Part shown: positions 1 through 27,600 of the stretch, piece by piece
Layout: each line of letters begins with the position of its first letter
Position numbering within the stretch: position 1 is the first letter of the stretch
Notes under the pieces: model-generated
Seen by the model: the letters and a program-made list of their open reading frames with translations, nothing else
The model's database searches: none
Told to the model about the DNA's origin: nothing
Virus record (IMG/VR): IMGVR_UViG_3300034791_000045
Coordinates: 1-27,600 of that record
Length of the DNA: 27,600 nucleotides
Source: a virus
Direction: 5' to 3' (one strand)
Translations under genes and position numbers: made by a program

Positions 1-577
1 CTACATTTAAAATTTTTACTTCTGTTTCTAATATAGATTCATTTAATGCTTTTATTGTTGCTGGGTCTTTATCTCCAAAGAAAGATTTCTCCCAAATCAA
101 TTGAGCGTTCTGGATTGCTAATTGTATCGCATAAAAAGTATTTTTAAATGGTGTTAATACAATTGTCATTATGCCACTCATTACTTTTCCAAGTGCATCA
201 AATTGCTCTGATGATTTGGTCAATGCTGAATAAATATCTGTAAAGGCGGTTACAACTTGGCTCACTACATTTGCAGAAGTTTCAAATACAACATTAAATA
301 AATCAACTGCTTTTTGATTTTGTTCAAACAATTCTTTTAATGTACCAAGCAATCCAATAATCAAACCAATACCAGCAGCCTTTATAGCAGTACCTATTCC
401 TTTAATTCCTTTACCAACTAAATTACTTGACTTCTCAACATCCTTTAAACCAGCAGCAGTATCTTTATTACCTTTTACAACTGATTTATTTAAGTCCTCA
501 ACACTCTTTGCAACGTTATCAATTCCCTTAAGTGCTTTGTCTGTTTTAGCTTCTAATTCAATAATTACTTTTTCCAT
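1..577 (-). CDS. tail tape-measure protein, N-terminal part (cut by window edge)
   Basis: First 192 codons of a protein that runs off the left edge. It starts with ATG at 577 (MEKVIIELEAKTDKALKGID). The N-terminal part is rich in Lys/Asp/Ala helical sequence with coiled-coil character, followed by a Gly/Ile/Leu-rich hydrophobic stretch (about residues 65-85, GTAIKAAGIGLIIGLLGTL) and amphipathic helices. This pattern and the place at the end of the tail operon are typical of tape-measure proteins, which set tail length and leave the tail during DNA ejection. The start overlaps the end of the preceding small gene by 13 bases. The family call is from general architecture and context; the diagnostic length cannot be seen here. 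Confidence 0.8.
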   Translation of the reverse strand, partial: MEKVIIELEAKTDKALKGIDNVAKSVEDLNKSVVKGNKDTAAGLKDVEKSSNLVGKGIKGIGTAIKAAGIGLIIGLLGTLKELFEQNQKAVDLFNVVFETSANVVSQVVTAFTDIYSALTKSSEQFDALGKVMSGIMTIVLTPFKNTFYAIQLAIQNAQLIWEKSFFGDKDPATIKALNESILETEVKILNV

Positions 578-708
578 TGCATTTCTTGTTTTTGTCTTGT
601 AAATACTTCTTTAAAACTATCTGGAAACTTATTCTTTCCTTTTGCTAATTGAACAATATCCGCTTTGCAGTCTGTATCTTTTAATAAATCTAATATCTCT
701 TTTATCAT
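565..708 (-). CDS. small tail-operon protein, 47 aa
   Basis: A 47-residue ORF (starts MIKEILDLLK, ends RQKQEMQWKK) whose ATG overlaps the TGA of the upstream tail gene (ATGA, 708-705) and whose end overlaps the tape-measure start by 13 bases. The tight overlaps on both sides argue that it is translated. It is charged, helical and without membrane segment. A short gene just before the tape measure is common in siphophages, where it may be a chaperone or a C-terminal frameshift partner, but I recognise no family here. Confidence 0.7.
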   Translation of the reverse strand: MIKEILDLLKDTDCKADIVQLAKGKNKFPDSFKEVFTRQKQEMQWKK

Positions 709-2783
709 ATGTCATTTAGTAATTCTAATTCAGATTTGCCAGTTTCTAAATTTGTTGTTATTGAATTTATTTTATATGAATGCCCACTTAATACAAATCT
801 ATCTGCTAAAGTGTAATTCAATAAAATTCTTAATGGCAAATAAGCACTTACTTTTGTGATTCTATTTGATGGGTTGAAAACACTTGTTATGTAATTTTTG
901 TAATATGCTTCAAATAAAGAATTAGTAAAACCAGTATCTGATGGACTTTGTAAAGCACCCCACTCATTTTGTTCAGCATTAAAATTCATATTATAAGCAC
1001 TCGTAGATGATGCTAATGCAACACTATTAGACGGTATATTATACGTTGTAATAGAATCTTGGTCTGTTGTAGAATTCAAAAAAGATATTGGTGTTGAAGA
1101 TGCTCTTCGTATAGGATAAAACAACATAGGTTTTCCTATATAAGATTCTTGATTATCATCTACAACCCAACCCCATTGCACACCAGTTGTTCCAATACCA
1201 GATGGGTTTCCATCTATTAACCTTTCATATTTCATTTGTCCAAAAGGTGTCTTTACATTGTAAATACTTCCATCTAATTTTTCACCGCTATTATATTGAG
1301 ACTCTCCCCAAGTTTCTCCAAATAATTGTGTATGTTTTGCAGCTAAAAATGTTTTAGTGTCTTCGTGTCTAAAGTTTATTTTACGATATGGTAAAGCAAT
1401 ATTTACTTGGCTCTTACTTACATCAATATATTTAGTTATATCATAAGGAGAAGCAGCAGAGGGATTCGCATAAAAATCATCTAAAGTTTTTACAGTAATT
1501 TGAGTTTCATTTCTTTCAATGTATGCAACAAGATTAAACATTCTAAATAACCCACTTAAAAAATCAATTACTTTTATATCTGGTATTTGTTGAGTAATAT
1601 CAAATTCAAAAGAACTGCTATAAACAAAATTTGTAATACTGTAAAATTTTTCCTCTATTTCTGGGTCATCTAAAGGGTCTTGTTGTCTTTCTCTCTTAAC
1701 AACAAAAGAAAGTGTTTGAAACGTTATATTAGAATTACACTGAATATAAGCAGTATATTGTGAATTTGCTTCAAGAGCCTCTGGCGGTAGTTCTGTTGTG
1801 AATTTAATCCCAGAAGTAATACTTCCACTATTCGCAACTTCTAAACCTTCTTTTCTAATTGATATTCTATAAGGCACCGTGCTTGAAGTGGTGCTTTCGA
1901 AATATATTGATGTAAAATCGTATAAAAAATTAGGTGATGAAGGTATTTCCGACAAAGATAAAGCGTTGTTTGACATTGTAGATTTAGTGAAAAAACTTGA
2001 ATCATCAGTAAAATTATTTATCAAAGACTCATTTGAACCACTTAAATTTTCAACATCTCCTTTCTTTCTATGTAACCACATAAACAAACCATAATAAGGT
2101 GCATTTGTATTATTAAAAAAATCATTAGAAAAAGAGATAGTTGGATATTTAGTTTCTATTGCTTCAATTATAGAATGTAATCTAATTGCATATTTTAAAT
2201 CTGTATATAAAACCCCTTTAACGTGTCCAGAATGATAGGCTAAATTTCCAGCTTCATTATTACTTGAACCACTATTATAATTTAACCTTTGAGTATGCGT
2301 AATTAATGGGACTATAATAGCATTTGAGGATGGGTCTTCTTGCAAATACTCTTTTACACTTACTGCATTGTATGTCTTGTTTAAACTTGTTAAACTACTT
2401 AAACCAGTTAGTTTATCATCTCCTAACGTGTCTTTTAAGGTAACGGTATTTCCAAAGAATGTAATCTTATATGTATGTGGTTTATTGTTCTTTAAATCAA
2501 CTCCTTCTAACTTAATTAACCCCTCAGTAAATGGTAGGTTGTTTAATTCTATGTTTGATGCTTTTCTTATTCTTGCATCAAATCCTCCAACAATATCAAA
2601 ATTATAATAATGTTTGAAAATCTTATTATTTATTTTAGATGCTGGTAGGCTGAAAGTCTTTGAAAATGAAGTAAATATTTTATCAATTTGTTTTACACTT
2701 TTTATTGATTGTGTTATAGTAACACTTTCATCTTTAAACATATCAACTCTTTGCCCTTCAATGTATAGTTGTATTTGTTGCAT
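705..2783 (-). CDS. tail tip/baseplate-like structural protein, 692 aa
   Basis: Large protein with no signal peptide or membrane segment, rich in Ser/Thr/Asn and beta-strand-like sequence. It starts MQQIQLYIEGQRVDMFKDES, and the ATG begins right at the stop of the gene before it. The middle (about residues 390-500) has a run of alternating hydrophobic residues (for example PDIKVIDFLSGLFRMFNLVA) of the kind seen in tail-hub or distal-tail proteins of Bacteroidota phages. The position between the 527-aa tail protein and the tape measure supports a role in tail tip or hub assembly. I do not recognise a named family, so the role is inferred from location and composition. Confidence 0.65.
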   Translation of the reverse strand: MQQIQLYIEGQRVDMFKDESVTITQSIKSVKQIDKIFTSFSKTFSLPASKINNKIFKHYYNFDIVGGFDARIRKASNIELNNLPFTEGLIKLEGVDLKNNKPHTYKITFFGNTVTLKDTLGDDKLTGLSSLTSLNKTYNAVSVKEYLQEDPSSNAIIVPLITHTQRLNYNSGSSNNEAGNLAYHSGHVKGVLYTDLKYAIRLHSIIEAIETKYPTISFSNDFFNNTNAPYYGLFMWLHRKKGDVENLSGSNESLINNFTDDSSFFTKSTMSNNALSLSEIPSSPNFLYDFTSIYFESTTSSTVPYRISIRKEGLEVANSGSITSGIKFTTELPPEALEANSQYTAYIQCNSNITFQTLSFVVKRERQQDPLDDPEIEEKFYSITNFVYSSSFEFDITQQIPDIKVIDFLSGLFRMFNLVAYIERNETQITVKTLDDFYANPSAASPYDITKYIDVSKSQVNIALPYRKINFRHEDTKTFLAAKHTQLFGETWGESQYNSGEKLDGSIYNVKTPFGQMKYERLIDGNPSGIGTTGVQWGWVVDDNQESYIGKPMLFYPIRRASSTPISFLNSTTDQDSITTYNIPSNSVALASSTSAYNMNFNAEQNEWGALQSPSDTGFTNSLFEAYYKNYITSVFNPSNRITKVSAYLPLRILLNYTLADRFVLSGHSYKINSITTNLETGKSELELLNDI

Positions 2784-4367
2784 CTATCGAATATTATTTA
2801 TAGTATCAAATGATTTGTCAAACTCAATTGTATAATCTACTAGCTTATCATTAACAGATGTTTTGTAAGCAATGCTACTTGTCTTAACATTGATAGGTAA
2901 CACTTGTTCTCCGCTTTCAATTATGTTTGTAACCCATACTTTTTCACTTAATAGTAATTGCTTAAACACTTCATTATATTCTTCACTTAAATATCCACTA
3001 CTTAAAGAAATAGATTCTTTTCCTACTACATTAAAATCCCTGTTAACGTGATTTGTATAATCGTATGTTCCAGATGCTGAAATTATATTAGCTTTGTAAG
3101 ATTCTTTTTTAATAGTTAAATTTTCTTTAGACTTTTTAAAGAAGTACATATCTTGTAAAGCACCAAACTTATTAATGAATGTTACTTTCTTTGGTTCGTA
3201 TTTGCACTCCTCTATTACGTTTACTTTTATAGTTTCTATTTTAGCACCGTAAGATTCTTTTACAGAAGGATGCCAAACATCAACATTTAAAGCATTATTT
3301 CCGACAGAAATTATAAGCAGTCTTGGAAGGTTTCCATCTACTGGCTTAATTCCATTAACTTTATATTCAGTCCAAACACTTGTGAGTGCTATTGTTTTAG
3401 TAAAGTAATTTGTATAGTTTCCACCTAATTCTTGAAATTTTATTTCAGCAGTTCCACTACCTTTAAGGTAAACAGATACTCCAACTTCGTTTCCTTCAGT
3501 TATACCGACAATACCAGAAGTCGTTGAAACATAACCACTATTACTTGTTGGACTTGTTACATTGTATGCTGATGTATCAGATATGGGAGAGGTTACGCCA
3601 CTTGTTATAACTGTATTAGCTGGAGTAGTACCACTTGCAAACCAAGCGTTATTTGTTAAATCCACGTTTGGTATTAACTCATTTCCGTAAGAATTACCAG
3701 AAACAGTTATTTTATCAACTGCACCAATAGAATAACTATTTAAAAATGATTGTAAGCAATTGTTTAATTCGTAAGAACCACCACTCTCTATAACTCTTTC
3801 TTGAAATGTATCATAGTTTGTATCATCTCCGTAAATAGAAACGTACTTTATTTGGTTAGCACTCAAGTCTTCGGTATTAAATGTTTCAGATGCTATTACT
3901 TCTCCATCTTTATAGAAAACAACTGATGGACTATTAGTGGTATGAATAGGTATTCTAAAAACATTGTCTTCTAATACAAATAACTCTCTGTTGCTAATGA
4001 ATAAGGAATTATTATTTGGAGATAAGGTTGGTTCTTCAAAATAGGAATATCCATCAAAAGCTGATTGTGTATTAGTAAATACTTGAAGGGGTGTATTGGA
4101 TGAATTGTAAGCAGTTTTAACAGTCTTAACCCATACTGCTTGTCCATTATAATCCCCATCAAAATAAACATCTACATAATCTCTAACAAGTTCAGATATC
4201 TCAAAAAGAACATCTACACTTGTTCCTATTACATTCTTTCGTAAACTATATTGTGCAGTTAGTGGTGTGTTTTTATCTCCATTCCATATAGATATGTCTA
4301 ACGTTGCATAAGCAGTATATGCTACTGATGTACTTGTGTAGTAAGGACTCCTTAAATTTATTGCCAT
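2784..4367 (-). CDS. tail protein with an apparent inserted carbohydrate-binding-like domain, 527 aa
   Basis: The N- and C-terminal parts look like a conserved flavobacterial phage tail protein; the C-terminal part includes EECKYEPKKVTFINKFGALQ and a downstream FFKKSKENL stretch. Between them (roughly residues 215-370) lies a Ser/Thr/Gly-rich segment with the order of a CBM_4_9-like beta-sandwich: an N-terminal NNAWFASG strand, then VGVSVYLKGSG, then LTSVWTEYKVNG. Around residue 190 is F-QERVIESGG-----NNCL, a motif also present in the protein encoded at 25707-26168. The gene ends in TAG, showing that amber is a true stop in this phage. The ATG at 4367 lies two bases after the upstream stop. 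Tail location and sugar-binding fold suggest contact with the cell surface; this is inference. Confidence 0.65.
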   Translation of the reverse strand: MAINLRSPYYTSTSVAYTAYATLDISIWNGDKNTPLTAQYSLRKNVIGTSVDVLFEISELVRDYVDVYFDGDYNGQAVWVKTVKTAYNSSNTPLQVFTNTQSAFDGYSYFEEPTLSPNNNSLFISNRELFVLEDNVFRIPIHTTNSPSVVFYKDGEVIASETFNTEDLSANQIKYVSIYGDDTNYDTFQERVIESGGSYELNNCLQSFLNSYSIGAVDKITVSGNSYGNELIPNVDLTNNAWFASGTTPANTVITSGVTSPISDTSAYNVTSPTSNSGYVSTTSGIVGITEGNEVGVSVYLKGSGTAEIKFQELGGNYTNYFTKTIALTSVWTEYKVNGIKPVDGNLPRLLIISVGNNALNVDVWHPSVKESYGAKIETIKVNVIEECKYEPKKVTFINKFGALQDMYFFKKSKENLTIKKESYKANIISASGTYDYTNHVNRDFNVVGKESISLSSGYLSEEYNEVFKQLLLSEKVWVTNIIESGEQVLPINVKTSSIAYKTSVNDKLVDYTIEFDKSFDTINNIR

Positions 4368-4369
4368 TG

Positions 4370-4897
4370 TTATTTATTGTTTATACTGTTTTTCATTAAT
4401 GCCTCAACATCTAATTTGTATGCTTCTACTAAATCTTTATTCAATCCTTTAAATGCTTTCTCAAATGGTTTGGTAAAGAATAAACTTGGTGCAATTCCTT
4501 TCTGATAAATACTTCTACTAATTAAAAATGCAGTACTATCATAACTTAAAAACCTTCCGCTTTTCTTATCTCTAAATTGAAACCTTTTTCTTTTTACCCA
4601 TTTGTTAATGCCCTCACTTAAGCCACCTTTTCTTCCAGTACCACTTCCAAACTTAAAAGGACTGTTGGGTGCTTTTGCACTTGAACTTTTACCTCTTACA
4701 CCTTTGTCTTGAAAGACTCCGTACTCTTCCATTAGGAAACTTAATTCAAAACTATTTTTAGAAACCTTTACATCAGAGTCTAAACTTTTAGCTAATTTCC
4801 CAGAACTGTTTTTGTCAGAACCACGTAGATTTATTCTTGCTTTTGTAACTACATACTTTGCGAAATTCTTTAATTCTTTTTCTACATTGCTTAACAT
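4370..4897 (-). CDS. HK97 gp10-like tail completion protein, 175 aa
   Basis: Basic protein whose layout fits the HK97-gp10/minor tail family: an N-terminal helix (VEKELKNFAKYVVTKARINL), a central beta region with EYGVFQDKGVRG, then a Lys/Arg-rich part and a C-terminal helix after PSLFFTKPFEKAF. In this family the motif with Gly-Val-x-x-x-Gly and the final Pro-Phe-hx-x-A helix are usual. Such proteins join tail and head or finish the tail. The start overlaps the previous gene by 7 bases, as expected for a co-translated tail-completion pair. Confidence 0.7.
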   Translation of the reverse strand: MLSNVEKELKNFAKYVVTKARINLRGSDKNSSGKLAKSLDSDVKVSKNSFELSFLMEEYGVFQDKGVRGKSSSAKAPNSPFKFGSGTGRKGGLSEGINKWVKRKRFQFRDKKSGRFLSYDSTAFLISRSIYQKGIAPSLFFTKPFEKAFKGLNKDLVEAYKLDVEALMKNSINNK

Positions 4898-5346
4898 ATA
4901 CTTATATCATTTGGTATAATCACATCAAAAGACAATGCCCATCCAGCCATCTCATTTTCAAATCTATCATAGAAAGGCTCAAAACTTGGAGAGCCATCTA
5001 ATTGATATAAGTCTGTATGTAAAGTGCCACCTCTTAGTACTTGCACTAACTTATTTAGTACTGCTAATTGTGTATTTAAAATATCTTGCTCGTTGTTATT
5101 CCCTATGAATATATCTACTACTTCTTCTTTTGAAATGTTTACTACATCCATAGCTAAAACAGATAAGCTAAAACGTAATATGTTATCCTCGTTACCTACA
5201 TTATTAACTATAAGATGTGATAAAGGAAACATTGTCTGCTTCGATAAATCTATTCTTGTGATGTCTCCAGTTGTAACTGTGTTCACATTCACATCTGCTA
5301 ACAGTTGGTCTTTTATTACTTGGGTAACTTGATAAAATCCTTTCAT
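4891..5346 (-). CDS. putative tail terminator/neck protein, 151 aa
   Basis: Soluble mixed alpha/beta protein starting MKGFYQVTQVIKDQLLADVN, with a C-terminal half SFEPFYDRFENEMAGWALSF. An N-terminal helix followed by strands, and the place just before the gp10-like gene, match tail-terminator (lambda gpU-like or HK97 gp-like) proteins. The similarity is too weak for a firm family. The ATG follows the stop codon of the frameshifted chaperone reading frame directly (TAA then ATG, 5349-5344), which is one reason to believe that frame is translated. Confidence 0.55.
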   Translation of the reverse strand: MKGFYQVTQVIKDQLLADVNVNTVTTGDITRIDLSKQTMFPLSHLIVNNVGNEDNILRFSLSVLAMDVVNISKEEVVDIFIGNNNEQDILNTQLAVLNKLVQVLRGGTLHTDLYQLDGSPSFEPFYDRFENEMAGWALSFDVIIPNDISIC

Positions 5347-6083
5347 TTAAAACTTACTTTTTATTTGTTGTGCTTCTATCTCTGCTTTCTCTTTCATAAA
5401 GGATAGCATTGTGAAACATTGATGTACATTTAGTTTAGTGATATCTTCAAATTTTGTAATATCTCCGTTAGAGAGCCCATAAATTGATTGATACCAACCC
5501 CACTTTGCTCCGAAGTTAGCTGCTCTTGAATAGCCTCCATTTCCGTTTGATTGCTGGAAGAGTGAATCGTATGCTCCGATAACTCCATCCCTAAATGAAG
5601 AAAAAAAAACACTGAACCTATTGCAGAACCCAAAGGCATATCTTTCATTTTCTCAGGATTCTTTACATCGTACTCTTCAATGTTATATTTACCAACCTTA
5701 CTTGTTTTGATTGGTCTGTATAATACATTCATTGCAACGTGCATATTATCCCAGCTTGATACATTGTTGTCTAAATCTATATACTCTCCTAAAGACATTT
5801 CATCTAAGTCTGGAATGAATCCATATTCAATACCATTTAGTTTAAAACGTTCTGTATGTTTTGGTGTTTGGTTAAGTAGTTCAGTTATGATATCTACAAT
5901 AGCAGCTGCACTAGACATTTTTAGTTTGTAGCTATCTGACAAAGGAATCCCACAAAAGATTTCAATCATTTTAGCATCCAAGAAGTTTCCTTCTGGATTG
6001 TTTTCAGCTATCTTTAAATACTTTTGGTATTGTCCTAGTGTTACTTCGTTAAGTGATGTTGGTACATTTATTTCAATCTTCAT
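5347..6083 (-). CDS. predicted -1 frameshift product of the tail chaperone, 245 aa (gpGT-like)
   Basis: If the ribosome slips back one base on the T9 run, 161 zero-frame residues are joined to 84 residues read in the -1 frame, ending with TAA at 5349-5347. The -1 part contains ANFGAKWGWYQSIYGLSNGD, then KFEDITKLNV and a charged helix ending KEKAEIEAQQIKSKF. The W-x-W-Y-x-x-IY motif followed by a Lys/Glu-rich helix looks like a real conserved domain. The -1 frame is open from after a TGA at 5655-5653 to 5347 and has no ATG, GTG or TTG ahead of the conserved part, so it cannot easily be started independently. The next gene's ATG follows its stop immediately. A real indel in the T run or polymerase slippage would give the same picture. 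Confidence 0.65.
5430..6083 (-). CDS. tail assembly chaperone, zero-frame product, 217 aa (gpG-like)
   Basis: Starts MKIEINVPTSLNEVTLGQYQ. It has a central FIPDLDEMSLGEYIDL stretch and a segment ending in GSVFFFLHLGMELS, followed by a helical C-terminus (GINQFMGSLTEILQNLK). This order matches a flavobacterial phage protein found in the chaperone position of the tail operon. The zero frame reads through three Phe codons in a run of nine T (residues 159-161) and stops at 5430. In the -1 frame from the same T run an open frame continues to 5347 and encodes a second conserved-looking domain (separate entry). This resembles lambda gpG and gpGT: a tail chaperone and its frameshifted, longer form. 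Family assignment is by architecture and position. Confidence 0.75.
   Translation of the reverse strand: MKIEINVPTSLNEVTLGQYQKYLKIAENNPEGNFLDAKMIEIFCGIPLSDSYKLKMSSAAAIVDIITELLNQTPKHTERFKLNGIEYGFIPDLDEMSLGEYIDLDNNVSSWDNMHVAMNVLYRPIKTSKVGKYNIEEYDVKNPEKMKDMPLGSAIGSVFFFLHLGMELSEHTIHSSSNQTEMEAIQEQLTSEQSGVGINQFMGSLTEILQNLKISLN
5601..5609 (-). promoter_or_regulatory. T9 slippery site for -1 frameshifting
   Basis: On the minus strand there are nine consecutive T between GTG and CTT. In the zero frame it reads TTT TTT TTT CTT, so it contains the canonical heptamer T TTT TTT. A -1 slip gives an open frame of 84 codons, whereas the +1 frame meets TAG within three codons. No search for a downstream pseudoknot was possible by eye. 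Confidence 0.6.
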
Positions 6084-6103
6084 ATATATATAATACTTTT
6101 ATG

Positions 6104-6256
6104 CTAATGTTTTATAAAAAAGTCCTTACAATTTTCATAAGCCTTTGTAAGTAAGAAGAATTCATTGTGTGTTATTGGTTTTTTAATCCTTACTTTTTTG
6201 TTTGTTCTATGATGTATATAGCATTCAACTATTGCTATCATTGTTTCATTATTCAT
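6104..6256 (-). CDS. hypothetical protein, 50 aa
   Basis: Starts MNNETMIAIVECYIHHRTNK and ends in TAG at 6104. Its ATG shares one base with the TAA of the large terminase gene (TAATG, 6258-6254), which supports coupled translation. It is basic with an amphipathic helix and has no recognisable domain. It lies between terminase and the tail chaperone. Confidence 0.65.
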   Translation of the reverse strand: MNNETMIAIVECYIHHRTNKKVRIKKPITHNEFFLLTKAYENCKDFFIKH

Positions 6257-7419
6257 TACCTTATATTATAGCTTCCCTTATTTGGATTCTTTAATTGTGA
6301 TGTAATTGCATAACGTGCTGCATCGATGCAATGGTTAAAAGCATCTATTGGTTTATTAATGGTGTTGCCCTCTCTATCTTTCATCCAAGTGTAAGACTGC
6401 AATTCCTTTATTAAGTTCTTACTTCTTTCTGTAATGTATATTTGATTTTGATTTATTAAGTTGATACCATACACAATTGAATCTTTACCTTTTGTACAAG
6501 GCAATATTTTATGTCCGTATGTTTTTAATTCTGCAATTGATTTTGGCTCTGCACTATCTGCATAAACTATTTCTCTTATATCGTGTTCTTTAAATAGATT
6601 TGATATATCACTATTTAATAGTTTCTTTTGGTATATTATTTCATCAAAGATATAAGCATTGTTATATTTGTATAATGCTATTAATGTGCTGGGGTCATTA
6701 CTATAACCAAAATCCATTCCATAACATAATAATCTTGCTTCAATTGGTAACTTAATACTTTTCCATTCTTTAATACATACGCCCTCTAAAGAACCTACTT
6801 GACCAAGTCCATATACTTTCCACCAGTTACTCCAATATTCAGATGCCTTTGCTCTTTCTCTTGCTGATTCTATATCGTCTACAATGGTTTGTGGTAACGC
6901 TTCGTTATCTAAATAAGTAAGTGTAATGAAATCTGCATCGGATTGATTAGCGACCTCCCTATGAGCCCAGAAGTTAGCAGTTGGATTAAAGTCAATCCAT
7001 ATATCTCCAGAAGTTCTAATTGCTAATTGATTGTAAGCCTCAAAAGGTACATTGTTTGCTTCGTTAACATACAATACATTTCTTCTTGCACCACGTAATT
7101 TATCTGGTTGTTCTACTGAAAAGAATTCAATATAAGAACCATTTGTAAATGTGTATTTTAAGGTGCTTCTATTCCATTGATTATCTCTAAATCTATTAGT
7201 TGCAATCATTATCTTTAAGAAGTCTTTAATTGCACCCCTACGTAAATGTGGAATTGATTCAGATACTACACTTGTTTCCGTTATAGGATTTCTAATACAT
7301 CTATCAATAAGAATAGGAAGTATTCCAAAAGTTTTACCAGCAGAGGTTCCTCCTTGTATTACTTTTTTACGCTTTGTAAGTGCGTGTAATTTTCTTATTG
7401 CAGTTGTAGTCTGAAACAT
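6256..7419 (-). CDS. terL: terminase large subunit
   Basis: DNA-packaging motor: an ATPase that drives DNA into the prohead and a nuclease that cuts the concatemer. Walker A is GGTSAGKT at residues 23-30. The Walker B segment is NVLYVNEAN with catalytic Glu120. The C-terminal RNase H-like nuclease has Asp236 in YGMDFGYSND, Asp288 in VYADSAEPKS and the final acidic pair in PIDAFNHCIDAARYA (Asp359/Asp366). At 387 residues it is short but usual for terminase_3-type proteins in Bacteroidota phages. Its ATG follows the stop of the terminase small subunit directly. Confidence 0.95.
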   Translation of the reverse strand: MFQTTTAIRKLHALTKRKKVIQGGTSAGKTFGILPILIDRCIRNPITETSVVSESIPHLRRGAIKDFLKIMIATNRFRDNQWNRSTLKYTFTNGSYIEFFSVEQPDKLRGARRNVLYVNEANNVPFEAYNQLAIRTSGDIWIDFNPTANFWAHREVANQSDADFITLTYLDNEALPQTIVDDIESARERAKASEYWSNWWKVYGLGQVGSLEGVCIKEWKSIKLPIEARLLCYGMDFGYSNDPSTLIALYKYNNAYIFDEIIYQKKLLNSDISNLFKEHDIREIVYADSAEPKSIAELKTYGHKILPCTKGKDSIVYGINLINQNQIYITERSKNLIKELQSYTWMKDREGNTINKPIDAFNHCIDAARYAITSQLKNPNKGSYNIR

Positions 7420-7665
7420 TTATAAATCAAATAAAGGTTGCTCTGATGTAATTGAAATATCTTTTGTTTCTTTTGGCTTACCAGCATAGTAATTATAAAA
7501 CATTTGAACATATTTAAAATCCCCTTGTTCTACTCCTTTTTCTAATGCTTTAAATGCCTTTGGCTCTAATGGAGTTAATCTTTCAATCATCTTAACTTCT
7601 TCTGCTTTAGATGGTCTACCCCCTTTATTACCTATTGTACCTTTGTTGTTTTCTCTCTTGTCCAT
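7420..7665 (-). CDS. terS: terminase small subunit-like protein, 81 aa
   Basis: Short basic protein starting with a GNKGGRPSKAEEVKMIERLT segment and continuing with a helical repeat (PLEPKAFKALEKGVEQGDFK). The Gly-Gly-Arg-Pro-Ser-Lys motif and helical hairpin recall the DNA-recognition part of small terminases, and it ends right where the large terminase starts. It is shorter than most small terminase subunits, so oligomerisation parts may be reduced. The call rests largely on position and motif style. Confidence 0.7.
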   Translation of the reverse strand: MDKRENNKGTIGNKGGRPSKAEEVKMIERLTPLEPKAFKALEKGVEQGDFKYVQMFYNYYAGKPKETKDISITSEQPLFDL

Positions 7666-7675
7666 AATCAGTTTA

Positions 7676-7691
7676 AATTAGTTTACTAATT
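7676..7691. promoter_or_regulatory. palindrome upstream of the terminase genes
   Basis: AATTAGT and ACTAATT (7 bp each, separated by TT) form an inverted repeat 10-30 bases before the small terminase start. On the minus strand a TATATTTC stretch, a weak match to TAnnTTTG, lies just upstream. It could be an operator for the packaging genes. AT-rich palindromes arise easily by chance in this genome. Confidence 0.3.
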
Positions 7692-7715
7692 ATATAATAA
7701 GAAATATAAAGTATT

Positions 7716-7853
7716 TTATTCGGTTTCTTCTTTATCTTTTTCAACTGTCATATTAATAGCAGTTACAATTGCTTGAACTTCCAATGCTAATTTGTAGCAC
7801 ATCTTTTCTAATAATGCTATTCTTTCGTTTACTGTATGTTTCTTTTGCTTCAT
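7716..7853 (-). CDS. small helical protein, 45 aa
   Basis: Starts MKQKKHTVNERIALLEKMCY and ends KDKEETE. Two heptad-like stretches (ERIALLEKM and LALEVQAIV) suggest a short coiled coil. The ATG lies four bases after the end of the upstream gene. No family recognised. Its position just before the terminase genes in the same transcript is the only functional hint. Confidence 0.6.
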   Translation of the reverse strand: MKQKKHTVNERIALLEKMCYKLALEVQAIVTAINMTVEKDKEETE

Positions 7854-7856
7854 AGT

Positions 7857-8060
7857 TTATAATTTATTTATTTCTTGTTTAACTTCTTTCCAATATTTAA
7901 CATCTATTCTATCGTCAAATTCTAATACCTCATCCACACAAATTAATGCACACTCTTTGGCTTGTTCTGCTAATTCAATAGGTGTAACTCTACTTTGTAT
8001 TTGATATAATTTATGCCAATACGTACTCTCTAACTCCTTTGCTTTTTCTTTTGGTGTCAT
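7857..8060 (-). CDS. small duplicated protein B, 67 aa (paralog of the preceding gene)
   Basis: Starts MTPKEKAKELESTYWHKLYQ and contains ECALICVDEVLEFDD and YWKEVKQEINKL. It is clearly related to the protein encoded at 8057-8254: MTPKEK start, CALICVDE core and YW-EVKQEIN-L end are shared. The two genes overlap by 4 bases (ATGA). Proteins with a central CALICVDE-type helix and an EVKQEI tail are frequent tiny proteins in flavobacterial phages, but no function is known to me. Confidence 0.75.
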   Translation of the reverse strand: MTPKEKAKELESTYWHKLYQIQSRVTPIELAEQAKECALICVDEVLEFDDRIDVKYWKEVKQEINKL

Positions 8061-8254
8061 AAGTTATTTATTTCTTGTTTAACTTCTGTCCAATATTTTA
8101 TCTCATCATTAGAAGATGAATGACCTACGTTCCATAAAGATTCTAATATCTCATCTACACAAATTAATGCACATTGTTTGGCTTGTGGAACTCTACCTTC
8201 ATAAATTTGTAGGAACTTATTTACTAACTCTATTGATTTTTCTTTTGGTGTCAT
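8057..8254 (-). CDS. small duplicated protein A, 65 aa
   Basis: Starts MTPKEKSIELVNKFLQIYEG and shares with its neighbour the CALICVDE core and the YW-EVKQEIN-L C-terminus. It differs by a shorter N-terminal part and a longer linker (SLWNVGHSSSNDEI) between core and tail. The pair is a tandem duplication with divergence in the linker. All-helical, soluble, of unknown role. Confidence 0.75.
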   Translation of the reverse strand: MTPKEKSIELVNKFLQIYEGRVPQAKQCALICVDEILESLWNVGHSSSNDEIKYWTEVKQEINNL

Positions 8255-8257
8255 AAT

Positions 8258-8446
8258 TTATATTAATTTATCACTTAAATCTTGAATCCATTGTCTTAAC
8301 CTATTTTTATTGCAAGTGCAAACCTCTTGGTACTTGTGATTGAAATACTTTGCGTGTAATCTACACATTGTTTTGAAGTCTTCATTACTCATTTTAGATG
8401 TAATTCTTTCTTTAACTCCGTTCCATATTAATTTATCTTCTACCAT
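8258..8446 (-). CDS. hypothetical protein, 62 aa
   Basis: Starts MVEDKLIWNGVKERITSKMS, with CRLHAKYFNH, then C-x-C-NKNRLRQWIQDL. Three cysteines and two histidines in the middle could bind metal but the spacing does not match a standard zinc finger. The start overlaps the TAG of the gene upstream by 7 bases. No family recognised. Confidence 0.65.
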   Translation of the reverse strand: MVEDKLIWNGVKERITSKMSNEDFKTMCRLHAKYFNHKYQEVCTCNKNRLRQWIQDLSDKLI

Positions 8447-8571
8447 AATTCAATATCGTTTAAGTTGTTTTGTCTTTCATCACACCCACAATCATTACCA
8501 AATACTTTTTTAACTAACCATTTAATTCCAGTATAATATGTAATGCGTTCTATTAAATCTCCTAACTTCAT
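8440..8571 (-). CDS. small Cys-rich-core protein, 43 aa
   Basis: Starts MKLGDLIERITYYTGIKWLV and has VFGNDCGCDERQNNLN before ending in TAG. The pattern T-GI-x-x-hV-x-x-x-x-G-x-DCGC-x-x-RQ-x-x-LN is one I have seen in tiny proteins of Bacteroidota phages. Its ATG shares one base with the TAA of the sigma-like gene, and its stop overlaps the next start. Function unknown. Confidence 0.7.
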   Translation of the reverse strand: MKLGDLIERITYYTGIKWLVKKVFGNDCGCDERQNNLNDIELW

Positions 8572-9047
8572 TATTTTTCTATTATTTTATCTCTTAACTT
8601 TTGCTTTGTTTTTCTATAAGTATTATACAAAGAATGATAAGTTATATTTGTTTTGTTTGATAGTTCTGTAATTGAATATTCTCCTTGTATTAATTCAAAT
8701 ACTTTTTTATCGTACCAATGAACATTATCTAATTCTTCAAGTACAATATCATTTGCTCCATCAAAATCTACATATTCTCCAGATTCAATATCTAAAACTA
8801 AATCAATTGAAACCTTTTTTTCTTTTGTTTGTCTGTTCTTCATTTGTAGGAATGAAGTTTTAAGCGTTAAATATATATAGTAATAGTTTACATCGTCTCC
8901 GTAAGCAATGTTTAAACCTTTTTTAAGCATCGTTCCAATAATAACGTACATATTACCTACAATATCTTCTGCTTCGTCTTGTGTGCATCCGAATTTTAAG
9001 ACTGTATTAATCCATTTATTGTGTGAAGCGTAAATCTTTTCTAACAT
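8571..9047 (-). CDS. sigma-70-like transcription factor, 158 aa
   Basis: The N-terminal part (residues 20-70) resembles sigma region 2: CTQDEAEDIVGNMYVIIGTM carries the D-x-A-E-D-hV pattern that binds RNA polymerase. The C-terminal part (about 122-152) has a region 4-type helix-turn-helix: YSITELSNKTNITYHSLYNT followed by RKTKQKLRD. The linker is acidic. In the family such proteins redirect host RNA polymerase. Here the gene is preceded by its own candidate promoter and precedes the small genes, terminase and tail genes, which suggests a late switch. Region 2 is divergent, so it could instead be a sigma-like anti- or co-factor. Confidence 0.75.
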   Translation of the reverse strand: MLEKIYASHNKWINTVLKFGCTQDEAEDIVGNMYVIIGTMLKKGLNIAYGDDVNYYYIYLTLKTSFLQMKNRQTKEKKVSIDLVLDIESGEYVDFDGANDIVLEELDNVHWYDKKVFELIQGEYSITELSNKTNITYHSLYNTYRKTKQKLRDKIIEK

Positions 9048-9062
9048 ATAATATAATTTATA

Positions 9063-9108
9063 TAAATATACAATATATTAAACGTAAAAAGTTGTTTACT
9101 TGTTAACA
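9063..9108 (-). promoter_or_regulatory. candidate promoter and upstream element for the sigma-like gene
   Basis: On the minus strand TATATTTA (9070-9063), one base from the Bacteroidota -7 consensus TAnnTTTG, sits about 15 bases before the ATG at 9047. About 25 bp upstream is TGTTAACAAGTAAA (9108-9095). The same two blocks (14 bp and 15 bp, with a 16 vs 17 bp spacer) occur in the other control region at 18818-18863. A canonical -33 TTTG is missing, so the upstream block may bind an activator. Confidence 0.5.
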
Positions 9109-9191
9109 GAAAGATTGATTTGAAAAAAGAATATAATATGCCCAAAGCACATATCATTGTATTTATATGGTCTAATATATTTTGATAAAGA

Positions 9192-9212
9192 TGTATGTAG
9201 CTATTACATACA
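9192..9212. repeat. perfect inverted repeat in the 9.1-9.3 kb control region
   Basis: TGTATGTA, a 5-base loop GCTAT, then TACATACA. It has no T-tract on either side, so it is not a standard terminator. It lies mid-way in the 275-bp gene-free stretch between the HTH gene and the sigma-like gene and could be an operator or part of an origin. Confidence 0.5.
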
Positions 9213-9282
9213 ACTTAATATATAAGTATAATTATATAATGCTTTTTAAACCACAATTTATTCTTTTTACTATATTATTTTC

Positions 9283-9320
9283 TTATAGTTAAATGTTATA
9301 CTATAAATAAAACTTATAGT
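9283..9320. repeat. three TTATAGT boxes in alternating orientation
   Basis: TTATAGT at 9283-9289, its reverse complement ACTATAA at 9300-9306, and TTATAGT again at 9314-9320. The last two form a 7-bp stem with a 7-base loop just after the stop of the HTH-like gene. They may be binding sites of that protein or a weak hairpin at its 3' end. Confidence 0.4.
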
Positions 9321-9322
9321 TA

Positions 9323-9880
9323 TTACCAAGCACTACTTGTTATATCATCGCTGCTTTCAATTACTTCACATTTATCTTTAGACTTCCAATCCCAAGACTT
9401 AACCCTTAAATTTACTATTTCATATACTTCATCTCTTCTATATGATGGCAAGCTATTTATAAGCAGTTGTAAGGCATCGTTTTCTTTTTTAGGTAAAATA
9501 CCTTTAACTCTATTATTTAATTCATCTGCCTTATCTTTAATCTTATTATCAAGTAATTTAAATTCTTCTATCTTGTCATCAAAGTAAATATTATAAACGT
9601 TTCTAAAATCTGAATAGTTATGATAATATAAATCAATTTTACGAATTGCGTGATACACTGCAACTCTTGTTCTTTTAATTCGTTTAGTCCAGAAAAAGTC
9701 TTCAATTTGTCTATCATTCATATAATTGAAATCCATTAATACTTTGTAAAGTAATGCTCTAAAATATGCATCTATTGGTTTTCTTGATAATGATAATGCA
9801 TCAACTCCAGATAGTTCTTGAAAGTCTTCTAATATTTTATTTGCATCTGCAATACTGTAATCTTTATTCTTGTTTGCCAT
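9323..9880 (-). CDS. putative DNA-binding protein with DnaA domain IV-like HTH, 185 aa
   Basis: Residues about 40-85 (RALLYKVLMDFNYMNDRQIE, then TKRIKRTRVAVYHAIRKIDL) fit the layout of the DnaA C-terminal domain: a first helix, a turn with the D-x-x-I-x-x-hF pattern, and a helix starting R-x-R-x-x-V-x-H-A-I-x-K-I, in which DnaA has its DNA-contacting residues. The rest is charged and helical. No AAA+ domain is present, so it is not DnaA itself. It could recognise the phage origin or act as a regulator. A gene-free stretch with repeated boxes follows it directly, which would suit either role. Confidence 0.5.
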   Translation of the reverse strand: MANKNKDYSIADANKILEDFQELSGVDALSLSRKPIDAYFRALLYKVLMDFNYMNDRQIEDFFWTKRIKRTRVAVYHAIRKIDLYYHNYSDFRNVYNIYFDDKIEEFKLLDNKIKDKADELNNRVKGILPKKENDALQLLINSLPSYRRDEVYEIVNLRVKSWDWKSKDKCEVIESSDDITSSAW

Positions 9881-9893
9881 AATTGTTTTTTAT

Positions 9894-10268
9894 TTATATT
9901 TTATTTGCACCAGCTTTGATTAATATTTTATCTGATATACTTGTAATTCTCTTTGGGTCTTTTGTGTAAGCAACAAATACTTCTTGCAGTTTATTGAACT
10001 CGTTAAAGTCAAACTTTAAAAATTCATCTATAAAAACTAAATTGTTTTGTATTATAGTACTTCCTACTTTATCGCCATCTAAATCATAAACTTTATCAAA
10101 GAACTCTAATTCTATTTTTAATAAGTCTTCTAATGTTCTTGAAACATTTTTTTTAGTTGTTTGTCTAAATACTCCTAAATGCTTTGTTTCTTCAAGGTAA
10201 TGATTATTGATGTAACTTGATAAGATTGCACCACTTACTTTTATTAATTGTTTTTTTGTTAATTCCAT
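9894..10268 (-). CDS. hypothetical protein, 124 aa
   Basis: Starts MELTKKQLIKVSGAILSSYI and ends KDPKRITSISDKILIKAGANKI. Predominantly helical, with an acidic centre (LEFFDKVYDLDGDK) and no membrane segment. It lies between the broken methyltransferase and the HTH-like gene with short spacers on both sides and is presumably co-transcribed. No family recognised. Confidence 0.6.
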   Translation of the reverse strand: MELTKKQLIKVSGAILSSYINNHYLEETKHLGVFRQTTKKNVSRTLEDLLKIELEFFDKVYDLDGDKVGSTIIQNNLVFIDEFLKFDFNEFNKLQEVFVAYTKDPKRITSISDKILIKAGANKI

Positions 10269-10271
10269 ATT

Positions 10272-10916
10272 TTAAAACATTGTTATTTGTTTAGTATCTT
10301 GTTTTTGTATTCCTAATACTGTTTCTAATATTGTTTTACCAGCTTCGTAGTCTACTAGGTTTCTTCCTATTTTTCTCTTATTTTGTTCTCCTTTGTATTT
10401 ACTTAAATCTATTTTATGGTGTTCTTCAAGTTGTGGCAGTTGCCATTCTCTTATTTTAGCATCCCTTTCTTTAAAATTAGGCAGCAAAAAATTAGTCCAA
10501 TATAAATGCCTACCTCTTTTTTTAGCTGCGATTAAAGGTTCGTAATAAGGAATTACATTTTCAACAACATACTTGCCCTTGTAGTAACTATCTAAAAAAA
10601 TAATCTCTTCGTAAAGTTTCATATCAGGATAATGTGGTTTCCAACTTTCTCTTGTGTATTGGCTTATATTTATTTTACTATGCGTTGGACAAGGTGGAGA
10701 ACTCCATATAAAATCAAACTCTTTGTAATGGTCTAATAAATATTGGTGTGCATCTGCTACAATTACAGTATCATTTGGAAACCTTTCCTGGTATAATCTT
10801 GCTAACTCTGGGTCTAACTCCACAGCGGTTACTTCAATATCTTCTTTTACTTCGTTCTACTTGTATCGGTTGCCACCTAAACAAGCATATAGATTTAATA
10901 TTTTGTATTTTTCCAT
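10272..10916 (-). pseudogene. DNA cytosine-5 methyltransferase interrupted by an amber codon
   Basis: Reading from ATG at 10916, codons 1-19 give MEKYKILNLYACLGGNRYK, the AdoMet-binding motif I region of this methyltransferase type. Codon 20 is TAG (10859-10857), and the same frame continues NEVKEDIEVTAVELDPELAR for 194 more codons to TAA at 10272. Relatives have Trp after RYK, so TGG to TAG is the likely change. Downstream are the catalytic SSPPCPTHS loop (Cys76 of the full frame) and the YVVENV motif IV. A product restarted at the GTG at 10823 would lack motif I and should be inactive. The ATG shares one base with the previous stop (TAATG). Alternatives are a sequencing error or host amber suppression; recoding of TAG is unlikely since other genes here end in TAG. 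Confidence 0.8.
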
Positions 10917-11230
10917 TATCTAATATAATATGATGTTTGTTCTTGATACTTTTCTTCTTCGTAATATCTTTTAGTTAAATCAATTTCTTCTTCTAATAAG
11001 CCATCAAGATAATTGTAAATAAAATCTACATCTTCACTTGTAAATTCTATTTCATCTTCTGCATTCCATATTTCTGCTTTTAAAACACCCTCTTTAAGAT
11101 TTAAGTCTATAACATAAGTACTACTATCAAAAGATAAAGTTACTTCATTAGGAAGCGGATATTGATAACTTCCAGTTGTTTCGTATGATGGTTCTATTGT
11201 TTCTATAAGAACTTGTATTGCTTCTGTCAT
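10916..11230 (-). CDS. acidic hypothetical protein, 104 aa
   Basis: Strongly acidic, starting MTEAIQVLIETIEPSYETTG, with alternating strands in the middle (YVIDLNLKEGVLKAEIWNAE) and a Glu/Lys-rich C-terminus. Beta-alpha pattern, no membrane part. Its stop overlaps the start of the methyltransferase gene by one base, so the two are translationally coupled. An acidic partner next to a methyltransferase could be a DNA mimic or an inhibitor, but nothing in the sequence proves it. Confidence 0.6.
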   Translation of the reverse strand: MTEAIQVLIETIEPSYETTGSYQYPLPNEVTLSFDSSTYVIDLNLKEGVLKAEIWNAEDEIEFTSEDVDFIYNYLDGLLEEEIDLTKRYYEEEKYQEQTSYYIR

Positions 11231-11233
11231 AAT

Positions 11234-11350
11234 CTATCTTGTAAATAATTTAATAATCATTGATAAAAACATTAGCACTAAATAACATACTAACATTGTC
11301 ATAACTAAATAAAGCATAAACTCTGCAAAATATTCAATTGCTCTTTTCAT
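11234..11350 (-). CDS. small membrane protein, 38 aa
   Basis: Starts MKRAIEYFAEFMLYLVMTML; about 25 continuous hydrophobic residues (FMLYLVMTML through MFLSMII) form one membrane helix, with a basic C-terminus (KLFTR). Ends in TAG. The ATG starts one base after the stop of the previous micro-ORF. Role unknown. Confidence 0.5.
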   Translation of the reverse strand: MKRAIEYFAEFMLYLVMTMLVCYLVLMFLSMIIKLFTR

Positions 11351-11351
11351 A

Positions 11352-11447
11352 TTAAATGTTTATTGTGATTAATATTATTACTATAATTGACATTACTACT
11401 AAATGTACTTGGTTTGATAATACTTGGTCTTGTTTACTTTTTTTCAT
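11352..11447 (-). CDS. small membrane peptide, 31 aa
   Basis: MKKSKQDQVLSNQVHLVVMS then a hydrophobic IIVIILITINI end. One predicted membrane segment at the C-terminus with a polar N-terminus. It is packed tightly against the next membrane micro-ORF and preceded by an A-rich leader. Coding is supported by spacing only. Confidence 0.4.
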   Translation of the reverse strand: MKKSKQDQVLSNQVHLVVMSIIVIILITINI

Positions 11448-11462
11448 CTTGTTTGTTTTAAT

Positions 11463-11478
11463 GGGGTTTTTACACCCC
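11463..11478 (-). promoter_or_regulatory. short GC hairpin in a leader
   Basis: GGGGT and ACCCC pair around a 6-base loop (GGGGTTTTTACACCCC). No T-tract follows on the minus strand, so it is not an intrinsic terminator. A similar TGTAAAAACCCC sequence on the minus strand precedes the gene at 18299-18439, where the partner bases are changed and no hairpin can form. Confidence 0.4.
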
Positions 11479-11485
11479 TTTGTTT

Positions 11486-11656
11486 TTATTGCATTGATTT
11501 TGGTACAAAGAAATTAGGGTTTGTTTCTCTTAATTGAATTTGAACCTTTTCCAATCCATCAAAACCAATTTTACTGATATTTCTTTGAGCCAACCCCCAA
11601 ACTCTAATTGATGCTTCTTTTTTTGCTGCTTTTAATAAAATTGTTAATGTTGTCAT
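11486..11656 (-). CDS. hypothetical protein, 56 aa, first gene after a promoter
   Basis: Starts MTTLTILLKAAKKEASIRVW and ends with FVPKSMQ. Basic helical protein. The ATG at 11656 is preceded by a leader of about 20 bases running from the candidate promoter at 11680-11710. The similar leader and promoter of the early gene at 18483-18650 suggest both are expressed together. No family recognised. Confidence 0.6.
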   Translation of the reverse strand: MTTLTILLKAAKKEASIRVWGLAQRNISKIGFDGLEKVQIQLRETNPNFFVPKSMQ

Positions 11657-11679
11657 AATATTTGTTTTTAATTATACAT

Positions 11680-11743
11680 CAAATATACAACGTCTTTTTA
11701 GTTTATGAACTATCTTTTAACAAACTTTAACATTTCTTTAACA
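11680..11743 (-). promoter_or_regulatory. promoter P2 with three phased TTTAACA repeats
   Basis: On the minus strand TATATTTG (11687-11680) matches the Bacteroidota -7 box TAnnTTTG. The -33 position (11710-11707) reads GTTC, a weak match to TTTG. A stretch AACTAAAAAGACGTTG precedes the -7 box and recurs, with one change, in P1 at 18674-18704. Just upstream are three TTTAACA copies (plus strand 11716-11722, 11726-11732, 11737-11743) spaced 10 and 11 bases, one helical turn each. Confidence 0.65.
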
Positions 11744-11757
11744 TTTAGACATAAAAA

Positions 11758-11780
11758 AAGGATAGCTATTTGCCACCCTT
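11758..11780 (-). terminator. intrinsic terminator after the DUF5664-like gene
   Basis: On the minus strand AAGGGTGGC pairs with GCTATCCTT (9 pairs with two G-T wobbles) around a 5-base loop and is followed by seven T. It lies about 25 bases after the stop at 11804 and just before promoter P2, marking a transcript boundary. Confidence 0.7.
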
Positions 11781-11803
11781 ATAAATATTATTAAAAGTTT
11801 TTA

Positions 11804-12154
11804 TTATCTATTCTCTAAATATATCTGTAAAGATGCCAATGCCCTCCAAGCAACCTTTGCTAAATGCAATATTCCATCTTCATCAACTGGATTCTTTGAA
11901 TGGTCTATTAAATGCCTGACTAAAGCATCTTCATTATCAAAACTTTTATTCTTATCCCAGTATAATTTATCTCCTTGATTATGTTGTTTCTGTCCAGCTA
12001 AACTACATTTAGCAACTTCTTTTAAAGCATCTGGAAAATAAGTAAGAACACCAGAATATACTGGCACACCTTTTCTATCATCTTTTTGTTCTTCAAGTTC
12101 TAACTCCTTATTAAATGTTTTTGTTATTTCTAATAATTTTTCTAAACTATTCAT
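11804..12154 (-). CDS. DUF5664-like dATP/dGTP diphosphohydrolase-type protein, 116 aa
   Basis: The pattern matches the DUF5664 family often annotated as dATP/dGTP diphosphohydrolase: TYFPDALKEVAKCSLAGQKQHN, then W-x-x-x-x-SFDNEDALVRHLIDH and a C-terminal DEDGILHLAKVAWRALASLQ. The conserved Glu, His, Asp and His residues of these helices (AL-EVA, RHL, D-DG-LH-A-VAWRALA) are present. Some relatives help phages that replace dA with another base, but neither PurZ nor other biosynthetic genes are in this window, so a general nucleotide-pool role is more likely. A purine-rich RBS (AAGGAAGAAGAA) precedes the ATG. Terminator follows. Confidence 0.7.
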   Translation of the reverse strand: MNSLEKLLEITKTFNKELELEEQKDDRKGVPVYSGVLTYFPDALKEVAKCSLAGQKQHNQGDKLYWDKNKSFDNEDALVRHLIDHSKNPVDEDGILHLAKVAWRALASLQIYLENR

Positions 12155-12168
12155 TTCTTCTTCCTTTT

Positions 12169-12228
12169 TTAATTTTTTTTTATTTCTAATTCTAATTCTT
12201 TTTCTAAATGTTTTTCTAAACTGTTCAT
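12169..12228 (-). CDS. possible leader peptide, 19 aa, duplicated start of the next gene
   Basis: MNSLEKHLEKELELEIKKN resembles the first 25 residues of the DUF5664-like protein (MNSLEKLLEITKTFNKELEL). A 5' duplication of the gene, perhaps giving a leader peptide that affects translation, is the simplest reading. Coding is not proven. Confidence 0.3.
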   Translation of the reverse strand: MNSLEKHLEKELELEIKKN

Positions 12229-12231
12229 ATT

Positions 12232-12471
12232 TTATTTGTTTTTATCGTATTTGTAAATTTTAGTGTATAAATCCCAAATTGCTTGGAATGATTGTTCTTT
12301 AGTAAACTCTTTACCTTTCATATAATATTGTCCGTTATCGTCTAAAGAATAAAAGATTTTAAATTTAGTTCCGAAAACTTTTGGGTATATTTTAAATCCT
12401 TTTTTAAAACAATATCTCATAGCTGTGTAATTACAATTTCTAATATATATATCTTTTTTCGATTTACCCAT
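12232..12471 (-). CDS. hypothetical protein, 79 aa
   Basis: Basic, starts MGKSKKDIYIRNCNYTAMRY, with CFKKGFKIYPKVFGTKFKIF and YMKGKEFTKEQSFQAIWDLY. The pattern of aromatic residues (F/Y-x-x-GF-IYP, then FKI and a C-terminal helix) recurs in small proteins of Bacteroidota phages. It overlaps the gene before it by 8 bases. Perhaps nucleic-acid binding given its charge; function unknown. Confidence 0.65.
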   Translation of the reverse strand: MGKSKKDIYIRNCNYTAMRYCFKKGFKIYPKVFGTKFKIFYSLDDNGQYYMKGKEFTKEQSFQAIWDLYTKIYKYDKNK

Positions 12472-12664
12472 CTAAATTCAAATCTTCAAGTAATGTTATT
12501 AGTTCTAATGCTTTTTCAACTCCTTTTGCTTCGCACATTCTTCTTGCCTCTAATAAATAAAGCCAATATTCGTACACATCATTTTTGTCTTTTGTTTGAT
12601 AGTAACTATCTACACAACTATTATAAGCAACTGAATTTAATTGATTGCATTGTCTTTTCTCCAT
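12464..12664 (-). CDS. hypothetical protein, 66 aa
   Basis: Starts MEKRQCNQLNSVAYNSCVDS; helical, with EYWLYLLEARRMCEAKGVEK and an acidic end (LLEDLNLDG). The ATG lies four bases after the RecE-like gene's stop. No domain recognised. It lies in the recombination operon but nothing links it to recombination. Confidence 0.6.
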   Translation of the reverse strand: MEKRQCNQLNSVAYNSCVDSYYQTKDKNDVYEYWLYLLEARRMCEAKGVEKALELITLLEDLNLDG

Positions 12665-12668
12665 AACT

Positions 12669-13436
12669 TTAAAGTTCTAAATTATTATCATAAAATTCTT
12701 TATTATCAATATACTTTTTATAATTGTCAGTTGCTATTTTTAACTTTTCATAACCACCAGCAATAAATTCATCTGATAATGTAACAAATTCAACTTCCTT
12801 TGTCTGTTTATCAACGACAACGTAATTAAATTCAAACGCTCCAAACAATTCTAAATATAGTGCAGCTTGTAAATCATAATTGTAAAGTAATGCAGATTCT
12901 GAAAACTTACTTATATCACTTGTAGTTTTTAAATCTACAACAATTCCTTGTAAAAGTATATCCGCTTTTCCTCTAAATGGTAAATCTTTATAATAGCCTA
13001 TTTCTGGCACTTCAAATTCTGCTTGTGTTACTAACCTACTAAAGTCTTTATTATTTAGCACCGCTTCTGCAACTGCCTTACATCTATTTAATTCAGCTAA
13101 TGTGTAAACTGTTTGTGGTAATTGTTCTTCAACTGCTAATTTATATGCCTTACTTCCTTTGGTACTTTCTATAATTGTTAGTTCATCTATTCTATGTGGC
13201 TCTAAACTTAACAAATGAATAAGCCTACCATCTCTAAACGGTTGTGGTTCTTTATCCTTTGGTGGTTTATTTAACATTGCAACGTATGCTTCTGGAGATT
13301 CCAAAAGACTTTTACAACTTGATGAAGATAAAGCGTGTTTACCAAGATAACCGTAGTAAAACGTATCATCCATCATTTTAAGTAATATTTCTTCTTTGTT
13401 AAATACTTCCTTGTTTAATAGTGTGATTGATTTCAT
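12669..13436 (-). CDS. RecE-like exonuclease (PD-(D/E)XK, exodeoxyribonuclease VIII/DUF3799 type)
   Basis: The 255-residue protein carries the motifs of the Cas4/RecE-like nuclease fold: GRLIHLLSLEP (His74), the first acidic residue in FRGKADILL (Asp159), the catalytic D-x-K in VVDLKTT (Asp168/Lys170), and YDLQAALYL (Gln190), which places a fourth active-site side chain. In the family these enzymes degrade the 5' strand of double-stranded ends and work with a single-strand annealing protein, here the ERF protein at 17421-17975. It is shorter than E. coli RecE, as in phage members, with no N-terminal extra domain. Substrate and partner are inferred from family. Confidence 0.85.
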   Translation of the reverse strand: MKSITLLNKEVFNKEEILLKMMDDTFYYGYLGKHALSSSSCKSLLESPEAYVAMLNKPPKDKEPQPFRDGRLIHLLSLEPHRIDELTIIESTKGSKAYKLAVEEQLPQTVYTLAELNRCKAVAEAVLNNKDFSRLVTQAEFEVPEIGYYKDLPFRGKADILLQGIVVDLKTTSDISKFSESALLYNYDLQAALYLELFGAFEFNYVVVDKQTKEVEFVTLSDEFIAGGYEKLKIATDNYKKYIDNKEFYDNNLEL

Positions 13437-13440
13437 TGTC

Positions 13441-13833
13441 TTATTTTAATTTAATTGCTTTTATTACTTGTAATTCTGTTATCTCTTTCTTAACCCAAAT
13501 ACGCTTTTTAAATTCAGTTGTGGCTGGTAATGATTTTTTAAACCATTTTATATCTATTTCGTTTAAGTTAAATAAATATATTCCCTCTGGTGTGCTATTA
13601 ATGTAAATTGGTATATCTAAATTCTTATTTGATTCCAATAACATAGCATCGTATTTACCTTTTTCTAATATTAATGTATCGTAATGTTTTCGTCTACATT
13701 TCAACTCTATTCTATTTTGAGTTTCAATATCGTAGCAATCCCATCTTGAAATTGGATTTTTACTGTTTACTAATGTTTTGTAATGATTGTTACTCAACCA
13801 CTCGAATAAATCCTTTTCTTTCCAGTTTTGCAT
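13441..13833 (-). CDS. putative PD-(D/E)XK nuclease, 130 aa
   Basis: Starts MQNWKEKDLFEWLSNNHYKT. The sequence SRWDCYDIETQNRIELKCRR has Asp32 followed eleven residues later by Glu43-x-Lys45, the signature of the PD-(D/E)XK fold. After that come a helix (GKYDAMLLES) and strands (IPIYINSTPEGIYLFNL) in the expected order. Such small phage nucleases are Holliday-junction resolvases or restriction-like enzymes. The fold call is good, the role unknown. It sits between the RecE-like exonuclease and a second putative nuclease. Confidence 0.7.
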   Translation of the reverse strand: MQNWKEKDLFEWLSNNHYKTLVNSKNPISRWDCYDIETQNRIELKCRRKHYDTLILEKGKYDAMLLESNKNLDIPIYINSTPEGIYLFNLNEIDIKWFKKSLPATTEFKKRIWVKKEITELQVIKAIKLK

Positions 13834-13857
13834 ATATTGTAAATATATGGATTTTAT

Positions 13858-14298
13858 TTAAAATAAAAGTTGTTGATTTTTTATTTTTAATTTAAAGTTT
13901 AAATGATTTTCAACGCTAAAGAATTGTTTTATTTCTTCATCATTACATAGCATAAAAAAATCTTTTATATAATCAGCTTTTTCATTTTGATTTTTAACTT
14001 CGTTTAAAGGTTTTATTTCATAAACTTTTGTTTTGTTGTTTAATATATTTCCTTTTTCATTCAAATCGTTTATAACGATATAACAATAAAAATCTTTTGA
14101 AGCTAACATACTATAACCTCTTAAAGAAGCTATTGAAGTTTTATCACTTGATTTTTTATGGTCAAATAAAATTTTTGTTTCACAACCTAATTTATAAAGA
14201 AAACAATCAACGTCTATAATAGTTCTTTTTTTATCTAATAAATTACTTAATTTAGCATTGAAACAATTGTTTTGGTAAGTGTATTCGTATTTTTTCAT
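13858..14298 (-). CDS. unknown protein with possible D-x(8)-E-x-K nuclease motif, 146 aa
   Basis: The segment TIIDVDCFLYKLGCETKILF has Asp31 and, nine residues on, Glu40-x-Lys42, compatible with a PD-(D/E)XK core; HKKSSDKTSIASLRGYSMLA and FYCYIVINDL follow in a suitable order of helix and strand. The motif is short and could be fortuitous. The ATG overlaps the stop of the DUF3850-like gene by four bases (ATGA), so it belongs to the ABC-GNAT cassette. The DNA is markedly more AT-rich than its surroundings, a sign of separate origin. Confidence 0.5.
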   Translation of the reverse strand: MKKYEYTYQNNCFNAKLSNLLDKKRTIIDVDCFLYKLGCETKILFDHKKSSDKTSIASLRGYSMLASKDFYCYIVINDLNEKGNILNNKTKVYEIKPLNEVKNQNEKADYIKDFFMLCNDEEIKQFFSVENHLNFKLKIKNQQLLF

Positions 14299-14510
14299 AT
14301 TCCAAGTATTAATATGTTATCTATATTATAAATAGATAAATCGTTTATATATTTTATTTCTTTTTTAATAACTTCTTTTGTTTTTAAATTTTCAAGAATT
14401 AAGATGTCTTTAATTTTATAATCTCTATTACATCTTCTTATTTCAAATGTTTTAATATTTGATTTTATATCTTTAAAATATTTATCTTGTATTTCTAAAA
14501 AATGCATCAT
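14295..14510 (-). CDS. DUF3850/ASCH-like domain protein, 71 aa
   Basis: Starts MMHFLEIQDKYFKDIKSNIK and continues TFEIRRCNRDYKIKDILILE. The pattern HFLEI-x-x-x-YF-x-x-h-x-x-x-x-K-x-FEIR-x-x-R-x-Y-hxh-x-D-I-L-h-L is that of DUF3850, a short relative of the ASCH/PUA-like fold. The conserved Lys-Thr-Phe-Glu-Ile-Arg and Asp-Ile-Leu-Ile-Leu-Glu are present. Known ASCH proteins bind RNA or hydrolyse modified bases; what DUF3850 does in phages is unclear. It overlaps the ABC-GNAT gene and the next gene by four bases each. Confidence 0.75.
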   Translation of the reverse strand: MMHFLEIQDKYFKDIKSNIKTFEIRRCNRDYKIKDILILENLKTKEVIKKEIKYINDLSIYNIDNILILGI

Positions 14511-15661
14511 ATTCCTTCGATATCAAAAATACTAATTTGATTTTGAGCTACTTCTTTCCAAGCATCAGCATTAAATGTAATTATATTTGTATTTTCTTCT
14601 AATTTATTACCAATCCATTTGTAAGAATAACTGGGTCTTTCAATTATTTTCGCTCCATTACTATTTTTACTTGGCACTTTTAAATTTCCCATTGTGGCTT
14701 TCCAGTTTTTATCTTTAGACATAGATATTCCTAAAGACGGACTCATAGTTCTAATGTACATTTGATGTTCTTCTTTCCAATATAATGCACTCATATAATC
14801 AACAATATATTTTCCTATTCCTAAACCTTGAAAATCTGGTAAAACAACAACTCTGCTAATTCGTCTTGTCTTTGGGTCGCCAACACCCGGAAATGGCAAT
14901 ATTGCCATAAAAGCTATTGGTTTATCATTCCATAAAAATACATAATTTATACACGCTTTATTCAAATCACTACTTAAATAGTGGTGTTGTTTGAATATAT
15001 CCCAAGTTTCATATCTACATCGAAATATCGAAAGTTCAATTTTTGGTCTTTGCCGAAGACGTGACGCTTTCTCAAGACGCCCTTTTAATGGTGAATAAGT
15101 CCAATCTGGTTGTATCCATTCCATAATATCAAAATGACAAGATGCCAATATTATTTTCTTATTGTGTTTTCTTATGTATTTTTGTAAAGCATTGCTCATT
15201 GCTTTTGCAACATCTCTATCTACGACAGATGTAAATTCATCTATCAATATAACATCATTTTTAGACGCTTTACCAACTTTATAAGCTAAAGATGCTCTAT
15301 ATTGTTCTCCATTACTTAAAAGTGAATAAGGACGCAACCAAGTAGGTACAGAGGCTAAACCCATAGCGGATAATAAAAAAGTTGCTTCTTTAGGTTCTAA
15401 CCAATCAAAGTTACTTATTAAAGGTTTTTCTTCATCAAACTCATCAGTAGTTAAATTGCCAAATTCTTTTAATAAAGTTGTTTTACCAGTTCCAGAACCT
15501 CCATAAATAACACCTATATTCCATTCAAAAGTTTTACATTCATTGAAATTTATTGGTATTTTTACAACAGTTTCTTCTTTGTTTTGAATATCAAATGCTT
15601 CATATACATACTCTGTATATTTGTCATTTATAATCTTGTTTCTTCGTTCTATGTATCTCAT
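14507..15661 (-). CDS. ABC-type ATPase fused to a GNAT acyltransferase-like domain, 384 aa
   Basis: The N-terminal half is an ABC ATPase: Walker A GGSGTGKTT (54-62), signature LSNGEQ (115-120), Walker B VILIDE (137-142) and an H-loop ASCH with His176. There is no membrane domain, so it is not a transporter. The C-terminal half (about 205-340) is GNAT-like: FKQHHYLSSDLNKA, a RRISRVVVLPDFQGLGIGKY motif that holds the R/Q-x-x-G-x-G/A acyl-CoA loop, and a strand MYIRTMSPSLG. Such fusions occur in phages and prophages. Mom of phage Mu, a DNA-modifying enzyme, also has a GNAT fold, so base modification is possible, but I cannot confirm it. It opens a three-gene cassette and has its own candidate promoter. 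Confidence 0.8.
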   Translation of the reverse strand: MRYIERRNKIINDKYTEYVYEAFDIQNKEETVVKIPINFNECKTFEWNIGVIYGGSGTGKTTLLKEFGNLTTDEFDEEKPLISNFDWLEPKEATFLLSAMGLASVPTWLRPYSLLSNGEQYRASLAYKVGKASKNDVILIDEFTSVVDRDVAKAMSNALQKYIRKHNKKIILASCHFDIMEWIQPDWTYSPLKGRLEKASRLRQRPKIELSIFRCRYETWDIFKQHHYLSSDLNKACINYVFLWNDKPIAFMAILPFPGVGDPKTRRISRVVVLPDFQGLGIGKYIVDYMSALYWKEEHQMYIRTMSPSLGISMSKDKNWKATMGNLKVPSKNSNGAKIIERPSYSYKWIGNKLEENTNIITFNADAWKEVAQNQISIFDIEGI

Positions 15662-15677
15662 TGTTTTTTGTTTTGTT

Positions 15678-15726
15678 CAAAAATAAAATAACTATATTAA
15701 TGTTAATGTTAAAATTTTGTTAAAAA
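15678..15726 (-). promoter_or_regulatory. candidate promoter P3 with TGTTAA repeats before the ABC-GNAT gene
   Basis: On the minus strand TATTTTTG (15685-15678) matches TAnnTTTG and lies about 17 bases before the ATG at 15661. No good -33 TTTG. Plus-strand TGTTAA (15701) and TGTTAAA (15707, 15718) lie just upstream, the last two 11 bases apart. The 22 bp at 15705-15726 are identical to 18712-18733 beside P1. Confidence 0.45.
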
Positions 15727-16574
15727 TCATAAGAATTATCAACAAATTCTGGTAAACCGTTTTCATTGATTAAAAAGCTAAAAGGTTCAAATCCTCTGTT
15801 TCTACTTCTTTTACATTCAACTGAAACCCAGCCTTTGTTTACGTGATTAGATTCTAACTTGATTTGTAGTTCTGCTTTCTTTTCTAAAAAACTACCAAGA
15901 TGACCGGTTGGCTTGTCACTTCCGTAATTAGAATGTATAACAGTTACAATATGACATTTATATAAATCAGTCCAAGACATTAATTTTTGAACTGCTACCG
16001 AACATTGCTCAAGATTATTTACGTCAGAAACTAAATCAGCAATTCCATCAATAATTATTAAACCTATATTTTTAGAATCTAAAATATTTTCTAATACGTA
16101 ATCTATAAAATCAATTCTATCTGCTGGATTCATATTTCTTAAAGCATAAGTATAATACTTATTATCAGATTCTAAACCGTTCATTATTATTGGTCTTCTA
16201 AAAACCTTTTGAGCGTGAAATCTACCTTGTTCTGTATCAAAGTGAATTACGTTTCTACCTTTTCTATGTCCTTTTATTTTACCAGTAAGTTTGTTTCCAT
16301 TATTTAAGTAAGCAGATGTTATTAAACTTGTGAAGAAACTTTTACCAACCTTTGGCGGTGCTTGTACAAAGCTAAAATTACCATAAGTCCCTAAAGGTAT
16401 TGGATATTCTGTATTTGTGCCATCTGTATTCTTTTCGGTGTAAGAACCACAACTGATTGCTACTGGTGGATATTTAACTTCTTCTGATATGTCAACGTAA
16501 GCATCATCATACAAAAGTTGCATCTCCATTCTTTTTACTTCTTTACTATCATCTTGTATTTTTGTTTGATTCAT
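15720..16574 (-). CDS. RecA-fold ATPase, AAA_25/RepA-like helicase type, 284 aa
   Basis: Walker A is APPKVGKSF (residues 72-80), the Walker B region GLIIIDGIADL has Asp176, and IVTVIHSNYGSD at about 209-220 is the sensor/motif with His. HFDTEQG (111-117) and KPTGHLGS (221-228) are also as in RepA-like/AAA_25 proteins. In the family these act as replication helicases or loaders in plasmids and phages. No primase domain and no polymerase are in the window, so this ATPase with host enzymes may start replication. The gene overlaps the preceding GIY-YIG gene by 26 bases, an unusually long overlap; the second Met at residue 16 lies about 20 bases beyond it. Confidence 0.75.
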   Translation of the reverse strand: MNQTKIQDDSKEVKRMEMQLLYDDAYVDISEEVKYPPVAISCGSYTEKNTDGTNTEYPIPLGTYGNFSFVQAPPKVGKSFFTSLITSAYLNNGNKLTGKIKGHRKGRNVIHFDTEQGRFHAQKVFRRPIIMNGLESDNKYYTYALRNMNPADRIDFIDYVLENILDSKNIGLIIIDGIADLVSDVNNLEQCSVAVQKLMSWTDLYKCHIVTVIHSNYGSDKPTGHLGSFLEKKAELQIKLESNHVNKGWVSVECKRSRNRGFEPFSFLINENGLPEFVDNSYDF

Positions 16575-16980
16575 CTTCTTTGTATTTGATTATTCTTGTT
16601 TTAAAAAATTTACCTAAAATATTATCGTTTAAAAAATTATCACTTTCTAAAACCTTTTCTTGAAATTGTAAAGCAGTTTCATAATAAGTCATCATTGTTC
16701 GATTATAACAAATGTAAACTATTTTTCTTTCACAATCTTCAACTAACCATTTTTTTGTCTCTGCATTACTTCCAGTATATTTTAGCCAATTACTTTCTAC
16801 CCATTCTATTCTTTTACGCTTGTAACCTTTTAAAGGTGGTTTAGTACGCTTATTAAGCAATATCTTTTTACCTATATAGTATTTGTTTGTTTTCTTGTTA
16901 AGTATCTTGTAAACGAAGCCTATTGCATCTTCTGGTAAATCAGTTCTTTCTTTTATAATTTGGTCTTTATATATCCACAT
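16549..16980 (-). CDS. GIY-YIG endonuclease-like protein, SegE type, 143 aa
   Basis: DAIGFVYKILNKKTNKYYIG carries the variant GIY (GFV, 21-23) and YIG (35-37) motif of the GIY-YIG nuclease fold. It is followed by PPLKGYKRKR and ESNWLKYTGSNAETKKWLVE, typical of SegE-like phage proteins. The family includes free-standing homing endonucleases of T4-type phages, but many small members are of unknown use. It begins immediately after a terminator with only a weak RBS, so it may be expressed by read-through. Homing would show up as presence/absence between related phages. Confidence 0.75.
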   Translation of the reverse strand: MWIYKDQIIKERTDLPEDAIGFVYKILNKKTNKYYIGKKILLNKRTKPPLKGYKRKRIEWVESNWLKYTGSNAETKKWLVEDCERKIVYICYNRTMMTYYETALQFQEKVLESDNFLNDNILGKFFKTRIIKYKEDESNKNTR

Positions 16981-16989
16981 AGAATAAAA

Positions 16990-17014
16990 AAAGGGATGCT
17001 ATTAACACCCCTTT
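16990..17014 (-). terminator. intrinsic terminator after the SSB-like gene
   Basis: On the minus strand AAAGGGGTGT pairs with GCATCCCTTT (10 pairs including two wobbles) around TAATA and is followed by seven T. It ends just 10 bases before the ATG of the GIY-YIG gene, so downstream genes depend on read-through or an overlapping start. Confidence 0.7.
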
Positions 17015-17025
17015 GAATTAATTAA

Positions 17026-17394
17026 TTAAAATGGTAAATCTACTGTTTCTTCTTGCTGCACTTCTGCTTTAGCTTCTGACTTTTGTACAAATCCTTGTAA
17101 GTCATCTGATGCATAATAAATTTTACCATTTGCAACGTACCTTTTCTTTTCTTTATTTTCCCTTTGCTCTTTGCTTTGTGGAATTGTAAAAGATACATTT
17201 TTACCATAGTTACCTTCTTCAAAGATTGAAAAGTTTAATTTAAGTTTCTTCAACTCTTTTCCGTTTTCATCTTTCTTTGGTACTAATTCCTTTTGAGAAT
17301 TGTAGGTTAAAATACTTTCAAAGTATTGTGATAACTGTTTGATTTCTTCTAACTGTAATTCTACATCTCCTAATAAATAACTTTTGTTGCTCAT
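17026..17394 (-). CDS. single-stranded DNA-binding-like protein, 122 aa
   Basis: A short beta-rich, charged protein whose last residues are QQEETVDLPF, very like the acidic SSB C-terminal tip (DDIPF) that recruits recombination and replication proteins. A linker rich in Lys/Glu/Gln precedes the tip. The middle KLKLNFSIFEEGNYGKNVSF pattern agrees with OB-fold strands, though the fold is not provable by eye. It lies directly after the ERF gene, as SSB genes do in phage recombination operons. A terminator follows. Confidence 0.65.
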   Translation of the reverse strand: MSNKSYLLGDVELQLEEIKQLSQYFESILTYNSQKELVPKKDENGKELKKLKLNFSIFEEGNYGKNVSFTIPQSKEQRENKEKKRYVANGKIYYASDDLQGFVQKSEAKAEVQQEETVDLPF

Positions 17395-17420
17395 AATTCT
17401 AATTTTAATTGATTTCTAAT

Positions 17421-17975
17421 TTATTTAGTTAATAATTCCTTTGTTTCTTTTGAAACTTTGTATTTCTTTTCTACGTTTGCAAGTGTACCACCGCCTTTTA
17501 AATATGCTTGTACTTTTGTAAATTCAGCAGTACCTTTATTTAGCCATTCTTTATCAGAAGTTGTTGCAGTTGCTTTTGGTGCTTTACCTTCCTTTCCGTG
17601 TGTATTTGTACTATCAGCATCTTTAGTGTCATCAATCAAAAATAAGCCATTTAAAGCATACTTACGAGAATATGAACTACTGCTACCAAAACTTTGTGCA
17701 ATGTCCATACCTTTACGATTTGGGTCTATTCCAGCTTGTGCTTTAGTATGTACTTGGTTTTCCCCATCAGATATAATTGCAATTGATTCTACAAATATAA
17801 TATCTCCTAACTGTTTGATTTCGTCTGATACTGTTAAAGTACATTCGTATTTATCTAAAAGCGGTTTAACTGCTTCTAAAATGTCTTCACAACTTCGATA
17901 GTTGTATTTACCAAAATTATTTCTTTGGTTCTTTGGTGCTTTTAATTCGGCTTGAATCTTTCTTAATTTGTCCAT
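17421..17975 (-). CDS. erf: ERF-family single-strand annealing protein
   Basis: Phage recombinase that anneals complementary single strands. Seen: MDKLRKIQAELKAPKNQRNN, then FGKYNYRSCEDILEAVKPLL and GMDIAQSFGSSSSYSRKYAL followed by NGLFLIDDTKDAD. This is the ERF pattern: K-x-x-N-x-F-x-x-Y-x-Y-R-x-x-EDIL-x-A, then G-x-x-Q-x-x-G-x-x-x-S-Y-x-R-K-Y-A-L-x-x-L-hhhDD-x-DAD. The C-terminal tail (130-184) is Lys/Thr/Ala-rich and flexible. It pairs with the RecE-like exonuclease at 12669 and the SSB-like protein that follows. Confidence 0.9.
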   Translation of the reverse strand: MDKLRKIQAELKAPKNQRNNFGKYNYRSCEDILEAVKPLLDKYECTLTVSDEIKQLGDIIFVESIAIISDGENQVHTKAQAGIDPNRKGMDIAQSFGSSSSYSRKYALNGLFLIDDTKDADSTNTHGKEGKAPKATATTSDKEWLNKGTAEFTKVQAYLKGGGTLANVEKKYKVSKETKELLTK

Positions 17976-17992
17976 TTGTTTATTTGTTTTAA

Positions 17993-18091
17993 TTATTCTT
18001 CACATTTTGAAAAGTCAGCGTGTTCTTTACATTGTTCACATAAGCCAGTATCTAACCAGTTACTTGCACCACAACAATTTGATTCTTCCAT
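17993..18091 (-). CDS. tiny zinc-ribbon-like protein, 32 aa
   Basis: MEESNCCGASNWLDTGLCEQ then CKEHADFSKCEE. Cysteines at CC, then C-x-x-C, His and a final Cys suit a small zinc knuckle. Similar micro-proteins with CCG-A and C-x-x-C-KEH are frequent in Bacteroidota phages. The ATG follows an AACAAATATT leader also present before the genes at 18650 and 11656. Regulatory or assembly role unknown. Confidence 0.6.
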   Translation of the reverse strand: MEESNCCGASNWLDTGLCEQCKEHADFSKCEE

Positions 18092-18133
18092 AATATTTGT
18101 TTTTAAATTTGTTTTTGTAAATATAGTTAATTT

Positions 18134-18295
18134 TTATTTATTAATTGAAACATTTAAGTTCAAGTAATTTCTTGTACCAAAAGTTGGTATTTTCATTTGG
18201 TAATTAATTTTAATGTCTGTTAAATTTGGGTCTTCTTTTAAGTGCATTTCTATTTGCTTTTTTAAGTTATCCCAAGCCACTTCGTTTACTTTCAT
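18134..18295 (-). CDS. hypothetical protein, 53 aa
   Basis: Starts MKVNEVAWDNLKKQIEMHLK and ends with a beta-like segment (MKIPTFGTRNYLNLNVSINK). Helix then strands, no known domain. The ATG is four bases after the stop of the previous small gene. Confidence 0.55.
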   Translation of the reverse strand: MKVNEVAWDNLKKQIEMHLKEDPNLTDIKINYQMKIPTFGTRNYLNLNVSINK

Positions 18296-18298
18296 AAT

Positions 18299-18439
18299 TT
18301 AAAATTTTTGAAGCATTTTTATTTCCGCATCTAATATTTCTATTTCAATTTCTTTTTCTAATAATTGTAATTTAGCAGAAAGCCATAAATTATCTGATGC
18401 AATTGCGTACTCTTGTAAAATTGTTAATGATTCTTCCAT
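18299..18439 (-). CDS. hypothetical helical protein, 46 aa
   Basis: Begins MEESLTILQEYAIASDNLWL and is nearly all helix with a coiled-coil-like end (LQLLEKEIEIEILDAEIKML). A longer frame is open upstream to 18541, but the ATG at 18439 is preceded by an A-rich leader (ACAAACAAA) and avoids overlapping the upstream gene, so I use the short form. Confidence 0.55.
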   Translation of the reverse strand: MEESLTILQEYAIASDNLWLSAKLQLLEKEIEIEILDAEIKMLQKF

Positions 18440-18482
18440 TTTGTTTGTTTTTATAAAGGGGTTTTTACATCTCTTATTGTTA

Positions 18483-18650
18483 TTAATATTCGTAATATTC
18501 TGCTTCAAAATTATTTGTGTGTGCTTGGTTTTTAATTTCATTTTTAATATTTTGAAATTCTTTTTCTAATAATTCAGTTGCCCACCCTTGTTTACTTGCA
18601 TATCTTAATCTGTATGCAATTTTTTCTTTTTTTTCTATTAAATTTGTCAT
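18483..18650 (-). CDS. hypothetical protein, 55 aa, first early gene
   Basis: Starts MTNLIEKKEKIAYRLRYASK and ends EAEYYEY. Helical and charged, with QGWATELLEKEFQNIKNEIK. It is the first gene after promoter P1 and shares its AACAAATATT leader with the first gene after P2. Function unknown. Confidence 0.6.
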   Translation of the reverse strand: MTNLIEKKEKIAYRLRYASKQGWATELLEKEFQNIKNEIKNQAHTNNFEAEYYEY

Positions 18651-18673
18651 AATATTTGTTTTTGATTATGATA

Positions 18674-18733
18674 CAAACTTACAACCTCTTTTTAGTTCTG
18701 CAACTATTTGAAATGTTAAAATTTTGTTAAAAA
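18674..18733 (-). promoter_or_regulatory. promoter P1 with two phased TGTTAAA repeats
   Basis: On the minus strand TAAGTTTG (18681-18674) matches TAnnTTTG, with GTTG (18704-18701) at 19 bp as -33. Between them AACTAAAAAGAGGTTG recurs almost identically in P2. Plus-strand TGTTAAA copies at 18714-18720 and 18725-18731, 11 bp apart, lie just upstream; the 22-bp block 18712-18733 is identical to 15705-15726. Best promoter in the window. Confidence 0.75.
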
Positions 18734-18810
18734 AAAATAGAAGCCATTTCTGACCTCTATTTAAAAACAAGTAATAATGAAAAAAGACAAGATAGTAAGG
18801 TTAATCAATC
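18729..18810 (-). ncRNA. possible small RNA between a promoter and a terminator
   Basis: A transcript from the promoter at 18817-18824 would stop at the terminator at 18735-18762, giving about 80 bases without any minus-strand ORF of note. It could be an sRNA or an attenuated leader that needs an antiterminator. Based on positions only. Confidence 0.25.
18735..18762 (-). terminator. strong intrinsic terminator with GAAA tetraloop
   Basis: On the minus strand AAATAGAGGTCA pairs with TGGCTTCTATTT (12 pairs, two wobbles) around a GAAA tetraloop; nine T follow. It lies between the promoters at 18817 and 18674 and so isolates the early genes from transcripts started upstream. Confidence 0.75.
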
Positions 18811-18816
18811 CCTATT

Positions 18817-18863
18817 CAAATATACAATATATATATAGTTAAATAATACTTTACTTGTTAACA
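18817..18863 (-). promoter_or_regulatory. candidate promoter and upstream element, twin of the one at 9063
   Basis: On the minus strand TATATTTG (18824-18817) is a full -7 match. TGTTAACAAGTAAA lies at 18863-18850, 25 bp upstream. The blocks 18818-18832 and 18850-18863 repeat 9064-9078 and 9095-9108 exactly, with a 17 versus 16 bp spacer. No -33 TTTG at 19-21 bp. Confidence 0.5.
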
Positions 18864-19009
18864 CATTGAAGGAAGCCTTATAAAATAAGACTTGTTAATA
18901 AGTAAATAAATAGTAATGTTAAAATATAGCAATTTCCAAAAAAAATACCTGTAAATTTATCCCATAATAAAACTAAAGCATTACTTTTTAATAATTGGCT
19001 TGGATATTA

Positions 19010-19061
19010 CAAATATATCTTTATCAAAAAATATTAGAAAACATTATTATCAAAAAATATT
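19010..19061 (-). promoter_or_regulatory. candidate promoter P0 with a 15-bp tandem repeat
   Basis: On the minus strand TATATTTG (19017-19010) with TTTC at the -33 position (19040-19037). The 15-mer AATATTTTTTGATAA occurs twice (19035-19021 and 19061-19047), 26 bases apart, across and above the -33 region. Gene-free stretch 18651-19106; nothing else coding seen there, only an imperfect hairpin at 18873-18893. Confidence 0.45.
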
Positions 19062-19106
19062 TACTCGTATAAGAGAATAAATATGTTCAATTAAAAAAAA
19101 GGTGTT

Positions 19107-19493
19107 TTACTTTTTATATTCTTTCATTACTTTCTCTGCACTTCTACCAACTACATAACCACCAATCCCTAAATTAAGTAAACTCCAGAACTGGTCTTCT
19201 AAAGGCGGTATAGGTAAACTAAACATTGGTGCAATAAATTTAACGTAAATAACTATAAAGCCAAAAGAAAGCATTAATATTGGTCTCCAACTTCTTTGCA
19301 ACCAATTACCATTTGCTTCCGCTAAAATTATTTCTGTTTGTAATTTCTGTAATTCTAATTGTTGTTCTTGAAGTACTCTAAATACTTCGTTTTTTGCTTT
19401 TAAACGTTCTTCATCAGAAGTAAATAAATTATCTACAACCTTACCAACTTCTTTAACCAAACCACCAGTAAACCAATTTAAAATTTTGCTCAT
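19107..19493 (-). CDS. holin, 3TM superfamily type, 128 aa
   Basis: The N-terminal half is a charged helix that may lie along the membrane (LFTSDEERLKAKNEVFRVLQ). NGNWLQRSWRPILMLSFGFI opens the membrane part, followed by IVIYVKFIAPMF and a C-terminal GIGGYVVGRSAEKVMKEY. The WLQRSWRP-I-ML and GIGGY-x-x-GRS-EK patterns are hallmarks of the holin family found in gene-transfer agents and phages. It would open the inner membrane for the endolysin. The lysis cassette order endolysin, small membrane proteins, holin supports it. Confidence 0.85.
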   Translation of the reverse strand: MSKILNWFTGGLVKEVGKVVDNLFTSDEERLKAKNEVFRVLQEQQLELQKLQTEIILAEANGNWLQRSWRPILMLSFGFIVIYVKFIAPMFSLPIPPLEDQFWSLLNLGIGGYVVGRSAEKVMKEYKK

Positions 19494-19496
19494 ATC

Positions 19497-19643
19497 TTAT
19501 AGATTTTCTCCCCAACGGAATTGTATTTGTACAAAGAATAAAAAGATGTTTAGTTCTGAATATTCAAATTGTTCATCTTCTTCGTAATGCTGATAACCTA
19601 ATATCATTGCATTAGGCATTAATAAAATTAAATTTATATCCAT
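19497..19643 (-). CDS. small hydrophobic lysis-cassette protein, 48 aa
   Basis: MDINLILLMPNAMILGYQHY then EEDEQFEYSELNIFLFFVQI and QFRWGENL. Two short hydrophobic stretches flank an acidic loop. The F-F-x-QIQFRWGE end is a feature I associate with small membrane-associated proteins in flavobacterial phages. It lies between M15 endolysin and holin; an auxiliary lysis role is plausible. Confidence 0.6.
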   Translation of the reverse strand: MDINLILLMPNAMILGYQHYEEDEQFEYSELNIFLFFVQIQFRWGENL

Positions 19644-19774
19644 ATTATTAAAAATATTATAATAATTATTTTGTTAATTAACATTAATATATTTGGATAG
19701 TTAATAGTATCTATTCTTACTATTGCACCAAGTAAAAACATTGTGAAATGAAATAAGTCTTTTAATAAGTCCAT
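19634..19774 (-). CDS. small membrane protein, 46 aa
   Basis: MDLLKDLFHFTMFLLGAIVR then DTINYPNILMLINK and a long Ile-rich end (IIIIIFLIIWI). Two membrane segments. It overlaps the endolysin gene by 13 bases and the following small gene by 10. May be a second holin or an antiholin. Contains the palindrome TGTTAATTAACA. Confidence 0.55.
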   Translation of the reverse strand: MDLLKDLFHFTMFLLGAIVRIDTINYPNILMLINKIIIIIFLIIWI

Positions 19775-20085
19775 ATTACATTCTGTGATTTATCTAAATC
19801 TAAATCAACGTGAATAAATGTACCAGCAATACCTATGCGACTAAATCCTACTGATATTAAGGCATCTAATATTAAAAAACGTTGCCTACTATCCTTTGCA
19901 GATATATCAACCGCTAAACCCTTAATATGGCTTGATGTTGGTCTTTTAACACTTTCTGGATGAGATGGACTTCTATAAGCAGAATTTATAATAAATGGAA
20001 TATTAGCATACTCTCTTGCTTCATCTAATTTAGCAAGAAAATCAACATCCATATTATCTTCTATGTTCTTAAAGTATTTACTCAT
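19762..20085 (-). CDS. M15 peptidase endolysin, 107 aa
   Basis: Cuts peptidoglycan cross-links at lysis. The metal ligands and catalytic residues of the M15 (VanY/PhiX-like) family are visible: SSHIKGLAVDIS (His53 and Asp60) and FIHVDLD (His92, Asp94), with SAYRSP at 35-40 as the usual conserved turn. No signal peptide, so it needs a holin, encoded downstream. It is short, single-domain, and has no cell-wall-binding module. Eight bases overlap with the upstream small membrane gene. Confidence 0.85.
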   Translation of the reverse strand: MSKYFKNIEDNMDVDFLAKLDEAREYANIPFIINSAYRSPSHPESVKRPTSSHIKGLAVDISAKDSRQRFLILDALISVGFSRIGIAGTFIHVDLDLDKSQNVIWTY

Positions 20086-20236
20086 TATTCTTATTCTTAT
20101 TACTCATCTTAAATATTTTCAATACAGTATATGCAATAGAAACAACTAACAAAGTTATTTTTAACCATTGTTCAATATTTGAAAAGCTAACGGTAAACGT
20201 TAGTAGATTAATTGCTCCTATTTTTATATCTTGCAT
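20078..20236 (-). CDS. small single-pass membrane protein, 52 aa
   Basis: MQDIKIGAINLLTFTVSFSN then EQWLKITLLVVSIAYTVLKI and a basic Lys/Asn-rich end. One membrane helix (about 25-42), N-terminal half also moderately hydrophobic. It starts nine bases after the previous gene's stop, behind TTGGAG, a better Shine-Dalgarno match than most genes here. Holin-like small protein before the endolysin. Confidence 0.6.
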   Translation of the reverse strand: MQDIKIGAINLLTFTVSFSNIEQWLKITLLVVSIAYTVLKIFKMSNKNKNNE

Positions 20237-20244
20237 CTCCAACG

Positions 20245-20595
20245 TTAGAATTTTAAAGAATCGTAATTCAGTCCAAAGAAAGCGTGTACACCATCTCCAT
20301 CAATATTAACACTTTTAGATTTCCAACCGTAAGGATGGTCAATAGTACCATCTTCATCAGCTTCTAAATCAGACCATAGAACATCTAAATGCCAATCTTC
20401 TGATAGTACTGCTTCTGTTTCTATTTCTCCATCTTCGTCAATTACTGCTTGTTCTAAAACAATATTTCCTAAATGCACGATTGTGTGTTTGTGAGTTGGA
20501 TATTCGTTTCCATCTTCATCAGTTGCAGTTCCTAAAGCATCAATCTTTGTTTGTGCTTGTTCTTTATTGTCAAATTGGTATTTTCCTATTTTCAT
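20245..20595 (-). CDS. acidic hypothetical protein, 116 aa
   Basis: Starts MKIGKYQFDNKEQAQTKIDA and contains HKHTIVHLGNIVLEQAVIDE and DVLWSDLEADEDG, ending FFGLNYDSLKF. Very acidic, beta-rich, no membrane segment. Proteins of this style occur after the fibre genes in flavobacterial phages. It could be a fibre chaperone or virion component; I cannot tell. Confidence 0.6.
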   Translation of the reverse strand: MKIGKYQFDNKEQAQTKIDALGTATDEDGNEYPTHKHTIVHLGNIVLEQAVIDEDGEIETEAVLSEDWHLDVLWSDLEADEDGTIDHPYGWKSKSVNIDGDGVHAFFGLNYDSLKF

Positions 20596-20638
20596 AATAT
20601 TACTCTTATTGGTTATACGTGTGTAATTGTTACTCTTG

Positions 20639-21865
20639 TTATATTCTTGTTAATGCTTGTAATTCTGTGTCTGTTAATGCTGTGTTGTAAACTCTTACAT
20701 CTTTTGTGTTTCCTTTAAATTCATTAGCTCCAGTACTACTTCCTGAAAAATCAACTCTACTCAATCCACTTAAAGTTGGTGCATTAGTTATCCCACTTCC
20801 AACTTCTGAACCATTTATAAAAAGTTTAGCTATACTGCCATTATAAACAACCGCTACTTTATTAAAGTTTTTTACATCAAAACTTGAAACTGTAAAAGCT
20901 ATTGTAGTATCGTTTATTGCAGCATAAATAGAATTATTATTGGTATAACCTATAAAGATTCTATTAGTATTAGTTCCACTTCCATTATTTAAACCTATTA
21001 ATCTATAAGTGTTCCCACTATTACTTAAAGCAGATATTTGAGCATACAAAACACCCTCTGTTGAATTTATTACTTGAGCATTAGCACTATTATTACAACT
21101 ATCTGCAACCCTCGTTACTGCACTTCCATATGTAGGAATATAAGATGTAGCGTAGCTTCCTTGTTCTAATTGACTGTATTGTATGTAAATACCGTTGTCA
21201 CTTGTTGGTGAGATTTGTCCGTTACTATCTGCTGGAAAAATTCTTACTAAAGTTGTTGCTTGTGTATATGTTAATGTACATCTATACCACCCATTTCCAA
21301 CGCTTTCTATTTTTGCGTTATCTAAATTAGAACCGTTTGTAGTGCCAACAACTCCATTTGCTAAATCAAAATAAGCATTAACACTTTCAACACCATCATA
21401 CGACCAAACATATACCCAATTTGTACTTTCTGCCTTTAAGTAAACGCTATAACTATATTGAGCAGATGATAATGATAACGACTGTTGAATATACCTTGAG
21501 CCAGTAGAATTCTTTTTTAACAACCAAGCATTATTTGAGCCATATATTCCGCTTTGACCACTTGTTAAACTTAAAGCACTTGCACCAATTACCCAAGTTG
21601 TATCAAATTGATTGGATTGTAATAAACTATTTGTCCTACTCGGCTCTAACAATAAAGCACCTTTAGCATCATCACTAAAATCAATTCTTGGTTCTCCACT
21701 ACCAACTGTTTCAATTAAACCAGCTTTATTTACAACCGTAGCACTTGATGCTCTTGTAAAATTGAACGCTAATGGCTTAAAGTTTCCATTTTCTGAATTG
21801 TAAGCTAACAAAGAATCTTCTTTTGTTGCCCAATTTCCGTTTCCTAAATTTAAAGTATTTGCCAT
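20639..21865 (-). CDS. carbohydrate-binding/LamG-like fibre protein 2, 408 aa
   Basis: Virion fibre or decoration protein. The N-terminal part has FNFTRASSATVVNKAGLIET and LLLEPSRTN, the start of a beta-jelly-roll module in many such phage proteins. The middle (about 100-240) is CBM_4_9-like, with YSYSVYLKAESTNWVYVWSY and GNGWYRCTLTYTQA, ending LEQGSYATSYIP. The C-terminal third is a concanavalin-type (LamG) domain, with FNKVAVVYNGSIAKLFINGS and a conserved final helix (YNTALTDTELQAL). It is paralogous to the next upstream gene. No catalytic residues are obvious, so binding to surface sugars is likely; contact with the host is inferred. Confidence 0.75.
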   Translation of the reverse strand: MANTLNLGNGNWATKEDSLLAYNSENGNFKPLAFNFTRASSATVVNKAGLIETVGSGEPRIDFSDDAKGALLLEPSRTNSLLQSNQFDTTWVIGASALSLTSGQSGIYGSNNAWLLKKNSTGSRYIQQSLSLSSAQYSYSVYLKAESTNWVYVWSYDGVESVNAYFDLANGVVGTTNGSNLDNAKIESVGNGWYRCTLTYTQATTLVRIFPADSNGQISPTSDNGIYIQYSQLEQGSYATSYIPTYGSAVTRVADSCNNSANAQVINSTEGVLYAQISALSNSGNTYRLIGLNNGSGTNTNRIFIGYTNNNSIYAAINDTTIAFTVSSFDVKNFNKVAVVYNGSIAKLFINGSEVGSGITNAPTLSGLSRVDFSGSSTGANEFKGNTKDVRVYNTALTDTELQALTRI

Positions 21866-21866
21866 A

Positions 21867-23105
21867 TTATTTTATGCTATAAGTTTGTCCGTTAGCTAAA
21901 TCTGTAAAAGATGTCCAAGAGGTTATTTTTTCTAAATCTGAATCGTTTAATGCTGAATCGAAGTATTGAATTTGTTTGGTTGAACCGTAGAAATCTAAAC
22001 CTCCATTACCATCCTCAAATCTTAATTGATTTAAAGTATTATTTGGAAACGTAATACCGCTTGAATCAGTAGCAACTTCGAAACCATTAAGCCATAAAGC
22101 AAAATCGTTTTCCTTGTATTTTAAAGCATATTTTGACATTTCGTCTTTGCCGATATAATTGCCACCTAATATTGCTTGATTTGAGCCATCATAAACAGTT
22201 GCAATTACGTTATTATTATTGTCAAAACCCATTATAACTCTATTATTAGACGTTCCGTCTGATAACGTAATTCTTTTATGTGTACCATCTAAAGAAATTG
22301 GTTTTATTTGATACATCAAAACCCCCTCTGAATCATTAAACGTAGAAGCATCTCCATCACCGTTAGCAGTTTCAGCTGAACGAGTTACTGCTGAACCGCT
22401 TGTTGGTATGTAAGAAGTTGGATAAGAACCTTGTTCTATTTGTGCACCCCATAAGTAAACACTTCCTGTACCTGTATTTGAGCCATCAGTATCACTTACA
22501 AAAATCTGTGCAAGTGAATTTGTGTTATTACCTACAACTGTACATCTGTACCACCCATTACCATAATCTTCAATTTTAGTGCTACTTACATTAATTGTAC
22601 TACCAGCAGAACCATTTTGAATATCAAAATAAGCATAAGAACTTGTTGAGCGTAATCTTATAAATTGAGCATCTACATATTTAGCAAACACACTAAAAGC
22701 GTAATCGCCACTACCACCTACGCCATCATACACATTACCACTTGCCGAAGTTAATTGTAATAAATCAGCAGTTTGCGAACCATCAGGCGATATAGCTTGA
22801 TTAGCTGTAACAGTTGAGTTACCTTTTGACCAAGCAGCATTACTAAAATCTTCCGAATACTGTATATTCTGCAATCTCGATGGCTCTAATAAATGACTTG
22901 GACAACCATTTACAACCCCATCAATTAAAGGATAGTTTAATCTTGAAACACCACTTGCAACTGTTTCAATTAGTCCATCTTTATTTATTCTTGTAGCTGC
23001 TGAACCTCTTGAAAAATTGAAATCCCCTACACCATCTGCTGGTAATACGGAATACAACTTGCTTCCTTGCGTTGCTGGTATGAGTGCTAATTTTGGTTTT
23101 GCCAT
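21867..23105 (-). CDS. carbohydrate-binding/LamG-like fibre protein 1, 412 aa
   Basis: Same three-part plan as its neighbour: FNFSRGSAATRINKDGLIET and HLLEPSR at the N-terminus, a CBM-like centre with GNGWYRCTVVGNNT and IEQGSYPTSYIPTSGSAVTR, then a LamG-like C-terminus (MSKYALKYKENDFALWLNGF, YFDSALNDSDLEKI). The GNGWYRCT and EQGSYxTSYIPT segments are nearly identical between the two proteins while the N-terminal 100 residues and the LamG part differ more. It may be one of two receptor-binding or decoration fibres. The ATG of the second gene lies one base after this stop. Confidence 0.75.
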   Translation of the reverse strand: MAKPKLALIPATQGSKLYSVLPADGVGDFNFSRGSAATRINKDGLIETVASGVSRLNYPLIDGVVNGCPSHLLEPSRLQNIQYSEDFSNAAWSKGNSTVTANQAISPDGSQTADLLQLTSASGNVYDGVGGSGDYAFSVFAKYVDAQFIRLRSTSSYAYFDIQNGSAGSTINVSSTKIEDYGNGWYRCTVVGNNTNSLAQIFVSDTDGSNTGTGSVYLWGAQIEQGSYPTSYIPTSGSAVTRSAETANGDGDASTFNDSEGVLMYQIKPISLDGTHKRITLSDGTSNNRVIMGFDNNNNVIATVYDGSNQAILGGNYIGKDEMSKYALKYKENDFALWLNGFEVATDSSGITFPNNTLNQLRFEDGNGGLDFYGSTKQIQYFDSALNDSDLEKITSWTSFTDLANGQTYSIK

Positions 23106-23115
23106 TATCTTTGTT

Positions 23116-23292
23116 TTATATGTTTTTTAATCCTATTGTATGTATTGTATCTGCTAAACATTTAACTGCTTCTACTTCTTGTCTGTCATTCATATTGAAT
23201 TGCCCTTGTATCATATCAGTAGATGTACCTATTGAAGATGCAGTATCAATTGTGTTTCCCCACCAAGTACTATTATAAATATTATTTGCCAT
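23116..23292 (-). CDS. hypothetical phage protein, 58 aa
   Basis: MANNIYNSTWWGNTIDTASS then TSTDMIQGQFNMNDRQEVEA and VKCLADTIHTIGLKNI. The opening IY-STWWGN and the helical end occur in small proteins of flavobacterial phages near head genes. It overlaps the previous tiny ORF by 11 bases. Perhaps a virion component. Confidence 0.65.
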   Translation of the reverse strand: MANNIYNSTWWGNTIDTASSIGTSTDMIQGQFNMNDRQEVEAVKCLADTIHTIGLKNI

Positions 23293-23356
23293 TTGCTTTC
23301 TCTTTTAAATACTTTTCTAATTTAACAACGTTTACTGCTTTCGGTTTATATCCCAT
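23282..23356 (-). CDS. possible micro-protein, 24 aa
   Basis: MGYKPKAVNVVKLEKYLKEK then ANGK. Basic helix. Its ATG shares one base with the stop of the connector gene and its end overlaps the next gene, so translation coupling is plausible. Too short for any family call. Confidence 0.35.
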   Translation of the reverse strand: MGYKPKAVNVVKLEKYLKEKANGK

Positions 23357-23856
23357 TATATTACCCAATTTGAACCACCTACATTTTTAGTTGGATATAC
23401 ATCTGAATCTACATTTTGATTGTACTCTGGAAACTTTGAAGTATCAAAGCAAATAAAATCTACAAATCTTCTTGTGTAATGTTCTGCAAATTCTCTTTCT
23501 TTTTGTACTAAAAAATCTACTTCATCTTTAGAAGCAGTTTCAGAGTTTTCCGAAGAATGTTTAAATATTCCACCAGACTTAACTTGATATGCTGCAAATG
23601 GTAAATAATCAACCATAGCATAGTGTATTAACATAGGCTGCAAAAATTCTGTAACCAACGTTAAATAGTCCCCTGTTAAAGTACCAGCTATAATGTCAGC
23701 AGATATTTTATCATATAATTTGCTTCCTAAATAGTTTTCTATATGAATTTCTTGTGAAATTCTCACATATTGTATAAACAAATCAGTATCAACATTACCA
23801 TCTATGATAGTGTTCTTTACTAAATCCGTTCTACTTATAAATAATGCAGTTGCCAT
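23356..23856 (-). CDS. head-tail connector-like protein (DUF6712-like), 166 aa
   Basis: Starts MATALFISRTDLVKNTIIDG. Mostly helical: VRISQEIHIENYLGSKLYDK, then LVTEFLQPMLIHYAMVDYLP and FLVQKEREFAEHYTRRFVDF. This helical series with IENYLGSKLYD and the Tyr/Arg-rich C-terminal helix matches DUF6712-type head-tail adaptor proteins next to portal genes. The ATG starts four bases after the portal stop. Role inferred from position and this resemblance. Confidence 0.7.
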   Translation of the reverse strand: MATALFISRTDLVKNTIIDGNVDTDLFIQYVRISQEIHIENYLGSKLYDKISADIIAGTLTGDYLTLVTEFLQPMLIHYAMVDYLPFAAYQVKSGGIFKHSSENSETASKDEVDFLVQKEREFAEHYTRRFVDFICFDTSKFPEYNQNVDSDVYPTKNVGGSNWVI

Positions 23857-23859
23857 ATC

Positions 23860-25710
23860 TTATCTTTTCTTTACAAATCCGTTATTAGGCATATCTGTTG
23901 GTCTTTTTGCAACCTCTTTAGCGTTTACCTCTGGTTTAAACCCCTCTTTTTTAGCCTTATTTACACTTACTTCTGAATTTGGGTTTTTAGCATCAGCAGT
24001 TCCGCCTTTTCTTTTTGACCTATAAGTCTTTCGCATCCAAAAATGATGACAATCCCCTCCGCCTTTATAAAGCCATCTATCTAGCGTTAAAGCACCACCT
24101 TTTCCCCAGCCTACAACCTTACCATCTTTATTGGTATAGCCATCTCCTAAATAAGTTTTGCTCATCATTTCTATATCTTCTTTACGATATATCTTTTTAG
24201 CCTTAACCATTTTCTTGCAAAAATCTCTACTATTTTCGCTAAATGTTAATGGTGCATATTGATACCTTACTTTGAATTTAAAACCGTTTGCCTCTCCATC
24301 TTGTTTGCTCTTTGCATTTGGTCTTGCAGTTCCAGTAGTAACAAAATTGTATATTTTAGACAATGCAGATAATTTTGGATTGTTTAGCTTTTCTAATTCT
24401 TCATTTAAAGAATCTTCTGCTTCATAATCTACCTTTCTTTCGTCTATTAACTCCCAATCTTCCAAATCTTCATCTTCTCCAAACTCTTCCAAATCAGAAG
24501 CCATTTTAGACATCTTAACACCAGTCTCTTCCTCACGCGTCTCCAGATCCTTTACATTGTCTAAATCAATAAATTGTAATGGTTGTAAGGTCTTAAAGTA
24601 TAAGTTTAAGCTAATTCCATTAAACGCTAATATCTTATCAAGTGCATCTGTTAAAAGTTCTTGAAATGGATTGATGACAATATTTTGCATTAAAATAGAA
24701 GCGGTTCTGAGTTCATCGGCATTATTCCCAAAACCTGAATTATCTTTAATACCTAATAGCATTGGAGACACAATTCTGTGGCTCATCATTATTTTTTTCT
24801 GTGACTCACCAGAGATAAATTCGTACTGATTATGTGCATCAGAAATTTGAACTGGTGTAATGTCTGCTTGTGATTCTTTTGAATCGTTAAAAGCAATTAT
24901 CAGCTTACCAGCGGAACTTGTTCCTTGAAATTTAGAAACTATTTTGTTTTCAATTAATGTTTGTGCCTCTTCGTCTGGGACTCCATTATTAAAATTAATT
25001 AAGGATGCTGGAGCGAAAGAATTTCTGATATTATTTAATGCAAATTCTGCAAATTGCTCTTCAATCTCACTAAAGCTAATCCCAGAAATATAGTCTGGTG
25101 TGCTATAATAATACATCCCAGCTTCATAAGGTTTAACATATAAAATCTCAATTGGTTTAGGTGTATCAGATACTCCAAACGCTGGAATCCTTAAAGGTTG
25201 TTCACTTGGTTTTATATTAACCCAATCTGGATGATAATAATATGCTTGTACTTCTTTATCGTCTGCACTACATTTCTCCGCTCTTAAAGTTTCAATTGGT
25301 AAATGTTCAACTCTTTGAATTGTCTTCTTATCTTTCGAATAAATTACTTGAATAGCACATTGCCCAGCTAATTTTAAATCGTAAGCTAATCTTCTAACAA
25401 CATCTTTTTTAAATAAAGAAATCATTAAAGCATATTGCTCTGGTTTTTTAGAACTGTTTGTAGCATCCAAACCTTTACCAAAAATCATTTGAGAGATACC
25501 AGTAATACAAGCACCAGATGTAGCACTTCCATTTGCTCGGTCTATCAAAAATTTGAAATAATTATTTTGAGCACCAAATTCAACCCACTCTTTGCTTTTA
25601 GATTCTACAATTTTAGGAGAACTATAAGTTGATAGATTTACAAAGCTAATCTTTGAATCTTTCTTTTTAGCCACCGTTGGCTTTCTGTATTTATTTATAT
25701 GTTTACTCAT
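23860..25710 (-). CDS. portal protein with a C-terminal extension, 616 aa
   Basis: Dodecameric portal of the head vertex. The N-terminal 400 residues show portal-style sequence: SATSGACITGISQMIFGKGL, helical core, LKLAGQCAIQVIYSKDKK and the clip/stem region with VSPMLLGIKDNSGFGNNADE and a final helix (PFQELLTDALDKIL). After residue 480 is an extension not normal in portals: GFKFKVRYQYAPLTFSENSR with DFCKKMV, KIYRKEDIEMMSK and WLYKGGGDCHHFWMRKTY, with Cys and HH that may bind metal. This part resembles a MuF-like or small minor-head domain and may be a fusion of portal and head-morphogenesis protein. The start overlaps the previous gene by four bases. Confidence 0.85.
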   Translation of the reverse strand: MSKHINKYRKPTVAKKKDSKISFVNLSTYSSPKIVESKSKEWVEFGAQNNYFKFLIDRANGSATSGACITGISQMIFGKGLDATNSSKKPEQYALMISLFKKDVVRRLAYDLKLAGQCAIQVIYSKDKKTIQRVEHLPIETLRAEKCSADDKEVQAYYYHPDWVNIKPSEQPLRIPAFGVSDTPKPIEILYVKPYEAGMYYYSTPDYISGISFSEIEEQFAEFALNNIRNSFAPASLINFNNGVPDEEAQTLIENKIVSKFQGTSSAGKLIIAFNDSKESQADITPVQISDAHNQYEFISGESQKKIMMSHRIVSPMLLGIKDNSGFGNNADELRTASILMQNIVINPFQELLTDALDKILAFNGISLNLYFKTLQPLQFIDLDNVKDLETREEETGVKMSKMASDLEEFGEDEDLEDWELIDERKVDYEAEDSLNEELEKLNNPKLSALSKIYNFVTTGTARPNAKSKQDGEANGFKFKVRYQYAPLTFSENSRDFCKKMVKAKKIYRKEDIEMMSKTYLGDGYTNKDGKVVGWGKGGALTLDRWLYKGGGDCHHFWMRKTYRSKRKGGTADAKNPNSEVSVNKAKKEGFKPEVNAKEVAKRPTDMPNNGFVKKR

Positions 25711-26168
25711 AATATTATAAAATCGTTATTACCACTCTTTGATTTATATTCGTCTTTATTGACTGAATAGCTTTCGTTATTTGATTGGTTTGTTGATTGT
25801 GCAGTACAAAATACTTTATCTCTGTAAATGATGTCTAAATCAGTAGTGTTAACTAATCCATCCGCTTCTAAAGAACTCAATAAACAAGTGTTATCTTCAA
25901 ACGTTCCACCTAAAGCAATAACTCTTTCTTTAAATTGCTTATAACTTCCTCTTATTTCATAAACTTTTAAATCATAAAAATGCCCTTCTTTTAAAGAAAA
26001 GATATTAGATAGTTCTAAATAATTACCTTTAATCTCTGCTTTAGGAAGTGTAAAAGAAACTACATTGTTTGTACTGTCATCTCGTAAACTTATTGTTACA
26101 GATGTAGAATATACTCTTGGTATAATCTTTATAGTTTGTACGTCTGATGTAGGTAACAAATGTTTCAT
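25707..26168 (-). CDS. structural protein with the F-ERVI-GG motif, 153 aa
   Basis: Starts MKHLLPTSDVQTIKIIPRVY; beta-rich, with FKERVIALGGTFEDNTCLLSSL near residues 75-100. The same F-x-ERVI-x-x-GG-x-x-E-x-x-CL-x-S motif appears in the 527-aa tail protein at 2784-4367, so both proteins share a small module. It lies between the terminator of the previous gene and the portal and ends over the portal start. Possibly a head-tail joining or decoration component; no family name. Confidence 0.55.
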   Translation of the reverse strand: MKHLLPTSDVQTIKIIPRVYSTSVTISLRDDSTNNVVSFTLPKAEIKGNYLELSNIFSLKEGHFYDLKVYEIRGSYKQFKERVIALGGTFEDNTCLLSSLEADGLVNTTDLDIIYRDKVFCTAQSTNQSNNESYSVNKDEYKSKSGNNDFIIL

Positions 26169-26213
26169 ATATATATAATAAAAAAAAAGACATTATTTAT
26201 ATATTAAAGCAAA

Positions 26214-26245
26214 AAAAAAGGCAACCAATTATGATTGCCTTTTTT
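26214..26245 (-). terminator. intrinsic terminator after the tail-tube-like gene
   Basis: On the minus strand AAAAAAGGCAA pairs with TTGCCTTTTTT (11 bp, 10-base loop), about 17 bases after the stop at 26262. A-rich and T-rich flanks make it potentially bidirectional. Confidence 0.75.
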
Positions 26246-26261
26246 AAAATAAGAAATTAGA

Positions 26262-26795
26262 TTATGCGTTTGGGTCAATTTGAGCCGCTGCATCTAAATT
26301 ATCTAAAACTCCACCAGTTGTAAAGTTTGGTGCGTTTCTTTCATTCGCAACCATAGTTAAATTAAATGAACTAGCATCTCCCATTGCAGCACCAGTTAAA
26401 ATTGTTCCTCCAGTTGTATCTGCTCCGTGTTCTAAACCTACTAAAAACACGTTTCCATTATAGTCTTCAATTGCTATATGTGGTCTTGATACTGCTAGTA
26501 TAGCTATTTCAGCCTGTGTAGCACTATCTAATATAGGTAAAACTAAATTTAATGTTTGTGTATAAAACGTAGTTCCAGCTTCGTTAGAACTCGTTATACT
26601 TGTCTCCAATGATGAAGCACCTTTGATATCGTATTTATACCAAATATTACTTCCAGATATTCCTGTAATGTCTGCACCACTTACTCCACCAGTTACAGTA
26701 CCTAAAGTACCATAATCTGCAAAATAAATAGCTTTTAATCCTCCTACGGAAGTTTTGCAACCTAATGCTCTTCCAGCCGTTAATATACAAGCCAT
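26262..26795 (-). CDS. major tail tube-like protein, 177 aa
   Basis: Starts MACILTAGRALGCKTSVGGL, with KAIYFADYGTLGT, a Ser/Gly-rich beta region and VFLVGLEHGADTTGGTILTG plus SFNLTMVANERNAPN. Beta-sandwich-type composition and the MAC-x-hTxGR-x-x-x-CK start recall major tail proteins of Bacteroidota phages. It is flanked on both sides by terminators, a sign of high separate expression, as expected for an abundant virion protein. If the tail is non-contractile this would be the tube. Family not proven. Confidence 0.6.
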   Translation of the reverse strand: MACILTAGRALGCKTSVGGLKAIYFADYGTLGTVTGGVSGADITGISGSNIWYKYDIKGASSLETSITSSNEAGTTFYTQTLNLVLPILDSATQAEIAILAVSRPHIAIEDYNGNVFLVGLEHGADTTGGTILTGAAMGDASSFNLTMVANERNAPNFTTGGVLDNLDAAAQIDPNA

Positions 26796-26824
26796 ATTTT
26801 TATATTTTTTTTAAGTTATTAAAA

Positions 26825-26855
26825 AAAGGGTAAGCAGATGAACTACCTACCCTTT
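26825..26855 (-). terminator. intrinsic terminator after the major capsid gene
   Basis: On the minus strand AAAGGGTAGGTAG pairs with CTGCTTACCCTTT (13 pairs with two wobbles) around TTCAT and is followed by seven T (plus strand A26821-26827). It lies about 20 bases after the capsid stop and probably tunes the amount of downstream message. Confidence 0.8.
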
Positions 26856-26875
26856 ATTGTTATTATTATTATTTA

Positions 26876-27600
26876 TTAAGCGTAGAAAACAACGTCTTCT
26901 AAAATTGCTATTTGAACTGCTGCCGTATATCTGGCGATAAATCTCACATTTTTACTCCCATCTAAATCTGCCATATCTAAAACCTTGATTTCGTTTTGGT
27001 CAGATAATAAACCAGTTCCAAAATATAAGTTAGATTTTAAAGTAGAAACCATTGAGTTATCAGATAATCCATTTGCAGCTACAATTTTGATTCCATCGAA
27101 ATATTGAACATCAATATCTTGATTTGCTCCTAGTCCGTTTACACCATTTGCTCCAACTCCGTTAGCAGCAAAACCACCTAATGCTCTTTTGTATGCTCTG
27201 AAAATATTTTGTGATACATAAATATATAAATCTTCGTTACCATATAAAGAAGATGGTACTGCATCAGCAACCTTTCCTAATTCTTCAATAACGTTTGCAG
27301 CAGTAACAGTTGTTGCAACGATGTCTTGACCAGCTGGTAAAGTAGCAGCAGTTAACAATGTAGCAAAACCATCAAATGTTCCAGCACCAGCAGTTCCACT
27401 CCAGATGTCTTGTTCAGTTTGTGCAGAAATTTCAGCAGCCATTAATCCGATAAAGTAATCAGAGAAAGTTTTTGGTAAATTATCGTGTGCAGAGTATCCC
27501 ATTGAAATTGCCTCCCAATCTGATTGGAAAGGCGTCTTACACAATTCCAAATTGATTTGTAATTCTTTTGGCTCAATAATTCTTTCAGTTAAAACAACTG
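26876..27600 (-). CDS. major capsid protein (HK97-like), C-terminal part, cut by window edge
   Basis: About 241 residues visible; the frame is open to the window end, and the upstream start lies outside. LELCKTPFQSDWEAISMGYS then FSDYFIGLMAAEISAQTEQD, an Ala/Gly-rich stretch (ALGGFAANGVGANG) and a C-terminal strand run (NVRFIARYTAAVQIAILEDV). The composition and the length expected from this tail match HK97-fold major capsid proteins of flavobacterial phages. It is followed by a strong terminator, typical of the capsid gene. The first internal TTG start at 27550 is not a real start. Confidence 0.8.
   Translation of the reverse strand, partial: VVLTERIIEPKELQINLELCKTPFQSDWEAISMGYSAHDNLPKTFSDYFIGLMAAEISAQTEQDIWSGTAGAGTFDGFATLLTAATLPAGQDIVATTVTAANVIEELGKVADAVPSSLYGNEDLYIYVSQNIFRAYKRALGGFAANGVGANGVNGLGANQDIDVQYFDGIKIVAANGLSDNSMVSTLKSNLYFGTGLLSDQNEIKVLDMADLDGSKNVRFIARYTAAVQIAILEDVVFYA

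Follow-up and report, generated by a model that had tools for sequence, protein, structure and literature searches.

Tail proteins made in two forms by a change of reading frame are a hallmark of long-tailed phages. In phage lambda, G and T are located before the tape measure gene. The lambda frame changes when the ribosome slips close to the end of G (Atkins 2016, PMC5009743), and frameshifting of 6% and 7% was reported for two phage chaperone genes (Antonov 2013). The frame-change cases in the parts of these two sources cited here are ribosomal. Selection against A or T runs is evident at a length of nine in many bacteria (Baranov 2005, PMC1088944). The same work cited Shigella mxiE as a precedent for non-templated insertion at a U run, and screened for conserved runs of 9A or 9T combined with overlapping ORFs. 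The phage gene family described here, with a run of at least nine T and overlapping ORFs, shows that combination.

The frameshift gene in the virus record

The window, i.e. the whole stretch of DNA that was analysed, is a 27.6-kb virus record (27,600 bases) of a marine bacterial virus. The zero-frame gene (6083–5430, minus strand; 217 codons) encodes a protein of 217 aa, as the preliminary description had proposed. Its product consists of an N-domain of about 160 aa and a C-terminal tail of its own ending ...SLTEILQNLKISLN, and the gene is homologous to gp40 of Nonlabens phage P12024L and to phrog_32199. The run of nine T lies where it had been placed, at 5609–5601 (minus strand), reads GTG TTT TTT TTT CTT and includes the in-frame heptamer T TTT TTT. 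Also as proposed, the −1 frame stays open between 5652 and 5347, and its extension P0002 (5604–5347, minus strand), which carries the FGAKWGWY domain, ends in the TAA at 5349–5347. Read from 5604 the extension has 85 codons, 84 of them after the slip, and the long product of 161 zero-frame codons plus 84 codons in the −1 frame has the predicted length of 245 aa. Two further claims held: the −1 frame has no ATG, GTG or TTG ahead of the second domain, up to FGAKWGWY, and the next gene starts directly 3′ of the −1 TAA, at 5346 (TAAATG). The zero-frame tail and the −1 domain overlap at 5600–5430 (minus strand), a dual-coded segment in which both are selected. A TAG in the +1 frame at 5593–5591 (minus strand), three codons past the slip, would stop products of a one-base deletion; a +1 stop three codons past the slip was present in 268 of 288 contexts from relatives.

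The upstream neighbour of the frameshift gene encodes the terminase large subunit (6256–7419, minus strand). On the 3′ side follow a gene for a 151-aa protein of the unknown family phrog_30964 (4891–5346, minus strand), whose ATG abuts the −1 frame TAA, and a homologue of P12024L gp43 (4370–4897, minus strand; phrog_29822). A phrog_30964-type gene is also found 3′ of the frameshift gene in P12024L (gp42), and gp43 itself matches the tail completion/Neck1 family phrog_5 weakly. Two large genes and the N-terminal part of a tape measure gene (2–577, minus strand), which runs off the record, complete the order. The tape measure gene was assigned through phrog_2337 (E 4.5e-5) and phrog_32985; gp50 of P12024L, also phrog_32985, matches the tape measure family phrog_9483 (E 5.6e-12). 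The frameshift gene is thus not directly upstream of the tape measure gene; the two are separated by four genes in the window and by a larger number in P12024L. Among the latter, the start of gp47 resembles a fibre connector, and the sole match of gp48 is to an unknown family.

Elsewhere in the window, adjacent genes at 20639–21865 and 21867–23105 (408 and 412 aa) have motifs in common by eye. The first matches the tail protein family phrog_5939, and the pair is possibly a duplicated tail fibre gene.

Predicted protein function

The AlphaFold model of the zero-frame product (pLDDT 82, pTM 0.76) has a mixed fold, and that of the C-domain (pLDDT 76) is all helices. A fold search of the PDB with the zero-frame model gave a best Z of 4.9, mostly for unrelated helical look-alikes of its C-terminal helices, and the C-domain gave a best Z of 2.5. 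The PDB sequence search returned nothing useful, and Pfam yielded no match and no chaperone. Matches in PHROGs were to unknown families, apart from weak matches of 6 of 99 members to phrog_166, 'tail protein'. BFVD fold matches were mostly to uncharacterised phage proteins; among the matches listed, one is named 'Tail assembly chaperone protein' and matches weakly (E 0.07, probability 0.94).

A tail-assembly chaperone role like that of gpG/gpGT is plausible and our best guess. In such a case the short form would probably be the abundant tail-assembly chaperone, to which the long form would add a second binding domain. That the recoded protein is instead some other two-form tail or connector protein is a real possibility, if not the reading that we prefer. 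It would fit the lack of any match to chaperone families and the location of the gene, which has terminase on one side and connector-type genes on the other and is several genes ahead of the tape measure gene. Against it stand the weak matches to phrog_166 and to the BFVD chaperone model, and the absence of any further recognisable chaperone-like gene from those searched ahead of the tape measure gene. The name 'tail chaperone' in the preliminary description is plausible, with two reservations: neither family nor fold searches gave a clear match, and several genes separate the frameshift gene from that for the tape measure. Because the gene differs from G/T in this position and no fold match is clear, we do not class it as a member of the gpG/gpGT group.

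Conservation of the frame offset and of the run length

A viral collection was searched with the C-domain, with distant members, with a zero-frame profile and with a P12024L-centred profile, using at most the best 80 matches per scan; the search patterns of the zero-frame profile were kept clear of the slip site. The resulting set contains at least 444 sequences, the window included, with the window copy L001 and loci L298 and L368–L371 left out. Both domains were found in 441 of the 444, and the remaining 3 reach the contig edge before the C-domain. The 441 sequences correspond to 359 distinct contexts, each at most 400 bases long, with near-identical viruses counted separately.

The C-domain was in the −1 frame relative to the N-domain in all 359 contexts. 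That every one of the 441 sequences with both domains has the same −1 relation exceeds chance. The T run was T9 in 229 contexts, T10 in 126 and T12 in 4 (280, 156 and 5 of the 441 sequences); runs of 7, 8 or 11, or of any length below nine, did not occur in the 359 contexts. An in-frame fusion of both domains was likewise absent from all 359. The alignment of relatives suggested in the preliminary description found that both frames are kept throughout and that the run always has 9, 10 or 12 T. Relatives encoding both domains in one frame with a shorter T run, which had been named there as the mark of a sequencing indel, did not occur among these contexts. T7 and T8 versions of the G-preceded context were also sought across the entire viral collection. 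This yielded 40 stretches, none of which adjoins either domain, in a test that recognised 97 of 97 known members.

The family spans sequences down to about 29% identity, found in the zero frame of the cultured Nonlabens phages P12024L and P12024S. P12024L has a T9 run at the same junction, and P12024S has the same T9 context. An identical layout was found on a contig of a Bacteroidetes metagenome-assembled genome (MAG). Among 395 genomes of the phylum of this MAG, the C-domain profile gave three matches and the zero-frame profile one, that MAG; the N-domain was absent from the two further C-domain matches. From the Nonlabens phages and the Bacteroidetes MAG we infer a flavobacterial host.

Two loci deviate from the usual layout. 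Locus L370 (genome G277), which is without an N-domain, has a 54-codon open stretch from 1485 that resembles the KWGWY domain (KWSWY). In locus L020, from 1615, the zero frame stops 7 codons past the slip while the −1 domain is intact, a case unique among the 80 closest sequences.

Both frames are under selection

The zero frame was open for at least 48 codons past the slip in 352 of 359 contexts; the two frames both code for protein, typically across some 57 codons. When selection on the −1 protein alone was assumed for 178 sequences, the zero frame stayed equally open in 1.8% of cases; with selection on the zero frame alone, the −1 frame stayed equally open in 0.7%. The last 25 zero-frame residues had a mean column identity of 0.755 (the 92 of 178 sequences with tails of 56–57 codons), compared with 0.48–0.51 in ten shuffles that preserve the −1 protein. 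Conservation of the −1 frame begins at the run itself, where residues F1, F4 and R5 are invariant or nearly so (alignment A4, 108 rows). We conclude that both frames are under selection and that this is a programmed two-product gene that is deeply conserved.

Run architecture and compensating changes

In what follows, position 0 is the first base of a zero-frame reference codon, and codons take the number of their own first base. The run extends from −5 to 3 in 219 contexts (e.g. ATG GTT TTT TTT TAC), from −8 to 1 in 93 (e.g. CTT TTT TTT TTC TAC) and from −6 to 3 in 31 (e.g. TTG TTT TTT TTT TAC). Its position slides such that one side compensates for the other and the length stays at nine or more, and the variation consists of point differences at fixed codons. 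All 262 contexts whose run is unable to begin at −8 have T as the third base of codon 0, whereas among the 97 in which it begins there this base is C, G or A in 93 and T in 4. Exchange of TTC and TTT at codon 0 before TA is silent in both frames, and in the other genes of these phages 81% of Phe codons are TTT. The 3′ side behaves similarly. All 222 contexts that need a T as the first base of codon +3 to reach nine have it, versus 126 of the 137 others (Fisher 2e-5, a test that ignores kinship), and in the two loci without T at −5, L375 and L292, codon +3 reads TTG or TTT.

On a tree of 178 representatives, the architecture of the run changed at least 24 times. Dependent evolution of the two sides was favoured over independent evolution with 2dlnL = 89, a value that is rough because the rates ran to their bounds. 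When independent evolution was simulated, the 37 draws retained for a comparable make-up each left 10 or more of the 178 tips with a run shorter than nine, compared with none in the data; plain independent simulations gave no run under nine in 7.6% of 2,000 draws. Of the independent pairs on supported branches, about 5 of 6 changed in the expected direction, none in the opposite direction and the rest were equal (median p 0.0625), and these sign tests are without significance because six pairs are too few. From these data we conclude that run length is under selection.

RNA polymerase or ribosome

As a background set we used 404 kb of other ORFs from 118 diverse loci, called mechanically at a minimum of 100 codons on the same strand. 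Runs of T8 or longer occurred twice versus 30.8 expected, with depletion in every phase, and runs of T9 or longer not at all versus 8.1 expected. T7 was seen 36 times in the heptamer phase (60.8 expected), compared with 11 (19.7) and 4 (9.7) times in the other phases, and in-frame U7 was thus depleted no more than out-of-phase T7. The five other sense-strand runs of T8 or longer in the window are all outside ORFs of at least 60 codons. Slippage during DNA replication might also account for the scarcity of long T runs. Runs of nine or more A were likewise depleted in the coding sequence of the 118 loci (5 seen, 35.7 expected).

No stimulatory signal was found downstream of the run. The fold z-score was −0.32 ± 0.16 (n = 45), within the −0.70 to +0.58 of flanking windows, and no consensus fold was detected in 90 diverse sequences or in 29 close relatives. 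An SD-like element was present in only 2 of 90 sequences. The window alone folds with −20.3 kcal/mol over 100 nt, a value without a shuffle control, and no fold in common with its relatives emerged. The search below the T run suggested in the preliminary description, which named a pseudoknot, thus showed no conserved structure.

The principal alternative to a polymerase-level event is an unstimulated, low-efficiency −1 ribosomal frameshift on U_UUU_UUU within the run, as in lambda gpG/gpGT, which we regard as possible though rather doubtful. In-phase T TTT TTN is present in all 359 contexts, and GT frameshifting of long-tailed phages is described as ribosomal (Atkins 2016, PMC5009743). The absence of stimulators would also fit low-level shifting of the kind found in some tailed phages (same source), and through the codon 0 compensation one or other of two sites retains a perfect U_UUU_UUU; because that heptamer is thus retained in one of two phases, this compensation alone is indecisive. 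However, six or seven T suffice for the ribosome, yet seven or eight were found neither in the 359 contexts nor next to the domains in the 40 stretches of the whole collection. The codon +3 of the two loci without T at −5, the absence of structure and of SD-like elements, and the finding that other genes show no special avoidance of in-frame U7 also argue against a ribosomal slip. Transcriptional slippage that adds one extra U is the explanation that we moderately favour, because runs under nine were never seen although seven T would serve the ribosome, because T8 and longer runs are avoided in all phases and in-frame U7 is not specially avoided, and because no structure or SD-like signal is conserved. 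The proposal of a slip on pure T at the junction of the two domains is thus strongly supported as programmed recoding, while for the ribosomal level implied at the outset the evidence tilts to transcription.

Under transcriptional slippage, RNA polymerase would be mostly faithful on T9, giving the short protein of 217 aa, and in a fraction of transcripts a slip would add one U. Ribosomes reading such transcripts normally would exit the run in the −1 frame and make the 245-aa protein, in which the N-domain of the short form would be joined to the different, helical KWGWY C-domain. One-base deletions would end immediately at the TAG. Run length, nine to ten and rarely twelve, would set the dose, such that one gene may give two proteins in a set ratio.

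Alternative origins of the second reading frame

Internal initiation or reinitiation could in principle produce the C-domain, as annotated for P12024L gp41 and adopted in the GenBank records of both P12024L and P12024S. We consider it highly improbable, since 170 of 221 sequences have no ATG, GTG or TTG in the −1 frame ahead of KWGWY and since −1 frame conservation begins with the run residues F1, F4 and R5. Homopolymers expand and contract, and phase variation of the DNA itself, through slippage at the run during replication, might bring the two frames together in some genomes. This, too, is very unlikely, as a run that would make the frames continuous was found in none of the 359 context consensuses and as the runs differ by point changes at fixed codons. 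Homopolymers are also error-prone, but a sequencing or assembly indel, or a broken gene, is exceedingly improbable and was rejected: 441 of 444 sequences on many contigs have the same offset and none is fused, both frames are selected, and the junction recurs in cultured P12024L and the T9 context in P12024S.

Possible distant relatives

At least five BFVD models, including A0A516L5A8, A0A6J7WDG4 and A0A6J5N0W0, match both domain models and are single proteins of 226–267 aa. They are shared between the C-domain matches, which are weak (E 0.016 to 0.94), and the 50 of 179 N-domain matches listed. Judged from these models, they may represent in-frame fusions in distant phages. In Flavobacterium phage 6H (L298; 10352–10047, minus strand) the N-domain has a fold relative (BFVD R9VW65, E 8e-4), a model tied to the 6H CDS by its length of 191 aa only. 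An unannotated gap of about 300 bases 3′ of this CDS contains a −1-frame ORF. A T6 is found close to the junction; if the −1 slip took place on this T6, it would run into a stop. The 6H locus is possibly another unannotated frame change.

Comparison with known systems

The closest cultured counterparts are the homologous genes of the Nonlabens phages (Inhavirus), gp40/gp41 of P12024L and gp38/gp39 of P12024S, which have T9 in the same context and the KWGWY domain. They differ in that the zero-frame tail of P12024L is about half as long, and in both phages the two parts were deposited as separate genes without a frameshift. P12024L gp41 (L082, 3528–3695), annotated from an ATG that overlaps the gp40 stop, is the end of the −1 extension. 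The frame change explains why two genes were annotated apart in these two cultured phages. Among the literature matches listed, which included few subscription papers, none dealt with a frame change in this family or with transcriptional slippage in a phage tail gene.

The family resembles Shigella mxiE in that a U run is involved and an insertion fuses two overlapping ORFs into a longer protein (PMC1088944), whereas mxiE encodes a regulator on a bacterial plasmid and not a phage structural gene. It is also like the transcriptional slippage of Thermus dnaX and of IS elements, in which a run of about nine A or T gives two products (PMC1088944); dnaX differs in having nine A, and its slippage shortens the product.

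As in lambda gpG/gpGT, the N-terminal part is common to both products, the longer form results from a −1 change that adds a C-terminal domain, and the gene is in the structural region. Unlike in lambda, the frame change occurs at a run of T9 or longer, a conserved zero-frame tail of about 57 codons overlaps the −1 domain, the gene follows that for terminase and no sequence relation was detected. Our overall reading, which we hold at even confidence, is that a large group of marine tailed phages, probably flavobacterial, would set the ratio of two tail-assembly proteins at RNA polymerase, by slippage on a run of T9 to T12 with alternative C-termini overlapping in two frames, where other siphophages use the ribosome. 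If this is true, the same end is reached at the level of transcription, run length serves as dose control, and the silent compensation across hundreds of natural variants is its record. The family is a ready test case for distinguishing transcriptional from ribosomal recoding.

Follow-up and report, generated by a model that had tools for sequence, protein, structure and literature searches.

A phage cassette pairing a candidate DNA-modifying ABC-GNAT fusion with a predicted PD-(D/E)XK nuclease that accompanies changing modification-type enzymes

Organization of the locus

The window analyzed here is a 27,600-nt stretch of viral DNA (positions 1 to 27,600 of IMG/VR record IMGVR_UViG_3300034791_000045), in which three genes on the minus strand are arranged as a compact cassette (Table 1). 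These encode, in order, a fusion of an ABC-type ATPase with a GNAT domain (ABC-GNAT), a small DUF3850 protein, and ORF3, a predicted nuclease. The coordinates and frames given for these genes in a previous sequence-only reading of the window, together with an ATGA overlap at both junctions, were borne out, as was the AT richness of the distal part, with a GC content of 15.3% in the DUF3850 gene and 20.2% in ORF3 against 29.5% for the window. A promoter belonging to the cassette itself had also been proposed, and the box TANNTTTG is indeed present upstream (TATTTTTG), but such a box lies upstream of 5 of 82 relatives when 2.5 are expected from shuffled sequences, which is no more than chance. 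The surroundings of the cassette constitute a recombination module, in which ERF, SSB, a RecA-like ATPase, and exonuclease VIII are recognized by Pfam and PHROG. A gene for a SegE-type GIY-YIG endonuclease (window positions 16549-16980; PF19835, E=3.6e-23) is also located inside this module.

Table 1. Features of the cassette and its borders, with positions in the window
Feature	Position	Strand	Basis
ABC-ATPase/GNAT fusion (384 aa; phrog_11143), predicted ATP-dependent DNA-base acyl-modifier	14507..15661	-	Pfam, PHROG, motifs, ABC fold
ABC-type ATPase half of the fusion	15062..15661	-	Walker A, LSNGEQ signature, Walker B, D-loop, H176
GNAT half of the fusion, HHYLS motif and acyl-CoA loop QGLGIG	14507..15061	-	PF00583/PF13508 above cut-off
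DUF3850 (ASCH/PUA-like), 71 aa, optional third component	14295..14510	-	PF12961, E=2.8e-10; PDB 3iuw match, E=1.1e-14
ORF3, 146 aa, predicted PD-(D/E)XK (VRR-NUC/Hjc-like) nuclease	13858..14298	-	AlphaFold, VIA-align, invariant residues, context
Inserted block	13837..15719		Slot between AAA_25 ATPase gene and NUC2, not filled in near relatives
AAA_25 RecA-like ATPase, backbone gene, upstream border of the insertion	15720..16574	-	Pfam PF13481
NUC2, backbone gene, downstream border of the insertion, control	13441..13833	-	Restriction-fold-like motif by eye only

Insertion into the viral backbone

The three genes form a clean insertion of ~1.88 kb in the conserved recombination module of a marine bacterial virus. 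In four close relatives from IMG/VR (L134, L135, L138, and L139), the flanking DNA is 91-94% identical and aligns up to position 15720 and again from 13835/13836, with just 25-29 nt in place of the cassette. Of 79 loci found via NUC2, 72 have nothing in the slot before this gene, five have some other gene there, and two have ABC-GNAT together with ORF3. The three genes thus appear to have been gained as one block, loss elsewhere being less likely in view of these slot frequencies. The same slot in L140, L143, L160, L172, and L158 encodes either a Cys-rich protein of 206-251 aa or a protein of 289 aa. Additionally, a related phage (L183) carries a Mom-like gene nearby, between SegE-like and SSB-like genes.

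The ABC-GNAT fusion

The fusion protein retains a complete set of ABC motifs, including GGSGTGKTT (residues 54-62), LSNGEQ (115-120), D141-E142, SVVD (145-148), and H176, which vary little or not at all among 24 relatives sharing 64-83% identity with the window protein, and structure comparison recovers the ABC fold (Z 15.6 over 172 residues, rmsd 2.9). The second half matches the GNAT model PF00583 at 33 bits against a cut-off of 20.7, and its conserved loop QGLGIG (278-283) fits the acyl-CoA pattern (R/Q)xxGx(G/A). Neither the fusion nor the adjoining genes contain a transporter domain, and the description of the protein as a complete ABC ATPase without a transporter part, joined to a GNAT, therefore stands. 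The protein belongs to phrog_11143 (E=6.6e-147), which PHROG annotates as unknown function, and relatives are found in phages of Nonlabens, Tenacibaculum, Vibrio, Aeromonas, Streptococcus, Gordonia, Leptospira, and other hosts, in some cases split into two adjacent genes. The versions from distant phages keep the elements PAWLR, DEF(T/S)S.VDR, and HHYL/M as well as the QG.G.G loop. In the most closely related phage with a name (83%), Nonlabens phage P12024S, ABC-GNAT is adjoined by neither DUF3850 nor ORF3.

The prediction that ABC-GNAT proteins acyl-modify DNA reportedly goes back to Iyer et al. in 2013. In a later account by Iyer et al. (2021), a GNAT coupled with an ABC ATPase, exemplified by Tenacibaculum phage pT24, was described as earlier predicted to carry out an uncharacterized DNA-base acyl modification (PMC7824862). 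The pT24 relative, matched by locus and not via accession QAX98348.1, is 52% identical over 94% of the window protein, and on sequence grounds the latter is a member of this family of DNA-modification candidates. With the prediction already in print (PMC7824862), the suggestion that the cassette represents an undescribed system fails for its ABC-GNAT component.

The two-domain protein is common to the published system and to the window, and the neighbors differ. In several distant relatives in other phyla, a ParB_N-domain gene lies upstream and a formyltransferase gene sometimes downstream, whereas the window cassette has DUF3850 and a VRR-NUC-like nuclease as partners and no adjoining ParB gene. 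The ParB_N-domain gene directly precedes ABC-GNAT in phages of Streptococcus, Arthrobacter, and (weakly) Leptospira (L230:1872-2390, L232:1935-2489, and L234:1764-2303). A formyltransferase-like gene (PF00551) follows it in Pseudomonas phage Komp_PAO1_1 (L229:2444-4173) and Gordonia phage Shatter (L231:603-2452), a neighbor that could bear on the group transferred by ABC-GNAT. In L072, L073, L081, and L082, a third small gene, whose EVKGR motif looks restriction-fold-like by eye, is located one gene downstream of ABC-GNAT.

Close kinship with Mu Mom, which had been raised as a precedent for a GNAT-fold protein acting on DNA, is not supported by sequence: the Pfam Mom model (PF25680) gives no hit at E values up to 1, and profile comparison with Mu Mom shows no relation (probability 1.5%). 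The structural neighbors listed for the whole fusion, among which Mom does not appear, are taken up by its ABC half and do not bear on this relationship.

The DUF3850 protein

The assignment of the middle gene to DUF3850 was confirmed, with a PF12961 score of 40.7 bits against a cut-off of 22.9 and homology to the ASCH protein of PDB 3iuw; either its first or its second ATG may serve as the start codon. An association of DUF3850 with phages is known (PMC12704722), and described DUF3850/ASCH proteins include the amidohydrolase YqfB and ParB-CTPase-DUF3850 fusions, whereas the window protein stands alone. YqfB strips N4-acyl groups off cytosine by means of Lys, Thr, and Glu (PMC9599836), and the catalytic residues taken to define such an N4-acylcytosine amidohydrolase are Lys21, Thr24, Arg26, and Glu74. 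A YqfB-like deacylase was rejected for the window protein, in which motif spacing allows K20 and R25 to be matched, whereas an invariant Glu23 occupies the position of the nucleophile Thr24; without the catalytic Thr, the chemistry of YqfB is therefore not expected.

All 13 loci in which DUF3850 was found place it behind ABC-GNAT; in L069 one small ORF intervenes, and in L092 the ABC-GNAT is truncated. The 22 ORF3 contigs that carry another modifier all lack it. Such exclusivity to ABC-GNAT loci, coming from few clusters, is suggestive only. DUF3850 may be a base- or RNA-binding accessory, a role proposed with weak confidence. The view of the three genes as one obligatory system did not hold, as DUF3850 is optional and many ABC-GNAT loci lack both partners.

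The predicted nuclease ORF3

The distal gene had been called a putative nuclease, a designation upheld by fold and motif but not by any family model, since ORF3 matches none in Pfam, PHROG, or NCBIfam. Its AlphaFold model (pLDDT 86.1, pTM 0.83) follows the order helix, three strands, helix, strand (H-E-E-E-H-E). The top 12 rows of the VIA-align comparison are all Hjc, Hje, or RecU resolvases, at Z 6.5-5.5, values that fall in the range described by the tool as common. Foldseek matches, weak throughout (E 0.005-0.04), comprise restriction endonucleases and splicing endonucleases, including a tRNA-splicing endonuclease, and, in the viral library, phage VRR-NUC proteins (E 0.005, probability 1.00). 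All 68 sequences compared share residues D29, D31, D46, H47, K48, and E94. With the core topology and a D..(D/E)xK active site present in the model, and with modest scores that agree with one another, the prediction of a PD-(D/E)XK nuclease is supported. ORF3 thus resembles VRR-NUC, archaeal Hjc, and RecU proteins in predicted fold and D..DxK-type active site, and differs from them in lacking a significant Pfam or PHROG family.

A scan with the single ORF3 sequence returned no relative, whereas an alignment-based scan did. The profile scan of IMG/VR retrieved 59 contigs, or 60 with the window, which form 31 clusters at 95% identity. No homologue was found in sequenced phages or bacterial genomes, so that the family is known from these uncultivated viral contigs only. 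In the ORF3 tree, the clade of the window is placed on a long branch (1.53) and has ABC-GNAT partners only.

Genes upstream of ORF3

In all 60 contigs, an enzyme-sized gene is located directly upstream of ORF3 or separated from it by DUF3850. This gene encodes ABC-GNAT in 38 contigs (including L092, counted from a C-terminal fragment at the contig end), a TAGT DNA glycosyltransferase in 17, a thymidylate-synthase-like protein in two, and Mom (PF25680, E=1.6e-28), an N6_N4_Mtase (E=3.6e-28, with an 83-aa ORF between methylase and ORF3), and an unassigned protein in one each. A recognized modification- or nucleotide-related enzyme is therefore present upstream in 59 of 60 contigs, and a recognized structural or regulatory gene in none. 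In L105, the modifier place before ORF3 is taken by a 442-aa protein (L105:3659-4987) without a Pfam or PHROG family, GT-B glycosyltransferase-like by eye. The order ABC-GNAT, DUF3850, ORF3 is seen again in four other clusters of ORF3, so that the refuting condition of the sequence-only reading, a lack of co-occurrence of the three genes elsewhere, does not hold.

The enzyme upstream of ORF3 has been exchanged in place. Contigs L110 (methylase) and L108 (TAGT) share their backbone on both sides, with homology returning 5-6 nt before the ORF3 start; pairwise DNA comparison of L109 (ABC-GNAT) with L108, L105, and L116 likewise reveals a swap in place, and across the comparisons homology resumes 5-13 nt upstream of that start. 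ORF3 proteins at least 95% identical, belonging to one cluster, are accompanied by ABC-GNAT in L021 and by the methylase in L110. At least 11 partner changes are counted on the ORF3 tree, and at least four are required for ABC-GNAT if only well-supported branches are counted, as estimated by a quick method on a tree with one long branch. ORF3 is present in several backbones.

Such precise swapping up to the ORF3 start, together with the acceptance of other genes by the AAA_25/NUC2 slot, is also what would be seen if ORF3 were neutral or unrelated to its neighbors, its flanks merely providing homology for the exchange of morons among which modification enzymes are frequent. This account of the linkage is considered unlikely, because ORF3 and ABC-GNAT together enter an otherwise empty slot in the window and in L196/L197, because ORF3 recurs in different backbones and has a recognized modification- or nucleotide-related enzyme before it in all contigs but one, and because its invariant catalytic residues argue for selection. 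NUC2 from the same phages, used as a control over 79 loci, keeps no modifier company: its upstream neighbor is the AAA_25 gene in 72, and the cassette takes that place in two.

The identity of the partners likewise bears on what ABC-GNAT acts upon. Phage GNATs are known to modify RNA polymerase (PMC7824862), ASCH/PUA-like domains often contact RNA, and a tRNA-splicing endonuclease is among the fold matches of ORF3; ABC-GNAT might accordingly have a protein or an RNA as its acylation target (host RNA polymerase, ribosome, or tRNA), like phage Rac, with ORF3 and DUF3850 acting on RNA. We regard this as quite improbable, since the TAGT, Mom, and DNA methylase partners of ORF3 in other contigs are all DNA-directed, and distant ABC-GNAT genes stand beside ParB_N-domain genes and are published as DNA-modifying candidates (PMC7824862).

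Among 76 ABC-GNAT loci with enough downstream sequence, ORF3 follows in 19 and a second nuclease family in nine. ABC-GNAT is thus often without the nuclease, whereas the nuclease has not been seen without a modifier-type enzyme, an asymmetry that would follow if modified DNA were protected from cutting. Restriction-modification linkage is accordingly seen in the form of genomic linkage only, as ORF3 does not occur without an enzyme-sized gene (unassigned in one case) in the 60 contigs and the asymmetry is present. The genomic evidence for the association of ORF3 with modifiers is strong. The guess of the sequence-only reading that the cassette concerns modification is strengthened in so far as ORF3 lies behind TAGT, Mom, and N6/N4 methylase genes in other contigs, while an undescribed system as regards ABC-GNAT, close kinship with Mom, and an obligatory trio are not supported.

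A second nuclease family

The VRR-NUC-like gene found behind ABC-GNAT in nine loci (family b) shows weak similarity both to ORF3 (hhalign E 8e-5, probability 60) and to VRR_NUC (E 0.011). Of 17 contigs retrieved with this family, nine have ABC-GNAT upstream (separated in some cases by one small ORF or a short gap), two have a C5 methylase (E=3.8e-44), two have TAGT, and one has MazG with thymidylate synthase; in two more, MazG is accompanied by a general methyltransferase or by a ribonucleotide reductase further upstream, and one contig ends at this point. Family b repeats the partner pattern of ORF3.

Proposed mechanism

Taking together the gene order, the insertion as a unit, the predicted fold and invariant residues of ORF3, its constant modifier-type neighbors, and their exchange in place, the best explanation is a phage-borne modification-plus-nuclease cassette, which we consider to have a slightly better than even chance of being correct. 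The ABC half would clamp DNA in an ATP-driven manner, enabling the GNAT half to take an acyl-type group from acyl-CoA and attach it to bases in the phage DNA, and ORF3, as a small PD-(D/E)XK nuclease, would attack unmarked DNA, either the host chromosome or that of a competing phage, while sparing marked phage DNA; DUF3850 would be an accessory, probably binding bases or RNA. Confidence is strong for DNA as the substrate of the GNAT, good for DNA cutting by ORF3 (a predicted activity), moderate for protection of DNA from ORF3 by the marks, and weak for which DNA is targeted and for what DUF3850 does.

Because the nearest folds of ORF3 are resolvases, the main rival is that ORF3 is a Holliday-junction-type resolvase for hypermodified phage DNA that ordinary host resolvases cannot process, serving as a helper of replication and packaging of such DNA instead of an attacker of unmodified DNA. 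Hjc, Hje, and RecU head its structural neighbors, the cassette sits among recombination genes, and such a function would also account for the constant company of modification enzymes. The methylase partners speak against it, as plain N6/N4 or C5 methylation (L110 and, for family b, L215) should not stop host resolvases; moreover, most ABC-GNAT phages do without ORF3, and an Hjc-like fold does not by itself fix the substrate. This rival is judged unlikely. The modification-plus-nuclease reading also has its counter-points: sparse sequence-specific methylation, as in L110, is not obviously blocking to a structure-specific nuclease of the VRR-NUC/Hjc type, the thymidylate-synthase-like partners may just make nucleotides and not modify DNA, the 442-aa partner in L105 belongs to no assigned family, the fold matches of ORF3 are weak, and the recombination regions concerned are active, so that a shared insertion hotspot could explain part of the linkage.

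A bolder version of the modification-plus-nuclease reading, held tentatively and with the balance against it, is that one nuclease family acts as the restriction half for chemically unrelated marks, namely acylation, glycosylation of hydroxymethylated bases, Mom-type adenine modification, and N6/N4 methylation. Modifier genes would then be swapped like cartridges, with C5 methylation perhaps added via family b. A published parallel to the cassette comes from jumbo phages, in which Mom domains are fused to REase-fold nucleases, a predicted restriction component (PMC7824862). By prediction, both arrangements couple a phage GNAT-type modification with a restriction-fold nuclease, so that self is spared and other DNA attacked (PMC7824862). 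In the present cassette, however, modifier and nuclease are encoded separately, the GNAT is of another family and is joined to an ABC ATPase, and the nuclease family also pairs with glycosyltransferases and methylases.

Significance

The ABC-GNAT prediction was already known, and what is new is the cassette nuclease that stays while the modifier changes; no description of the ORF3-modifier pairing was found in the literature, in which the 2013 paper and a 2020 classification of ABC ATPases could mention the nuclease. The association provides independent genomic support for the published prediction of DNA modification by ABC-GNAT proteins. Additionally, the ORF3 family can serve as a marker, the gene preceding ORF3 being a candidate DNA-modification enzyme, such as the 442-aa gene of L105. 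If it is true that the nuclease ignores the chemistry of the mark, this would be an unusual form of discrimination between self and non-self DNA. Keeping the cutter while swapping the labeller suggests a self/non-self system compatible with several DNA labels.
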